From positions 62,001 through 126,000 of the forward strand of contig NZ_CP108443.1 of the NCBI RefSeq assembly GCF_041435355.1: 64,000 nt of DNA. Reading direction: 5' to 3'. Origin of the DNA: Streptomyces sp. NBC_01276 (GTDB taxonomy: Bacteria > Actinomycetota > Actinomycetes > Streptomycetales > Streptomycetaceae). Of the stretch, positions 1 to 64,000 are shown piece by piece (positions within the stretch are counted from its first letter, which is position 1; every line of letters starts with the position of its first letter). Position numbers and translations under genes: made by a program. The notes below the pieces were generated by a model. That model was not told where the DNA came from. It ran no database searches and worked only from the letters and a program-made list of their open reading frames with translations.

Positions 1-171
1 GCGCTGGAGCAGGCGCGCTCCGCGCTCGGTGAGGCCGCCGGGAGGATCGCCGCGGGACACGGGCGCGGCGGACCTGCCGCGGTCGCCGCCCGCGTGGGAT
101 GGTCGCGCCAGCACGTCTCCACCCTGACCGCCGCCCACCGCCGCCAGCAGACCGAACAGGACGCGGCATGA
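1..171 (+). CDS. C-terminal fragment of a protein with a helix-turn-helix-like end (partial)
   Basis: The reading frame is open from base 1 to a TGA at 169-171, so only the last 56 residues are seen. The end contains AAVAARVGWSRQHVSTL, which looks like the recognition part of a helix-turn-helix (a helix, then a Trp-Ser-Arg-Gln turn into a second helix). The stop overlaps the ATG of the next gene (ATGA at 168-171), so the two are translationally coupled. By position it is the first gene of a three-gene unit with a DUF6247-like and a RelE/ParE-like protein, and it may be the DNA-binding partner. The family cannot be named from this fragment. Confidence 0.6.
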   Translation, partial: ALEQARSALGEAAGRIAAGHGRGGPAAVAARVGWSRQHVSTLTAAHRRQQTEQDAA

Positions 172-539
172 GCACCGCCCCCGAACCCGCCCACCAGCCG
201 GGCCTGCCCCAGCCGGCCGCCCGCGCCGAGGAGCTCCGTGCGGCTCTCTCGCGGATCGCCCCGGATGCGGTCGCGACCTTCGACGCGGAGCGGGCCGAGG
301 CCGTGGCCCGCGCGCGTCAGGAGGTCAGTTCCGCGCCCATGCGCAGGTTCCTGCGCCAGTGGGCCGTGCACGTCGCCGTCGAACGTCACCCCCGGCAGGC
401 CGCCCGGCTGCGCTTCCTTGAGGCGCGGGCTGGCGAGGTCACCGACTTGGCGCAGGCGCAGGCGATCGCCGCGGAGATCGGGCAGATCCTCGACAAGGCT
501 GCCGCCGAGGCCGGGCTGCCGCATGGTGGGGAGTCTTGA
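168..539 (+). CDS. DUF6247-like protein, probable antitoxin-type partner
   Basis: 123 residues from the ATG at 168, which overlaps the upstream stop. An in-frame upstream ATG at 99 lies inside the previous gene and is not preferred. The sequence is helical and charged, with a core around AVATFDAERAEAVARARQ and then a Trp-centred segment (RRFLRQWAVHVAVERHP). I associate this pattern with DUF6247 proteins, small actinobacterial proteins often encoded just before RelE/ParE-like proteins. Its stop overlaps a TTG start of exactly such a gene (TTGA at 536-539). Antitoxin function is inferred from size and context only. Confidence 0.6.
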   Translation: MSTAPEPAHQPGLPQPAARAEELRAALSRIAPDAVATFDAERAEAVARARQEVSSAPMRRFLRQWAVHVAVERHPRQAARLRFLEARAGEVTDLAQAQAIAAEIGQILDKAAAEAGLPHGGES

Positions 540-1114
540 GCCGCTGGCGGTGGGAGTACGACCCTGACGCCGAGCACGTGGTCAAAGGCCTGCCCGCCCA
601 TCTCGTGTCCGAGGTGGAGCGTCTGGCCAACGAGCTCGTCGCCCTGGCCGACGTCGGCGTCGACGTCACCGAAGTCGGCGAAGGCTCCCGCCGAGGCGTG
701 CCCGGCGGCCTCCGCCGCATCCCGCTCCTGGCCGACGGCTGGTTCTACGCCCTGCCACTGCCCCGCCTGCACCTGATCGCCCTCGTCCGCGTCATCCCCC
801 CCGTACACCGATCTGTAAGAGCCGCCGACGGCGTCCCGCAGCGCCAAGGGCCGCGGGACGCCCCGCACTCTGCGGTACCCGGGCGCGGAACATGCGGCCA
901 GGACGCCGCGCGCGGGAGCGGGGTTAGGGAACGACCAGGAAGAACGGCTGGTCCCGGGGAGGCGCTGCCGATGGCCGTGAGGACATACAGCGAGATACTG
1001 CCGCAGGCGGAGTTGTTCTGCGCCACCAGGATCGTGCCGAAGCTCCCGTTGCCCACGGTGGCCACCGGAACGGAGTGGGCGGCATCGATCTCCGGGGCCA
1101 GGACCACGCAGTAG
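536..1114 (+). CDS. RelE/ParE-like toxin family protein, 3' end probably not native
   Basis: It starts with TTG overlapping the previous stop and encodes MSRWRWEYDPDAEHVVKGLP, the opening expected of RelE/ParE-type toxins. A basic glycine-rich stretch and the beta-strand-like segments GWFYALPLPRLHLIALVRVI follow by about residue 92. The family is usually about 85-100 residues, but this frame runs to 192. The extra half has no recognisable fold and lies antisense to the secreted pseudogene at 924-1315. I infer that the natural stop was lost in a rearrangement near base 820, so the toxin may be inactive. Confidence 0.5.
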   Translation: MSRWRWEYDPDAEHVVKGLPAHLVSEVERLANELVALADVGVDVTEVGEGSRRGVPGGLRRIPLLADGWFYALPLPRLHLIALVRVIPPVHRSVRAADGVPQRQGPRDAPHSAVPGRGTCGQDAARGSGVRERPGRTAGPGEALPMAVRTYSEILPQAELFCATRIVPKLPLPTVATGTEWAASISGARTTQ

Positions 1115-1315
1115 CGGCCGACGGCCGTCTTGCGGACGGACGCGATGGTGTTCGTCTGCTGGGCGACGGTGCCGTCGGCCTTGACGACTCGGCGGCCTGG
1201 GCGTAGGGGGCCTTCGCGGTGGCGGTCGGATCGGCCGCCACCGCGACCCCGGCGAAGGCCGCCCCCGCGGAGGCGACGACGACAGCGGCAGCGATCAACG
1301 GGGGCGAACGCGCAT
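924..1315 (-). pseudogene. Frameshifted small secreted protein gene
   Basis: On the minus strand an ATG at 1315 has a good ribosome site (GGAAAGGA about 6 bases upstream), but its frame stops after seven codons. A one-base shift gives a signal peptide (PLIAAAVVVASAGAAFAG), then APYAQAAES. Near base 1190 the coding sense moves to another frame (VVKADGTVAQQTNTIASV, then YCVVLAPEIDAAHSVPVATV and LVAQNNSACGSISLYVL). Near base 965 it returns to the first frame and ends in PFFLVVP plus TAA at 924. At least three indels therefore separate the start, signal peptide, core and tail. The original product was a secreted protein of about 130 residues, family unknown. Confidence 0.7.
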
Positions 1316-1688
1316 GAAAATCCTTTCCCGCCCTCGAGTCCCCCGGGAGCTGATGGGGCGTGCGCGCACCTCCGCCACCGCCTCCACCGGACACAGGCAG
1401 GACGGTCGAACCTGAACGCAAGTACGGACACCGAACGCCAAGAGCGTCGCGGGCCCGGCGGGCGTGTCCCCATCACGCCGGGCCAGGGCATCGTTTCTCC
1501 CTCACACGAACAGCCCAGCCCAGCCCCCGCGGAGGCCTGCGGACCCACCGGCCCGCGCCCCGCCGCTCCACCACCGCACGTCGAGCGCGCCTCGCCACCC
1601 GGCCAACGCAGCTCGCGAGCCCCCAGGGCGACGCGCTCGTCAGGATCCCGCGTCAGCTCCTCGCAGAGCCGCATCGCGTCATCGCGGC

Positions 1689-1889
1689 CTCACCTACGGC
1701 ACCACCGGCTGGGACAGCACCACCTGGCCCCTCCTCCGCGGCACCCCCGACATCAACGGCGCCGGCCTCCCCGACCTCTACCTCACCCGCAACGACGGCA
1801 CCCTCCACCTCTGCAACGGAGGCCGCACCACCATCGGCACCGGCCGACGCGTCGAGGAAGACGACTGGGCCACCGCCCGCACCCTCGGC
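1689..1889 (+). pseudogene. FG-GAP/VCBS repeat protein, C-terminal remnant
   Basis: One frame reads LTYGTTGWDSTTWPL, then GTPDINGAGLPDLYLTRNDG and ends near WATARTLG. This is the typical last repeat of actinobacterial FG-GAP/VCBS proteins (D-x-N-G-x-G-x-x-D calcium-binding loop, then a strand, then a W..A.TLG tail). There is no start codon or upstream repeat in frame, and the expected stop after TLG is missing, so this is a fragment. A similar tail from a different gene lies at 9125-9250 on the other strand. Confidence 0.65.
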
Positions 1890-1919
1890 CCTCGGATATC
1901 CACCGACAAGGAGCGCAAG

Positions 1920-1966
1920 CAGGCGAGTGCCTGACGGGGAGTGATTCCCGGCCAGGCACTCGCCTG
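1920..1966. terminator. 14-bp perfect inverted repeat (hairpin)
   Basis: CAGGCGAGTGCCTG at 1920-1933 is matched by its exact complement CAGGCACTCGCCTG at 1953-1966, with a 19-base loop that is itself partly self-complementary (CGGGGA/TTCCCG). It lies just beyond the FG-GAP remnant, so it is probably that gene's old rho-independent terminator. No T-run follows, as is common in Streptomyces. Confidence 0.6.
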
Positions 1967-2377
1967 TCGCTTCTCCCTGTGGCGACGCGCCAGTGCTTTC
2001 AGCCCGAGGCGGCGAGGGCCCCCTGGTGCCGGAATGGATCAACGCGATCCGCTGCCCCGGGCGACCCCGCGCCGCGTCAGGAGAGCACGACCGGCTGACC
2101 GCTCAGATGCACGCCCGCCCGCCTCATCTCATCGACGGCCGATCGGGTGGTCTCCGCGGCGACTCCCGCGGTGTAATCGAACAGGACTCACACAGTGAAG
2201 CCGGCCCGGATGCCGTCCAGCGCGGTGGCCTTCACGCAATGGGGGGTGAAAATCGCCGCCCTCGCGAGGCTGCGACACCGGCGAGCACACGCCTGGAGGA
2301 GCCTTGACGCATCTGGCTCGGATTCCGGAGGACTGACCGAGCAGCCCGCCACCGCGGCGGTCGACCAGGCATGTCGA

Positions 2378-3106
2378 ATGCTGCGGCTGCCGACCATCCG
2401 GTCCCAGTTCCCCGAGCTCGCCGCGACTGCCGAACGCCAGCAGATGTCCTACCTGGGCTTCCTATCCGAACTCCTCCTCGCCGAATGCGACGACCGGGGC
2501 CGCCGCCGCTCCGAACGCCGCATCAAGGCCGCCGGTTTCCCCCGCGACAAGTCCCTCCGCAAGTTCGACTTCGACGCCAACCCGAACATCGACGCGGCCG
2601 TGATCCACACCCTCGCCAAGTGCGAATGGATCAAGAAGAGCCTGCCGCTCTGCCTCATCGGCGACTCCGGCACCGGGAAGTCCCACCTTCTGATCGCCCT
2701 CGGCACCGAAGCAGCGATGGCCGGATACCGGGTCAAGTACGTCCTCGCGACCAAGCTGGTCAACGAGCTGGTCGAGGCCGCCGACGAAAAGCAGCTGACC
2801 AAAACCATCGCCCGCTACTGCCGCGTTGACCTTTTGTGCATCGACGAGCTCGGCTACATGGAGCTCGACCGCCGCGGCGCCGAACTCCTCTTCCAGGTTC
2901 TGACCGAGCGGGAGGAAAAGAACAGCGTGGCCATCGCCTCAAACGAGTCGTTCTCCGGCTGGACCAAGACCTTCACCGACCCACGTCTCTGTGCTGCCAT
3001 CGTCGACCGCCTCACCTTCGGCGGCAACATCATCGAGACCGGCACCGACTCCTACCGGCTCGCCACCACCCGCGCCCGCGCCGAACAGCAGCAGGCGGCC
3101 GGCTGA
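2378..3106 (+). CDS. istB: IstB-like helper ATPase of an IS21-family element (orphan)
   Basis: An AAA+-type ATPase that assists the IS21 transposase IstA in target selection. It has a Walker A motif GDSGTGKS, a Walker B motif LLCIDELGY, the sensor segment SVAIASNESFSGW, and an arginine-containing region ending IVDRLTFGGNIIETGTDSYR. From the ATG at 2378 it has 242 residues. The family is usually about 255-260 residues, and the frame stays open upstream to a CTG at 2333 next to GGAGG, which would give 257. The native start may therefore be a changed or non-standard codon there. No istA lies upstream, so the element is incomplete. The ATPase motifs look intact. Confidence 0.85.
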   Translation: MLRLPTIRSQFPELAATAERQQMSYLGFLSELLLAECDDRGRRRSERRIKAAGFPRDKSLRKFDFDANPNIDAAVIHTLAKCEWIKKSLPLCLIGDSGTGKSHLLIALGTEAAMAGYRVKYVLATKLVNELVEAADEKQLTKTIARYCRVDLLCIDELGYMELDRRGAELLFQVLTEREEKNSVAIASNESFSGWTKTFTDPRLCAAIVDRLTFGGNIIETGTDSYRLATTRARAEQQQAAG

Positions 3107-3716
3107 GCAGCGAGGGCCCTCAGCCCCTCAGTTCTCCAGGAAGCGCTGACGCCACCACCCACACGCGCCCCACGGGCTTGCCAGCACGAGGTGAGGGCTG
3201 AGGGGGACAGTCCGGCGGTCGAACTCGGCATCGAGCCTGCCGATGAGACGGATCCGGCGAACCGGAATACCTCTTCTGGGCCGCCAACGCTTCGCGCGCA
3301 GCCCCTTCGGACGCCTACGCGGCATCGGCCTTTCGGATCAGCATGCCGTCATCCTGCCACGGGCCGGACTGCCTTGGCACGTGATCAAGGAGAGCCCGAA
3401 CCACTTCCGGTGCTCTTACTTCTCAACAACATTCCTGCGCCCTCTGGACGACGAGTGATCCTGGGACCCACCGACAAGTGCTCTCGCTTCCCGACCTACG
3501 CAGCCAGGTGACCTTTCAAGAGCTGGCTGAAGACGGCCAAGCCGGACTTCCCGTCGACCCTGAAGTGCGGCCGAGTCGCCTACGACCCAGAGGGGCCGCA
3601 GGGCAAGGCGGGTGAACATTGGGCGATTTTGTGTCCCGCCCAGGCGCGGTCGGGGGATATCCGTGAGGAGGATCGGCGGTCGGCAGGACTGCCTGCGCGA
3701 GCGACGGGGGTGGGAC
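3107..3716. other. Gap without a recognisable gene
   Basis: About 600 bases between the IstB gene and the broken EEP gene. Short frames exist on both strands (for example a 65-codon minus-strand frame at 3128-3325), but none has a family signature or ribosome site I can support. It probably holds degraded mobile-element DNA. Confidence 0.5.
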
Positions 3717-3979
3717 ATGGCGGTCATCTGCGACTGGAACGTGGACAACCTCTACGGGACCGGTGGCCGCTGCAGGCCCGAGGACGAGGCTGCGTACGCG
3801 GCCAACCAGAACTCATCGGCCACAGCATCCAGGTCAGCCATGCCCTGCTGGCCCGCGTCGAGCACGCCTCCACCGGGGCCGTACACCCTGTGGCCTCCGT
3901 CAGCGGCAACCCCACTGCAGGCCGGGAGAAACCCGCCTCCGACCACGCCCCCGGCCTCGCCACCCTCCGCTACCCGTGA
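3717..3979 (+). pseudogene. Endonuclease/exonuclease/phosphatase family gene with the middle deleted
   Basis: From the ATG at 3717 the frame reads MAVICDWNVDNLYGTGG and PEDEAAYAANQ. This is the N-terminal strand of EEP-fold enzymes (the T/D-W-N-V-x-N-L motif carrying the metal-binding Asn). From about 3815 a different frame reads IQVSHALLARVEHASTG, then KPASDHAPGLATLRYP and a stop at 3979. That is the C-terminal EEP signature with the catalytic SDHAP. Everything between (normally about 200 residues) is gone and the two ends are out of frame, so the gene is dead. The intact neighbour at 4104 has a lamin-tail domain and may once have worked with it. Confidence 0.75.
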
Positions 3980-4103
3980 AACACGGTGCCGTATCTGGCG
4001 GACCTGCCAAGCGCCGAAGTCCTCCCGGCCGTCCCCCTTCCCGCCCCCGTCGGCACGACCACACCCCGGCCGTGCCGCTCCCACCGCATCCGAAGGATGA
4101 CCC

Positions 4104-5111
4104 ATGCCACTGAAAAAATACGGTGTCCTGGCCGCCCGCGCAGTCGACCGGCGCCGGGAGGGATCCAGCGACACCCCGCACTACCAGATCCACCTCACCG
4201 ACAACGCCGGCACCCACTACCGGGCCGCCGTCAACGTCGAGTCCCAGCAAGCACCCTCGGAGCTGCTGTACCTGGCTGACGACGACTTCCGCCACCCGGT
4301 GACCGAGCTGCTCCCGCCAGCCGGCAGCGGATGGACGGCTCTGGCATCGCAACCGGGGAAGGCCAGCCTGGACTTCATCCGCGGCAACCTGTTCGATCCC
4401 GCCTCGATGCGACTGCTCCCGCCCGACCTCGAGGGCGCCGACAACGACCTGGCCGACCTGCTCGACCACTACGTGCAGCGGGCCATCGCCGACCCCACCG
4501 CCACCCTGTACGTGTTCGGGCAACGGTTCGGCCCCGAGGCGAACATTCCCGACAAGGTGTTCGGGTTCCGGCCCGGCAACGGTGTCCACGACATCCACAT
4601 GAACCAAGGCAACAGCGGAAAGTTCCGCTCCGACAACGGGATCTGGCAGGACGGCGCCCTGCTCGTACACCTACCCGCCGAAAACCGCTGGGTCGGGGTC
4701 TTCCTTGCCTTCCAGTCCCAGGCCTGGCACACCGACGACACCACCGGCCACCCCATCGACACGGCCCCGCCCCGCCCCCGCGACCGCGAGGAACCCCTGC
4801 GGATCATGGCGGCACTGGTCAACCCCACCAGCTCGGCACCCGCAGCCGAAACCGTCACCCTGCTCAACGCCTCCCCCACGCCGGTCAACCTCCAGGGCTG
4901 GCACCTCGCCGACCGCAGCCAACACACCCTCCCGCTCCCCGTCGGCCTGCTGCAGCCCGGCACCACCCTCACCATCACGGGCGGCAACGGATTCCACCTG
5001 GACAACCAAGGCGGCACGATCACCCTCCTCAACCCGGATGGCCTCAAAGTCCACGGCGTCGCCTACACCGCGCGACAAGCCGAACGTGAGGGACAGACCA
5101 TCACCTTCTGA
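4104..5111 (+). CDS. YukJ/DUF2278 family protein with a C-terminal lamin-tail-like domain
   Basis: 335 residues, ATG at 4104. Residues 1-220 match the DUF2278 (YukJ-like) pattern: MPLKKYGVLAARAVDRRRE opening, HYQIHL, RAAVNVESQQAPSELLYL, FGQRFGPEANIPDKVFGF, GVHDIHMNQGNSG, then DGALLVHLP and FLAFQSQAWHTDD near the domain end. Residues about 228-335 resemble a lamin-tail fold: ETVTLLNASPTPVNLQGWHL, a PGTTLTITGG turn, and a final GVAYTARQAE strand. No signal peptide is seen. The biochemical role of DUF2278 is not established. Lamin-tail domains often accompany nucleases and secreted or surface proteins. It stands alone between a broken EEP gene and IS debris and looks intact. Confidence 0.85.
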   Translation: MPLKKYGVLAARAVDRRREGSSDTPHYQIHLTDNAGTHYRAAVNVESQQAPSELLYLADDDFRHPVTELLPPAGSGWTALASQPGKASLDFIRGNLFDPASMRLLPPDLEGADNDLADLLDHYVQRAIADPTATLYVFGQRFGPEANIPDKVFGFRPGNGVHDIHMNQGNSGKFRSDNGIWQDGALLVHLPAENRWVGVFLAFQSQAWHTDDTTGHPIDTAPPRPRDREEPLRIMAALVNPTSSAPAAETVTLLNASPTPVNLQGWHLADRSQHTLPLPVGLLQPGTTLTITGGNGFHLDNQGGTITLLNPDGLKVHGVAYTARQAEREGQTITF

Positions 5112-5215
5112 GAGAGAGGTTCGTGACTCTTTGAGTGATTCTGTCGTCGCCTAATGGTATGAGGCGGGGGCGGAATCCTCTGGTCCGCCGCCTGCGGCCT
5201 GTTGGGGTGGCGGGG

Positions 5216-5660
5216 GTGAGTGAACGCAAGCCGTATCCGAGTGACTTATCGGACGAGCAGTGGTCGTTGATCGAGCCGGTGATCACGGCGTGGAAGGGCC
5301 GGCATCGCTCGGTCAGTGGCCATCAGGGCGCCTACGAGATGCGGGAGATCGTGAACGCGATCCTCCATCAGGGGCGGACCGGCTGCCAGTGGACCTATCT
5401 CCGCACGATCTGCCGCAGAAGAGTGCGACGTACTACTACTACGCCGCCTGGCGGGACGACGGAACCGACCAGGCCATCCACGAGCTCCTGCGCTGCCAGG
5501 TCCGTGAGGGGGCCCGCCGATTAGAGGACCCGGCCCTGGTGGTGCTGGACACGCAGAGTGTCCACGCGGCTGCCGGAGTTCCTGCCGCCACGACCGGCCG
5601 GGACGCCGGGAAACGGGTGCCGGGGCGCAAGCGGGGCCTGGCCGTGGACGTGCTCGGCAT
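5216..5660 (+). pseudogene. IS5-family transposase, frameshifted and 3'-truncated
   Basis: A GTG at 5216 begins SERKPYPSDLSDEQWSLIEP, the N-terminus of IS5-type transposases. Near 5400 the sense changes frame: QWTY continues one base off as PHDLPQKSATYYYYAAWRDD. Restoring one C in the run before CCGCAC would repair it. After VVLDTQSV (first Asp of the DDE triad) and GRKRGLAVDVLG the homology stops abruptly near 5660 and unrelated sequence begins. The last two-thirds of the catalytic core are missing. Confidence 0.75.
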
Positions 5661-5876
5661 CCAGGAGGACGCCGCCCGGGCCATGGCCGACGGCCTCCGC
5701 ACCCAGATCGACGAACTGCAAGTTCGGCTGCGGGAGGCCGAGACCCACCTCGAACACCTTGCGATCACCCGGAAGACCGTCACTGCCCTCGCCGACCGGA
5801 TCCCTGCCCGGGCCGGCTCGCCGGACTTGCCCGAGCACCCGAGGTCGACGCCGGCAGCTTCACCAGGAAGCAGTAG
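5661..5876 (+). pseudogene. Remnant of a coiled-coil protein gene, probably transposon-associated
   Basis: Fused in frame to the broken transposase. The frame reads ARAMADGLRTQIDELQ and REAETHLEHLAITRKTVTAL, a heptad-rich coiled coil with an ITRKT motif. After about base 5848 a different frame gives VDAGSFTRKQ and a stop at 5874-5876, which looks like the true C-terminus, so an internal part is deleted. A second, different fragment with LRITRKTLLNIPAP lies at 6554. I recall such small coiled-coil proteins beside actinobacterial IS genes, but the family name is uncertain. Confidence 0.45.
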
Positions 5877-5957
5877 CCGACCGAGCACCGCTACCAGCAG
5901 CCATGCCCCAGTCTCACCCGGAAATGGACATGCACGAACCGCCCTATGAAGTGGCTG

Positions 5958-6491
5958 TTACGCCTGAACGCGCCGGCGGCGGTAGTAGGAAATGGCGACT
6001 GCTGCCACCAACGGGCCCCAGGCCAACAGCGGTGCGTAGCAGACAGCCAGCAACCAGTCCTTAGCCGGCGAACCCATGGAGGGGCTGGAGCCGAAGATGG
6101 CAACGAGTCCGCCGTAGGTCGTGATTGCGATCAAGGCTGCCGCACCGAGCAGCGCCGGTACAACAGCTGCCAATGGGGCGACCCGCTGTCCGCCCAGCAA
6201 CGGGATCCAGCGGGGCACGGTCTCACCCCACGGCTGGATGAGACCGAGTGTCAGCAGCGCGATGCCTTCAGAGACGAGGGTCAGCGAGGTGATGTACACC
6301 GGTTCCCACCAGAGAAGGGGGCCGTTGTTGTCCACCGGGAGCCCCGCGACCAGAGCGATCCGCCACAGCCCGGAAGGCAGTGTGATGATGGGCACGAGAT
6401 GGGCCGAAATCCGCGCCCACCGGGGCACGTTTGGCAACGTTCCGGTGCGCACTCGTCTCCGCTCCCGGATTTCGGGGCCCTGCTTCGGCAT
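5958..6491 (-). CDS. Four-helix membrane protein, unknown function
   Basis: 177 residues with ATG at 6491. The basic cytoplasmic start (MPKQGPEIRERRRVRTG) is followed by about four hydrophobic segments: ISAHLVPIITLPSGLWRIAL, the VYITSLTLVSEGIALLTLGL stretch, PLAAVVPALLGAAALIAI, and LLAVCYAPLLAWGPLVAAVA near the end, closing with YYRRRRVQA. This suggests an integral membrane protein with a basic tail. No enzymatic motif is visible. It is flanked on both sides by coiled-coil remnants (5661-5876 and 6554-6682), so it may be a passenger or simply caught between insertions. Confidence 0.7.
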   Translation of the reverse strand: MPKQGPEIRERRRVRTGTLPNVPRWARISAHLVPIITLPSGLWRIALVAGLPVDNNGPLLWWEPVYITSLTLVSEGIALLTLGLIQPWGETVPRWIPLLGGQRVAPLAAVVPALLGAAALIAITTYGGLVAIFGSSPSMGSPAKDWLLAVCYAPLLAWGPLVAAVAISYYRRRRVQA

Positions 6492-6553
6492 GAGACGTCC
6501 TTCACCTTCCTGGGAATTGCGCTGTCATCCAGGGACAAAGACGCCGGCGAGTC

Positions 6554-6682
6554 TGCACTGCCCAGGCCCGGCAGCTCCGCGCGTCCATCGAGGACCTCAC
6601 CGCCCGCCTCGGCGAACTCGACGCGGAGACCGAAAACCTGCGCATCACCCGCAAGACCCTCCTGAACATCCCAGCACCGGAG
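6554..6682 (+). pseudogene. Second coiled-coil/ITRKT remnant
   Basis: A frame without a start reads AQARQLRASIEDLTARLGEL and AETENLRITRKTLLNIPAPE, then becomes proline-rich low-complexity sequence. It matches the layout of the fragment at 5661-5876 (coiled coil, then an ITRKT motif) but not its exact sequence, so it derives from a related gene. It overlaps no intact gene and runs into the 3' end of the gene at 6755. Confidence 0.45.
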
Positions 6683-6754
6683 CCCGCCGCCGATCCGCCG
6701 CGGCCCCTCCGGCCTGATCCGCCACCGGACGGGCCGGGCAGGTGGTGGAGTGGG

Positions 6755-7033
6755 TCAGGCCGCTTCGAGCGCAACGATCGTGCGGGGGCGTGATTCCCGC
6801 TCGTCGTAGGTGACGTCCACTCCCGCTTCCTGAACGGCGGCGAGCGCCGCGATCCGTGCTTCCTCGGACTCCCACTGCACGATCGAGATCACTGCGTCGC
6901 CGGACACCCAGCACTCACCCGAGAGACATCCCGGTGTGCGCAGCATGACCTTGCGGACTTGGTGGACGCGCGAGATGAACTCATCACGGTGGGCAGGATG
7001 CGGATAGTGGTACGCCACCATTCCTATCTTCAT
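6755..7033 (-). CDS. Antibiotic biosynthesis monooxygenase (ABM)-like domain protein
   Basis: 92 residues, ATG at 7033. The compact ferredoxin-like pattern fits the ABM family: MKIGMVAYHYPHPAHRDEFI as first strand and helix, VHQVRKVMLRTPGCLSGECW, then DAVISIVQWESEEARIAAL. The family includes cofactor-independent monooxygenases acting on aromatic polyketides, quinones or haem, and the substrate here is unknown. It is transcribed divergently from a TetR-type repressor gene, with two near-identical palindromes between them, so it is very likely that repressor's target. Confidence 0.75.
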   Translation of the reverse strand: MKIGMVAYHYPHPAHRDEFISRVHQVRKVMLRTPGCLSGECWVSGDAVISIVQWESEEARIAALAAVQEAGVDVTYDERESRPRTIVALEAA

Positions 7034-7066
7034 GATGCTCTCCTTCGCTCGGGATCGCCGCAGGCG

Positions 7067-7084
7067 TTATACGCTTGCGTATAA
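7067..7084. promoter_or_regulatory. TetR operator candidate O1
   Basis: TTATACGC-TT-GCGTATAA is a perfect 18-base palindrome between the divergent ABM and TetR genes, 34 bases upstream of the ABM ATG. A second copy lies 33 bases away centre to centre (about three helical turns), which suggests co-operative dimer binding. Confidence 0.75.
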
Positions 7085-7100
7085 GTAAGGCTAGACCGGA

Positions 7101-7116
7101 TGTACGGTTGCGTATA
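7101..7116. promoter_or_regulatory. TetR operator candidate O2
   Basis: TGTACGGTTGCGTATA differs from the core of O1 (TATACGCTTGCGTATA) at two positions, both in the left half. It lies immediately upstream of the TetR gene and probably mediates autorepression. Confidence 0.65.
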
Positions 7117-7145
7117 TTCGGTGGATGAGTGAGGTGGGACACATC

Positions 7146-7697
7146 GTGAGCACTCCCCGGACACCGCGCGACAGATGGGTGGAGGAAGGCTTGCGGGCGC
7201 TGGCCGACGGCGGTCCGGACGCCGTCAGGGTCGAGGCGCTGGCGAAGCGGCTCGGCGTCACCAAGGGCGGGTTCTACGGGTACTTCGACGACCGCGACGC
7301 TCTGCTGGAAGCGATGCTCGACACCTGGGAGCGGGAAAGCACCGACGAGGTGATCGAGCGGGTCGAGCGAGAGGGCGGCGACCCCAAGACCAAGATCCGG
7401 CGCGCGGGCGTGCTGACCTTCTCCAGTGACCGGCTGCTTCCCATCGACCTCGCGGTCCGCGACTGGGCCCGGCGTGACCAGGCGGTCTCCGAGCGCCTGC
7501 GGCGGGTGGACAACCGGCGTATGGCCCTGCTGCGCGAGATGATCGGCACCTTCTGCGCTGATCCCGACGAGGTCGAGTCCCGCAGCCTGATCGCCTTCTG
7601 CATGGCGATCGGACAGCACTCCCTCGCCGCCGACCATGAAGGGCGCACCCGGGCCGAGGTTCTCGACCGTGCCGCCAGCCTGATCCTCAACCCCTGA
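7146..7697 (+). CDS. TetR/AcrR-family transcriptional repressor
   Basis: 183 residues from a GTG at 7146, chosen because GAGGTGGG at 7131-7138 is a good ribosome site for it. An in-frame ATG at 7125 would add seven residues. The N-terminal helix-turn-helix is clear: ALADGGPDAVRVEALAKRLG, then VTKGGFYGYFDDRDALLEAM. The C-terminal ligand domain (about residues 60-183) is helical with LPIDLAVRDWARRDQAV. It is divergent from the ABM gene with two palindromes between, so it should repress both genes until a small ligand, perhaps the monooxygenase substrate, binds. Confidence 0.85.
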   Translation: MSTPRTPRDRWVEEGLRALADGGPDAVRVEALAKRLGVTKGGFYGYFDDRDALLEAMLDTWERESTDEVIERVEREGGDPKTKIRRAGVLTFSSDRLLPIDLAVRDWARRDQAVSERLRRVDNRRMALLREMIGTFCADPDEVESRSLIAFCMAIGQHSLAADHEGRTRAEVLDRAASLILNP

Positions 7698-7735
7698 ATC
7701 CCGAGCAGTCCTCGATCTGGGATTGTCCGGCGAGT

Positions 7736-7890
7736 GAGGGGCGGAGCCAAAGACGTAGCGGCAACGGTCACGGTGCCGTGAAAGACGTACGCCCTCCTGT
7801 CGAAGCGTGTGGCCACGGCCCGGTAGGTATTGAACCGGTTGATCAGCCCTTCGACTTCGTTCCTGCGCGCTTGGAGGTCGTTTTCGTCCG
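7736..7890 (-). pseudogene. IS5-family transposase C-terminal remnant
   Basis: Minus-strand frame RRNEVEGLINRFNTYRAVAT then RFDRRAYVFHGTVTVAA. This is the C-terminal part of IS5-type transposases, containing the last acidic residue of the DDE triad (the E in NEVE) followed by the N-x-x-K/N-x-x-R-A-V-A-T-R stretch. No upstream catalytic region is present. A second copy of this tail lies at 56789-56870. Confidence 0.7.
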
Positions 7891-16206: not shown

Positions 16207-17189
16207 TCAGTCGGCGGCTTTGAGGAGGTCGTCGATCCAGATCATCGCGGCGCGGAGGTGGAGTCCGGCGAGGTAGCTGTCCGGGGTTTTGTCGTAGCGG
16301 GTGGCGATGCCTCGCCAGGCTTTCAGCTTGTTGATCAAACGCTCGACGGTGTTCCGTTGCTTGTAGAGGTCGGTGTCGTGGCTGAGGGGCCGGCCGCCTC
16401 CTGCGCCCTTCTTCTTGCGGTTGGCGGCCTGGTCCCGTTTCTCCGGGATGACGGCCTTGATCCCGCGTCTGCGCAGGTAGGCGCGGTTGCCGCGGGACGA
16501 GTACGCCTTATCCGCGGCGACCGCGGCGGGCCTCGTGCGGGGACGGCCGACCGGCAGGCGGACCCGCACTTTCTCGAGCACGGGGATGAATTGCGGGCTG
16601 TCCCCGGCCTGCCCTGCGGTCAACACCAGTGCGAGCGGACGACACCTGCGGTCCGCGGCGAGATGAATCTTGCTCGTGAGTCCGCCCCGGGACCTGCCGA
16701 GCAAGGCTTCCCTCAAACGGAGCCTACGTCTGCGCCGGATGCGCCGGCGTGCTTCCTGTCCGTTCTGTCCCTCCGTGCCGCCCCCTTTTGCCGTGCTGCC
16801 TCCTGCTCCTCCACGGCTTCTTCCAGGGCCTTCATGAGGTGCTTGCTGACGCGGAGCCCTGCGGCGTCGTGATGGGCGCGGACCGTGGTGGAGTCCACGC
16901 TGACCAGCGACAAGTCCGTCCTTCCCGCCCGGGCTGCCTCGGCGATCATGCCTTCCAGCAGGGCAGTGAAGACACCGGCGTCCCGCCAGACGCGGAAGCG
17001 TCCGTACACGGTGGCCCAGGGGCCGAACTCGACAGGCATCTCCCGCCACTGACCACTGGAACGGAACCGCCAGATCACACCCTCGAACTGCTCCCGCAGC
17101 CGCTCCGGGTACGGCCCGTACCTACCGATCGGCAGGTACGGCTCGATGAATTTCCACTGGGCATGGGTGAGTTGCCTGCGCGTCACCAT
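16207..17189 (-). CDS. IS5-family transposase, two frames joined by programmed -1 frameshifting
   Basis: ORF A begins at the ATG at 17189 (MVTRRQLTHAQWKFIEPYLP, with GGTAGGA upstream) and contains LSLVSVDSTTVRAHHDAAGL with the first catalytic Asp; alone it ends at 16713. ORF B covers the second part down to 16207: GLTSKIHLAADRRCRPLALV, AVAADKAYSSRGNRAYLRRR (second Asp), RNTVERLINKLKAWRGIATR (Glu). A slippery heptamer A-AAG-GGG at 16788-16782 lies in the overlap, read in ORF A as CAA-AAG-GGG, and a -1 slip enters ORF B. The full product is about 327 residues with an intact DDE triad. IS5-family elements of this type are known to use such frameshifting, so this is probably functional. Confidence 0.8.
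16782..16788 (-). other. Slippery heptamer for programmed -1 ribosomal frameshift
   Basis: On the minus strand the bases are A-AAG-GGG within C-AAAA-GGGGG-C, exactly the X-XXY-YYZ form in the zero frame of ORF A. Codon 147 counted from the upstream frame start at 17228 is the CAA just before it. Downstream GC-rich sequence could form a stimulatory structure. Confidence 0.7.
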
Positions 17190-17316
17190 CACAGTCCTAC
17201 CGGATTCCACCCCGCGAAGAGGGCACAATCCAGCAGTTGATCACGACATCACACAGGCCCTAACCCCCAGCCCCGGAGCCGACCCGCTGCGGAGCAGCCG
17301 CGCCGCGCTTCCTACG

Positions 17317-18048
17317 ATGCACGGCATGAAGACACTCCTCACCGCCGCCGAGGTGTCGGACGCCGGCCGGGTGGCGCGGCCCCTGGTCCTGGGCGCCGTC
17401 GTGCTGGCGGCATTGTGGTGGGGAACCCGGGGCTGGAGGCAGGGCTCGGCACACCGGCGGTGGACCGTGATCGCCGGCATGATGGCCGCGACCGTCGCGA
17501 GCGGTACGTGGGCGGTCGCGGAAGCCCGCCAAACCGGACCGGCCAAGCCCGAGCAGGCCGTCTCGCAGTATCCCCGGGTCCGGCCCGGACCGGCGCCCGA
17601 GTGGGCAGGCCGCCTCCGGCTGCTCACCGGTCCCGAAGCCAACCAGGCCGACGCCCAGTGGCCGCCGTTGATGCCGGGCGACCGCTGGTTCTACACCGCG
17701 ACCCGTGAATCGGCACCGACCGCGGTCCTGTACGTACGCGCCGCGACCGCCGATCCCGTGTGGACGATCCAGCGGCTGATCCACACCGCCCAAACGCCGG
17801 GCGGAGAGAAAGGCCCCGAGCCGTTCGGCGAGAACGGGCCGGACGGCCGGATCTGGTGCGCCCGGGGCGAGGTCCCCCACGAAGGAGGCGACCCCGTACC
17901 CTCCGCCTACTGCTATTGGGGCGGCCAACTCTCCGAAGGCGCGGTCATCCTCCCCCACGAGACAGACCTCAACACGGCCGCCGCGACGACCCGCACCTTC
18001 CGCGCAGCCCTCGCTACCGGCAGCAAACCTCCCGCGCCTCAGGCATAG
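17317..18048 (+). CDS. Membrane-anchored protein of unknown function
   Basis: 243 residues from the ATG at 17317; an ATG at 17326 (MKTLLTAAEV) is equally possible and neither has a strong ribosome site. Two hydrophobic segments lie near the N-terminus (ARPLVLGAVVLAALWWGTRG and WTVIAGMMAATVASGTWAVA). A soluble domain of about 170 residues follows, with GDRWFYTATRESAPTAVLYV and RIWCARGEVP. Two Cys in that domain (IWCARG, SAYCYWGG) could pair outside the membrane. I do not recognise the domain. It begins only about 55 bases beyond the right end of the IS, so its original promoter may have been displaced. Confidence 0.6.
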   Translation: MHGMKTLLTAAEVSDAGRVARPLVLGAVVLAALWWGTRGWRQGSAHRRWTVIAGMMAATVASGTWAVAEARQTGPAKPEQAVSQYPRVRPGPAPEWAGRLRLLTGPEANQADAQWPPLMPGDRWFYTATRESAPTAVLYVRAATADPVWTIQRLIHTAQTPGGEKGPEPFGENGPDGRIWCARGEVPHEGGDPVPSAYCYWGGQLSEGAVILPHETDLNTAAATTRTFRAALATGSKPPAPQA

Positions 18049-18315
18049 ACCACACCGTGCACAGCACACCTCGCCAACCCGTCATGACGACTGCTCAGAT
18101 TCACTGACCGCGACAGCCGGTGGCGGCGTTCCTCGTACGCGGGTCTCCCCTTGGCCGGCCGGAGCGGCAATGCCCCTCCCGGTCCGGCAGCGGATCGACG
18201 ACCATCACGGGTGTCGTGTCTGCCGGGTGTTGTGGTGCTGCGCCCGCTCCGACCTTGGCTTATTCGTGGCCTGGGCTATTGCGGAGGGTGATCGCTTCGG
18301 GAATGATTCCCCGCC

Positions 18316-19425
18316 GTGACCATCTTCCTCGCCGTTGCACTCGGCGTGTTTCTCATCGTGCTTCTACGCTCCGTCACCCGTGGCGGTGTCGCCCGATGGA
18401 TCGAAAAGCGCTTCGTGGCGTCCACTTACGGCCTGCCGCCTCGTGAGGCGCTCGACAGCCGGCGCGCCGGTCCCCCACCTCCGGCGCACCGAGTGCAGGA
18501 GAGGCAGGACATCGCCGACGCCGCGTGGCAAGGGGACTGGCGGACTGCCGACCGGTACGTCCGGGACGCGGGAGAAGACTGGGACGCGCGCTGGGACCGG
18601 CTGGAGCTCCTGCAGCACGTCGCCCGGAAGGACAGTTCCTGGCTCGATGCCTGGCGCGCCGCCGAGCCGGGCAACTGCGACGCGGCGACCCTTCATGCAA
18701 GCCTCATGGTTCACCGGGCCTGGGAGATCCGAGGCACCGCCTTCGCCCACGCGGTCCTGGACCAGGACATGGAGCGCTTCCGCGCCATGCTCCCGGCCGC
18801 GATCGAGGAGGCTCGCAAGGCCGCGCTGCTCGACCCCGCGAACCCGGGCCCCTGGGTCGTCATGGTCACCGCCGCCCGCGGAGCCCGGTACGGCCACAAG
18901 GAGTTCAAGTCCCTCTGGGAGGGCCTCGTCGCCCGCGCGCCCCACCACTACGAGGGGCATTGGCAGGCCCTCCAGTACTGGTGCGCCAAGTGGTTCGGCA
19001 GCAACCGGCGGATGATGCGATTCGCCCGCCAGGCGATCCGCAAGGCCCCGGCCGGCAGCCCTCTCGCCGGGATCTACCTGCACGCGCTGAGCGAACGCGA
19101 CGGCCGCCCCTTCCCTCCCGGGCTGCCCGTCACTCCCATGGCGAGGAACCTGCTGAAGCGGACCGCCGCTTCGTTCGACCAGGTCGCGCCCGACGACGAG
19201 CGCCTGCCGGCCCTGCGCCACCTGCTGGCGCACTACATGCTCCGGTCGATGATGTACTCCCCCGCCCTGGAGCAGTTCCGCCGGATCGGCCCCTGGTGCG
19301 GTGCCGAACCCTGGCGCAGTGCGGGGAACCCGGTCACGGCGTTCGAAGCGGCTCGCGGCAAGGCCGTGAGGCTGTCCCGCGCACGTCCCACCCCGACGGC
19401 GCAGATCTACGGGATAGCCCGCTAG
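18316..19425 (+). CDS. Membrane-anchored helical-repeat (TPR-like) protein, end altered by an IS
   Basis: 369 residues from a GTG at 18316. One N-terminal transmembrane segment (TIFLAVALGVFLIVLLRSV) is followed by a helical cytoplasmic or external region with TPR-like helix pairs: IADAAWQGDWRTADRYVRDA, AAIEEARKAALLDPANPGPW, KEFKSLWEGLVARAPHHYEG, NRRMMRFARQAIRKAPAGSP. The P-x-N-P-x-x-W pattern is typical of tetratricopeptide turns. The stop codon TAG at 19423-19425 is made from the TA target site and first G of the IS630 element, so the natural C-terminus may have been longer. Scaffold function is only an inference. Confidence 0.7.
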   Translation: MTIFLAVALGVFLIVLLRSVTRGGVARWIEKRFVASTYGLPPREALDSRRAGPPPPAHRVQERQDIADAAWQGDWRTADRYVRDAGEDWDARWDRLELLQHVARKDSSWLDAWRAAEPGNCDAATLHASLMVHRAWEIRGTAFAHAVLDQDMERFRAMLPAAIEEARKAALLDPANPGPWVVMVTAARGARYGHKEFKSLWEGLVARAPHHYEGHWQALQYWCAKWFGSNRRMMRFARQAIRKAPAGSPLAGIYLHALSERDGRPFPPGLPVTPMARNLLKRTAASFDQVAPDDERLPALRHLLAHYMLRSMMYSPALEQFRRIGPWCGAEPWRSAGNPVTAFEAARGKAVRLSRARPTPTAQIYGIAR

Positions 19426-20588
19426 TGTGATGCGCCGGGAATCTCAGGGTTAAGTCTGTAGCCTGTTGCCATGTCGCCGGGTCCTCGTGCCATTGAAGTC
19501 CGCCTGTCCGATGAGGAACGTGCGGAGTTGTCGCGTTGGGCGAGTGGGGCGGTGGCGCCGCGGTTCGCGGAGCGGGCGCGCATCGTGCTGGCGTGTGCGG
19601 GCGGAGCGCCGAACGCGCGGGTGGCGGTGGAGGCCGGCGTGACCGCCGCGACGGTGAGGAAATGGCGTGGGAAATTCGCCGCTGAGGGGATGGCCGGGCT
19701 CGAGGATGCCGCGCGCATCGGTCGGCCGAAGGCCGATCTGGTTCTGAGTGAGGCCGAACGGGACCAGCTGATCCGGTGGGCCAGGCGCGCGAAGACCGCC
19801 CAGTACCTGGCGCTTCGCGCGAGGATCGTGCTTCGTTGCGCGGAAGGCGGGACGAACAAGCAGGCCGCGGCCGAACTTGGTGTCGACACCTCGACCGTGG
19901 ATCGCTGGCGCGGTCGTTTCATCGCTGACCGTTTGGACGGTCTGGCCGATGAGCCCAGGCCGGGCCGGCCATCCTCGATTCTCCTCGGCCAGGTCGAGGA
20001 CGTGATCGTGGCGACGCTGGAGTCCACTCCGGGCCGGGACACCCACTGGTCACGGGCCTCGATGGCTGCTCGCACGGGGCTGTCGAAATCGACGGTCGGC
20101 CGGATCTGGAAGCGGTTCGATCTCAAGCCGCACCTGCAGGATTCCTTCAAGCTGTCCACCGATCCGCAGTTTGTCGACAAGGTCGTCGACGTCGTCGGGC
20201 TCTACCACAATCCGCCGGAACGGGCGGTGGTGTTATGCGTGGATGAGAAGAGCCAGATCCAGGCTCTGGACCGCTCGCGGCCAAACACCCCCGCTTCCAC
20301 GTCCACTTCACCCCCACAGGCTCGTCCTGGATCAACCAGGTCGAGCGGTGGTTCGGTCTCCTCACCGACAAACTCATCCGCCGCGGCGTCCACACCTCGG
20401 TGAAAGCACGGGAAGATGACATCCGGGCCTGGATCGAGACCTGGAACGAGGACCCGAAACCCTTCACCTGGACGAAGAGCGCCGACGAGATCCTCAAGTC
20501 CCTCGCCGACTACCTCACCAAAATCACCCCATCAGCCACCAACAACCAGCCGCAGACTTAACCCTGAGATTTCCGGCGCATCACACTA
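19423..20588. mobile_element. IS630-family element with internal deletion
   Basis: 36-base inverted repeats (TAGTGTGATGCGCCGGGAAT at 19423, complement ending 20588) with one mismatch, including the TA duplication typical of the family at both outer ends. The element proper is 19425-20586 (1162 bases). It inserted at the end of the TPR-like gene. Confidence 0.85.
19471..20561 (+). pseudogene. IS630-family transposase missing its middle
   Basis: It starts [20 protein letters not shown] and has two helix-turn-helix units ([40 protein letters not shown]), then [20 protein letters not shown] and [15 protein letters not shown] with the first catalytic Asp. There the frame breaks. In the next frame the sequence resumes as [20 protein letters not shown], with the last Glu, and ends FTWTKSADEILKSLADYLTK with TAA at 20559-20561. 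About 70 residues, including the second Asp (usually in LDNYATHK), are gone, so it cannot be active. Confidence 0.85.
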
Positions 20589-20799
20589 GTGCTGTGACCG
20601 GGAAGGTCTGCCGGGTTGCTCGTTGTGCCGGTCGGATGTGACGACTTCGACTGCCGGGGCCCTGGCATCGGCGGGGGACGCTGGTTCCGGGGCTTCGTCC
20701 GCGGACCGCACCGCCGCTGAGGCCGAGTGAGCGCATGGCTCGGTCGAGCCGGGGCCCGGGGCGCCGGACCCCGGCGGGCGGTGGGGTCCCGACGAGGGG

Positions 20800-22188
20800 T
20801 CAGCGTCTGCGGCGGCGGGCGAAGCGGGTGCGGTGTCCCGACCGGGCGGCGGCGGCCAGGGCGAGGGTCACGGTGATGTGCGCCCCTCCGAGCGGCCCGC
20901 GCGTGACGCGTACCGTACCGCCCGTCGCGGTCGCGGCCCGGCGCGCGATGTCGAGGCCCAGTCCTGTGGAGCCGGTGCTGCTTCCGCGGGACAGCGCCCG
21001 GTCCGGTTCCGGGATACCCGGTCCGCCGTCCTCGACGACCAGCTCCACGGCCTGGGCCGTGCGTACGACGGCGACGGCGAACGCGGTCCCCTCCGGGGTG
21101 TGGCGGAAGACGTTGCCGATGAGGGCGTCCACCACGGCGGCGACGTCGTCGTCCGAGAGGCCGACGGCCGTGGGCTCCTGGGTGATGTCCAGGGAGCACG
21201 AACGGTTCTGCTGCTCCGCGAGGACCGCCCAGAAGGCGGTCCGGCGCCGGACGACCTCGGCCGCCTCGCTGCGCGGGCCCGCGCCCGCCGCGGCACCGGT
21301 CCCGCGTCCCGGGGGGCGTTCCGTACCGAGCAGGCCCCGGGCCATGGGGCCGACGGCGAGCGGAGTGCGTGCCGCGGCGATGATCGCCTGCAGTTCGCTC
21401 TCCAGCTCGCAGACGGCCGCCTCGACCCTGGCCGACTCCGGCGTGCCCGCCATCCGTTCCGACGCCAGGTGGAGTGCGGTCAGCGGGGTGCGCAGCCGGT
21501 GCGAGAGGTCGGCGACGAGTTCGCGTTCGACGGCGAGCAGTTCGTTCATGCGCTGGGCCATCGCGTTGAACGCGACGCCCGCGTCACGCAGTTCCCGGGG
21601 ACCCATGGGTTCGACACGGGCGTCCAGGTCCCCCAGCCCGAGCGCGCGCGAGGCCTGCGCGAGCCGCTTCGAGGAGCGGACGACCTTGGCCCCGAGCCGA
21701 TCGGCGACCAGCACCGAGCCCGTGATCAGCCCCACGGCGAGGAAACACATCACGGCCCACGACTGCGCCACCCCCCGGGTGAGTTCCGCGTCGGGCACGA
21801 AGTTCTCGATGACGGCGACCTTGTCGCCCGGCAGCACCACCGGCTGCAGGCAGACCCACCCGCCGGGGACCTCCTGCGAGATCGACTCCCGCCCCCGCTG
21901 GGCCCGTTCGAGCAGTTCCGCGGGAGCCTTCGACCCTCCCAGAGAGGCCGCCCCCGGCAGGTGGACGACCAGGTGGTCCGCCGCGTCCAGGCCCGCCGCG
22001 GCCTCCCGCAGGGCGTCCGGATCCGTGGTCAGGGCGAGCACCGGCGCCAGGGCGGCGCCGCGTTGCTGTGCCGCCGTCACACCCTGTTCCTTGACCAGCG
22101 ACATCACCAGGGCGGCCAGCGGTATGAGGAAGGACAGGGCGACCATGGAGGTCACGGCGAGGGCCACACCGGCCAGGGAGCGCCTCAA
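20800..22188 (-). CDS. Two-component sensor histidine kinase
   Basis: 462 residues from a TTG at 22188 whose first bases overlap the stop of the response regulator (TTGA). Two transmembrane helices (GVALAVTSMVALSFLIPLAA and SWAVMCFLAVGLITGSVLVA) flank an extracellular sensor of about 110 residues that contains one Cys (GGWVCLQPVVLPG). A HAMP-like linker follows, then the H-box LVADLSHRLRTPLTALHLAS, N-box VDALIGNVFRHTPEG, G1 VVEDGGPGIPEPD and G2 SSTGSTGLGLDIARRA. All catalytic motifs are intact. It pairs with the OmpR-type regulator just upstream. Downstream-facing genes include a secreted thioredoxin and a DsbD-N-like protein, which makes an envelope redox signal plausible but unproven. Confidence 0.85.
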   Translation of the reverse strand: MRRSLAGVALAVTSMVALSFLIPLAALVMSLVKEQGVTAAQQRGAALAPVLALTTDPDALREAAAGLDAADHLVVHLPGAASLGGSKAPAELLERAQRGRESISQEVPGGWVCLQPVVLPGDKVAVIENFVPDAELTRGVAQSWAVMCFLAVGLITGSVLVADRLGAKVVRSSKRLAQASRALGLGDLDARVEPMGPRELRDAGVAFNAMAQRMNELLAVERELVADLSHRLRTPLTALHLASERMAGTPESARVEAAVCELESELQAIIAAARTPLAVGPMARGLLGTERPPGRGTGAAAGAGPRSEAAEVVRRRTAFWAVLAEQQNRSCSLDITQEPTAVGLSDDDVAAVVDALIGNVFRHTPEGTAFAVAVVRTAQAVELVVEDGGPGIPEPDRALSRGSSTGSTGLGLDIARRAATATGGTVRVTRGPLGGAHITVTLALAAAARSGHRTRFARRRRR

Positions 22189-22913
22189 CGCGGTGCCACC
22201 AGTTTGATGCCGACTCCGCGCACGGTCAGCAGGTAGCGCGGGGCGGCCGCCCGTTCGCCGAGCTTGCGGCGCAGGGAGGACAGGTGCACGTCGACGGTCT
22301 GATCGTCCACGTACGGCTCGCGCCACACCTCGGTCAGCAGACGGCGTTTCGAGACGACCTGGCCGGTGTGGTGCGCGAGGAACGCCAGCAGGTCGAACTC
22401 ACGGCGGGTCAGGCGCAGCTCCTGTCCGGCCAGGTGCACGGTACGCGCTCCCGGGTCCACCGCCAGCTCGCCCACGACGGTGGGCCGCAGGGGCTCCCCG
22501 GCCTGCGCGGGCACCGCGCCGCGGGTGGCGCCGACGGAGGCGGGGGGCGCGCCGCCGGTGCGGCGCAGGACGGCGGAGAGGCGGGCGAGGAGCTGGCCCC
22601 CGGAGAAGGGTTTGACGAGGTAGTCGTCCGCGCCCGCGTTCAGGATGTTGATGATCTCGGACTCGTCGTCGCGGGCGGTGGCCACGAGCACCGGTACGGA
22701 GGAGATGCCTCGGATCATGCGCAGGGCATCGCCTCCGTCCAGGTCGGGCAGTCCGAGGTCGAGGACCACCGCGTCCACGGGCGCCTGCGTGACCTCGCGC
22801 AGCGCACCGAAGCCGTCGGCGGCGCTGCGCACGGCATACCCCTGCTCGGCCAGGACTTCTATCAGTGACTGGCGGATGCTGGGGTCGTCTTCCACGACCA
22901 GGACGCTCGGCAT
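22185..22913 (-). CDS. OmpR/PhoB-family response regulator
   Basis: 242 residues, ATG at 22913. The receiver domain has the acidic pair in VLVVEDDPSIRQ, phospho-acceptor Asp in DAVVLDLGLPDLDGG, conserved Thr in VLVATARDD and Lys in DDYLVKPF. After an alanine/proline linker (residues about 118-140) comes a winged-helix domain with LRLTRREFDLLAFLAHHTGQ, VVSKRRLLTEVWREPYVDDQ and TVDVHLSSLRRKLGE. Its stop overlaps the kinase start, so the pair is translationally coupled. Targets are not encoded in an obvious way, but the repeated element at 24610 and 26629 is a candidate. Confidence 0.9.
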   Translation of the reverse strand: MPSVLVVEDDPSIRQSLIEVLAEQGYAVRSAADGFGALREVTQAPVDAVVLDLGLPDLDGGDALRMIRGISSVPVLVATARDDESEIINILNAGADDYLVKPFSGGQLLARLSAVLRRTGGAPPASVGATRGAVPAQAGEPLRPTVVGELAVDPGARTVHLAGQELRLTRREFDLLAFLAHHTGQVVSKRRLLTEVWREPYVDDQTVDVHLSSLRRKLGERAAAPRYLLTVRGVGIKLVAPR

Positions 22914-22951
22914 GCGGACACCTTAGAGGCTGGTTCCGGTGGTGGACGCGG

Positions 22952-23611
22952 TCAGGGCGTGACGAAGGCCGGACCCCCGTTGGTGACGCGGACCCGCACG
23001 GGGCGGTCCGACACCGGGATGGTGCAGCCGTCCCGCGTGCTGCAACTCGCGTAGCCGATCAGCACCGTCGCGCCGCCTCCGCTGCCGGACGCGCGGATGG
23101 GGAGGGTGGTGGTGACCGGTCCGTCGGGGTACACGGGAACCGGGGAGTCGACCCCCGGGACCCGGATCGGCCGCACGGGTTGCGCCGCCGTGAGCGGGCC
23201 TTCCGCCGCGAGGGCGCCGGTGACGGCCACCGCGGTCGGCCGGCCGACGCCCTCGACGCCGGTGGGTGGGAGGGCGGTGCTGTAGAGGTGGAATCCGGCG
23301 GCCTCGGGCGCGAAGACCGCGGTGAGGGTGCCGGTGCCCTTCGAGGGCTGCCAGGCGGAGACGGAGAGCGTGACGGTGACTCCGTTCTCGGAGAAACGTG
23401 CCGTGGGCGGGGGTCCGTCGGCCGCGGCTCCGGAAGCGGACGTGACGGCGGCGGTGCGGGCGGCCGCAGCGGTGGAGGGGGTGGAGGCTGAGGCGGCTCC
23501 GGTGTCGGAGCCGGAGCCGTCCGTCACCGTGCCGATCAGCAGCAGGGCCGCCGCCACCGACAGGCCGGCGCCGACCGGGAGGGCGGCGGCCGTGCGCACC
23601 GGCCTTCTCAC
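22952..23611 (-). CDS. Secreted DsbD N-terminal-domain-like protein
   Basis: 219 residues from a GTG at 23611, which overlaps the thioredoxin stop (GTGA). An N-terminal signal or anchor (TAAALPVGAGLSVAAALLLI) is followed by an Ala/Ser/Thr linker, then an immunoglobulin-like domain. Features are ENGVTVTLSVSAWQPSKGTG, GFHLYSTALPP, VPVYPDGPVTTTLPIRASGS, and at the end VLIGYASCSTRDGCTIPVSD. The paired cysteines in Y-A-S-C-S-x-x-x-x-C match the place where DsbD-alpha carries its redox-active pair (usually Y-Q-x-C-x-x-x-x-C-Y/I-P-P). It probably exchanges disulfides with the neighbouring thioredoxin outside the membrane. Confidence 0.75.
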   Translation of the reverse strand: MRRPVRTAAALPVGAGLSVAAALLLIGTVTDGSGSDTGAASASTPSTAAAARTAAVTSASGAAADGPPPTARFSENGVTVTLSVSAWQPSKGTGTLTAVFAPEAAGFHLYSTALPPTGVEGVGRPTAVAVTGALAAEGPLTAAQPVRPIRVPGVDSPVPVYPDGPVTTTLPIRASGSGGGATVLIGYASCSTRDGCTIPVSDRPVRVRVTNGGPAFVTP

Positions 23612-24438
23612 GGGGCCCACTTGCGCAGGAAGGAGTCGATGCCGTCCGCCGTCAGGGCCGGGTTCCCCGTGACATGGGTGTCGACCCGTACGGTGCCGGA
23701 TGGCGAGACGACCACCAGCACGGGCATCGTGTAGGTCCCGCCCGAGGGGCTGTACTTGTGCAGCAGCGCGGAGTTGGCGGAGTTGTTGGCGCCGATGTCG
23801 ACCTTGACGAGGTGGTAGTCGTCCGCGAGGAGCCCCGAGGTCGTCGGCTGGGCGAACACCTTGTCGGCGGCCTTGCAGTTCCCGCACCAGTTGGCCCCGA
23901 AGTCGAGCAGGAGCATCCGGCCGTCGGACTTCGCCGAGCGCAGGGCCGCGTCGATCAGTGCGTGTGCGTCGGCCGAACCGTCGTAGCCGGGGCCGGGGAC
24001 TCTGGCCGGGGCCGGCGCGGGGGTGGCGGAAGCAGGCTTGGCGCTGCCGGAACCAGAACTGGAACCGGACCCCGATCCGGAGCCGGTCGTACTGCTGCCG
24101 CCGTTGCCGGCGGTGCCGGATGACGAGCCGGCGGTGGCGGGCGCTGATGCCGGGACGGACGCGGAGGCGGATGCGGATGCGGATGGCGGAACCGAGGTGG
24201 TGGCCGACACCCCGGGGGACGCGCCCGGTGTCGTCCGGCCCGTGGAGAGCGCCGGCGCCGGCTCCCCGGCGCCGGCCGGCCGGGCGGACCCGACGGGGGT
24301 GGCGGAGGGCCCGCACGCGGTGGCCAGCCCGGCCACGACCACGGCGGCGGCGACCACCGGAAGGCGCCGGGCGAGGTACGGACGGGAGGGCGCCGTGCGG
24401 CGTCCGGAACGGACGGATCGGAGCATGCGAGAGCTCAT
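23608..24438 (-). CDS. Lipoprotein thioredoxin-fold protein
   Basis: 276 residues from the ATG at 24438; an upstream TTG at 24453 is possible. A twin-arginine-rich start leads to a lipobox LATAC (VVAAAVVVAGLATACGPS), so it should be lipid-anchored outside the cell. A Ser/Ala/Pro/Gly-rich linker (residues about 45-145) follows. The thioredoxin domain has MLLLDFGANWCGNCKAADKV (active site WCGNC), VKVDIGANNSANSALLHKYS, and the cis-Pro strand TYTMPVLVVVSP. WCGNC differs from the usual WCGPC, suggesting altered redox potential. The start of the DsbD-like gene overlaps its stop. Confidence 0.85.
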   Translation of the reverse strand: MSSRMLRSVRSGRRTAPSRPYLARRLPVVAAAVVVAGLATACGPSATPVGSARPAGAGEPAPALSTGRTTPGASPGVSATTSVPPSASASASASVPASAPATAGSSSGTAGNGGSSTTGSGSGSGSSSGSGSAKPASATPAPAPARVPGPGYDGSADAHALIDAALRSAKSDGRMLLLDFGANWCGNCKAADKVFAQPTTSGLLADDYHLVKVDIGANNSANSALLHKYSPSGGTYTMPVLVVVSPSGTVRVDTHVTGNPALTADGIDSFLRKWAP

Positions 24439-24609
24439 GGCGAAGACCCCCAAGGCAGGTTCGGACGGCGGGACGGGCGCGGCGTGTCCCGGCTCGGTGA
24501 AACCGGGGCCGCCGCTGCACGGGGCTCGTCCCCCCGGTGCCTACGGCCGCTCGGCTGACGTGAGCATAGGGCCGGCGGGGGCCCGTGGAACCGGCTCGGC
24601 GCGATCTTG

Positions 24610-24625
24610 AGGTTGCCCTAAGGAA
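24610..24625 (-). promoter_or_regulatory. Shared 16-base element, copy 1 (thioredoxin gene)
   Basis: AGGTTGCCCTAAGGAA, 172 bases upstream of the thioredoxin start. An identical copy lies at 26629-26644 upstream of the CAP-domain gene. Both target genes are on the minus strand and both copies have the same orientation, so on the coding strand the element reads TTCCTTAGGGCAACCT. Candidate binding site for a shared regulator, perhaps the adjacent response regulator (inference). Confidence 0.6.
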
Positions 24626-24720
24626 CTGCTCACCTTCCGCTTCACCTCGACCCGGCCCGAGGGGGCACGAGGTCGCGAACCGGCCTGTACCGACGGGGCA
24701 CCGAGCGGAACGGACCGGGC

Positions 24721-24808
24721 GGCCGGGCAGCCGGGCGGCCAGCCAGCCGGGCAGCCGGGTCGTCAGGCGGGCAGGCGGGCAAGCGGGCAAGCGGGCAAGC
24801 GGGCAGCC
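24721..24808. repeat. Imperfect GC-rich tandem repeat
   Basis: A run of near-octamers GGGCAGCC, GGGCGGCC, then GGGCAAGC repeated three times in perfect copies near 24777-24800. It lies between two minus-strand genes, just after the stop at 24819. It is probably slippage-derived, with possible effects on termination. Confidence 0.6.
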
Positions 24809-24818
24809 TGTCGTGCCG

Positions 24819-25391
24819 TCAGAAGGAACTCTCGTGGACGCTCGCCTTGGCCGACGGGTTGATCGTGGCAGTGATCACCGACCGGTGGTCGTCGCCGCTG
24901 AAGGTGACGGTGAGGGTGTCGTCGGAGGCCTGCGAGGTGGTCGTCCGGAAGCCCAGGCCGGGAACCGCGGAGATCAGGCACACGCCCCGGCTCCCGTACC
25001 GGACCGTGACCTTGCCGCCCTGTGAGGGGACGGTGTGCAGACCCGCCCCACCCTGTTCGCAGTCGACGCCCGACCGGGGCGCGCTGGTCCGGGGGGCCTC
25101 CGGGGAGGCCTTGGCGGGGGTGGGGCTGGGAGAGGGGGCCGCCGACGAGGGCCGCTGCACCACGGTCGGCGAGGGGCTGGTGGAGGCACTCGCGGTCGGG
25201 GAGGCCTGTTCGGGTCCGGGGCTGCCCGCCTGCCAGGCGGGGGGCGTGTCGATGACGACCGGGGCGGAACGCGCCACGGGGGGCTTGTGGCTGGTCGACC
25301 CGACCACGAACTGGACCGTGGCGAGCACGGCGGTCACGCTGGCGGCCGTGCACGACAGCCATATGAGCAGGTAGCGCGGAGTTCGGGGCAC
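24819..25391 (-). CDS. Single-pass membrane protein with a Cys-containing extracellular beta domain
   Basis: 190 residues, ATG at 25391. One N-terminal hydrophobic helix (YLLIWLSCTAASVTAVLATV) leads to a Ser/Pro/Thr-rich stalk of about 75 residues and a C-terminal domain of about 85 residues. The domain has VDCEQGGAGLHTVPSQGGKV, TVRYGSRGVCLISAVPGLGF and TLTVTFSGDDHRSVITATIN. Two Cys (VDCEQ and GVCLI) probably form a disulfide. No enzyme motif; an Ig-like surface domain is likely. It is in the same direction as the redox genes and so may belong to the same envelope system. Confidence 0.7.
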   Translation of the reverse strand: MPRTPRYLLIWLSCTAASVTAVLATVQFVVGSTSHKPPVARSAPVVIDTPPAWQAGSPGPEQASPTASASTSPSPTVVQRPSSAAPSPSPTPAKASPEAPRTSAPRSGVDCEQGGAGLHTVPSQGGKVTVRYGSRGVCLISAVPGLGFRTTTSQASDDTLTVTFSGDDHRSVITATINPSAKASVHESSF

Positions 25392-25454
25392 GGGCCCATA
25401 GTGGCCGACGGGAGCCGGTGGGCGTGAACCGGTGCCTCCGCCATCCTGGCACCG

Positions 25455-25498
25455 GTCACGCTCCGGGGCGCTCCGGGGCGCTCCGGGGCGCTCCGGGT
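25455..25498. repeat. Four-copy 10-base tandem repeat
   Basis: GCTCCGGGGC is repeated about four times head to tail just before a strong hairpin, in the gap between two minus-strand genes. Confidence 0.7.
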
Positions 25499-25506
25499 GA
25501 ACGCGG

Positions 25507-25538
25507 ACGTCCCCCTGGCCGCCGGGCCAGGGGGACGT
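25507..25538. terminator. 14-bp perfect hairpin
   Basis: ACGTCCCCCTGGCC (25507-25520) and GGCCAGGGGGACGT (25525-25538) with a 4-base loop GCCG. It lies about 75 bases beyond the CAP gene's stop on the minus strand and should end its transcript. Confidence 0.8.
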
Positions 25539-25611
25539 GGCCTTCCGCGGACCTGCGGGCAGGTGCGCGGGGGCCGCTTGTGGGGGGCTTGTGGAGAGCG
25601 GCGGGAGGGAG

Positions 25612-26538
25612 TTACCTCGCGGTGCCGAAGTCCTGGGTCCACCAGGGGCCGCCGTCGCCCTTGTGGACGCCGATTCCGATCTCCTTGAAGGAGCAGTTGA
25701 GGATGTTGGCGCGGTGGCCGGAGCTGTTCATCCAGGCCGACATGACGGCGGCGGCGTCGCTCTGTCCGCGGGCTATGTTCTCGCCGAGGCCGGACCACTT
25801 GTAGCCGGCCGCCTCCACCCGGCTCGTCATGGTGGACCCGTCGGGCCCGGTGTGCGACATGACGCCGCTACGGGCCATCGTGTCGCTGTACGCACGCGCA
25901 GCCGCGCTCAGCTTCGCGTTGGTCGTCAGGGGGCCGCAGCCGGCGGTGGCGCGCTCCTTGTTGACGAGGGCGAGCACGGCGGACTCGGCGTCCCCGTTGA
26001 CCGTGCCGGAGCCCGATCCGGAACCAGAACCGGAGCCCGATCCGGAGCCGCCGGAGGAGCCGCCGGAGGAGCCGCCGGAGCCGGTGCCCTTCGTGGAGGT
26101 GGTGCCCTGGGCCGGCTTGCCGGGCCGGTCGACGCCCGAGGTGTCCGGCGCGCTGTCGGGCCGCGTGGCGTCGTCGTCGGGTGCGGCCGATCCGTTCGCG
26201 CCGGAGTCGGGCGCCCCGGACGGGCCGGCGCCGGCACTCGCAGACGCGCTCGCGCTCGGACTCGCGCTCGCACTCGCCGAGGCAGAGGCGGAGGCTCCGG
26301 CGCTCCCGGCCGGGGCCGTACCGGCGGTGTCCGTCGCCGCCTTCGACGACCCCGCGTCGGACGCGGCTCCGACTGCCTGCCGGTCCGTGCGGTCACCACC
26401 GCCCGAGTCGGCCACAGCGACCCCGACCGCCACCACCGCGGCGGCCGCGGTGACGGACAGGACGATGCGCGTACGCGTCGCCTTCTTCCGGCGGGCCTCG
26501 GTTCGGGACGGGGTCGCGGGGGTTCGGCTGCGGCTCAT
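25612..26538 (-). CDS. CAP-domain (SCP/PR-1-like) secreted or membrane-anchored protein
   Basis: 308 residues, ATG at 26538. A basic start and one hydrophobic helix (RIVLSVTAAAAVVAVGVAVA) are followed by a long low-complexity stalk with Ser-Ala and Gly-Ser dipeptide runs (residues about 80-180). The CAP domain begins near residue 182: ESAVLALVNKERATAGCGPL, AARAYSDTMARSGVMSHTGP, YKWSGLGENIARGQSDAAAV, and SAWMNSSGHRANILNCSFKE, IGIGVHKGDGGPWWTQDFGT. The conserved His (SHTGP, SGHRANIL) and Glu (GEN) residues are present. The domain has one Cys pair (AGCG, LNCS). Bacterial CAP proteins act at the cell surface, with activity generally unknown. Its promoter region shares the 16-base element with the thioredoxin gene. 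Confidence 0.85.
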   Translation of the reverse strand: MSRSRTPATPSRTEARRKKATRTRIVLSVTAAAAVVAVGVAVADSGGGDRTDRQAVGAASDAGSSKAATDTAGTAPAGSAGASASASASASASPSASASASAGAGPSGAPDSGANGSAAPDDDATRPDSAPDTSGVDRPGKPAQGTTSTKGTGSGGSSGGSSGGSGSGSGSGSGSGSGTVNGDAESAVLALVNKERATAGCGPLTTNAKLSAAARAYSDTMARSGVMSHTGPDGSTMTSRVEAAGYKWSGLGENIARGQSDAAAVMSAWMNSSGHRANILNCSFKEIGIGVHKGDGGPWWTQDFGTAR

Positions 26539-27013
26539 GCCGGTAACACCTCACTGGAGAGGGGACGGGAAGTACGGCCGAGCCTAGGCAGGTGACCAGG
26601 GCGCATTGCGCCGTGGAGGGGCTTCTTCAGGTTGCCCTAAGGAAGCCCGCAGGATCGACACAGGGACGATCGGGGACATTGCACCCAACTCCGGCCGCCC
26701 CCATCACGTTCACGGTGACGTCCGTCAGGTGCCCGCGGTACGGGGCCGTGGCTCGGCTGACCACGGGCGGTGGGGACCGGCAGGGTGGTGGGCGTACGCA
26801 GCACTCCGGGGAGCACATGTGACCGGTGACCGCACTGCCGGCCCAGAGCCGTGCCTGCCCGGGTGGCCTTCCTCTGGTCCGAGACCGGGGTGCCGTCACG
26901 ACAGGCCCGGTGTCCTGGCTGCGGAAACTGCGTAGTTGCCGAGTTCGCGGTGCGGGTATCGTCCGGTCTCCCGACCCGCCGCACCGGCGGCCTACGTTCA
27001 GAGAGCGACGCAG
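26539..27013. other. Intergenic region upstream of two divergent genes
   Basis: No gene supported in 475 bases. It holds the second 16-base element and, beyond 26700, sequence with no clear structure; the promoters of the CAP gene (minus) and the gene at 27014 (plus) must lie here. Confidence 0.5.
26629..26644 (-). promoter_or_regulatory. Shared 16-base element, copy 2 (CAP gene)
   Basis: AGGTTGCCCTAAGGAA, identical to 24610-24625, 91 bases upstream of the CAP gene's ATG and in the same orientation relative to the gene. Confidence 0.6.
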
Positions 27014-27367
27014 ATGACCGGCCGGCAAGCAACGACGACCCTGTGGCGCCCCACCGGCCCCAAGGAGCTGGATCTGGTTCGGGAGCTGAACTGGCGTGCC
27101 TGGCCGCCCCGCCTGCCCGAGCAGCCGATCTTCTACCCGGTCCTCAACGAGGACTACGCGGTCAGGATCGCGCGGGACTGGAACGTCAAGCACGACGGCG
27201 CCGGCTTCGTCACTCGTTTCGAGGTCGAGTCGGGGTTCTTGAGCCGGTATCCCGTCCAGCAGGCCGGCGGGCAGACGATCCTGGAGCTCTGGGTTCCGGC
27301 CGAGGAACTGGACGAGTTCAATGCCCACATCGTCGGCGAGATCCAGGTGGTCCACGAGTTCCGCTGA
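27014..27367 (+). CDS. ADP-ribosylation/crystallin J1-type small protein
   Basis: 117 residues from an ATG at 27014; the open frame extends upstream to 26936, but that start is less likely. The sequence TTTLWRPTGPKELDLVRELN, WRAWPPRLPEQPIFYPVLNE, DYAVRIARDWNVKHDGAGFV, TRFEVESGFLSRYPVQQAGG, and ELWVPAEELDEFNAHIVGEI matches a small, widely conserved family usually annotated as ADP-ribosylation/crystallin J1, although that name is only historical. I infer a stand-alone beta-sandwich protein. It has no operon partners. Confidence 0.8.
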   Translation: MTGRQATTTLWRPTGPKELDLVRELNWRAWPPRLPEQPIFYPVLNEDYAVRIARDWNVKHDGAGFVTRFEVESGFLSRYPVQQAGGQTILELWVPAEELDEFNAHIVGEIQVVHEFR

Positions 27368-27640
27368 GGCGGGAAGGCCTGCTGACCGGGCATTCCGGCC
27401 GGGTGCGATGATCCCGGCGTGGCTGGTGTCGTCACCGTCGCAGGACCGTGCTGCGCCTGACCGGCGCTCCGAGGACACCGGTCGGGCGGGCGCCGGCACG
27501 GCCCGCGAGCGCGAGACCTACCGCGGCCGGCATCGGCCGCGGCTGCTCGGCCCGCTGACCGTGCCGGCGGGTCAGCACCGGTACCCGCTCCACGATGGCG
27601 GGTCGTCGGCCTCCCGCGGAGGGTGCGGCCGACCAGGGGG

Positions 27641-28780
27641 TCAGGCGGGGATGGTGGCTTCGGGGTGGGTGGCCAGGCGGGCCAGGGGTTCGGCCTCCCG
27701 AGGGTGGCGGGCCTTGACGTAGGCGATCTGGCGGCGCGGTACGCAGCCGCGCAGCAGTTTCGCCCGGTCCGAGCCGGTGGAGTAGTGGATGTGCGTGAGC
27801 CCCTCGGCCATCGCCGTCCGCAGCAGCTCGTAGTAGACGAGCCCGAAGTAGAGCGGCAGCCTGCCCTGTGCCTCGTAGTCGAACCCGGCCTGGCGGGCGT
27901 ACATCTCGCCGCGGTGGGTGAAGGTGAGGGCGAACCCGGCCGGGTTCCCGTCGAGGTGCGCGGTGGTGACCCGGGCGGCCTCGCCGGCGTGGCGGGCGAC
28001 GCTGTGCAGGACGGCGGTGAAGGCGTCCGCGTTCGCGGGGGTGCCGTACTTGGCGTAGAGGGCGAGCTCCAGGGGGGCGAGCTGCTCGATCAGGGCCGGG
28101 GTGAGCGGCTGCGTCCGGTAGGTGACCCCGGCCTCGTCCAGGGCGCGGAGTTCGCGCCTGATCTTCGTACGGCGTGACCGGTCGAAGCGGGCCAGGTAGC
28201 TGTCGAAGGAGCCGTCCTCCGGGACCGGCAGGGAGTACGCCGTCTGGCCCGGCAGTGCCGTGTACCCGCGTTCCGTGAGCACGCCCCGCAGCAGGTGGTC
28301 GTCCTCGTCTACGTACAGGAAGGACACCGCCCGCAGCCCGGCCTCCCGGGCCTCCTCCTCGGCCCGGTGCACCAGGGCCGTGAGGGTGGCGCGTCCGCCG
28401 TCGGGGGCGGGGGCGGTCCCGGCCTTGGTGTGGGAGGGGTTGCGGCCCCCGCACGCCAGGGCGGGCAGCAGCCCGGCGGCCCAGGGGGCCTCCTCGCCGG
28501 TCAGGGTGCGGTGGACGGTGTCCACGACCCTGGCCGGGCTGCAGAAGACGTACGGCGTGTCGTGGTCCAGCGGGTACGCGGGCAGGACGCCGGTGGCGGG
28601 TCCGTCGTCCTCGTGGGCCGTGAGGTAGTACGGGGCGCCGCCCGCGGTGGCCTCGGCGTGCCGCAGCCAGGGGGAGGCGGCGTAGAAGCCGCGGGGGCCG
28701 AGCAGGGCGTCCCACCGCTGCGGGTCGGTGTCGCGCAGGGCGCGGTGGACGCGCACGCGGGGCCCGGGTGCGGCGGTCAC
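27641..28780 (-). CDS. FemX/GNAT-like peptidogalycan-type N-acyltransferase, last gene of the six-gene cluster
   Basis: 379 residues from a GTG at 28780 overlapping the ATP-grasp stop (GTGA). It belongs to the DUF482/FemAB-like group with two GNAT-type lobes: N-terminal DTDPQRWDALLGPRGFYAAS, SPWLRHAEATAGGAPYYLTA; then FLYVDEDDHLLRGVLTERGY, FDRSRRTKIRRELRALDEAG, ARHAGEAARVTTAHLDGNPA, GFALTFTHRGEMYARQAGFD, and LTHIHYSTGSDRAKLLRGCV. Such enzymes transfer amino-acyl groups (from aminoacyl-tRNA or an acyl-CoA) to an amine. With an ATP-grasp ligase upstream it probably adds a second building block to the product. Much longer upstream reading through this frame is only an overlap shadow. Confidence 0.8.
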   Translation of the reverse strand: MTAAPGPRVRVHRALRDTDPQRWDALLGPRGFYAASPWLRHAEATAGGAPYYLTAHEDDGPATGVLPAYPLDHDTPYVFCSPARVVDTVHRTLTGEEAPWAAGLLPALACGGRNPSHTKAGTAPAPDGGRATLTALVHRAEEEAREAGLRAVSFLYVDEDDHLLRGVLTERGYTALPGQTAYSLPVPEDGSFDSYLARFDRSRRTKIRRELRALDEAGVTYRTQPLTPALIEQLAPLELALYAKYGTPANADAFTAVLHSVARHAGEAARVTTAHLDGNPAGFALTFTHRGEMYARQAGFDYEAQGRLPLYFGLVYYELLRTAMAEGLTHIHYSTGSDRAKLLRGCVPRRQIAYVKARHPREAEPLARLATHPEATIPA

Positions 28781-30054
28781 CGGCCGTCGCCCGTCGCGGG
28801 GGCGATGACGGGGGTGAGCTGGCCCAGGGCCGCCTCGGCGCGGCGGACCGCGTCGCCGGTGGTGTCGCCGACGGCCACGACGTAGCCGAGGAGGTCGAGG
28901 TTGCTCTCGGCGGGCCGTACCGGGTCGCCGGGGTGGACCTCGAGGTCGACGTCGACCACGCCGGGGACCCGGCGGGCCAGGTCGGCGCCGCCGATCCCGG
29001 TGAGCGTGCCGGCCTGGCGGGCGGAGAGGTAGCGGGAGGCGGCGGCGCGGTCGTGGGTGGTGGTGAGGTCGGCGGCGAGGCCGGCGTGCAGCCGGACGAC
29101 CTCGCGCTGGAGGTAGAGGCCGGTCGCCTCGCGGATGAGCTGGGTGATCTCCGCGCCGGGCATGCGGCCGTTGACCTCGACGACGTACGGGCCCTTCTCC
29201 GTCATCTTCACCTCGACGTGTGCGGCGCCGAAGTCGTGGCCGACGGCCTCCAGTGCCCGGCGGGCCAGTTCGGTGCACTCGGCGCGGACGGGTTCCGAGA
29301 GCATCGAGGGGAAGGTGTCGCCCATCTCCACGAAGTGCGGGTGCGCGCCGAGGGCCTTGTCGGTGACGCCGAGGAACCGGCGCTCGCCGTCGGCCAGGAC
29401 GGACTCGACGCTCACCTCGAAGCCGAGGAGGTACTCCTCCACGAGTGCTCCGGGGCGGCGGGGCTGGCCGCGGAAGTCGGTCGGGGAGGAGCTGATGTCC
29501 CGGTAGGCGGCGCCGACCTCCTCCGGCGTCCGGCACAGGGTGACGCCGATGCTGGCGGATTCGGTCATGGGCTTGACCACGACCGGGTAACCGAACCGTT
29601 CGGCGGCGGCCAGCGCGTCTTCTTCGGCGGTGGCCTGGTGGAAGCCGGGCACGGCGACGCCCGCCCGCTCGCAGGCCTGGCGCATCAGCAGCTTGTCCCG
29701 GCAGTTGCGGGCGGCCTGCGGGGACAGGCCGGGCAGGCCGAAGTGCGCGGCGACTTCGGCGACGATCGGGATGTTGTAGTCGGTGACGGTCATCACGCCG
29801 CGCAGCAGGCCCTGTTCGTGGAAGGGCAGGAGGGCGGCGACGACGGCGTCGGCCGAGTTGGTGTCGGTGCGCACGATCTCGTCCACGTGCCGGGAGAAGA
29901 TCTCCTCGGCGATCCCGACCACCCGGTAGCGGTCCGGGTCGTTGCTCACCAGGACGGTGTGGAAGCCTAGCTCATGGGCCGCGCGCAGCGGGGTGAGGCC
30001 GAAGTTGGACAGCTGGCTCTCGACGACGGCGATCACGCCGGGTGCGGTGTTCAT
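28777..30054 (-). CDS. ATP-grasp carboxylate-amine ligase
   Basis: 425 residues, ATG at 30054, whose first base overlaps the MFS gene's stop (ATGA). The N-terminal lobe begins VIAVVESQLSNFGLTPLRAA. The ATP-grasp core has NCRDKLLMRQACERAGVAVP, GYPVVVKPMTESASIGVTLC (Lys binding nucleotide), GALVEEYLLGFEVSVESVLA (E-E-Y hinge), AAHVEVKMTEKGPYVVEVNG and RMPGAEITQLIREATGLYLQ, which give the metal-binding E-x-N-x-R. The closing C-terminal domain is PurK/BacD-like. It should activate a carboxylate as acyl phosphate and join it to an amino compound. Substrates unknown. This is the fifth of six coupled genes and the likely assembly step. Confidence 0.88.
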   Translation of the reverse strand: MNTAPGVIAVVESQLSNFGLTPLRAAHELGFHTVLVSNDPDRYRVVGIAEEIFSRHVDEIVRTDTNSADAVVAALLPFHEQGLLRGVMTVTDYNIPIVAEVAAHFGLPGLSPQAARNCRDKLLMRQACERAGVAVPGFHQATAEEDALAAAERFGYPVVVKPMTESASIGVTLCRTPEEVGAAYRDISSSPTDFRGQPRRPGALVEEYLLGFEVSVESVLADGERRFLGVTDKALGAHPHFVEMGDTFPSMLSEPVRAECTELARRALEAVGHDFGAAHVEVKMTEKGPYVVEVNGRMPGAEITQLIREATGLYLQREVVRLHAGLAADLTTTHDRAAASRYLSARQAGTLTGIGGADLARRVPGVVDVDLEVHPGDPVRPAESNLDLLGYVVAVGDTTGDAVRRAEAALGQLTPVIAPATGDGR

Positions 30055-31370
30055 GTCTGGTTTCCTCCAGGGTCGGGGGTCGGGGCCGGGGTGGGGTCCG
30101 CCTCGGCGGCGGGGGTGGGGGACGGGACCGGGGACACGGCCCGGGTGATGGCCCGGCGGGCGGCCAGGCTCAGCAGGAGGGCGGCCAGGGTGAAGGCGGC
30201 GGGCATGCACAGCGCCGCGCCGGGGCCGGCCCGGTCCGCGACCAGGCCCGTGAGGGCGGAGCCGGCCGCACCGCCGAGGGCGATGAAGCTGCCGACGCCC
30301 GCGAAGGCCTGGGTGGCCCGGCCCTGCGCGGTCATCTCCCCGATGAGCTGGAACTCCTCGGCGCCGGCCGGGGCCATGGGGAGCCCGCTGAGCACGAGCA
30401 GGACCCCGAGCAGTACCAGTGCCCCGCCCGCCGGGAGGCCGGGCGCGAGGGCGCGTACGGCGGGCAGGGCCGCCAGCGCCAGGGTCAGCACGATCAGCAG
30501 GCGGAGGTAGCGCCCGTACGTCGTGCCCCCGAAGGTGCGCGCGCCGTAGAGGAGGCCGCCGACCACGCTGCCCGCCGACTGGAGGGCGACGAGGGTGCCG
30601 GCGAGTTCGGGTGCCGAGCCCTGGTCCTGCAGGGAGGCGGTGACCGCGACCACGAGTCCGCTGGACAGTGCCGCCGTCAGGGCGATCGCCACGAGGACGG
30701 CGGTGGCGGCGGCCCGGACGGGTGCCGGTTCCGGTTCCGCCTGCGTCGGGTCCGCGGCGTCGGGGGTCGTCGCGGTCCGGCCCGCGCGCCCCCGTACGGC
30801 GGGTGCCTGCCCGTACACGAGGCCTCCGGCGCCCAGCAGGACGGCGGTCACCAGCAGTGCGCCGCGGGCACCGGTGAGGGTGGCGAGGACGGTGACGGCG
30901 GTCGGGCCGAGGATGAAGAGCAGTTCGCTGAGCGTGGCCTCGAAGGAGTAGGCCCGCTGCCTCAGGGCCGCGTCCTCGGTGAGGGACGGCCACAGGGCTC
31001 GCATCGACGCCCCGACGGGGGCCGTGGCCAGCCCGGCCGCGCAGGCTGTGGGCACCACTGCGGCCGGGGTGCCGGCCGCGGTCAGGGCGGCCGCCGCCAG
31101 GGCGAGGCCCGCGAGGGGGCCGGAGACCCGCAGGACGCGGCTCGGGCCGGCCCGGTCCATCAGCCGGCCGGTGAAGGGTCCCCCGACCGCGCTGCCGACG
31201 GCGTAGGCCGCGCCGGCGGCGGCCCCGGCCGCGAGGGAGCGTCCGGACTGGACGCAGGCGAGCAGCAGGGCGATGGGGACCATGGTCCCGGCCAGGCGCG
31301 CGAGCGCGGCGGGCACCGCCGCCGCGCTCGCGCCCGGAAGCCTCAGGAGCTCCAGGTAGGCCTTGACCAT
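30051..31370 (-). CDS. MFS transporter, probable product exporter
   Basis: 439 residues, ATG at 31370, which overlaps the TAA of the decarboxylase gene by one base (TAATG). About 12 hydrophobic segments are visible, in two halves of six (AALARLAGTMVPIALLLACV ... ALLVTAVLLGAGGLVYGQAP; linker ; AAATAVLVAIALTAALSSGL ... AGSALTGLVADRAGPGAALC). The motif GPFTGRLMDRAGPSRVLR matches MFS motif A. The Gly/Pro/Thr-rich tail (PVPSPTPAAEADPTPAPTPD) is unusual. It most likely exports the cluster's end product and gives self-resistance, as BacE does in bacilysin clusters. Confidence 0.85.
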   Translation of the reverse strand: MVKAYLELLRLPGASAAAVPAALARLAGTMVPIALLLACVQSGRSLAAGAAAGAAYAVGSAVGGPFTGRLMDRAGPSRVLRVSGPLAGLALAAAALTAAGTPAAVVPTACAAGLATAPVGASMRALWPSLTEDAALRQRAYSFEATLSELLFILGPTAVTVLATLTGARGALLVTAVLLGAGGLVYGQAPAVRGRAGRTATTPDAADPTQAEPEPAPVRAAATAVLVAIALTAALSSGLVVAVTASLQDQGSAPELAGTLVALQSAGSVVGGLLYGARTFGGTTYGRYLRLLIVLTLALAALPAVRALAPGLPAGGALVLLGVLLVLSGLPMAPAGAEEFQLIGEMTAQGRATQAFAGVGSFIALGGAAGSALTGLVADRAGPGAALCMPAAFTLAALLLSLAARRAITRAVSPVPSPTPAAEADPTPAPTPDPGGNQT

Positions 31371-32800
31371 TACGGGGTACCGGGCGTCGGGGCCGGGCCG
31401 GCCGGGTCGGCCAGGGCGAAGACGTCCGTGCCGGTCTCGGCCCGCCAGACCAGCTGTTCGGCGTCCCCGTCGACCGCGACGACGGCGGCCCGGGTCCGTA
31501 TGAAATTGTTGCTGCGGCCGAGCGAGTAGGCGCCCGTGTCGTGCAGGCACAGGAGGTCCCCGGCCCGTACGTCGTCGGGCAGCTCCGTGGCGGCGGCGTG
31601 CACGTCGTTCTCGTAGCACAGCGGTCCGGCCACCGACCAGGTGCTGTTCGCGGCCGAGTACTGCCTGCCGATCGGGGTGAGGCGGTGGACCTCGCCGGTG
31701 CCGCTCCACGGGGTGACGTGGTTGCCTGCGTCGAGGATCAGCCAGCGGGCTTCGGGGAGTTCCTTGCGCGACATCACCCGCGTGACCATGGCCATGACGT
31801 CCGAGACCAGCCAGCGGCCGGGCTCGCAGGCGAGTGCCACCCCGTCGAGGCCGCGCAGCCGCATCCGTTCGTCCAGTTCCGGCAGCAGCCGGGCGATGTC
31901 GAGGAAGGGCTCCTCCTCCGGGAAGGGGTCCTCCCCGCGCAGGGCTGCCAGCGCGCTCTGCGGGCCGGTGCGGGGGCGCCGGATGCCGGGTACGCCGAAC
32001 CCGCCGCCGATGTTGACCTCGGTGAGGCCGAACCGGGCGTGCAGCTTCGCGGCTTCGTCCAGGACCCGGTCCAGTGCCGTCAGCATCAGGTCCTCATGGA
32101 CGATCTGGCTGCTGAGGTGGGCGTGGACGGCCCGCAGGGCCAGGTGCGGGGACGCTTCGATCCGGTCCACCAGGGCGGCGAGCTGCGGTGATCCGGCGGG
32201 CCAGCCGAAGCGGGTGCGGGCGGCGGCGCGTTCGGCCTGGGCCCGGTAGCTGGGGTCGGCGGAGGTGGAGACGGGCAGGCCCGGGGAAATCCGGATGCCG
32301 ACCTCGATGGGGCGCCCGGTGCGGGCGGCGACGGCCTCCAGCGCGTCGATCTCCTGCTCGCCGTCGATGTTGACGCGTACGCCGTGCCGTACGGCGGCGG
32401 CCAGTTCGTCGTCCGTCTTCACGGGGCCGTTGAACACCATCGCGGCGGGGTCGAAGCCGGCGGCCAGCGCGGCCTCCATCTCGTACCCGGAGACGACGTC
32501 CGCGCCGAGGCCGTGGGTGGCGAGCCGCCTCATGAGGTAGGGCAGGTAGTTGGTCTTCACCGAGTAGTAGGCGCGGGCGGGCCTGCCGAGCCCGCCGAGC
32601 ACCTCCAGCAGGTGGGCGGTGGCGCGGTCCAGGCGTCCGGCGTCGAGGACGTGCACGGGGGTGCCGTGGCGCTGCGCGACGTCGGCCAGCCGTGCGGGGT
32701 CCCAGCCGGGTCCCGTGCCGGGGTCCGTGTTCGTCTTCTTGTCCGTTTCCGTGTCCGTGTTGTTCGTGTCCGTGTTCGTGTCCGGCCGGGGACGGCTCAT
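31370..32800 (-). CDS. Fold-type III PLP-dependent amino-acid decarboxylase (LysA/ODC-like)
   Basis: 476 residues, ATG at 32800 overlapping the methyltransferase stop. The first about 32 residues are a Thr/Asp/Asn-rich repeat (TDTNNTDTETDKKTNTDPGT). The alanine-racemase-like barrel has the PLP lysine in RPARAYYSVKTNYLPYLMRR, then GLGADVVSGYEMEAALAAGF, VFNGPVKTDDELAAAVRHGV, RVNIDGEQEIDALEAVAA, LRAVHAHLSSQIVHED, NIGGGFGVPGIRRP (phosphate loop), LACEPGRWLVSDVMAMVTRV and the C-terminal strand domain with LLCLHDTGAYSLGRSNNFI. The usual Cys-x-x-x-D of the dimer interface is kept as C-L-H-D. It probably decarboxylates a diamino or modified amino acid. A true LysA housekeeping role is unlikely because of its setting. 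Confidence 0.87.
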   Translation of the reverse strand: MSRPRPDTNTDTNNTDTETDKKTNTDPGTGPGWDPARLADVAQRHGTPVHVLDAGRLDRATAHLLEVLGGLGRPARAYYSVKTNYLPYLMRRLATHGLGADVVSGYEMEAALAAGFDPAAMVFNGPVKTDDELAAAVRHGVRVNIDGEQEIDALEAVAARTGRPIEVGIRISPGLPVSTSADPSYRAQAERAAARTRFGWPAGSPQLAALVDRIEASPHLALRAVHAHLSSQIVHEDLMLTALDRVLDEAAKLHARFGLTEVNIGGGFGVPGIRRPRTGPQSALAALRGEDPFPEEEPFLDIARLLPELDERMRLRGLDGVALACEPGRWLVSDVMAMVTRVMSRKELPEARWLILDAGNHVTPWSGTGEVHRLTPIGRQYSAANSTWSVAGPLCYENDVHAAATELPDDVRAGDLLCLHDTGAYSLGRSNNFIRTRAAVVAVDGDAEQLVWRAETGTDVFALADPAGPAPTPGTP

Positions 32801-33633
32801 GCGGACGCCTCCGTCCGCGCGGCGTGGACGGACTCGCCGGTGAGCAGGCGGAAGCCGGCGTCGATGTGGTCGCGGGTGGCGAGGTCTGCGTAGCGGCGGT
32901 GCCATCGGCCCGAGGCGAGGTCGTCGCGCAGGCGGGTGACGCCCCGGTCGACGGCCTGCTCGTCGGTGAGGGCGAAGGCGGAGCAGGCGCGGCGCGTGGC
33001 GGGGTCGAGGTAGGCCTCGGGTCGGCGCCAGAAGGCGGTCATGAATCCGTCGGTGAAGTCGTGCCAGACGGGGAGTTCCGCCACGTCGCAGGGGCCGAGG
33101 AGCTTGGTGAGGCGTTCGAGGGAGGGCACGCGGGAGCACTCCGCCTCGGCGATCTCCGGGACGTAGTCGCGGGTGAACCAGAAGTTCCGCTGCACGTTCA
33201 TGTCGTAGGTGACGAGGGAGAAGCGGCGGGCGACGCGCTGGAGTTCGGCGATCCCGGCTTCCAGGTCCGTCCAGTGGTGGACGGTGAGGACGGCCATGAC
33301 GGCGTCGAAGCTCTGGTCGTCGAAGGGCAGCCGTTCGGCGCTCGCGACGACGCACGGCGCCGCGAGCGGGCCGCGCTGGGCCCGCATGCGCAGGGACGGT
33401 TCGACCGCGACGAGCGTGCGGCCCTCGGGCTCGTAGGCACCGGTTCCGGCGCCGAGGTTGAGCACCGTGCGGGCGTCGCCGAGCGAGGCCTCGATCTGCG
33501 CGGCCCAGCGGTGGTCGGGGCGGCGTACGGAGGAGTAGCCGACGCCGATCCGGTCGTAGACGGGGGCGTGGCCCGCGGGTGCGGCGGTGCCGGCGGACGT
33601 GGCCGGCGCGGTGGGGGGCAGGGTTCGGGACAT
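32797..33633 (-). CDS. SAM-dependent methyltransferase (class I)
   Basis: 278 residues, ATG at 33633; its stop overlaps the start of the decarboxylase gene. After a Pro/Ala-rich start, RIGVGYSSVRRPDHRWAAQI leads to motif I TVLNLGAGTGAYEPEG, motif II TLVAVEPSLRMRAQRG, then AERLPFDDQSFDAVMAVLTV (motif III) and HHWTDLEAGIAELQRVARRF. The C-terminal lid has YDMNVQRNFWFTRDYVPEIA and an all-helical end. It is related to small-molecule methyltransferases (UbiE/Methyltransf_11). It probably methylates the cluster intermediate on O, N or C; which cannot be told. It is separated from the oxygenase by only five bases. Confidence 0.85.
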   Translation of the reverse strand: MSRTLPPTAPATSAGTAAPAGHAPVYDRIGVGYSSVRRPDHRWAAQIEASLGDARTVLNLGAGTGAYEPEGRTLVAVEPSLRMRAQRGPLAAPCVVASAERLPFDDQSFDAVMAVLTVHHWTDLEAGIAELQRVARRFSLVTYDMNVQRNFWFTRDYVPEIAEAECSRVPSLERLTKLLGPCDVAELPVWHDFTDGFMTAFWRRPEAYLDPATRRACSAFALTDEQAVDRGVTRLRDDLASGRWHRRYADLATRDHIDAGFRLLTGESVHAARTEASA

Positions 33634-33638
33634 CGTGC

Positions 33639-34325
33639 TCAGACCTCCCTGCTCGCGCGGACCTCGGCCTCGTACTCCTCGCCGTAGCGCCGGTTGTCCC
33701 AGGTGTTCACCGCGACGAGCCACACGTCGCGGTGGCCGCCCTCGTCGGTGAGGTGCTCGATGTCGGTGACGTGGTGGAACATCAGGCGGTCGTCGAAGGC
33801 GATGGCCTGGCCGTCCTGGAGGGTGGTGCGGAAGAAGGGCTCGCCGCCGCCGAGGGGCATGAGCTGGGTCTCGCCGCCGGAGATGTTGTGGCGGCGGGTG
33901 ACGGCGACGATGCCGTACTGGTGGCCGTCCCGGTGCGGTCCCTCCGGTGCGGCGACGCCGTCGACCTCGGGGGTGGAGACGACGCGGCACTGGTGGATGT
34001 TCAGCTGCCAGGCGGTGTTCTTGTCGAGGCCCAGCGCTTCGGCGCCGGCCGCGATGAGCGGGGTGGGATCGGTGGTCAGCGGTTCCAGCGTGCGCATCTG
34101 GCCGCCGACGAGGTCGTTGTACTGGCGCGGCTGCGCGAAGTGACGGTGCGGCAGCAGTTCCAGCTTCCACTGGTCTTCGTGGACCAGGCGGAACTGGGAG
34201 AAGCGCCGGTACCTCTGCGTCGAGCCGGTGTACGGGTCGAGCGGCAGCTTCTCGAACTCGGCCAGGCTGTGCTCGTCCAGCGGCGGCGTGTCTATGACCG
34301 CGTAGCCCTTGTCGCCCAGACTCAT
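33639..34325 (-). CDS. 2OG-Fe(II) dioxygenase (amino-acid hydroxylase type), first gene of the six-gene cluster
   Basis: 228 residues, ATG at 34325; an in-frame GTG or ATG at 34337 is possible. It fits the PF10014 (2OG-Fe_Oxy_2) family that includes free L-isoleucine hydroxylases. Evidence: YRRFSQFRLVHEDQWKLELL, TAWQLNIHQCRVVSTPEVDG, the facial triad start GPHRDGHQYGIVAVTRRHNI (HxD), GGETQLMPLGGGEPFFRTTL, then MFHHVTDIEHLTDEGGHRDV (distal His, Arg for 2-oxoglutarate). A role in hydroxylating a free or ligated amino acid is likely. It leads the transcript; a promoter with a palindrome lies 62-104 bases upstream. Confidence 0.87.
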   Translation of the reverse strand: MSLGDKGYAVIDTPPLDEHSLAEFEKLPLDPYTGSTQRYRRFSQFRLVHEDQWKLELLPHRHFAQPRQYNDLVGGQMRTLEPLTTDPTPLIAAGAEALGLDKNTAWQLNIHQCRVVSTPEVDGVAAPEGPHRDGHQYGIVAVTRRHNISGGETQLMPLGGGEPFFRTTLQDGQAIAFDDRLMFHHVTDIEHLTDEGGHRDVWLVAVNTWDNRRYGEEYEAEVRASREV

Positions 34326-34386
34326 GTCAACCCCCAACGTCAGGAGCCCGGAAGTGTGTTCTCCGGGCTTCGAAGCAACGCTGTGC

Positions 34387-34416
34387 AGGCTAGGCAGGTG
34401 TACGACACACCGACAA
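34387..34416 (-). promoter_or_regulatory. Likely promoter of the six-gene cluster
   Basis: On the minus strand TTGTCG (34416-34411) and TAGCCT (34392-34387) are spaced by 18 bases, matching a vegetative sigma (HrdB-type) promoter. The -35 box overlaps the palindrome at 34414-34429. The transcript start would be near 34380, about 55 bases before the oxygenase ATG. Confidence 0.55.
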
Positions 34417-34429
34417 GATCATGATCTTG
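34414..34429. promoter_or_regulatory. 16-bp perfect palindrome, candidate operator
   Basis: CAAGATCATGATCTTG is completely self-complementary and overlaps the predicted -35 box of the cluster promoter. A repressor binding it would block transcription. No regulator gene is within the cluster, so the controlling protein is encoded elsewhere. Confidence 0.6.
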
Positions 34430-34798
34430 GCATGAACGCCGGTGGAACTAGACAACTTGTCGGGTGGACAAGCCGCATACCAAGCGGTATGGGAGGGTCG
34501 CGCGACAGCGGGCACCCGGACGTGGCCACGGGGCAGTCGTGGCCTGAATGATACCAGCCTTCATGGCTGAAATCCGACGACCATTCAGGTGTCCGGACAG
34601 CGCGGGGTGTTGCGGTTGGCCCGTACGGTGGCCTTCGGGTCGGTGAGGGACGCGGCGCGGGTGGGGAGGATGCCAACAGAAACCGAGCAGCCTTAACGGA
34701 CGACCACCTCCAGCACCAACCCGTACAGCCGCCCGGAGCAGTCAACAACCACCGCACACGAACGCGGTCACCCGCCGACAACCGGCCGCTGGGGCAGG

Positions 34799-36958
34799 TC
34801 AAGGTGACGCAGGAGCCGTGCAGGCGGTGAGGAGTGCCCTGGCGCGGTTCCGGAGGGCTTCGTCCTGGCGGATGATGCGATCTTCGACTCCCGAGCGGAT
34901 CACCCGGGCGTCGCCGTCGGCGAGATCGGCGAGTCGGCGCACGTGGTCGCTGGTCAATGCGTCGGGGCCGAGTGCTTCCAGGGCGTCGCAGGCGCTCGTC
35001 GGATCGGCGTCCGATTCGGCCGACCGCAAGGCGGCCTCAGCGAGCGAGGTGCGGTCCAGCGAGGCGGGTTCGGCTACGGCCGTGAGGGCCAGCACTGCGG
35101 CCGGCGCCTGTGCCGGATCGCCGAGGGCGGATTCCAGGCGAGCGACGAGCGGCCGTCCCGCGGGGCCGAGGAGGGCGGTCGCGCGGGCGGCCCGCACCAC
35201 CGACCACCGGGACCAGGGGTTCTGTTCGGCGCGCGCGAAGACCGAGTCCAGAACGGCGACCACCCGGTCCGCGTCCCCCGCGACACGCCACAAAGCCTCA
35301 GCGAGGGCCGTGTCCGTATCCAGCGCGGGCGTGGTGTCGGAGGTCGAGCCGTCGAGCACCTCGCGGAGGGCAGGCACGAGCGCCGCTGCCCGGGGACCGA
35401 GCGCAGCCGCCGTCGTGGTGGCCTCCCTGAGCTGGTTGGCGCCACGTCGGAGGTCCTGTTCGAGGCAGTGCAGGAGCGGCGCGATCTCGCCGTCGAGGTC
35501 GTACAGGGCCTTCGCCGCGGGGAGGACTCCCTGCTCGGCCGTCACCGCCCGCAACGAGGCGGCGGCCCGGTTGCGGTCCGTCGGGGTGCAATGGGCGGCG
35601 AGGGAAGCAATGGCTCGGGCGGCCTGGCCGGGAAAGTGTGGGAGCGCCGCGCACAGCTCGGGCAACGCCGGCGCTGCCGCGGCACCCCACCCCGCCAGCA
35701 GGTTCGTCAGCTGCGAGGGTTCGTTGCCGCTCAGGACCTCGGGCTGGGTGAGGCGGTGGCGGACCGCGTCGAGGAGTTCTCCGTCGTACGGGAAGGCGGA
35801 GTCCCCCGCGCTGCGGAACCCGGCGGCGGCGTCGAGGGCCCGGGGGCGCCGCCCGAGTCCGGCGGCCAGGAGCGGGGCCGACTGTGCGGGCGCGACGAGT
35901 ACGAGCGCGGCCAGGGCCCGGTCCGCATGGTCGTCGTCGTGGTGCGGGTTCCGTCGGGCGAGGGGGGCGAGGATCTCCGCGGCTGGTGCGGCGACGCTGC
36001 CCAACCGGCCCAGGAGGGACGACACGGCAAGCACCGACTCCTCGTCGACGGCCGCCGCTCGCAGGTTCCACACCAGTCGCCGCGGGGCGCTGCGAGAGAG
36101 CGTGCAGACGCGGTCGGCCGCCCAGAGGCCTTCGGCCCGCACCTCGGCCCGATCGTCGTGCAGGGCCGCGTCGATCAGTGCGAACGCCGCCTTGCGCTCC
36201 TTGCGGCGGTCCCGGCCCAGGAGTGCCTCGATGACGGCGGCCAGCGGCTCACCGCGTTCGAGGTCGAGATCGGAGCGCAGGGGGTCGGCCGGCAGAAGGG
36301 ACAGCATCGTCGTGTGCATGGGCTCCGTCCACGGAGCGCCGGCGTCAAGGGAGGCGAAGAGGGCGGCCATGCGCACCTCGGCGGGCTGGGACGGGTCCAG
36401 GACGGCGGCGGCTGCCGCCGCTCCGCCCTGCGGGTCGAGCCGGGTGATCCCGGCCAGGACCTCCGCGCGGGCGGCGGATTCGGGTTCCTGGTCCCAGCGG
36501 GCGCGGAGCGCGGGGAGCGCGGTCTCGGACTCGCGGGTGTGGGACACCACCCAGGCCGCGGTCCGGCGGACCTCCGGCTCCGCAGAGGCCAACAGGGGCA
36601 GCAGCAACGGGAGCTGGTCGGCGACGGCCGCCCGGACCGCGCCCGGTACCACGCGGTACTCGTCGTCGCTCTCGGCCATGCCGCCCAGCAACGCCAGGAC
36701 GTCCACCGTGCGGTGGCCGGCCGCCGCGATTTCGGCCAGGAACGGCACCGCCTCCGCGCTGGCGGCGTAGACCGTCCCCTGGTGCAGGAGGCTCCCGTAC
36801 AGCTCGGACAGGGCCTCCTCCGCCGCGTCCGCGTCGGTGCCGGTCAGAGCCCGCAGCAGAGGGGGAACGTCCTCCGCACTGCCGTAGGCGTGGGAGAGGG
36901 AAGACCATGGCCGGGCGTCCAGGCCGTCGAGCGCGCGTGCGAGATCCATGCGCAGCAT
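34799..36958 (-). CDS. HEAT-repeat protein
   Basis: 719 residues from an ATG at 36958 (an ATG at 36949, or the open frame to 37048, is possible). It is made of helical pairs of about 35-40 residues: ALDGLDARPWSSLSHAYGSA, VPPLLRALTGTDADAAEEAL, LPLLLPLLASAEPEVRRTAA, LPALRARWDQEPESAARAEV, RAEVRAEGLWAADRVCTLSR, then further repeats to ALRNRARALLTACTAPA. HEAT/armadillo-type superhelices bind other proteins. There is no catalytic motif or signal peptide, so it is cytoplasmic. It is alone on its transcript. Partner unknown. Confidence 0.75.
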   Translation of the reverse strand: MLRMDLARALDGLDARPWSSLSHAYGSAEDVPPLLRALTGTDADAAEEALSELYGSLLHQGTVYAASAEAVPFLAEIAAAGHRTVDVLALLGGMAESDDEYRVVPGAVRAAVADQLPLLLPLLASAEPEVRRTAAWVVSHTRESETALPALRARWDQEPESAARAEVLAGITRLDPQGGAAAAAAVLDPSQPAEVRMAALFASLDAGAPWTEPMHTTMLSLLPADPLRSDLDLERGEPLAAVIEALLGRDRRKERKAAFALIDAALHDDRAEVRAEGLWAADRVCTLSRSAPRRLVWNLRAAAVDEESVLAVSSLLGRLGSVAAPAAEILAPLARRNPHHDDDHADRALAALVLVAPAQSAPLLAAGLGRRPRALDAAAGFRSAGDSAFPYDGELLDAVRHRLTQPEVLSGNEPSQLTNLLAGWGAAAAPALPELCAALPHFPGQAARAIASLAAHCTPTDRNRAAASLRAVTAEQGVLPAAKALYDLDGEIAPLLHCLEQDLRRGANQLREATTTAAALGPRAAALVPALREVLDGSTSDTTPALDTDTALAEALWRVAGDADRVVAVLDSVFARAEQNPWSRWSVVRAARATALLGPAGRPLVARLESALGDPAQAPAAVLALTAVAEPASLDRTSLAEAALRSAESDADPTSACDALEALGPDALTSDHVRRLADLADGDARVIRSGVEDRIIRQDEALRNRARALLTACTAPASP

Positions 36959-37612
36959 CGTGCCAGCCGTCTCTGACAAGACCTGGCCACCCGGGCCACC
37001 GGGGCCAACCAGGTACTCAGCCCACGAGCCAGCGGAACCCGACGGCAAGGCGTACGTCCTCGGCTCCGTGGACCCATGGTTCCGTCCGCAGCGGTCAGGC
37101 CAACCCGGCCGGCAGGGGACGCGGGGCCGCCTCGCCCTCGAAGCCGCCTGGCCGTCCCGTGCGGAGCCCGTCGGCCGGGTGCAGCTGGAGGCGATGCTGC
37201 TCGCCGGGCGGGAACCCGTCGACGTCCGTGCCGCCCGCGTCGTCCTGCGCCGTGGGCCCGCCGGCCCGTACGGATTCGTCGTCCTGGCGACCGTCCCGTT
37301 CTACCTGTAGGGGCAACCGACCGTGTCCATGAAGCAGACATCGGGATCCCCCAGTCCTCGATCGGTGACTGGCTCCTCCTGCTCGCCGACCACCTCAAGC
37401 AGAGCATCGAGGACGGCGCGGGCCGCCGCCACCCGGTGGCCTGGCTCCACGAAACGCAGATCTTGGGGATGAGTCTCGGCCACCTGTCCGGATTTCAGGT
37501 GATACGCGTGGGGGACAGAAGATCACTCTTGGGAGGGATCCGGTCCGACCCGCTCGTCCAACACTGTGGAGGAGCAAGCGATTTCACCTGACGAAGAAAC
37601 GGCACCACGCGT
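36959..37612. other. Gap with possible gene relics
   Basis: About 650 bases without a supported gene. A plus-strand frame ending at 37310 (LEAMLLAGREPVDVRAARVV, PYGFVVLATVPFYL) and a minus-strand frame at 37301-37483 (DLRFVEPGHRVAAARAVLDA) both have natural-looking amino-acid use, but lack a convincing start or a family I can name. They may be remnants of genes cut by rearrangement. Confidence 0.35.
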
Positions 37613-39253
37613 ATGAAACGTCTCGCACCGCTGCTCGCCACCGCCGGACTCCTCGCCGCCGCTCTTCCCGGGCTGGCGGCGCCATCGGCTTCCGCCGCCC
37701 CGGTCCCCGCGTACCTGCGACAGACGCCGGCCTGGCACCGCTGCAGCCCCGATCGGCCGGCGGCGTACGAGTGCGCCACCCTCAAGGTGCCGCTCGACTA
37801 CCGGCGTCCCGAAGGGCGCACCCTGAACCTCGCCATATCCCGGATGAAGAGCGAGAACCCCGCCAAGCGGCGTGGCGTCCTCCTCCTCAACCCCGGCGGC
37901 CCCGGGACCCCGGGGCTCTCCCGGCCGATACGGACGAATGCCGAGATGCCCAAGGACGTCCGCGACCGCTACGACCTCGTCGGCTTCGACCCGCGCGGCC
38001 TCGGCGAGAGCAGCCCCATCGGCTGTGGTGATCTGAGCGAAGCGGAGGTGGGCGTCGGCGGGGCGTACCGGCCCGAGACCTTCGCCTCGGACGTGTCCTG
38101 GGCGCGCGGAATCGCCGACAAGTGCCGTGAGAAGTCGGGCGATGTGATTCCGTACATCACCACCCGCAACACGGCGCGCGACATGGACGTCATCCGCGCC
38201 GCACTCGGGGAGCGGACGGTCTCGTACCTGGGCTACTCCTACGGGACGTACCTCGGCGCGGTGTACTCCCAGATGTTCCCGGAGCGCACCGACCGGTTCG
38301 TCCTGGACAGCGGCGTGGACCCGGGGCGCGTCTGGCGCGGCATGATCCAGGCGTGGGGGACCGGAGCGGAGCCCGCCTTCGAGCGGTGGACGCGGTGGGC
38401 CGCGGAGCGCTCGGACACGTATGGGCTCGGCGCCACGCCCGAGGCGGTCTCGGCCACCTTCTGGGCGCTGGTGGCGCGGGCCGACCGGGACCCGATCATC
38501 CACTACGGGGAGAAGGTGACGGGTGACGACATCAGGGCCGACCCGTCGCTCTTCTTCGATCCCCACGGTGCCTCGGTCGTCGTCAAGTCCATCAAGGCAT
38601 CGGCCGACAAGGCGCCCCAGCCGCCGGGTGGCAACGCTGCGGGAGGCATGGCTCCGGGTGGCTCCGCTCCGGGCGCGAGCGGGAAGGGCGCCGACAGGAA
38701 GGGGCCCGGAACGCGGTCACCGCTCGGCGGCGTCCGGGCCGCCGGCCCGGACGCCGACGCGGGAGGGGCGTCGGAGGGTCCGGACGCCATTCCCGCCAGC
38801 AACGCCACCGCCGTGTACTGGGCCGTGGTGTGCGGGGACACGGACAGCTGGCCCCGCGATCCGGAGCAGTACGCGCGGGACGCGGCGCGGGACAAGGTGA
38901 AGCACCCGCTGTACGGGGACTTCGCCTCGAACATCAAACCGTGCGCCTTCTGGCAGCGGCCGCTGGAGCCCGCCACGCCCATGAAGACCCGGGCCGATGT
39001 CCTGACCGTGCAGAACGAGTGGGATCCGATGACTCCGCTCGGTACCGGCCAGGGGCTGCACCAGGCGCTCAAGGGGTCGCGGATGGTGCTGGCGCTGGGG
39101 GGTGAGGGGCATGGTGTGTATCTCTCCAACCCCACGGCCTGCGCCAACATACCCGTCAACGCGTACCTGTCGACGGGACGGCTGCCCGCGAAGGACGTGA
39201 CCTGCCACAACCCGCCGCCCACCCCGGATCCGGAGGGTGCCGGAGCCCGCTGA
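37613..39253 (+). CDS. Secreted tripeptidyl aminopeptidase (alpha/beta hydrolase with TAP C-terminal domain)
   Basis: 546 residues, ATG at 37613. A signal peptide (LLATAGLLAAALPGLAAPSA, cut before APVPAY) indicates export. The alpha/beta hydrolase core has GVLLLNPGGPGTPGLS (oxyanion), VGFDPRGLGESSPIGC, the nucleophile elbow VSYLGYSYGTYLGAVY, catalytic Asp in VQNEWDPMTPL and His in LGGEGHGVYL within the TAP-like C-terminal domain. A flexible Gly/Ser/Ala insertion (residues about 340-390) lies between core and cap. It removes tripeptides from protein N-termini in the Streptomyces SlpD/SlpE/Tap group. Four or more cysteines suggest disulfides. Confidence 0.88.
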   Translation: MKRLAPLLATAGLLAAALPGLAAPSASAAPVPAYLRQTPAWHRCSPDRPAAYECATLKVPLDYRRPEGRTLNLAISRMKSENPAKRRGVLLLNPGGPGTPGLSRPIRTNAEMPKDVRDRYDLVGFDPRGLGESSPIGCGDLSEAEVGVGGAYRPETFASDVSWARGIADKCREKSGDVIPYITTRNTARDMDVIRAALGERTVSYLGYSYGTYLGAVYSQMFPERTDRFVLDSGVDPGRVWRGMIQAWGTGAEPAFERWTRWAAERSDTYGLGATPEAVSATFWALVARADRDPIIHYGEKVTGDDIRADPSLFFDPHGASVVVKSIKASADKAPQPPGGNAAGGMAPGGSAPGASGKGADRKGPGTRSPLGGVRAAGPDADAGGASEGPDAIPASNATAVYWAVVCGDTDSWPRDPEQYARDAARDKVKHPLYGDFASNIKPCAFWQRPLEPATPMKTRADVLTVQNEWDPMTPLGTGQGLHQALKGSRMVLALGGEGHGVYLSNPTACANIPVNAYLSTGRLPAKDVTCHNPPPTPDPEGAGAR

Positions 39254-39503
39254 CGACAGGCCCGGCCGCCAGGCCCCGCTGCAGTCGGCTGGACCCGTTC
39301 GAACAGTCAGCCGCGACCCCCGGGCACGTGCGGCGGCGCGGCGCCAGGGGGCCGGCCAGGTCGGATGCGGGCGGCGTGGTCGGGCTTCGCCTTCGTTCAC
39401 AAGGGCTTGCACGGTCTCGACGATGGCGACCATGGTCAGTACCTGATGGAGCACATCACCAATTGCGGCGGCCCGGGCCGTGGCAGCTTCTAGGATCTGC
39501 GCC

Positions 39504-40241
39504 ATGGCAACACGACTCGTACAGATCAATATGAAGGCGCACGACGACACCGCGCTCGGCCGGTTCTGGGCGGAGGCACTCGGTTGGGGTGTCGACAGCG
39601 AGGGACCCGGCGTGACCAACCTCGAACCCGTGGGCTTCGCCTACCCCGACCCCGTGGCCGTCTGCATCGACATCATCTCCCGCCCGGAACCCAAAACGGG
39701 CAAGAACCGCGTGCACCTTGATCTGGCCACCACCTCGGCCGCCCATCAGGCGGCGTTGGTCGCGCGCTTGAAGGATCTCGGCGCGACGCTCGCCGACGTG
39801 GGGCAGGGCGACGTCCCCTGGACGGTCATGGCCGACCCGGAAGGCAACGAGTTCTGTGTCCTGGAGCCCCGCCCGATCTACCAGGACACCGGGCCGATCG
39901 CCGCGGTGGTGGTCGACTGCACCGACCCACGAGCGATGGCCCGCTTCTGGGACGAGGCCATGGACTGGACGCTGCACGGGGTCACCGACGACCAGGCGAC
40001 CATGCGCTCCGCCAAGGGCGTCGGGCCCTACCTGGAGTTCCTCCGCACTCCCGACACCAAGAGCGGGTGGAACCGCGTCCACCTCGACGTCTGCCCCTAC
40101 CCCGGTGACGACCTGGCCGCAGAGGAAGCCCGACTGCGCGCCCTGGGCGCCACCGACCCCGGCATCGACCAGTCCGCAATCTCCTGGACGGTTCTGGCCG
40201 ACCCGGAAGGCAACGAGTTCTGCCTCCTCACCCCTCGCTGA
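39504..40241 (+). CDS. Two-domain VOC (glyoxalase-like) protein
   Basis: 245 residues, ATG at 39504. It contains two VOC-type halves. The first has ATRLVQINMKAHDDTALGRF, WAEALGWG, GKNRVHLDLATTSAAHQAAL and VMADPEGNEFCVL. The second has AAVVVDCTDPRAMARFWDEA, GWNRVHLDVCPYPGDDLAAE and VLADPEGNEFCLL. The repeated NRVHLD and DPEGNEFC signatures mark the metal site (His and Glu) of this fold. Members are glyoxalases, dioxygenases or resistance proteins. Its specific substrate is unknown. It stands alone. Confidence 0.85.
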   Translation: MATRLVQINMKAHDDTALGRFWAEALGWGVDSEGPGVTNLEPVGFAYPDPVAVCIDIISRPEPKTGKNRVHLDLATTSAAHQAALVARLKDLGATLADVGQGDVPWTVMADPEGNEFCVLEPRPIYQDTGPIAAVVVDCTDPRAMARFWDEAMDWTLHGVTDDQATMRSAKGVGPYLEFLRTPDTKSGWNRVHLDVCPYPGDDLAAEEARLRALGATDPGIDQSAISWTVLADPEGNEFCLLTPR

Positions 40242-40497
40242 CCTGGAGCAACCACTCCGGCCGGGGTCGGGTCAGCCGCGAAGACCGCGTGGCGTCAGCC
40301 CGTGCCGCCGGAGATGGATGGGGATGGCGTGCCTGGTGAGCCAGCGCTCGTCCTCGGGGGCAGGAAGGACGCGAGCGGGCCGTAGCCGTCGGCGGTGCCC
40401 GCACGGCTACGGCGCCTACGGCGGCGCCACGCGCTGGCTCGTGTGCTGACGACCGTGCGGCAGCGGGTGGAGGACATGGCGGCCGAGGTGGTCCGGC

Positions 40498-40656
40498 CTC
40501 AAAGGCCAGCTGGACCTCGAACGCCACGGGGCCAGAACCCCTGCCGGGGTCCTGGCCCGCGTCGGTGAGCGCGGCCTGGCACTGGCCGCGGCGGTCTGGC
40601 ACAACCGGGCCAACGGCACACCCATCACACGGTCAGCGACCGCCTGCGGCCACTGA
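40498..40656 (+). pseudogene. IS982-family transposase C-terminal remnant
   Basis: The frame LKGQLDLERHGARTPAGVLA, RVGERGLALAAAVWHNRANG, TPITRSATACGH and TGA at 40654-40656 matches the last part of IS982-type transposases (the LKGQLDLERHGGRTPAG...A.AIWHNW motif). No upstream DDE region remains; the rest of the 40242-40692 gap shows nothing I can identify. Confidence 0.7.
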
Positions 40657-40692
40657 CCGACACATCGGACTCACGCGTCCAGGCCGAGGCGC

Positions 40693-42276
40693 TCACGGCC
40701 GGTCGGAACCTGCGCGCAGGGCCGCGGGTTCGGGGTGGGAGGAGCCGGTGAGTCCGGCTGCGGCCGGTTCACCGAACCAACGGCTCGCGGCCTGCTCGAA
40801 CGCTTCTCCATCAGGGTGACGATCACCTGCCCAGGCGATCACGCCGTCGGGCCGCACCAGCACGGCACCCGCCCCGAGGTCGTTCGTCGCGGCCCCGGCC
40901 GCGTACCGTATCCGGCCCTCCCAGCCCGTCGCCGAAGTGTGCAGGCGCCGGTCGGCGCTGAAGTCGAGCAGAACACCTCGTCCGTCCTCCATGAGGTCGC
41001 CGAGGCGGGTGCCGTCCTCAAGGCAGAAGTCAGGGGCGCTCCGGCCGACCAGCGGATGCTCGTCGCCGAGGTCGTACCGGATCCACGAACCCGACAGCCG
41101 CTCGAACACGTACGTAGCTCCGTCGCGGGTCGCGATGAGATCGCGGACCACTGCCTGGATCGCCTGGGCGTACGGGTCCGGCCGCATGATCGCCACCTGG
41201 GCGCGCGACCAATCGAGCACCGCCGCACCGATCGGATGGCGCTCGACGGCGTAGGTGTCGAGAAGCCCGTCCGGCGCGCACCCGCGCACGGTCGCCGCGA
41301 GCTTCCACCCCAGGTTCATGGCGTCGCCGATGCCGGTGTTCAGACCCTGGCCGCCCAGAGGGGAGTGGATGTGGGCCGCGTCGCCCGCGAGCAGGACGCG
41401 TCCTCGCCGGTACGCCGTCGTCTGCATCGCCCGATCGGTGAAGCTCGAGGCGATGTGGACCTCGCCGATGGTCACGTCGGTACCGGACACGCGGCGCAGA
41501 ACCGCCTGAAGGTGGCCGCGGGTCGGCGGCTGCGAGCGATCGAACGCACCGCCGTCGAAGTCCATCATCGCGATGTACCCGTCGGCGGGCATCCGGATGT
41601 ACATGCCCGTCGGCGTCAGGTTGAAGCCGGGGCGCAGCTTCTCGGGATCGGCGAGAGTGGCTTGCATGGTGTAGCCGGTGAACTGCGGCTCGGTCCCGGC
41701 GAATTCGAAGCCCGTGAGCCTGCGCACCGTACTGCGTCCGCCGTCGCAGCCGACGAGCCAGCGCGCCTCGTACGCGTCCGCGCCGGCTTGTGCGACCACG
41801 CTCTCGCCGTTCTGGGAGACGGCCGAGACCGTGACGTCGCGCCTGATGTCCACGCCGAGCTTGGAAGCCTGCTCGGACAGCACCGTCTCGACCGCTTCGA
41901 GGTCCGTCCTCACGGATTCGAGTGCCGGGCCGGGAAGCCGGAACGGCAGGGCGGCGACGTCGACCTGGGCTCCGTCGAGCATCATGCCGGCGAAGTGCCC
42001 GCCGAGCCGAGGGCGTGACGGTGCGCGCGCTCCGGGCACCGCACCGAACACCTCCTGATCACCCGACGCCGTCAGCAGCGGTTCCAGCAACCCGCGCCGG
42101 TAGAACGCCTCGACCGACGCGGCGGACAGTCCTCGCCTCCCGAGCGGGGCTGCCCGTAAGGGGGAACCGAGCCCCGGCTCCCGTTCGAGCACCAGTACGG
42201 AACAGCCTGCGAGGCCAAGCTCGCAGGCGAGGGCCAGACCGACCGGACCGGCTCCCACGATCACAACGTCATGCAC
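40693..42276 (-). CDS. FAD-dependent aromatic hydroxylase (class A flavin monooxygenase)
   Basis: 527 residues from a GTG at 42276 with GAGGAGGGG upstream. VVIVGAGPVGLALACELGLA is the FAD-binding GxGxxG motif, LVLEREPG the next strand, ARWLVGCDGGRSTVRRLTGF the DG motif, GRVLLAGDAAHIHSPLGGQG, LNTGIGDAMNLGWKLAATVR the GD motif. A thioredoxin-like C-terminal extension (DFCLEDGTRLGDLMEDGRGV, RPDGVIAWAGDRHP) is typical of polyketide/phenol hydroxylases of the PheA/RdmE/MhpA type. It hydroxylates an aromatic substrate using NAD(P)H. It lies beside a TetR/DoxX pair and a broken beta-lactamase-like gene, with no cluster partners. Confidence 0.87.
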   Translation of the reverse strand: MHDVVIVGAGPVGLALACELGLAGCSVLVLEREPGLGSPLRAAPLGRRGLSAASVEAFYRRGLLEPLLTASGDQEVFGAVPGARAPSRPRLGGHFAGMMLDGAQVDVAALPFRLPGPALESVRTDLEAVETVLSEQASKLGVDIRRDVTVSAVSQNGESVVAQAGADAYEARWLVGCDGGRSTVRRLTGFEFAGTEPQFTGYTMQATLADPEKLRPGFNLTPTGMYIRMPADGYIAMMDFDGGAFDRSQPPTRGHLQAVLRRVSGTDVTIGEVHIASSFTDRAMQTTAYRRGRVLLAGDAAHIHSPLGGQGLNTGIGDAMNLGWKLAATVRGCAPDGLLDTYAVERHPIGAAVLDWSRAQVAIMRPDPYAQAIQAVVRDLIATRDGATYVFERLSGSWIRYDLGDEHPLVGRSAPDFCLEDGTRLGDLMEDGRGVLLDFSADRRLHTSATGWEGRIRYAAGAATNDLGAGAVLVRPDGVIAWAGDRHPDGEAFEQAASRWFGEPAAAGLTGSSHPEPAALRAGSDRP

Positions 42277-42394
42277 CAGAGATCCCCTCCTCGGACTCCC
42301 GGCCGGATGGTTACCCGGCGGGACCTCTCGAAAGGTGTCAGCCCCCACCGACATCGCCCCGACATCGCCCCGACGGCCCCGACAGGCCACCGAC

Positions 42395-42848
42395 AGCACT
42401 TGTCGTCGTGCGCCTGGCCCCAGATCCGCGGCGCGCCCACGATGCGCTGCTCGGTCGGTGCGACCGCGGGGCCGCGGGTGAGCGGCCCGTAGAGGGTGGA
42501 GGTCATGCCCGGGTCCTCCCACAGCTCGCGGCCGAGGATGTCGAGGGGGCGCTGGTGGGCGTGGGCGAGGGCCAGGCCGAGGAGGATGTAGCCGCGGTTG
42601 ACGTAGCGCGCACCGGGGCAGTGCGGCCCATGCGGTGGGTGTCGAGGGCCCGGCAGACCAGCGGCCGGGTCGCGACGACCTTCGTGAGGGAGGCGATGTC
42701 GTAGGCGGTGTCCGGGGTGGGGGCGGTGTCGCCGAGTTCGTCCGCGATGCGGCCGCCGGTCAGGAAGCGGGGTTCCGCGCCGAGGGTGCCCATCGTGATG
42801 ATCCCGCCGGGGTGGCGCCGTCGGTGATGACGGTCGTACACGATCGAC
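42395..42848 (-). pseudogene. Beta-lactamase-family serine hydrolase, deleted and frameshifted
   Basis: The N-terminal part on the minus strand reads GGIITMGTLGAEPRFLTGGR, TPDTAYDIASLTKVVATRPL, carrying the catalytic S-x-x-K (SLTK). About 20 residues later a different frame reads RYVNRGYILLGLALAHAHQR (the Y-x-N motif is altered), PGMTSTLYGPLTRGPAVAPT, EQRIVGAPRIWGQAHDDKC, where homology ends near 42395. A central deletion, a frame change and loss of the C-terminal third mean it is not functional. Confidence 0.7.
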
Positions 42849-42963
42849 ATCAACAGCCCCAGGGACGGCCACGAGATGGGCTTCGCCCGGTGGAACGCCG
42901 AGGACCGGGCCGCCGCCGGCAACTGCTGCTCGGCGGTGGCGACCGGGTCCGGCCGATGACAGG

Positions 42964-43401
42964 TCAGAGCGCGGCGAGGACGCACACCGTCACGAACGCC
43001 ACCTGGAGCAACGTCCGCGGGATCAGTGGCATGACCGGCTTCCCGTTGAGCGTGAGCGCTGACCGGGCGGCGTACACGTTGGCGGGGAACATCGCCAGCA
43101 GCATGACCGTGAGCGCGATCGCGGCCAAGGGACGGGTCGCGGGAAGCAGCAGGCCGCCCGCTCCGGCCAGCTCGAGCAGGCCGGTGGCCGTCACCAGCAG
43201 GTCTGCCCGGGGCAGCGCAGGCGGGACCATGGCGATCATCTCGGCTCGGCGACCCGTGAAGTGGGCGACGCCGGTGAGCGTGAACATCAATGCCAACGCG
43301 ACGCACAAGGCGGGCTGCCAGCCGTCCAGGACGGAGAGGCCGAGCAGTCCGGCGAGGCGGGCCAGGGTCCAGCCGACGGCGAGCACGATCACGGGAGCCA
43401 T
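42964..43401 (-). CDS. DoxX-family membrane protein
   Basis: 145 residues, ATG at 43401. Four hydrophobic segments: VIVLAVGWTLARLAGLLGLS, LCVALALMFTLTGVAHFTGR, DLLVTATGLLELAGAGGLLL, and PLAAIALTVMLLAMFPANVY. The order, with FTGVAHF-like and LTGLLELAG motifs, matches DoxX/DoxD-like quinone-associated proteins. The function is probably redox or detoxification at the membrane. It is divergently transcribed from a TetR regulator, separated by 98 bases holding a direct repeat, and is its probable target. Confidence 0.8.
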   Translation of the reverse strand: MAPVIVLAVGWTLARLAGLLGLSVLDGWQPALCVALALMFTLTGVAHFTGRRAEMIAMVPPALPRADLLVTATGLLELAGAGGLLLPATRPLAAIALTVMLLAMFPANVYAARSALTLNGKPVMPLIPRTLLQVAFVTVCVLAAL

Positions 43402-43424
43402 TGCGTGTCCATCCTTCCGATTCC

Positions 43425-43470
43425 CTCATCTTGACACTGGAAAGATTCACCGATCGCGCTCATCTTGTCA
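43425..43470. promoter_or_regulatory. Direct repeat CTCATCTTG(A/T)CA between DoxX and TetR genes
   Basis: CTCATCTTGACA at 43425-43436 and CTCATCTTGTCA at 43459-43470 differ in one base and are 34 bases apart. Each ends in a TTG-x-CA half-site. Candidate operators for the divergent TetR-type repressor. Confidence 0.55.
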
Positions 43471-43499
43471 ATGCCTAGATCTGGGTTAGGCTCGATCCC

Positions 43500-44108
43500 A
43501 TGACGACCCCTGCCTCCGCGTCCCGCCCCGCCGCCGCCGCCGCCGACCGCCACGGCTACCACCACGGCGACCTTCGCCGCGCACTCCTGACCGCAGCCGT
43601 CGAGGCCATCGAGGAATCCGGGGCCAGCGCAGTGAGCCTGCGCGACCTTGCCCGACGAGCCGGGGTCTCCCACGCTGCACCCGCCCACCACTTCGGGGAC
43701 AAGGCGGGTCTGCTCACCGCAGTGGCTGTCGAAGGGTTCGACCTGTTCGCCGACGCCCTCAACGCCACGTGGGAGCAGACCGGCGACTTCGCCGAGGTCG
43801 GTGTCGCCTACGTACGCTTCGGGCTCACCCATCGCGGGCACTTCGAGGTGATGTTCCAGCCCGCCCTGTGCCGCACGGACTCCGCCGACCTGACCGCCGC
43901 CCGGGCCCGCGCGGCCGAGTCACTGCGCAGCGGCGCAGCCCGCCTGGCCGGCCGCACTGAGAACGGGGACCAGCAGATCGCCACGCTGGCGGCCTGGTCA
44001 CTGGTTCACGGATTCACGGCCCTGCGGATCAGCGGCACGCTCCCGCTGGCGGCGGACGCCGACCCGGAGAGCGTGGCGCGGCAGGTCACCAAGTTCCTCG
44101 TCCGGTAG
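43500..44108 (+). CDS. TetR/AcrR-family regulator
   Basis: 202 residues, ATG at 43500. After an Ala-rich start, RHGYHHGDLRRALLTAAVEA, IEESGASAVSLRDLARRAGV and SHAAPAHHFGDKAGLLTAVA form the DNA-binding helix-turn-helix. The rest (AYVRFGLTHRGHFEVMFQPA, AAWSLVHGFTALRISGTLPL) is the ligand-binding helical domain of the TetR_C_33/WHG type. Regulates itself and the DoxX gene, by position. Confidence 0.85.
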   Translation: MTTPASASRPAAAAADRHGYHHGDLRRALLTAAVEAIEESGASAVSLRDLARRAGVSHAAPAHHFGDKAGLLTAVAVEGFDLFADALNATWEQTGDFAEVGVAYVRFGLTHRGHFEVMFQPALCRTDSADLTAARARAAESLRSGAARLAGRTENGDQQIATLAAWSLVHGFTALRISGTLPLAADADPESVARQVTKFLVR

Positions 44109-44384
44109 AGCGAGTTCGTCGCCGCGATCGGCGCATGGCTGAGGTCCGGTGCCGGTGGCACATGGGCGGGCCACGACGAACCGCGGCTCCGGGCGTTCCC
44201 AGGTGACCTTCGGCGGCCTGGGGGCGACCACACCGACCCGCTCGGCGCCATGCGCAGGCGGAGCCGTTCCGCCGGGGGGGGGTCGACACGACACGCGCCC
44301 CTGTCAGGCCCGCACTGGGTGGGTCCGGCGGGTCCGGTAGGTTCCTGGGCGTCAGATTCTTTGATCTTCAGACCGGGTGGGGAC

Positions 44385-45638
44385 ATGCGGATACGAAGTG
44401 CAGCCGCGACGGCGGTTCTTGTGATGGGGGCTTCGTTGCTCGGGGCGCCGGGGGCCATCGCCGTGGACGACACGGTCGCGCTCACCTCCACCTTCAACGA
44501 CCCGGCGGGGACCACGGCCCAGCAGGACGCGATTCGGAACCAGCTGATCTCCCTGGTCGACCGGACGCCGGCGGGCGCGGAGATCAACGGCTCGGTCTAC
44601 CTGATCACCGACGGCGGCGTCAGCAGCGCGCTGGTCGCGGCGAAGCAGCGCGGGGTGAAGGTCAGGCTCATCGTGGACGGGGACGCGGTCCCGGACGTGG
44701 ACGCGAACGGGAAGGCCACCGGGTCGGAGTACTCGATGCTCGCCGCGGCGACCGGTCTGGGCACGGATCTCACCGCGGATTCGTGGGTGCTGGCCTGCCC
44801 GGCGGACCGGGGCTGCATCGGCAACCGCAGCCTCGGCGGAAGCAGCGACACCGGCGCGATCAACCACAACAAGTTCTTCCTGTTCTCCAAGGTCGGCAGC
44901 ACCGACAACGTGGTGTTCCAGACCTCGGCGAACCTGACCACGAGCCAGCGGCGGAACCTGTTCAACAACTCCGTGACGATTCCCGACGCGGGCTCCGGCC
45001 TCTACGCCGGCTACCGCGCCTACTGGCAGGACCTGCGGACCAACGGCGCCACCGGGACCGGCCTGGCCACGTACTACAAGACCCGGGACGCCGGCCCCTA
45101 CAAGACCTACTTCTTCCCCCGCCAGGAGAAGGCCGGCACCACCTATGACAACGACGCCGGCACCGACACCGTCGTGTCCCTGCTGAACAACGTGGACTGC
45201 GCGGGCGGCGCGACCCAGATCCGGATCGGCATGTACGCCTTCACCCGCCTCCAGGTCGCCGACAAGCTCGTGGCCCTGAAGAACGCCGGCTGCCGGGTCG
45301 AGCTCCTCCACAACGGCGAGGACGGCAACCTCGGCACCGCCGTCCGGTCCTCGATCGCCGGACGCCTCAGCTACGCCGCCCGCTGCTCCGGCACGGCCGT
45401 GGACGGCACCGGTGCCTCCCGCACCATCGGCATCCACTCCAAGTACATGCTGATCGAGGGCACCTACCTGGGCGGAGCCAACCGCAGGCTGGTCTTCACG
45501 GGAAGCCACAACTACACGCTCCCGAACCTCCGGGCCAACGACGAGACCCTCCTGAAGATCGACAATCCGGCCGTCTACGACGCCTTCAAGACGAACTTCG
45601 AAACCATCAAGGCCGGCCCGCACTGCACCGCCTGGTGA
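44385..45638 (+). CDS. Secreted phospholipase D-like domain protein
   Basis: 417 residues, ATG at 44385 preceded by GGTGGGG. A signal peptide (AATAVLVMGASLLGAPGAIA, cut before VDD) is present. Two PLD-like halves follow: first GSVYLITDGGVSSALVAAKQ, RGVKVRLIVDGDA, the HxK motif NHNKFFLFSKVG with later FQTSANLTTSQRRN; second VADKLVALKNAGCRVELLHN, HSKYMLIEGTYL and FTGSHNYTLPNL. The HNK/HSK residues form the catalytic pair of the PLD superfamily. Because the usual D of HxKxxxxD is partly changed, substrate specificity (lipid, DNA) is open. It ends at a strong terminator. Confidence 0.85.
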   Translation: MRIRSAAATAVLVMGASLLGAPGAIAVDDTVALTSTFNDPAGTTAQQDAIRNQLISLVDRTPAGAEINGSVYLITDGGVSSALVAAKQRGVKVRLIVDGDAVPDVDANGKATGSEYSMLAAATGLGTDLTADSWVLACPADRGCIGNRSLGGSSDTGAINHNKFFLFSKVGSTDNVVFQTSANLTTSQRRNLFNNSVTIPDAGSGLYAGYRAYWQDLRTNGATGTGLATYYKTRDAGPYKTYFFPRQEKAGTTYDNDAGTDTVVSLLNNVDCAGGATQIRIGMYAFTRLQVADKLVALKNAGCRVELLHNGEDGNLGTAVRSSIAGRLSYAARCSGTAVDGTGASRTIGIHSKYMLIEGTYLGGANRRLVFTGSHNYTLPNLRANDETLLKIDNPAVYDAFKTNFETIKAGPHCTAW

Positions 45639-45725
45639 ACAGCGCCGCGGGGAAGCCGGTGAGGCCCGGTCAGGCCTCCCCCTGGGGGCCCCGCCTCGAA
45701 GGTGCCGGGCGGAAGGACGCAAGAA

Positions 45726-45753
45726 CGCCCGGCCGGGCTCACCTGGCCGGGCG
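45726..45753. terminator. 9-bp hairpin between convergent genes
   Basis: CGCCCGGCC (45726-45734) and GGCCGGGCG (45745-45753), 10-base loop. It lies between the PLD-like gene (plus, ends 45638) and the NADAR gene (minus, ends 45789), so it can serve both. Confidence 0.7.
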
Positions 45754-45788
45754 CTTCGCGCACCCCCCGACGGGTAGTCGGCCCCGCG

Positions 45789-46904
45789 TCAGTCGATGAG
45801 GGTCTGCCCGGCGTGCAGTTCGGAACGGACGAGCTCCAGGAGGCGGCCCGTCCAGTTGCGGCCCCGGCCCCCGTTCTCGCCCCAGAAGCCCGAGTCGGCA
45901 TCGTCGTAGAGGACGGTCGCATCACCCGTGGCGAGCAGGATCGCCGCGAGGTCGGGGTGCTGCTCGTACTTGGCGCGCAGCAGGCGGGCCATGACCGCCG
46001 TCCGGACCTGCTCCCAGCCCTCGCGCCGCGGCGCCGCGGCCGCGACCGTACGGGCCTTCGCGCCCGACTCCGCCGCCACGACCGAGGCCCGGGCCTCCGG
46101 TTCGGCGACGGACCGGGCCCAGTAGGCGTGCGCCACCGACGGGTAGGTGACGTCGCCGACGGTGATGGGGGCGGGGTGGTCGTTGCGCAGCCCCCGCTTC
46201 CCCGGGTCATCGAGCGCACGCTGCGGATACGAGTGGTAGATCTTGACCGCGGGGGCGAAGGACTCGGCCGGCCCGTCGGCCGGCACCCGCGAAGGGGCCT
46301 TCGCGCGCCACTGTTCGCGTTCCTCGAAGTAGGCGACGGCCTCGTCGTACTCCTCCTGCGTGACCGTTTCCCCGTGCTCGTCCGGGGTCCGGCCGCCGGG
46401 CCCCGCCACCAGGACCTTCAGGGGGTGGTCCTTGTGGTCCATGTCGCCGAGTGCGTAGAGCCGTACGGTCTCGGGGATGGCCAGGTAGGCGGCGCGGGCG
46501 GCGGCCCGGTTGTCCTCCGTACGGTCCGCCATGAAGCCGTCCACCGCGGCGAGGCAGCGGGCGGTCGAGTCGGGGCGGCCGTTCAGCTCGTCGATGGTGT
46601 CGCGGACCTCGGCGAGCAGCAGGTCCGGTGTCAGCCAGGTGCTCGGTTCGCCGAACCTCCACGAGGCCAGGTGGTGCGCGGAGGCTCGTCCGCCGTCAGG
46701 AAGGCTGGTGGCCACCCATCCGCAGCGGAGCTTCTGCTCGAACTCGTCGAGGGTGACCAGCTCCCAGCAGTCGACGAGGCCGTCGGCGTAGATGAAGAGG
46801 TCGGTGAGGAAGTAGGAGCCGCCGTTGCATATGAACGCGTGCCGCCAGGTGCCCGGTACGCGGACGCCGTCCGCCGTGCGATGGGTGATCCGATTGCCGA
46901 TCAT
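45789..46904 (-). CDS. NADAR-domain protein with an N-terminal extra domain
   Basis: 371 residues, ATG at 46904. Residues about 1-185 form an N-terminal domain (GTWRHAFICNGGSYFLTDLF, IYADGLVDCWELVTLDEFEQ, VATSLPDGGRASAHHLASWR). The C-terminal part (from about 215) is NADAR-like: KIYHSYPQRALDDPGKRGLR, VTYPSVAHAYWARSVAEPEA, VMARLLRAKYEQHPDLAAIL, LATGDATVLYDDADSGFWGE. The conserved Glu usually in the first helix is replaced by His-Ala (SVAHAYWA). NADAR proteins cleave N-glycosidic bonds of ADP-ribose or damaged riboflavin intermediates. This one is a variant whose activity is uncertain. Confidence 0.8.
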   Translation of the reverse strand: MIGNRITHRTADGVRVPGTWRHAFICNGGSYFLTDLFIYADGLVDCWELVTLDEFEQKLRCGWVATSLPDGGRASAHHLASWRFGEPSTWLTPDLLLAEVRDTIDELNGRPDSTARCLAAVDGFMADRTEDNRAAARAAYLAIPETVRLYALGDMDHKDHPLKVLVAGPGGRTPDEHGETVTQEEYDEAVAYFEEREQWRAKAPSRVPADGPAESFAPAVKIYHSYPQRALDDPGKRGLRNDHPAPITVGDVTYPSVAHAYWARSVAEPEARASVVAAESGAKARTVAAAAPRREGWEQVRTAVMARLLRAKYEQHPDLAAILLATGDATVLYDDADSGFWGENGGRGRNWTGRLLELVRSELHAGQTLID

Positions 46905-46995
46905 GCGGTGATGATGCCGGACGGACCGGCCGTGAGGCACCTCGATTGTGCGTCGAGGGCGCCGTGTGATGATGTGCGTCCACTCCGGGGAGGCG

Positions 46996-47859
46996 ATGGT
47001 GCTGAGAAGGGGCGCGCGGTGGGCCGCGGGCGCGATGGCCGCGGTCTGCATGGTGCTGCTCCTGGGCCCCAGCGCACCGGGCCGTGGCTTCCCCCTCGCC
47101 GGGCGCCTGCGTTCCGCCGCCGCCGGGGAGGTCGTACCGGACCGGGTCGGCACGTGGAACATCTGCAATCCGTGCGGTGGCAGCGGGCTCAACTTCGGCC
47201 GGGCGAGGGAGATCGCCACGGCCGCGCCGCAGGTCATCGGCCTGCAAGAGGCGTGCGTACGGGACGTCGAGGAGATCCGCACGTACCTGGAGGAGGTCTA
47301 CGGGCTGGTCTACCGGGTCGCGTACGGCTCGGTCCTGCGGAACTGGAACCGCTGCGGGGGGCTGCCGTGGCGGCCGGGCGGCTTCGGCCAGGCGATCCTC
47401 TCGGCGGCGCCGATGACGGACCGGGTGAGCGTCGAATACCCCGACGGCGGCTCCGAGGCCCGCGGCTACCTGGCCGTCACCACGCTGGTGGGCGGCCGGC
47501 CCGTCCGCGTCTTCGACACCCACCTCGCCGAGCGCCGGCAGGGAGAGGTGCGGGCGGGCCAGGTGGAGGTGCTCGCCGCGGAAGTCGCCCGCCACGACCG
47601 TGCGATCGTCCTCGGCGACTTCAACGCCGTGCCGGACGCGCCCGAACTCGGCCCGATGTGGGCCCTGGCCCGGGACACGGACCCCGGCTGCCGCCCCTCC
47701 CCCTCCCCCGTCGGCGTCGACGCCTGCACGGCGACCACCGATTGGAACAGCAAGTTCGACTACGTGTTCCTCCGCGGCATCGCCCCGCGCACGCGCCGCG
47801 TCCGCCCCAGCCCGTACTCGGACCACCACCTGCTGTACACCGACCTGAACCGGGGGTAG
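46996..47859 (+). CDS. Secreted endonuclease/exonuclease/phosphatase family protein
   Basis: 287 residues, ATG at 46996 with GGGGAGG upstream; the open frame starts at 46948. A signal peptide (RWAAGAMAAVCMVLLLGPSA) precedes the EEP fold: RVGTWNICNPCGGSGLNFGR (Asn), PQVIGLQEACVRDVEEI (Glu of the metal site), YLAVTTLVGGRPVRVFDTHL (Asp-x-His), RHDRAIVLGDFNAVPDAPEL (GDFN), KFDYVFLRGI and SPYSDHHLLYTDL (SDHH in place of SDHR/SDHP). All metal-binding residues are present, so it should hydrolyse phosphodiesters or phosphomonoesters outside the cell. A broken paralogue fragment is at 3717. Confidence 0.85.
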   Translation: MVLRRGARWAAGAMAAVCMVLLLGPSAPGRGFPLAGRLRSAAAGEVVPDRVGTWNICNPCGGSGLNFGRAREIATAAPQVIGLQEACVRDVEEIRTYLEEVYGLVYRVAYGSVLRNWNRCGGLPWRPGGFGQAILSAAPMTDRVSVEYPDGGSEARGYLAVTTLVGGRPVRVFDTHLAERRQGEVRAGQVEVLAAEVARHDRAIVLGDFNAVPDAPELGPMWALARDTDPGCRPSPSPVGVDACTATTDWNSKFDYVFLRGIAPRTRRVRPSPYSDHHLLYTDLNRG

Positions 47860-47893
47860 CCGTGTCGGAGCACGATGGCTGCTGTCCCGATCG

Positions 47894-48205
47894 GTGGATC
47901 GGCGTGCGGGTGACCCGCGGACCGCCTTGGGCGCCGGCCACTCGGCGTGGCTGTCCTGGATCTTCTCCGGAGGACTCCGGGAGTTCTATGAAGGCATGCG
48001 GTGGGACGGCTGGCGCAGTGAGGTCTCCGTGCTGGACGGGCGGCAGGGACTGTCGTTCTTCCCGCCGTTGTGGTCGGCCGAGGCACGCCGGGACCTGTCG
48101 GCGACCAGCCGTCGCGCGGTGCCCATGGCGGAACTCCTCGGCCTGGGCCGCGACTCGTGCCTTCAGTTCGACGGCACCGACCCCGGCTTCCTCGGAGTCG
48201 TCTGA
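47894..48205 (+). pseudogene. DUF2625-like protein, N-terminally truncated
   Basis: The frame has LGAGHSAWLSWIFSGGLREF, YEGMRWDGWRSEVSVLDGRQ, GLSFFPPLWSAEARRDLSAT, SRRAVPMAELLGLGRDSCLQ and ends at 48205. It matches the C-terminal part of DUF2625, a cytoplasmic family of unknown function of about 220 residues; only about 85 are here. No start with a ribosome site is present, and the upstream sequence is the EEP gene. It could be a truncated relic or a short gene using a GTG. Confidence 0.55.
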
Positions 48206-48243
48206 GCCGGCTCGCCCGTGGGCCCGCGGTACCAGTCGGCAGG

Positions 48244-49230
48244 TCAGCGCACCGCGGCCGGGGAGAAGCCGCCGGGGACCAGGAGGCGGGGTTCGGCCGT
48301 GCCGTCCGCCGGGACCGACCAGATGTCGCTGGTGCCTCCCTCCCTTCCCGGGAGGGCGTAGCCGACGGTCCCGGCGTCCAGCCAGGCCGCCTGGTCGTCG
48401 ACGCTGCGCGTTTCCGCGAGCGGGTGTTCGCTCATGTCCGCCAGGTCCAGGACGTACAGCCGCCAGGGTGCGGCGGGGTCGTCGGAGACCTTCTTCTTGA
48501 AGGCGATGCGGGTGTCGTCCGGTGACAGCGAAGGGCATTCGACGTTCTCGCGCAGGGCCTTCGCGGACCAGTTGCGCAGGTCCCCCTCGACGAGGTGGGT
48601 GCGGCCCTTGGTCGACACCGTGGCGTAGAAGCGGTTGTCGTCGCGTGCGAAGGTCACTCCCCAGTAGTTGACGTCGCCGGCGTGGTAGCGGGTCCCGTCG
48701 ATGGTCAGCGGGATCTCCTCCATCGATTTGATCAGGTAGCCGGTGCGCAGGTCGAGGATGGAGGTCCGGGTGGAGAAGGCGGTCGTGGCGTAGGAGTCGC
48801 CGGTCGCGAAGGCCGTCCAGGACAGTACGTTTCCCGAGGCCGAGACGCGCGCCCGGTTGGGGATGCCGGGTACGGTCACGCGCTGGACCTCCCGCAGCTG
48901 CCGGTCCAGTACGAGGGCCTGGGTGCGGGCCGGGATGCCCGGCAGCTTGCGCAGGCACAGGGCGCGTTCCCCCGCGGCGTAGAAGCGCTCGCAGGCGGGT
49001 CCTCCCGTGGCGGGCGGCCCCCCTGTGCCGCTCCGGCGGGCGACCCGTCCGGTGGCCGAGTCCCGGTAGTAGAGCCCGGGTTCGGCCAGGCTGAACGATC
49101 CGTCCCCGGTGGCGGCCGGCATGCCGCGGTGCCTGGCGTGCAGTACGTAGCCCAGGGAGCCTCCCCCCAGCACCAGGACGGAGAGTACGACGAGGGCGAG
49201 GCGGCGGAGCTGTGGCGGTCGCGGGTTCAC
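48244..49230 (-). CDS. Membrane-anchored beta-propeller (TolB-like) protein
   Basis: 328 residues from a GTG at 49230 overlapping the MFS stop (GTGA). One N-terminal helix (LALVVLSVLVLGGGSLGYVL) is followed by a beta-rich domain with repeated turns: SASGNVLSWTAFATGDSYAT, RTSILDLRTGYLIKSMEEIP, NYWGVTFARDDNRFYATVST, HLVEGDLRNWSAK, CPSLSPDDTRIAFKKKVSDD, WRLYVLDLADMSEHPLAETR, WLDAGTVGYALPGREGGTSD. The spacing and the SPDD.RIAF motif match WD40-like TolB propellers. It is the last gene of a three-gene unit with an MFS transporter and a metallophosphoesterase; the role of the group is unknown. Confidence 0.8.
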   Translation of the reverse strand: MNPRPPQLRRLALVVLSVLVLGGGSLGYVLHARHRGMPAATGDGSFSLAEPGLYYRDSATGRVARRSGTGGPPATGGPACERFYAAGERALCLRKLPGIPARTQALVLDRQLREVQRVTVPGIPNRARVSASGNVLSWTAFATGDSYATTAFSTRTSILDLRTGYLIKSMEEIPLTIDGTRYHAGDVNYWGVTFARDDNRFYATVSTKGRTHLVEGDLRNWSAKALRENVECPSLSPDDTRIAFKKKVSDDPAAPWRLYVLDLADMSEHPLAETRSVDDQAAWLDAGTVGYALPGREGGTSDIWSVPADGTAEPRLLVPGGFSPAAVR

Positions 49231-50513
49231 GGTTCCTCCGGGGCGTCGTGGGCGGGTGCGGGTGCGGGCGCGGGCGCGGGTACGGGTACGGGTACGGGTA
49301 CGGGTACGGGCAGGATGCGCCAGCCGGCCACGAGCGCCCCGGCCAGCGCGAGCGCCGCCGTCCACAGGGCGGGCCCCTGCCCCCAGAAGGTCCAGGCGGC
49401 CCCGAAGCCCGCGGCGCCCAGCAGCCGGGCCAGCGCCTGGCCGGTCTGGAGCACCGCCAGCCCGCCGGCCCGGCGGTGCGCGTGCAGCAGGGGACCGGCC
49501 AAGGCCATCAGGACCCCGTCGGTGGAGGCGTAGAAGACGCCGAGGAGCGCCGGCACCGCGAACACGGTGGGCCAGGCAACGGGAAACAGCAGGACCGCAT
49601 ACGCTCCGAGCAGCGCGAGGTGTCCGGCCAGGAAGGGCAGCCGGCGCCCCACGCGGTCGGCGATCCGGCCCGCCGGGACGGCGCACACCAGGTACCCGGT
49701 GGCGGCGCCGAGCGGCAGCAGTGGGAAGAGGGCGGGCGGCAGGTCGAGGCCGCGCTGGATGAGCAGGTAGAGGAAGGAGTCGCCGATGGTGGCGGCTCCG
49801 AGCAGGGAAGTGGCGTACAGGATCCGGCGGAAGGCCGGGTCGCGAAGCGCCCCCTGCCGCAGGGGCGTCGACCGGACGGGCGGCGCGGGGGCGGCGGAGG
49901 GGACGTACAGGACGAGCAGGAGCACACCGAGCAGGCCCGTGCAGAAGCTGACGGCGAACACCGCGTCGTAGGCGTCGGCGGTGGCCCACAGCACGGCGAA
50001 TGCGGCGAGCGGGCCCAGCAGCGCGCCGGTGGTGTCCATGGCGCGGTGCACGCCGAACGCGCGGCCCAGTGTCTCCGGTGGGCCGCTGAGCGAGATGAGC
50101 GCGTCGCGCGGGGCGGTGCGCACGCCCTTGCCGAGTCGGTCGGCGGCGAGTGAGGCGGCGATCCCGGCGGTGGCGCCGCCGGCGAGGAGCAGCCCGAGCC
50201 GGGACAGCGCGGAGAGGAGGTAGCCCGCGCCGGCGACCCGCTTGTGACGGCCGCCGCGGTCGGCGAGCCGGCCGCCGAGGAGCCGTACCAGCGCGGTGGC
50301 TCCGTTGAACATGCCGTCCAGAAAACCGAACTGGAGGGGTGAGAGGCCGAGGCCCAGGACGAGGTAGAGCGGCAGCACGGCCGTGACCATCTCGGAGGAG
50401 ACGTCGGTGACGAGGCTGACCGCGCCCAGCGCGACGACCGTGGCGGGGACGCGCCGCCGGGCCCCGGCGGGGCGGGGCGGCGCGTCCGGGCGGCCGGTGT
50501 TGGCCAGGTACAT
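49227..50513 (-). CDS. MFS transporter
   Basis: 428 residues, ATG at 50513, whose A overlaps the metallophosphoesterase TGA (TGATG). Twelve hydrophobic segments occur in two halves: VVALGAVSLVTDVSSEMVTA, VLPLYLVLGLGLSPLQFGFL, then GATALVRLLGGRLADRGGRH (motif A), RLGLLLAGGATAGIAASLAA, AVFAVSFCTGLLGVLLLVLY; second half ILYATSLLGAATIGDSFLYL, PLLPLGAATGYLVCAVPAGR, AGHLALLGAYAVLLFPVAWP, DGVLMALAGPLLHAHRRAGG, ALWTAALALAGALVAGWRIL. The C-terminus is a Pro-Val/Pro-Ala dipeptide repeat coded by the hexamer repeat at 49256-49313. It is most similar in style to drug/metabolite exporters. The co-transcribed neighbours do not define a substrate. Confidence 0.82.
   Translation of the reverse strand: MYLANTGRPDAPPRPAGARRRVPATVVALGAVSLVTDVSSEMVTAVLPLYLVLGLGLSPLQFGFLDGMFNGATALVRLLGGRLADRGGRHKRVAGAGYLLSALSRLGLLLAGGATAGIAASLAADRLGKGVRTAPRDALISLSGPPETLGRAFGVHRAMDTTGALLGPLAAFAVLWATADAYDAVFAVSFCTGLLGVLLLVLYVPSAAPAPPVRSTPLRQGALRDPAFRRILYATSLLGAATIGDSFLYLLIQRGLDLPPALFPLLPLGAATGYLVCAVPAGRIADRVGRRLPFLAGHLALLGAYAVLLFPVAWPTVFAVPALLGVFYASTDGVLMALAGPLLHAHRRAGGLAVLQTGQALARLLGAAGFGAAWTFWGQGPALWTAALALAGALVAGWRILPVPVPVPVPVPAPAPAPAPAHDAPEEP
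49256..49313. repeat. GGGTACG/GGGTGCG hexamer-type tandem repeat inside the MFS gene
   Basis: GGGTAC repeated about five times (49286-49313) preceded by GGGCGC/GGGTGC units. It encodes the Val-Pro/Ala-Pro dipeptide tail. The six-base period keeps the frame; length variation would change only the tail. Confidence 0.7.
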
Positions 50514-51862
50514 CAGTGGCAGCTGTACTTCGGGCTGGTGTCCTTGACCCCGTCGGTACCGACGTAGCTCCAGCTGTAGCCGGAGTCGGTGAAGTCGAGC
50601 TTCAGGACGCCGTACTGGCCGCTGATGCGCTTCTGGCTGTTGGGCTGCACCTGCTCGATCGGGTAGGGCTCGGCGCCGCCCATGCCGCCGACGATCTCCA
50701 CGATCCCGTCGGCGGCCGCCTTGCCGTCGGGGTTCTGCGGCGCGAACCGCTCGTAGTGGTGGTCGTGTCCGTTGAGGACCAGGTCGGCCTTGGCGCCGTA
50801 GAGGATCTTCCAGACGGGCTTGGAGACGGGGTCGTTGCCGTGTCCGCCCGAGGAGTACAGCGGGTGGTGCCAGTAGGCGGCGATGCACTGCTTGCCGTTG
50901 GCGGCGAGGTCGGCCTTGAGCCAGTCGATCTGGGCGGCCTGGTCGAAGGCGTTGGAGTCGAGGGCGATGAAGTGCCAGTTGCCCTCGTCGAAGCTGTAGT
51001 AGCTCTTGCCCTGGGGGTAGGCGATGTTCCCGAAGTACGTCTTGTATCCGGCGAGGGAGCCGGCCGGGTCGTACGTCTCGTGGTTGCCGGGCACGGGGTG
51101 GGTCTTGTCCTTGAAGGCCCCCCAGCTCTTGTCGTAGTAGGCGCGGAAGTCGGCGATCCGGGCGTCGTCGTACTGGTTGTCGCCCATCGTCAGGTAGAAC
51201 TTCGGGTCGATCTGCCGGGCCAGGGCGGCGGTCTTCGGGTGCGCGCAGCCGCTGTCGGAGGCCGTGCACTGGGCGGCGATGTCACCGGCCGCGACGACCG
51301 TGAAGGCGCCGCCGCCGGGGGGCGGGCCGCTGTCGGTGGTGCCGTAGACCTCGGCCTCGAAGAGGGAGTAGCCGTACGCCGTGCCGCGCGCCGTGCCGTA
51401 CACGCGCAGGTACCTGCCCTTGCCGGAGAGGCCGGCGAGTTCGTCGGTGCCGCCGTTGCCGGCCTTCTCTTCGGCGATCTTGGTCCAGGTCGTGCCGTCG
51501 GTGGAGACCTCGACGCGGTAGGCCTTGGCGTAGGCGGACTCCCAGGTCAGCTTGACCCGGGAGACGGTGGCGCCGGCCCCGAGGTCGACGCGGATCCACT
51601 GCGGGTCCTTGCCCTCGGCGCTGGCCCAGCGGGTCGAGGCGGAGCCGTCGAAGGCGTTCGCGGCGCCGAGCGAGGAATTCTCGGTGGACGAGGCGGTGGC
51701 CGGCCTGCCGCGCGAGATGAGCGGGTCGGCCGCGGCCCCCGCCCGGCCGGGCCAGGCGAGGAGGAGCCCGGCGACGAGGGCGAGCACGGCGGTTAAGACT
51801 AGGAGGGCGGGCCGAAGCCGGATGCCGGATGTGGGTGGTGGGGTGGAGGCGTGCAGGTGCAT
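50513..51862 (-). CDS. Secreted metallophosphoesterase with an F5/8-type C domain
   Basis: 449 residues, ATG at 51862 preceded by AAGGAG. A signal peptide (ALLVLTAVLALVAGLLLAWP) is present. Residues about 55-175 are an F5/8-type C (discoidin) sugar-binding domain: RPATASSTENSSLGAANAFD, GSASTRWASAEGKDPQWIRV, DLGAGATVSRVKLTWESAYA, GRYLRVYGTARGTAYGYSLF. Residues about 190-449 are a calcineurin-like phosphoesterase: AAGDIAAQCTASDSGCAH, FYLTMGDNQYDDARIADF, HPVPGNHETYDPAGSL, CIAAYWHHPLYSSGGHGND and DLVLNGHDHHYERFAP. All the metal-binding motifs (GDI, GDNQ, GNHE, H, GHDHHYE) are present. Probably a cell-surface phosphatase anchored to glycans. First gene of a coupled three-gene unit. Confidence 0.88.
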   Translation of the reverse strand: MHLHASTPPPTSGIRLRPALLVLTAVLALVAGLLLAWPGRAGAAADPLISRGRPATASSTENSSLGAANAFDGSASTRWASAEGKDPQWIRVDLGAGATVSRVKLTWESAYAKAYRVEVSTDGTTWTKIAEEKAGNGGTDELAGLSGKGRYLRVYGTARGTAYGYSLFEAEVYGTTDSGPPPGGGAFTVVAAGDIAAQCTASDSGCAHPKTAALARQIDPKFYLTMGDNQYDDARIADFRAYYDKSWGAFKDKTHPVPGNHETYDPAGSLAGYKTYFGNIAYPQGKSYYSFDEGNWHFIALDSNAFDQAAQIDWLKADLAANGKQCIAAYWHHPLYSSGGHGNDPVSKPVWKILYGAKADLVLNGHDHHYERFAPQNPDGKAAADGIVEIVGGMGGAEPYPIEQVQPNSQKRISGQYGVLKLDFTDSGYSWSYVGTDGVKDTSPKYSCH

Positions 51863-52039
51863 GCCTGACTCCTTGACCTGGGAACGGCGAGAGCTGGACA
51901 CCGTGCGGGGAACGCCGCCCTCCGGACCCCGGGGCGAACAGGGGACGGCGTCACGGCGGCCGGGTCAGAGCTCTCGCTGAGCACGTCATGCCCATGCCAT
52001 CAGGCACCGTGCCGGGCCGCCGTCGGGGAGCGTAGCCGA

Positions 52040-52054
52040 TAGGAAAGTTTCCTA
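52040..52054. promoter_or_regulatory. 15-bp palindrome upstream of the metallophosphoesterase operon
   Basis: TAGGAAA-G-TTTCCTA (52040-52054), 178 bases before the ATG at 51862. Its form matches operators of ROK- or LacI-like regulators that I recall upstream of Streptomyces secreted-hydrolase genes, but the binding protein cannot be named. Confidence 0.55.
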
Positions 52055-52258
52055 CCAGTGGTTCGGCCGGGCCGGCGCGAGCGAACAGGCGGGCCGCCGG
52101 TACGTGCCTCCGTGAGGGCGTGGGGCAGGGCGAGAATCGCTCACGCCGCCTCCGGCAACCGGCCGTTCAGCCCGATGGCCAGGCGTCCTGGGGCTGTAGG
52201 TCCCGGATGACCAGGCGGAACTGCGCAGTGGAGGCCGGCCGTGGGGAGTCGGGGGCGG

Positions 52259-52849
52259 TCAGCACTGCCACAGGAGTGCCGCGCGGCCGCACGGGGTGCA
52301 GGTGTGCGCGTAGGCGCGGCCGGAGCCGAAGTTCATCGCGGTCACGGGGTCGGGGCCTTCAGCGAGTTCAACGGTGAAGTCCATGGGCTGCGCGCAGGTG
52401 GGACAGGAGGGGGTCTCATCGTCCTGGAGCCAGTCGGGGGTGCCGCCGAGCCGGCCCAGGACCGTCGCGGTGCCGGGTGCCGTGCGGGCGGGTACGGCGG
52501 CGCGGACGGCGCCGAGTCCGAGGAGGTCCTGAGCCACGCCGTCGGGAGCCGGTACGGGCTCCAGTCCGCCGTCGGGGAGCAGCAGGGCGAGGTTGCCGCC
52601 CGCGGTGGGGCTCCATTGCGTGCACTGCCCGGGGCGGTTCGCGCACATGAACAGGGCCAGTACCCCGGGGGCGGGGCCGGTGTGTCCGGGGAGGTCGCCG
52701 AGGCGGATCTGGGCGAGGAACTGCAGGGGTGCGGCGCACGCGGCACAGGCCGGCCACGGGGTGCCGGCGGGGGCCAGCGGCGTGCCGCCGGTGCGGGTGA
52801 CCGGGGCGTCCGGGGCGACCGGCCCGCCGTCGAGGAGGAGCATCGTCAT
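52259..52849 (-). CDS. Zinc-ribbon protein resembling DUF1963-type proteins
   Basis: 196 residues from an ATG at 52849 (MTMLLLDGGPVAPDAPVTRT); an ATG at 52843 is also in frame. It has several Cys-x-x-Cys pairs: PACAACAAPLQFLAQIRLGD, CANRPGQCTQW, PSCPTCAQPMDFTVELAEGP and HTCTPCGRAALLWQC, arranged as two or three zinc ribbons separated by an insertion. The GDLP/FMCANRPGQC signature is similar to DUF1963 (YwqG) proteins. No catalytic site; probably a small structural or binding protein. It stands between the operon above and the glycosyltransferase gene with no overlaps. Confidence 0.65.
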   Translation of the reverse strand: MTMLLLDGGPVAPDAPVTRTGGTPLAPAGTPWPACAACAAPLQFLAQIRLGDLPGHTGPAPGVLALFMCANRPGQCTQWSPTAGGNLALLLPDGGLEPVPAPDGVAQDLLGLGAVRAAVPARTAPGTATVLGRLGGTPDWLQDDETPSCPTCAQPMDFTVELAEGPDPVTAMNFGSGRAYAHTCTPCGRAALLWQC

Positions 52850-53063
52850 GCCGGGAATGTACGCGCGGGGATACGGCGGGCCGGTGGGCGGGGTCGGGGC
52901 GGTGTGCGCCGCCGAGGCCCTGGCCAGGAGGACGAAGCGGAAGGTGACCGGATCCAGGGGCGGCTGCCGGATCCCGCGAGCGCGGGGTGGCCGGTGCGGC
53001 AAGCTTGGACCGGCGCGCCACCGAACTGCTGCGAAACCACGCGTGAGAGGAACGGGCAACGGA

Positions 53064-53933
53064 ATGCCGAAGATCGGGGTTGTGGTCCTGACCATGGGCG
53101 ACCGGCCCGCAGAGCTGCGAGCCCTGCTGGACTCGGTCGCCGCCCAGGAAGGCGATCCGGCAGCGGTCGTGGTCCTGGCCCAGGGCGTTGCCCTGTCCCC
53201 GCTCCCGGACGGGGTGGACGGGGTCGAGCTGCCGGAGAACCTGGGGATCCCAGGTGGCCGTAACGCCGGCGTGCGGTGGCTGCGTGAGCGCGGCGGCGTC
53301 GACGTCGTGGTGGTCCTGGACGACGACGGATCGCTGCCGCGTACGGACACCTTCCGGCTGGTCCGGGAAGCATTCGCCGCCAACCAACGTCTGGGCGTCG
53401 CCGGCTTCCGGATCGCGGACGAGACCGGAGCGAGCCAGCGCCGCCACGTCCCCCGCCTGGGCGGCCGGAACCCGCTGGTGTCCGGACCGGTGACGACGTT
53501 CCTCGGCGGCGGCCACGCCATCCGCATGAGCGTGATCGACCAAGTGGGCGACTTCCCCGCCCCGTTCTTCTACGCCCACGAGGAAACCGACTTCGCCTGG
53601 CGGGCGCTGAACGCCGGATGGGAGATCGACTACCGGGCTGACATGGTGCTGCAGCACCCGCGCACCGCGGCCTCCCGCCACAAGGTGTACTACCGCAACA
53701 CCGGCCGGAACCGGGTCTGGCTGGCCAAGCGGCACCTGCCGGCCGTCCTCGTACCGGTCTACCTGGCGACGTGGGCCGCGTACACCCTGGTGCAACGACC
53801 ACCGCTGTCGGGGCTGGTCGCCTGGTGGTCCGGCTTCTTCGAAGGGGTACGCACACCGTGCCCGCCCAGGCGGCCCATGCGGTGGCGGACAGTATGGCGG
53901 ATGACACGGCTGGGCCGCCCCCCGGTCTTCTGA
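53064..53933 (+). CDS. Family 2-type glycosyltransferase
   Basis: 289 residues, ATG at 53064. GT-A fold: IGVVVLTMGDRPAELRALLD, LPENLGIPGGRNAGVRWLRE, VDVVVVLDDDGSLPRTDTFR (the DDD acid cluster, equal to the DxD metal site), FLGGGHAIRMSVIDQVGDFP, FYAHEETDFAWRALNAGWEI (the ED catalytic base region), then a C-terminal HLPAVLVPVYLATWAAYTLV. It transfers an activated sugar to an unknown acceptor. A C-terminal hydrophobic segment may anchor it to the membrane. It is not part of an obvious polysaccharide cluster. Confidence 0.85.
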   Translation: MPKIGVVVLTMGDRPAELRALLDSVAAQEGDPAAVVVLAQGVALSPLPDGVDGVELPENLGIPGGRNAGVRWLRERGGVDVVVVLDDDGSLPRTDTFRLVREAFAANQRLGVAGFRIADETGASQRRHVPRLGGRNPLVSGPVTTFLGGGHAIRMSVIDQVGDFPAPFFYAHEETDFAWRALNAGWEIDYRADMVLQHPRTAASRHKVYYRNTGRNRVWLAKRHLPAVLVPVYLATWAAYTLVQRPPLSGLVAWWSGFFEGVRTPCPPRRPMRWRTVWRMTRLGRPPVF

Positions 53934-53979
53934 CGGGCGGACACCCGGCGTGTCAGGCGCGGGCCGAAACGCCCTCCGG

Positions 53980-54207
53980 TCAGGCGGTCTCCGGGCGCTG
54001 GGGCGCCTTCCGCAGCTTCACGCCGCCGACGATGAGTGCCAGCCCCACGACGACGACGCCGAGGTAAGCGGTGGACGGAAGGTCGACGATCTTGTGCATC
54101 CAGCCCCACTCCGTGCCGAAGAAGGTCTGCGAAGCGAAGCTGACGAGCCCCTGGGCTCCTACGACGTAGCCGATGCTTTCGATGGTGTACCCGATGGTTG
54201 TTCGCAC
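53980..54207 (-). CDS. Small two-helix membrane protein
   Basis: 75 residues from a GTG at 54207 preceded by GAGAGG. Hydrophobic segments IESIGYVVGAQGLVSFASQT and TAYLGVVVVGLALIVGGVKL are joined by FFGTEWGWMHKIVDLPS. It ends in the basic KLRKAPQRPETA. Function unknown; small membrane proteins of this type are often missed. It is convergent with the glycosyltransferase gene. Confidence 0.65.
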   Translation of the reverse strand: MRTTIGYTIESIGYVVGAQGLVSFASQTFFGTEWGWMHKIVDLPSTAYLGVVVVGLALIVGGVKLRKAPQRPETA

Positions 54208-54496
54208 GGATCGATCCTCTCGCGGCGGTTCCGCAAGATCCTCCTCCCCAGGGCCGAAAACGCAGTAGGCCAAAGGATGCAGTCGCCCGCGCAGAGCAAC
54301 GGCACAGCACCATCCCGCCGCGGCGGAGGAGTGGTCGGCAGCAGACCGGCACTCCCTCCGGCGGGGGTCAGCATCCTCCGTCGTAGAGCGCCTGCAGCAG
54401 CGGCCCCTGACGGTGGGTATCCGCGCCGCCCGGCAGTCGATGGCCACGAGGAAGGACCTGGTCGCTTCGCGAATGCGCACCGGCCACGCTACGACG

Positions 54497-54877
54497 CTAT
54501 CCCGGCTGTCCCGCGCTGCGCGGTGACAGCCGCCGTGTGATCCGGTCGAACAGTTCCGTCAGCGGCTCGCCGATGTCCCGGCCGAACTCGGTCAGCCCGT
54601 AGGTGACCTGAGGCGGCGTCGTCGGCTCGACCTTCCGCCAGACCAGGCCGTCCTGGACCAGCGCGCGCAGGGTCTGGGCGAGCATCTTCTCGCTGATGCC
54701 CTGGATGCCGTCGCGGAGCTCGTAGAACCGGAGATCGTTGCTCCGCAAGGCGATCAGTACCCAGGTACCCCACCTGCTGGTCACATGGTCGACCACATCG
54801 CGCGCGGGGCAGTCGGTGTGAAACACCTCATACCGTTGCCCCGCCTCGGCCTGGTTGAGCTGCGCGCCTTCCACCAT
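54497..54877 (-). CDS. HxlR-family winged-helix regulator
   Basis: 126 residues, ATG at 54877. The family signature is clear: EVFHTDCPARDVVDHVTSRW, GTWVLIALRSNDLRFYELRD, GIQGISEKMLAQTLRALVQD, GLVWRKVEPTTPPQVTYGLT, EFGRDIGEPLTELFDRIT. The conserved Cys (DCPARD) may sense redox or reactive electrophiles as in other HxlR proteins. It is divergent from an NmrA-like oxidoreductase and separated by 91 bases containing GGTA/TACC half-sites. Confidence 0.88.
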   Translation of the reverse strand: MVEGAQLNQAEAGQRYEVFHTDCPARDVVDHVTSRWGTWVLIALRSNDLRFYELRDGIQGISEKMLAQTLRALVQDGLVWRKVEPTTPPQVTYGLTEFGRDIGEPLTELFDRITRRLSPRSAGQPG

Positions 54878-54895
54878 GTGATGAGCTTACCCCCA

Positions 54896-54909
54896 GGTAT
54901 GTCCTTACC
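54896..54909. promoter_or_regulatory. GGTA-x6-TACC inverted half-sites in the HxlR/NmrA intergenic region
   Basis: GGTA (54896-54899) and TACC (54906-54909), spacer TGTCCT, with another TTACC-type half just before. Candidate HxlR operator overlapping the divergent promoters; not confirmed by other copies in the window. Confidence 0.4.
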
Positions 54910-54968
54910 AAGAGTTAGCCCTGCTCCTAGCGTCGAAGCCACATCGGACATCGAACAAGGAGCTGATC

Positions 54969-55808
54969 ATGATCGTGGTGACCGGAGCTACGGGGAATGT
55001 GGGCCGGCCGTTGACGCGGGCACTGGCCGAGGCGGGCCGGCAGGTGACGGCGGTGTCGCGGCACGCGGCGGCGGCGCCCGACGGTGTCCGCCACATGGTG
55101 GCCGATCTGGCCGAGCCGAACGGCCTTGAGCCCGCGCTGGCCGGGGCGAAGGCGCTGTTTCTGCTGCTGTCCGGCGATATGCACGCCGTCGGGGCCCACC
55201 CGGCCGACATCATCGGCCAAGCCGTGGCCGGCGGGGTCCGCCGGGTCGTCCTGCTCTCCTCGCTGGGCGTGGCGACCAGGCCCTTCGGCGCGACGCGGAT
55301 CGCGATACGAGAGGTGGAGGACGCACTGCGGGACTCCGGCCTGGACTGGACCATCCTGCGGCCGGGCGGCTTCGCCTCCAACGCCCTGTGGTGGGCCGAG
55401 TCCGTCCGCACGCGGCGGGTCGTCGCCGCGCCCTTCGGCGATGTCGGGGTGCCGATCATCGACCCTGCGGACATCGCCGAGGTCGCGGCGGCCTGCCTGC
55501 TGGACGACCGGCACACCGGCCGTGTGTACGAACTGACGGGCCCTGAGGTGATCACGCCGCGCCGGCAGGCGGAGGCCATCGCCACCGCCCTGGGCTCGCC
55601 GGTGCGGTTTCAGGAACTCACCCGCGACGAGGCCAGGGCCGCCATGGCCCGGAGCATGCCCGTGGAACTCGCCGAGGACACCCTGGACATCCTCGGCGCC
55701 CCGAACCCAGCCGAGCTGCGCGTCAGCCCGGACACGCTGGAGGTCCTCGGTCGCGCCCCGCGCCCCTTCGCCGACTGGGCGGCCCGCAACGTCGCCGCGT
55801 TCCGCTGA
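54969..55808 (+). CDS. NAD(P)-binding NmrA-like oxidoreductase
   Basis: 279 residues, ATG at 54969 with AAGGAG upstream. Rossmann start MIVVTGATGNVGRPLTRALA (TGATGxxG), then VTAVSRHAAAAPDG, AGAKALFLLLSGDMHAVGAH, AGGVRRVVLLSSLGVATRPF and DWTILRPGGFASNALWWAES. C-terminal part PGRVYELTGPEVITPRRQAE resembles NAD(P)H-binding quinone oxidoreductase-like or NmrA-type proteins. Likely acts on quinones or reactive aldehydes. The divergent HxlR regulator next to it is the expected regulator. Ends at a strong hairpin. Confidence 0.87.
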   Translation: MIVVTGATGNVGRPLTRALAEAGRQVTAVSRHAAAAPDGVRHMVADLAEPNGLEPALAGAKALFLLLSGDMHAVGAHPADIIGQAVAGGVRRVVLLSSLGVATRPFGATRIAIREVEDALRDSGLDWTILRPGGFASNALWWAESVRTRRVVAAPFGDVGVPIIDPADIAEVAAACLLDDRHTGRVYELTGPEVITPRRQAEAIATALGSPVRFQELTRDEARAAMARSMPVELAEDTLDILGAPNPAELRVSPDTLEVLGRAPRPFADWAARNVAAFR

Positions 55809-55889
55809 AACTGCCCCGCACGCCCGGCGATCCACCGCTGACAGCCGCCGGGCCGGAACCGACCCTGCGAACGCAGTGGACCGCCGTAC

Positions 55890-55925
55890 GCCGTAGGGCC
55901 AACCAGCGCGCGTTGGCCCTACGGC
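55890..55925. terminator. 14-bp perfect hairpin
   Basis: GCCGTAGGGCCAAC (55890-55903) and GTTGGCCCTACGGC (55912-55925) with an 8-base loop, 81 bases after the NmrA-like gene's stop. Confidence 0.8.
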
Positions 55926-55974
55926 CTGGATTCCCGGGTCGGGCCGCCGTGCGGGTAGCGGCCGTCAAGGCGGA

Positions 55975-56313
55975 GTGAGGGAGCGGGGGGATACGGCCAC
56001 CGCGCGCGGTCCCGGCCAACCTGTTCGCCCGCGCAGGACGTTCGCCGTCGGCGTGGCCGGGGTGCTCGTGGCGGCTGGGGCCGTCTGCGGGGCGTGGACG
56101 ATGTGGGGCCACGATGATGACGTGACGGTCGAGGCGGTGTGCGCGCTCGACACCAGCCGCCGCGAGTACGTCACCCACAACGCGGCGTGGGTGATCGTCG
56201 CGAAGGTCGCCGACAACACCCGCACCACCCCCGACGCGTGGACCCGCGCCGTCGCCGAGGCCACCCCACAGCCGCCGTGCGAGGACATCGTCACGGGCGC
56301 ACCGACCGGCTAG
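55975..56313 (+). CDS. Small membrane-anchored protein
   Basis: 112 residues from a GTG at 55975; the adjacent start is weak. After a basic segment comes one hydrophobic helix (FAVGVAGVLVAAGAVCGAWT), then a small acidic external domain with VEAVCALDTSRREYVTHNAA and TPQPPCEDIVTGAP. Two external Cys may pair. Function unknown. Confidence 0.5.
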   Translation: MRERGDTATARGPGQPVRPRRTFAVGVAGVLVAAGAVCGAWTMWGHDDDVTVEAVCALDTSRREYVTHNAAWVIVAKVADNTRTTPDAWTRAVAEATPQPPCEDIVTGAPTG

Positions 56314-56382
56314 GACCTGCCCGATGGGTCGTGCGAGCTGGTCAGGGCCGTGGTCTAGTGTTCGCTGGACGAGGGGGGGCGC

Positions 56383-56778
56383 ATGCCGCGCGATACGGCC
56401 GCAGCAGAGGCGGGGCTGAAGGGGATCACGTTTCCTGCCTGGCACGGCAAGCACTACGTGACCCTGGCCGAGCTACTGGTTCGCCTCGGTAGTTTCGGCT
56501 TGGACCTGACCTGGCATGTCGAGTTCGACGAGATCGTCGATCCTCGCTGTGCCGAGATGGAGAGAAGGTCCGCTGACGCAGGGATGGACACGTTGACGCT
56601 GTTGTCGTTGACGACGCCTTTCCTCCAGCTGATCGACGCCGAAGCACGGGGGTTCGCCGACGACAAGCTGGTGCTCGTCCTGACCGAATTCGACAGCTCG
56701 TTGTGGGACGTCAGGGCTGTCGACGAGCGCGTACTCAGCGAACTGCGCCACCACTACCCGGGTGCCAAGGACCTCTGA
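56383..56778 (+). CDS. Conserved hypothetical protein, immunity-like
   Basis: 131 residues, ATG at 56383. It has LKGITFPAWHGKHYVTLAEL, LVRLGSFGLDLTWHVEFDEI, VDPRCAEMERRSADAGMDTL, LSLTTPFLQLIDAEARGFAD and DKLVLVLTEFDSSLWDVRAV. The length, acidic strands and helices are reminiscent of small immunity-like proteins, but no family name is secure. Followed directly by an IS5 remnant. Confidence 0.65.
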   Translation: MPRDTAAAEAGLKGITFPAWHGKHYVTLAELLVRLGSFGLDLTWHVEFDEIVDPRCAEMERRSADAGMDTLTLLSLTTPFLQLIDAEARGFADDKLVLVLTEFDSSLWDVRAVDERVLSELRHHYPGAKDL

Positions 56779-56788
56779 ACGGGGCGCT

Positions 56789-56870
56789 TCACTGCGGACG
56801 GAACCATAGGCGGATCGCGGCCACGGTGACCGTCCCGTAGAAGACGTACGCCCGCTTGTCGAAGCGCGAG
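56789..56870 (-). pseudogene. IS5-family transposase C-terminal remnant
   Basis: The minus strand reads RFDKRAYVFYGTVTVAAIRL, WFRPQ and TGA at 56789. This is the end of the same IS5-type transposase family as the remnant at 7736-7890, more complete at its C-terminus. Nothing upstream is recognisable. Confidence 0.65.
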
Positions 56871-57032
56871 TTCCCAGCGGGAGCGTCGCACGACCCGTCG
56901 GACACAACCTAGCCCCGTCCGCGGAACGGGCTCCCGGAACGGCTCACCCGTCACACCACGAACGGCCGTCGGCGGTTCGCCACCGGCGTCCGTGAGGCCG
57001 ACGGCTTCGCCGGGACCTCAGGGCACCGGGCG

Positions 57033-57065
57033 CGCGTGCCCCCGCCGAGTCGGCAGGGGCACGCG
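57033..57065. terminator. Hairpin with internal second stem
   Basis: CGCGTGCCCC (57033-57042) and GGGGCACGCG (57056-57065) with an inner GCCGA/TCGGC stem separated by one C-A mismatch. It lies 97 bases beyond the hydrolase gene's stop on the minus strand. Confidence 0.75.
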
Positions 57066-57161
57066 GCGTGGACACGCGCAGGAGCGGCCAGGACCCGACC
57101 CCGACGCGGAGCGTCCTGGCCGGCACGGCCTACCGTCTGCCGGTGGCCTGACGTCCCGGCC

Positions 57162-57902
57162 TCACCTCAGGTGCCGGGCGAAGAACCGGGCCGCAGCCTC
57201 CCCCGCGTGCTGGGGGACGCCCGTGTGCCCGCCCATGTTGGCGTGGAGGGACTTCTCCTCGGAGCCGAAGGCGTCGAACAGGTCCAGGGACGCCTGCCGG
57301 TCGTTCCCCTCGTCGTCCCACTGCAACAGGACGTGCAGCGGGATCGTGACCTGGCGGGCCTCCTCGAAGACGGCACGAGGCACGAAGCTCCCGGCGAAGA
57401 GTCCAGCGGCCACGATGCGCGGCTCGACCACCGCGAGGCGAACGCCGATGGAGATCACTCCCCCCGAGTACCCGACCGGGCCGTCGATCTCGGGCAGCGA
57501 CAGGAGGGCGTCCAGGGCGGCCCGCCATTCCGGGACCGCCTTGTCGACGAGCGGGAGGACGAGGGCGTCGATGACCTCGTCGCTGACCGGCTCGCCGGCT
57601 TCCATCGCCTGGCGCAGGTCGGCGCGGGCCTGCTCGGCGGCGGGCCAACGGGGCCGGTCGCCGCTTCCGGGGAGCTCGATGGTGGCCGCGGCGAAGCCGT
57701 CCGCCGCGGCCTGCCGGGCCCGGTCCACGAGGCGGGGGTACATCTTGCGCAGGCCGAGCGGGGGGTGGCCGAGCAGGATCAGCGGCACCGGTGCGGCGGC
57801 GGAAGCGGAAGCGGGCGTCCACAGGACGCCGGGGATCTCACCGAGGGTGAATTCGCGCTCCAGGACGCCGTCGTCGAGGAGCTGTTCAGAGATGAAGTGC
57901 AT
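57162..57902 (-). CDS. Dienelactone-hydrolase/alpha-beta-hydrolase-like protein
   Basis: 246 residues, ATG at 57902. The alpha/beta fold has LGEIPGVLWTPASASAAAPV, PLILLGHPPLGLRKMYPRLV, AAATIELPGSGDRPR, the nucleophile elbow in DGPVGYSGGVISIGVRLAVV, then TIPLHVLLQWDDEGNDRQAS (acid) and KSLHANMGGHTGVPQHAGEA (catalytic His). G-Y-S-G-G keeps the Ser, and Asp and His sit in the expected order. Substrate unknown; dienelactone-like small esters or acyl compounds are likely. Confidence 0.8.
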   Translation of the reverse strand: MHFISEQLLDDGVLEREFTLGEIPGVLWTPASASAAAPVPLILLGHPPLGLRKMYPRLVDRARQAAADGFAAATIELPGSGDRPRWPAAEQARADLRQAMEAGEPVSDEVIDALVLPLVDKAVPEWRAALDALLSLPEIDGPVGYSGGVISIGVRLAVVEPRIVAAGLFAGSFVPRAVFEEARQVTIPLHVLLQWDDEGNDRQASLDLFDAFGSEEKSLHANMGGHTGVPQHAGEAAARFFARHLR

Positions 57903-58093
57903 GGTCGTGCCTTTCGGGAGTGCTCATGAACGGCGCTCCCGGACGACCTATCGCCCGACCGTGACCCCGGAGGGGAGCACCCGTGTCGATACTGCGTTCA
58001 CGGGTACCACCTCCTCGTTCTCTCGCACGGCCTCCGGAAAACTAGCAGTGGTGGCCGTGGTCCGCCAAGAGGATTTCGCGCAGGTCGAGAGGC

Positions 58094-58432
58094 TCAGTGC
58101 TGGACCGCTGTGCAGGTGACCGTGGTCTTGCCGTCTGCCGTCTTGACCGTGTACTTGCTGCCGGTGAGACCGCCGAGGTCGAACCGTCCCGACTTGTCGA
58201 TGGGGACCGAGCCCGAGGTGGAGCCGGAGTAGGTCACCGTCGTACCGGCGGGGAATCCTTCGCCCCACACGTGGTACTTGCCGACTGAGTCCACCTCGAC
58301 GTTGCACTTCGCGGCTGCGGGGGCCGTGGTGGCCGTGGTGGCCGAAGCATGGGCGGCGACGGTGGGGCCCACCACGAGTGCGGGGGCCACCAGGAGCGTG
58401 AGTGCTGCAAGACGACGTGTCCGGTTCATCAT
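58094..58432 (-). CDS. Small secreted protein with one beta domain
   Basis: 112 residues, ATG at 58432 (or the next ATG). Signal peptide LAALTLLVAPALVVGPTVAA, cut before HASA. Mature domain: KCNVEVDSVGKYHVWGEGFP, AGTTVTYSGSTSGSVPIDKS, GRFDLGGLTGSKYTVKTADG, KTTVTCTAVQH. Two Cys (KCN, TCT) probably form a disulfide at the edges of an Ig-like fold. Likely an extracellular binding protein. Confidence 0.7.
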   Translation of the reverse strand: MMNRTRRLAALTLLVAPALVVGPTVAAHASATTATTAPAAAKCNVEVDSVGKYHVWGEGFPAGTTVTYSGSTSGSVPIDKSGRFDLGGLTGSKYTVKTADGKTTVTCTAVQH

Positions 58433-58940
58433 TCAACCTGCCTTGGACGCTGACGGTGCGGCCGGTGCGGCCGGTGCGGTGCGATGGCTCCAAAGCCCGC
58501 GGCAGCGGTCGAGCCGCTCTGCCGCACAAATGGCCGTTCCATCCTATCGTCCGGTTTGTCCTGCGGCATCTCGCGGATGGCCTTGACCGCGGCGAGCGGA
58601 ATGCCCCCGGCCGAGGCACTTCGTCGTGTTGGGCCGTCCCGAGCGTTGGGCAGTGCAGGAGTCGGCGGGGTCCACCCGCCCTTCGCCTGTCTGGTCGAGC
58701 ACCTGCCGGAAGAAGGCCTCCAGCCGGGCCGGGCGGGAGTCGAAGGCGCGGGGCCGGGGCAGGCGCGCGGGGCCGCCGGGGCCGTCCGCGTCGGACCGGC
58801 CCACGAAGGGCGGCCCGGCTCCGGCTCCGTGATCACACCCGCCACCTCGTGTTCATCACTCAGGCCGGCCCCGTGCCGAGACGGTCTCTGCGGCTACGCT
58901 TCTCAGGGCAGTCGATGGTGAGCACGACCGGGGGGAAACC
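58433..58940. other. Gap without a supported gene
   Basis: Short frames on the minus strand have natural-looking composition (PRAFDSRPARLEAFFRQVLD in one frame, GGIPLAAVKAIREMPQDKPD in another), which suggests a decayed gene with a frameshift around 58640. No start, RBS or family could be assigned. Confidence 0.35.
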
Positions 58941-59495
58941 GTGAACAGACCACTGCTGTTCCTCGACGTGGACGGGCCGCTCAACCCCTATGCGGCCGAG
59001 CCGGAGCAGTGCCCCGACGGCTACACCACGCTCAGAACGCCCCTGGACGGCGAGGCTCCTGAAGAGCACGGGAGCATCTCGTCCCGGCGGCGCCCCCCGC
59101 GGGTCTGGCTCAACCCCGAGCACGGGCGGTCCCTGCTCCGGCTCGGTTTCGAGCTGTGCTGGGCCACCTCATGGATGGACGACGCCAACCGGTGGATCGC
59201 ACCGGTGCTCGGTCTTCCGGAACTTCCCTTCGTCGACTTCGGCGACGTCCTGTTCCAGGAACGCCCCGATGGAGTCCACTGGAAGACCGGTCCGCTGGTG
59301 GACTACGCCAACGGCCGTCCCTTCGCCTGGGTGGACGATGAACAGAGCGAGCTGGATCAGACGTACGTGACCGCCCACCATCGCGGGTCCGGGCTCCTGC
59401 ACCACGTCAACCCGCGGGTCGGCCTGCGCGAGAACGACTTCCACACGCTCGCCGACTTCGCCCGGTCGCTGGACACTCCACGAGCCACCGGCTGA
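58941..59495 (+). CDS. HAD-like protein
   Basis: 184 residues from a GTG at 58941. The opening MNRPLLFLDVDGPLNPYAAE carries the HAD nucleophile motif DxDG. Then VWLNPEHGRSLLRLGFELCW, ATSWMDDANRWIAPVLGLPE (second motif), WKTGPLVDYANGRPFAWVDD (Lys and acidic motif IV) and LDQTYVTAHHRGSGLLHHVN, PRVGLRENDFHTLADFARSL. It resembles the small HAD-like domain family found in bacterial RNA-repair contexts. Phosphatase activity is plausible; substrate unknown. Confidence 0.8.
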   Translation: MNRPLLFLDVDGPLNPYAAEPEQCPDGYTTLRTPLDGEAPEEHGSISSRRRPPRVWLNPEHGRSLLRLGFELCWATSWMDDANRWIAPVLGLPELPFVDFGDVLFQERPDGVHWKTGPLVDYANGRPFAWVDDEQSELDQTYVTAHHRGSGLLHHVNPRVGLRENDFHTLADFARSLDTPRATG

Positions 59496-59633
59496 GCACG
59501 TCGTCGGCGCTTCCGGCAACCATGCGGACACACGGTCAAGCTCCCTGGTAGGGCGGGAGAACCGCCGCAGCCGGAGGCCGCCACGCCCGGGTAAGGGCCT
59601 TGTCCCTCGGCACCCCGGCGCCGGCCGAACAGG

Positions 59634-59664
59634 TCGTTAGCGGAGCGCTAGCAGATCGTTAGCG
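59634..59664. promoter_or_regulatory. Direct repeat TCGTTAGCG upstream of the RlpA-like gene
   Basis: TCGTTAGCG at 59634-59642 and 59656-59664, exactly 22 bases apart (about two helical turns), with the palindrome GCTAGC between them. Candidate regulatory site about 145 bases before the ATG at 59809. Confidence 0.5.
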
Positions 59665-59808
59665 AGGTTCGTGATCATGGATCCTCCGCGATCGTCGGCC
59701 CATACAGGTGGCCATCGCGCCGGCGTGGTCGCGAGGACCGTCGTACGGCACAGCCCCTGCGACTCCCCCGAATCCGCGCCGCAGAACGCGACATTCAGAG
59801 AGAGAACG

Positions 59809-60534
59809 ATGCGAGCAAGAATCGCCAAGACCGCGGTGGCCGCGCTACTGGCCGCCGGCCCCGCTGCCGTGATCACCGCCGCCACCGCCTCTGCCTCGGA
59901 GGACACCGTCACCAGCATCTCGGCGGCGAGCGCTTCGGAACTGCAGGGGGAGCCCGACTCGGCCGAGGCCGAGCTGCCGCTGCCGCTTTCCGCTCTCGCT
60001 CCGGAGCCGGGCAGGACGACGGCACCGCCCACGAAGCCGGAGCCGGGCAAGACCACGGCAGCGCCCCCGAAGCCGAAGCCCGGGAAGACCACTGCGGCAC
60101 CCCCGAAGCCGAAGCCGGGGAAGACCACCGCAGCGCCCCCGAAGCCGAAGCCGGGGAAGACCACGGCAGCGCCCCCGAAGCCGAAGCCGGGGAAGACCAC
60201 CGCAGCGCCCCCGAAGCCGAAGCCCGGCAAGAGCTCGGAGGGAACGGCGGACTTCTTCTCCGGCAATGGTGTGGCCGGGGCGTGCGGCCGGCAGATCAGC
60301 GACAGTGATTTCGCTGTCGCGCTCGACCCGATCACGTTCGGAACCGGAAACCCGGCCCCTCACTGCGGCCAGAAGGTCGTGGTCACGTACAAGGGAAAGT
60401 CCATCGTCGCGACGGTCCTTGACGCCAGCCCCACCGCGCAGAAGCACGACCTGGACCTGACGCCCGCCGCGTTCAGCGCACTCGCTCCCCTCGACCAGGG
60501 GAGGATCAACGTCACCTGGAGTTTCACGGAGTAG
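59809..60534 (+). CDS. Secreted Pro-rich-repeat protein with a double-psi beta-barrel (RlpA/expansin-like)
   Basis: 241 residues, ATG at 59809 with GAGAGAGAA upstream. Signal peptide AVAALLAAGPAAVITAATAS. Residues about 79-140 are five copies of the 12-residue unit PGKTTAAPPKPK, a rigid extended basic stalk. The C-terminal domain (about 146-241) has FFSGNGVAGACGRQISDSDF, AVALDPITFGTGNPAPHCGQ, KVVVTYKGKSIVATVLDASP and KHDLDLTPAAFSALAPLDQG, RINVTWSF. The pattern (C-G, the A-L-x-P start, the D-L-T-P-A-A-F acid loop) fits a DPBB/RlpA-like domain that acts on peptidoglycan or glycans. The Lys/Pro stalk may bind the anionic wall. Confidence 0.85.
   Translation: MRARIAKTAVAALLAAGPAAVITAATASASEDTVTSISAASASELQGEPDSAEAELPLPLSALAPEPGRTTAPPTKPEPGKTTAAPPKPKPGKTTAAPPKPKPGKTTAAPPKPKPGKTTAAPPKPKPGKTTAAPPKPKPGKSSEGTADFFSGNGVAGACGRQISDSDFAVALDPITFGTGNPAPHCGQKVVVTYKGKSIVATVLDASPTAQKHDLDLTPAAFSALAPLDQGRINVTWSFTE
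60043..60228. repeat. 36-base tandem repeat encoding PGKTTAAPPKPK
   Basis: Five nearly identical 36-base units inside the RlpA-like gene. The codon use differs slightly between copies, so they are older than a recent slippage. Copy number may vary between strains. Confidence 0.85.
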
Positions 60535-60775
60535 CCGGCTCGCCCGCCACCAGGGCGTAGCAGCCGGCCTGCGCATGCGGGGACAGCACGACCCTGCGTA
60601 GGACGAAGCCTCCCCCGGCCGGGGGAGGCTCGGCGGTCGGGGCCGGCTGCGGGGGCGAGGAACGCGGCCGGGACCGGGCCGCGGGCGGCCCTGGAGGGCG
60701 TGGTGCGCGTTGCACGTGCTGGACCCCCCATCTGGCGCGTGCAACCGCCGCCTGTGCGCCCGCGTCGGAGATCTC

Positions 60776-61252
60776 ATGATCGTTCTGTTGGTGATCGGCG
60801 GCGTTCTCATCCTGGCGGCGGCCATGGCCGGCGCGGCGTCCGTCTGCGGGGGCGTCGCGCTTCGCGAGCGCCCGCTGCTCCCGCTGCGCCCGCTGCTGAG
60901 GGTGGCCGCCTGCTTCCAGCTGTCGTCGGCCGCCTTCGCGATCGCGGCCTTGGCCCTGGGGTGGGGGCACATGACCGGCTTCAACGTCCCCGAGCCCTAC
61001 GCCCAGTGCAACGGAATGGGGCGCGACCGGACCGCCCCGCAGCGGTACCTGGTGACGAAGTCGGTGTTCCCCGTTTCCGTCGTCTGCTCCGACGGACCTG
61101 ACGGCACGGACGGAGACGAGCAGGTTCCGGGCTGGGTCAACCCGACCGTCTCCGTGGCCTCCGGGGTGGGCGTCGCGAGCCTGGTGGCGGCCCCCATCAC
61201 GGCCCGGCGGCGACACCGCCGCCCGGACCGGGGCGAGTCCACGGCTGCGTGA
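60776..61252 (+). CDS. Membrane protein of unknown function
   Basis: 158 residues from an ATG at 60776 with GGAGATCTC just before. Three hydrophobic segments: IVLLVIGGVLILAAAMAGAA, VAACFQLSSAAFAIAALALG and TVSVASGVGVASLVAAPITA, with an external loop of about 65 residues with Cys (PYAQCNGMGR, VSVVCSDGPD). Basic C-terminus ARRRHRRPDRG. No family assigned. Confidence 0.65.
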   Translation: MIVLLVIGGVLILAAAMAGAASVCGGVALRERPLLPLRPLLRVAACFQLSSAAFAIAALALGWGHMTGFNVPEPYAQCNGMGRDRTAPQRYLVTKSVFPVSVVCSDGPDGTDGDEQVPGWVNPTVSVASGVGVASLVAAPITARRRHRRPDRGESTAA

Positions 61253-61381
61253 GGGGCTCGGCAAACCCTGTCACAGCACCCAGCATTCAAACCCTCCATT
61301 TCGTACACCTGTTCCTATATGCTGCGATCGCACCACCAAGGTCCTTTCTCTGTACGTGACTTACTCCCCAGGGGGACTACA

Positions 61382-61930
61382 GTGAAGCGCTTGATCGCAC
61401 GCATGACGTGCACGCTCGGACTGCTGCTCGGCAGCCTGGCCGCGACGACCGCTCCGGCAGGCGCGGCGCCCGCCACCGACATGACCACCATCACGAACGT
61501 GGCCGGCGGATCGTGTCTGGAGATGCCCGGGTGGACCGGCCAGCCGGGTGCCCAGGCCGCGGTGTGGGGCTGTAACGGCGGCGACAACCAGAACTGGGTC
61601 TTCAACAGCGTGGGCGGTGGCTTCTTCCGGATCGTCAACCGTTCCTCGGGCCAGTGCCTGGAGCTGGCAGGGCTGCCGCCGACCACCTCCAACGGAACCG
61701 CGGTCACGCAGTGGCCGTGCAACAACGGCCGCAACCAGCTCTGGTGGTTCGACCACTGGCGCAACGTCAACGGCCAGGCCACTGCCGAGCTCAAGAGCGC
61801 CTATACCGGGTGCTTGGAGATCAACGGCTGGCAGGCGGGCACCTGGGGCACCGGAGCCCAGCTGTGGAGCTGCAACAACGGCGACAACCAGCGCTGGGCC
61901 TTCGCGCGCGACTTCATCTACAACCACTGA
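61382..61930 (+). CDS. Secreted ricin-B-type lectin (beta-trefoil)
   Basis: 182 residues from a GTG at 61382 with AGGGGGAC upstream. Signal peptide TLGLLLGSLAATTAPAGAAP. The rest is one ricin-B beta-trefoil with Q-x-W-type repeats: TNVAGGSCLEMPGWTGQPGA, VWGCNGGDNQNWVFNSVGGG, IVNRSSGQCLELAGLPPTTS, QWPCNNGRNQLWWFDHWRNV, KSAYTGCLEINGWQAGTWGT and LWSCNNGDNQRWAFARDF. Each repeat keeps a Cys pair and a Gln/Asn-x-x-W core. Likely binds galactose- or cell-wall-type glycans. No catalytic domain; it is a free lectin. Ends near a large inverted repeat. Confidence 0.88.
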   Translation: MKRLIARMTCTLGLLLGSLAATTAPAGAAPATDMTTITNVAGGSCLEMPGWTGQPGAQAAVWGCNGGDNQNWVFNSVGGGFFRIVNRSSGQCLELAGLPPTTSNGTAVTQWPCNNGRNQLWWFDHWRNVNGQATAELKSAYTGCLEINGWQAGTWGTGAQLWSCNNGDNQRWAFARDFIYNH

Positions 61931-61956
61931 CGGGCCCGCCGGCCTGAACCCGTGGT

Positions 61957-62014
61957 GCTCCGCCCGGTGGTTCTCCTGAGGGTGCGGTTCCCGTCGAGAA
62001 CCACCGGGCGGAGC
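61957..62014. terminator. 19-bp perfect inverted repeat
   Basis: GCTCCGCCCGGTGGTTCTC (61957-61975) and GAGAACCACCGGGCGGAGC (61996-62014), 20-base loop. It begins 26 bases after the lectin stop and is a very stable transcript-ending structure. Confidence 0.8.
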
Positions 62015-62208
62015 TGCGTCCAGCCCTTGATCAGGGCGGCACGGTCCGCGTCCTGATGTGCCGCCGGCCGACGGGAAGCGGTGTTCGAAGGGGGCTGTAT
62101 TCCGCTCCACGCCGCCATCCGGGCGAAGGCGCCACCGCGTACCTCGCTGTCCGCCGACCTCACCACCGAATCCGACGCATCCGACCACCCGCGAGGACCC
62201 CACAGCTG

Positions 62209-62679
62209 ATGTCCCTATGGCCTTCGATCGTTGCCGTACTCGGTACCCTGGCCGGCGCCCTGACCGCCGGGCTCCTCCAGCACCGTTCGGCACGCACCGC
62301 ACGCGCCGAGGAGCGCGCCGACAGCCACCGCCAGGACCGGCTCGGCGCCGTCACCGACTTCGCGGCCGCCCTGGACGCGCACCGCTCGGCGATGTTCCAT
62401 CGGGAGCGTCTGGCCCTGGCCGGGGCGGGCGCCGAGCACCAGCTGGAGGCCCAGACGAGGTCCCACGACACCCGGGCGGCCATCACCGCGCCCCACATCC
62501 GCCTTCAGGTCCTGGTCCCCGAACTGGCCGGCCCCGCCCAACTGGCCGCGGACGCCACCTACGAGCTGCGCAAGGCCGGCGACCGGACCGAGCTGGACAC
62601 CCAGCGGCATGCGGCCAAGGAAGCGTCAGCCGCCTTCATCGCCGCGGCCGCCTCGCTGCTGAGCCCCGGCAACCGCTGA
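62209..62679 (+). CDS. KilB-like protein
   Basis: 156 residues from an ATG at 62209; the open frame starts at 62056 but the upstream part is not protein-like. A hydrophobic N-terminus (LWPSIVAVLGTLAGALTAGL) is followed by a basic, coiled-coil-like middle (LQHRSARTARAEERADSHRQ) and an alanine-rich helical end (AATYELRKAGDRTELDTQRH). It resembles Streptomyces KilB-like proteins associated with plasmid-spread genes. Its 3' end overlaps the opposing 2H phosphoesterase gene by 54 bases. Confidence 0.65.
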   Translation: MSLWPSIVAVLGTLAGALTAGLLQHRSARTARAEERADSHRQDRLGAVTDFAAALDAHRSAMFHRERLALAGAGAEHQLEAQTRSHDTRAAITAPHIRLQVLVPELAGPAQLAADATYELRKAGDRTELDTQRHAAKEASAAFIAAAASLLSPGNR

Positions 62680-63189
62680 CCCGAGCGGCACGCTCAACCG
62701 CGGTCGCCAGCCTTCCTCCGTCAGCGCCACCAGCTGGACCGCCGCCGCGCGGGCGCGCAGCGGCAACAGGCTGCCGACCGCAGCGCGCACCCGGCCGGCG
62801 GCCGTCGGGTCGTCCGCACCCATGGCGACCGTGACATGGGCGGCGGGACGCGCCCCGAAGCGGCCTCCGTACGGGCGCAGCCCGGGCCACTGGGCGCGGA
62901 ACGCATCGACGACCGGTTGGAGTTCCGGAACGGTGACGGCGACGAAGCCGGACGCGGTCACGACCTCGTCCAACAGCAGATCGGCTGCCGGAAGACCCGC
63001 CGCCAGGGAACGCACGCCTTCCTCGTCCCGGCATGTCAGCGCCGATTCCGGCACGAACGGGTAGAGGAGCGAGACGTGCGCCGGCACCCCCCGGCGGACC
63101 AGCGCCGGGTCGATGCGCCACGCCGCATCGAGAAGCGGGGCGGCATCGGGCAGAACGATGACGACGGCAGTGGTCCCTGGCTCTGGCAC
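62626..63189 (-). CDS. 2'-5' RNA ligase-like 2H phosphoesterase
   Basis: 187 residues, ATG at 63189. The two H-x-S/T-x motifs of the family are visible: VPAHVSLLYPFVPES (HVS) and ARPAAHVTVAMGADDP (HVT). Other parts fit: TTAVVIVLPDAAPLLDAAWR at the start and AVQLVALTEEGWRPRLSVPL near the end. Family members act on 2',5' or cyclic phosphodiesters in RNA or small nucleotides; the substrate here is unknown. It overlaps the KilB-like gene tail to tail. Confidence 0.85.
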   Translation of the reverse strand: MPEPGTTAVVIVLPDAAPLLDAAWRIDPALVRRGVPAHVSLLYPFVPESALTCRDEEGVRSLAAGLPAADLLLDEVVTASGFVAVTVPELQPVVDAFRAQWPGLRPYGGRFGARPAAHVTVAMGADDPTAAGRVRAAVGSLLPLRARAAAVQLVALTEEGWRPRLSVPLGSAVAGAQQRGGRGDEGG

Positions 63190-63300
63190 GCCATCATCAT
63201 CGCAGGTCAGGTACGGGAACCGACACTGCCCGGCACGACATCGTCGAAGCGGTCCGAGCTTCGCCGCCCTGCATGGTGAGGGTGAGGGCGGGCGGCGGCG

Positions 63301-63726
63301 CTACAGCTTGATCTGCCCCGTCAGCCACCATTCGAGGTACTTGGCCAAGCTCGGTGCCGCCCAGGTACGGCTGTCGTCCTCGTGGTTCCAGACGAAGACG
63401 TCGGGCCGGTCGATCCTGGGGAGGAGTGCGAAGAGGTCTCCGTTCCCCGCGTCCGCGAAGAAGAGCAGCGGATCGAACGGCATGTACAGCTTGGTGAGCC
63501 CGGCGTCCTCGCGCAGGGTCCGGTTCTCGGACGCGATGCGTTCGGCGGACCAGATGAGCCCGTCACCGTACTCGTCCTCCATGCCGTTGCTCTCGCGGAG
63601 CAGGGCGACGAGTTCCGCGGGCAATGGATGGCCGAGCGTCGTCGCGCAGTGGATGAGCGACGCCTCCGACACCGGTGGCCGGAAGACGGCCGTACCGGGC
63701 AGCGCCGCAACGACTTGGGTCCACAC
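63301..63726 (-). CDS. SMI1/KNR4 family protein
   Basis: 141 residues from a GTG at 63726 with GGAGGT upstream. SUKH-type layout: EASLIHCATTLGHPLPAELV, ALLRESNGMEDEYGDGLIWS, FDPLLFFADAGNGDLFALLP, and DVFVWNHEDDSRTWAAPSLA. The family includes many polymorphic-toxin immunity proteins. No toxin gene is next to it, so the partner is unknown. Confidence 0.85.
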   Translation of the reverse strand: MWTQVVAALPGTAVFRPPVSEASLIHCATTLGHPLPAELVALLRESNGMEDEYGDGLIWSAERIASENRTLREDAGLTKLYMPFDPLLFFADAGNGDLFALLPRIDRPDVFVWNHEDDSRTWAAPSLAKYLEWWLTGQIKL

Positions 63727-63922
63727 CGTTGAACTCGACCTCCATGAGCCTTGGCCCGTGATGGAGCCGGCGGGCCTCCGGCCCCGCCGACGCGAGACCG
63801 GGCTGCGACTCGACCAGCGTGACCGATCGTCGAGCGAAGAGTACGGCTGCGGCCGGGACGGCCCCGCACCGGCCCCAGGACCGTGCGGGGCTCGGCGCCG
63901 TCGGCATGGGGCCCGGTGCCGG

Positions 63923-64000
63923 TTACGCCTCCGCTTCGGCCAGGGGCTGGTCCGGTTCGGTGGCCAGGACCAGTTGGGTGACGTCGAAGCCGTCCGGGGT
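63923..64000 (-). CDS. C-terminal end of an unidentified protein (partial)
   Basis: A minus-strand frame open to the window edge reads TPDGFDVTQLVLATEPDQPL and AEAEA, then TAA at 63923-63925. Too short to classify. It runs in the same direction as the SUKH gene. Confidence 0.45.
   Translation of the reverse strand, partial: TPDGFDVTQLVLATEPDQPLAEAEA

Follow-up and report, generated by a model that had tools for sequence, protein, structure and literature searches.

The oxygenase that opens the gene cluster described here is closest in fold and in sequence to HrmJ and BelL, the PF10014 cyclopropanases of hormaomycin and belactosin biosynthesis, which form a cyclopropane from their natural substrate 6-nitronorleucine; when a carboxylate replaced the nitro group, the resulting analogue underwent hydroxylation only (PMC10764440). 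Two PF10014 hydroxylases, isoleucine dioxygenase (IDO; 19% identical over 195 residues) and GlbB (likened here by family alone), belong to different pathways. Bacilysin-type ATP-grasp clusters share an L-amino acid ligase (BacD) and an MFS exporter (BacE) with the cluster, Fem-type tRNA-dependent enzymes (VlmA, PacB, DhpH, Orf11 and Sbb17) share a double-GNAT fold and possibly an invariant Lys in the C-terminal region, and LysA shares domain order, the PLP Lys and the active-site Cys. The NRPS and DAP epimerase genes of the HrmJ/BelL pathways are not among the six genes of the cluster, which adds a decarboxylase, a methyltransferase and a FemX-like gene. An anticapsin gene is absent from the six (all belong to other families, and the conserved block holds no further genes), and hydroxylation, decarboxylation, methylation and a predicted tRNA-type transferase are added to the bacilysin scheme. 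Relative to the Fem-type natural product enzymes, the transferase represents the PF04339/PF13480 branch. Among the matches listed in the literature, of which PMC13336071, PMC10764440, PMC9951290 and PMC12945691 were consulted, there was no description of this six-gene set, and PDB codes led to no papers.

The cluster occupies positions 27641..34325 on the minus strand of the window, the whole 64,000-nucleotide stretch analyzed. Reading start and stop codons directly from the sequence gave six open frames, with all six proteins scoring above the Pfam gathering threshold. In transcription order, these encode an Fe(II)/2-oxoglutarate oxygenase with an HrmJ/BelL-like fold (ATG at 34325, stop at 33639; PF10014, fold and alignment), a class I SAM-dependent methyltransferase (ATG at 33633, to 32797; PF08241, PDB match), a fold-type III PLP decarboxylase (ATG at 32800, to 31370; PF02784 and PF00278, tree and alignment), an MFS transporter that is probably an exporter (ATG at 31370, to 30051; PF07690), an ATP-grasp ligase with an L-amino acid ligase C-terminal domain (ATG at 30054, to 28777; PF13535 and PF18603, PDB match) and a FemABX-like double-GNAT transferase, predicted to depend on aminoacyl-tRNA (GTG at 28780, to 27641; PF04339 and PF13480, fold). 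The recomputed junctions are +5, −4, −1, −4 and −4 bases: a 5-base gap between oxygenase and methyltransferase, then overlaps of 4 bases (methyltransferase–PLP), 1 base (PLP–MFS, TAATG), 4 bases (MFS–ATP-grasp) and 4 bases (ATP-grasp–transferase). An annotated copy in Streptomyces sp. NBC_00158 has the identical five junctions. These data agree with an earlier note on this DNA, which had proposed an operon of six minus-strand genes from these six families, joined by four overlaps and a single gap.

The six-gene cluster is rare. Its decarboxylase clade occurred in 2 of 392 sampled Streptomyces genomes, 2 of 394 genomes in the family and 2 of 396 in the phylum, in samples that have at least the window's own genome in common and with at most four candidates scored per genome; a clear gap lies below the clade in the phylum sample (5e-185 versus 3e-71). 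A pattern scan with the decarboxylase alignment across a collection of 84,980 species returned 16 loci, to which one locus from the phylum search (L083) and two from plasmids were added, while two remote matches were dropped; 18 loci were compared, the window included. Left out were L059 and L060 (27% and 26% identity; oxygenase not found), L084 (taken as the record of L045), the L031/L044/L002 group (the S. altiplanensis contig of L046, with L031 and L046 counted once), L062 and L081 (short forms of L083 and L084) and L001/L043/L061/L082 (the window itself). On either side of the genes, the stretches compared extended for 0 to 10 kb, so that more distant genes would escape. A decarboxylase is present in all 18 by construction, since the loci were chosen by it; the oxygenase accompanies it in 18/18. 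Because the 18 loci share only these two genes, we regard the six-gene set as one edition of a wider pathway.

Within this family, seven other loci, termed type I together with the window, repeat its gene order, in line with the co-conservation in several Streptomyces for which the note had proposed to look. All six genes are found in the window, L045, L046, L047, L049, L085 and L086; the contig of L048 ends after the MFS gene, and the draft L046 shows frame changes in the MFS and transferase matches. Searching a plasmid collection with the decarboxylase (E 1e-30) matched two records, both linear plasmids, from Streptomyces sp. NBC_00158 (497,602 bases) and Caat 7-52 (334,691 bases). When a 17.3-kb region holding the NBC_00158 copy was compared with window positions 20001-42000, the sole long match was 27636-34589 (94.8%), the remaining two being of at most 43 bases. 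Comparing the whole NBC_00158 record with positions 14000-38000 placed the best match at identical borders (96.0% by that search's weighting), with a further matching place elsewhere in the record. Homology ends a few bases from the final stop codon on one side and 264 bases ahead of the oxygenase start codon on the other, and the conserved block contains no additional genes; the claim that nothing unrelated lies inside the six-gene block was right. The nearest flanking Pfam-matched genes are one for a CAP-domain protein on the downstream side and, upstream, a weakly armadillo-like ORF and one for a TAP-like hydrolase; at E 1e-5, the remaining 17 loci contained no relatives of any of these. 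Values of dN/dS were 0.11-0.47 in 18 gene comparisons against L085, L086 and L047. The window's contig (583,105 bases) is probably itself a plasmid, because all seven 16S genes lie on an 8.2-Mb contig and none on this one. The same unit is found in unlike surroundings.

Several other features were observed around the loci. Window positions of about 15800-17240 and 19420-20620 match IS5-/IS630-family transposase regions of Streptomyces plasmids, and a short inverted repeat (CCTGAATG/CATTCAGG) at 34543-34589, which ends at the point where NBC_00158 homology starts, may be due to chance. In Caat 7-52 (L086, 13071-14087) and S. musisoli (L045, 8265-9284), a seventh gene for an FMN-dependent alpha-hydroxy-acid oxidase overlaps the end of the FemX-like gene, the two oxidases being 97% identical to each other. 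In Streptomyces sp. V4I2 (L049, 14919-15548) and in an Acidimicrobiales member (L083, 7342-8370), the cluster is followed by an ORF for a small GNAT acetyltransferase, which might possibly provide self-protection by N-acetylation.

The 264 bases upstream of the oxygenase gene (34326..34589, minus strand) are conserved with NBC_00158 up to a sharp break at 34589 and probably hold a promoter/operator region, although conservation over six type I loci is weak (mean column identity 50%). For the single likely promoter suggested earlier, a sigma-70 scan of positions 27000-35200, uninformative for Streptomyces, returned no hit. An inverted repeat, GACAA-G-TTGTC, lies at 34451..34461 (minus strand), ~136 bases ahead of the oxygenase start codon, and it or a near form recurs 136-139 bases before the start in five of the eight type I loci; the motif alone is not rare, with as many matches in 6 of 100 window shuffles. 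A second repeat, CATACC-N4-GGTATG (34476..34491), is common to the NBC_00158 copy only (one of the seven other type I loci).

The oxygenase retains a likely metal triad (H131, D133 and H184) and R199, all invariant in 26/26 aligned sequences. Its closeness to HrmJ/BelL would fit an enzyme that makes a ring or double bond as they do, with the methyltransferase or sulfotransferase acting on another group. We consider this unlikely: the HDO gene (BelK/HrmI type) that supplies the nitro substrate was present in 11/11 BelL-like loci but in 0/18 cluster loci (searched with three HDO queries at E 1e-5, over flanks spanning 0 to 10 kb), the carboxylate analogue noted above was merely hydroxylated, and thirteen positions separate the cluster oxygenases from the HrmJ/BelL group, two of which, P130 and R132, sit beside metal ligands. 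With no HDO in the loci, assignment as a belactosin- or hormaomycin-type cluster was also rejected. The oxygenase tree, with long branches and no resolution at the base, did not firmly recover a single clade apart from HrmJ/BelL. The eleven BelL-like loci (L032-L042), from ten Streptomyces genomes, are likely nitrocyclopropyl-alanine clusters; L032 has several ATP-grasp matches and L041 an NRPS, and neither a methyltransferase nor a sulfotransferase was found in any of the eleven.

The 18 cluster loci, in turn, carry either a methyltransferase (8/18) or a sulfotransferase (10/18), never both and never neither. The PDB entry most similar to the methyltransferase is 3ege, itself a putative antibiotic-pathway methyltransferase. 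The sulfotransferases belong to PF19798 (two tested) and keep PRSxST and other residues in 10/10; for that of L055, no PDB match was found at 0.01 and no match in the plasmid search. Close relatives of the cluster sulfotransferase occur in Nostoc (P0254), Paenibacillus kribbensis (P0286) and Sulfitobacter (P0258). Pairing by shared record size, a proxy only, among the best 120 decarboxylases and sulfotransferases, linked type I decarboxylases (by identity, including fragments) with FemX in 14/32 and with a sulfotransferase in 0/32 cases, and group II decarboxylases with a sulfotransferase in 7/30 and with FemX in 0/30. As the split follows the decarboxylase tree, in which type I is one clade, it may represent one event; we make no claim on which cap is older because neither the decarboxylase nor the oxygenase tree is resolved at the base. 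In the belactosin and cystargolide pathways, carboxyl methylation serves as temporary protection. A methyl group of this kind here, with a final product that is not an ether, strikes us as distinctly improbable. Small ATP-grasp pathways with cryptic steps do exist (PMC11427300, PMC11408123). Against this, Pfam identified no esterase among the six genes, the alpha/beta hydrolases near the window and near the NBC_00158 copy are unrelated at E 1e-5, the usual carboxyl would be lost to the decarboxylase, and the exchange for a sulfotransferase is easier to reconcile with an alcohol acceptor. A decarboxylative ring closure in which sulfate would depart was rejected, since type I argues against it, methoxy being a poor leaving group.

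The PLP enzyme belongs to the DAP/ornithine decarboxylase superfamily and is predicted to act as a decarboxylase. Lys82 (PLP) and Cys395 are invariant in 40/40 rows, and residue 365 is Trp in 23/23 type I rows and Thr in the 17/17 others. Arg429 is invariant in the decarboxylases, with Met or Leu at this position in five compared chains. A 27-row tree set the enzymes apart from four LysA-like rows (support 100/100) and united type I in a clade of its own (100/100). A role in lysine biosynthesis was rejected, as the enzyme scores 233.9 bits against TIGR01048 (LysA), below the curated cut-off of 297.9; the window's genome has a separate LysA-like match on another contig (C1). The Arg of the DAP decarboxylase RPxxY loop is missing, as is the Glu after the Cys (CES-D becoming mostly CY(E/D)xD). 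This loop contacts the distal end of DAP in LysA, and lysine as a substrate is a guess because these pocket residues are altered. Decarboxylation might instead come last, on a ligated intermediate assembled from the intact amino acid, giving a C-terminal aminoalkyl dipeptide. Related fold-III enzymes that take conjugated substrates (BtrK and N-citrylornithine decarboxylase, by match names) speak for this order, which we nevertheless hold quite unlikely: the Acidimicrobiales locus and 4/4 alphaproteobacterial loci retain oxygenase, decarboxylase and sulfotransferase without an ATP-grasp relative in the stretches compared. The core thus appears independent of ATP-grasp ligation, and acylation lies outside it.

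ATP-grasp relatives do accompany 5/5 sulfotransferase-type loci of Actinomadura, Micromonospora and S. zagrosensis. The window's ligase matches PF18603 at 5.5e-22 and, in the PDB, BL00235 and BacD best. For the transferase, a PDB sequence search gave no match at E 1e-3, and relatives were found by fold: the double-GNAT structure is nearest to FemX rather than to CoA-type GNATs, with Sbb17 also near, as the note's FemX-like assignment had it. Its Lys341, near the C terminus, is invariant in 33/33; the catalytic Lys of Weissella FemX is Lys305. Use of aminoacyl-tRNA is predicted. L054 and L055 also carry FemX-like genes. L052, L053 and L058 have a glutamine-synthetase-like gene, and L051, L056 and L057 have another one together with a LysE-type exporter. 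Formation of the amide bonds without an NRPS, as first suggested, holds up as the likeliest plan.

As the best explanation, for which we see the chances as about even, we propose an operon that moves horizontally and directs the synthesis of a small amine derived from an amino acid, and infer its substrates, step order, methylation site and product role as follows. The oxygenase would act on a free L-amino acid, probably hydroxylating it at C4. The chain of this substrate is probably similar in length to that of lysine, a guess from two amide-forming enzymes that would fit a diamine. The PLP enzyme would remove the alpha-carboxyl, and the methyltransferase (a sulfotransferase in the relatives) would cap the new oxygen, a step suggested mainly by the mutual replacement of these two enzymes. 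The ATP-grasp ligase would then acylate the amine with an amino acid, the FemX-like enzyme would attach a further aminoacyl group from aminoacyl-tRNA and the MFS protein would export the product, for which a carrier-bound antimetabolite role is plausible by analogy with bacilysin. Possible, though rather doubtful, is an NRPS-free family spanning two phyla, in which one hydroxyamine core, made by oxygenase and decarboxylase, would receive swappable caps (methyl or sulfate on oxygen) and carriers (an aminoacyl group from ATP-grasp or from tRNA, or a glutamyl group from a glutamine-synthetase-like ligase) to give a natural series of carrier-bound antimetabolites, the Streptomyces edition being one plasmid-moving cassette.

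The pathway is small, with six genes, sharp natural borders and no megasynthase among them. With the methyltransferase–sulfotransferase swap, what was a vague orphan cluster yields a testable proposal, in which both enzymes would act on the oxygen introduced by an HrmJ/BelL-type oxygenase; if true, this would reveal an activity of such an oxygenase without a nitro substrate. A cluster carried on large Streptomyces plasmids thus probably builds an unusual amino-acid-derived amine and adds amino acids to it without the usual peptide-making machines, and the swap of a decorating enzyme among its relatives hints at how the product is assembled.
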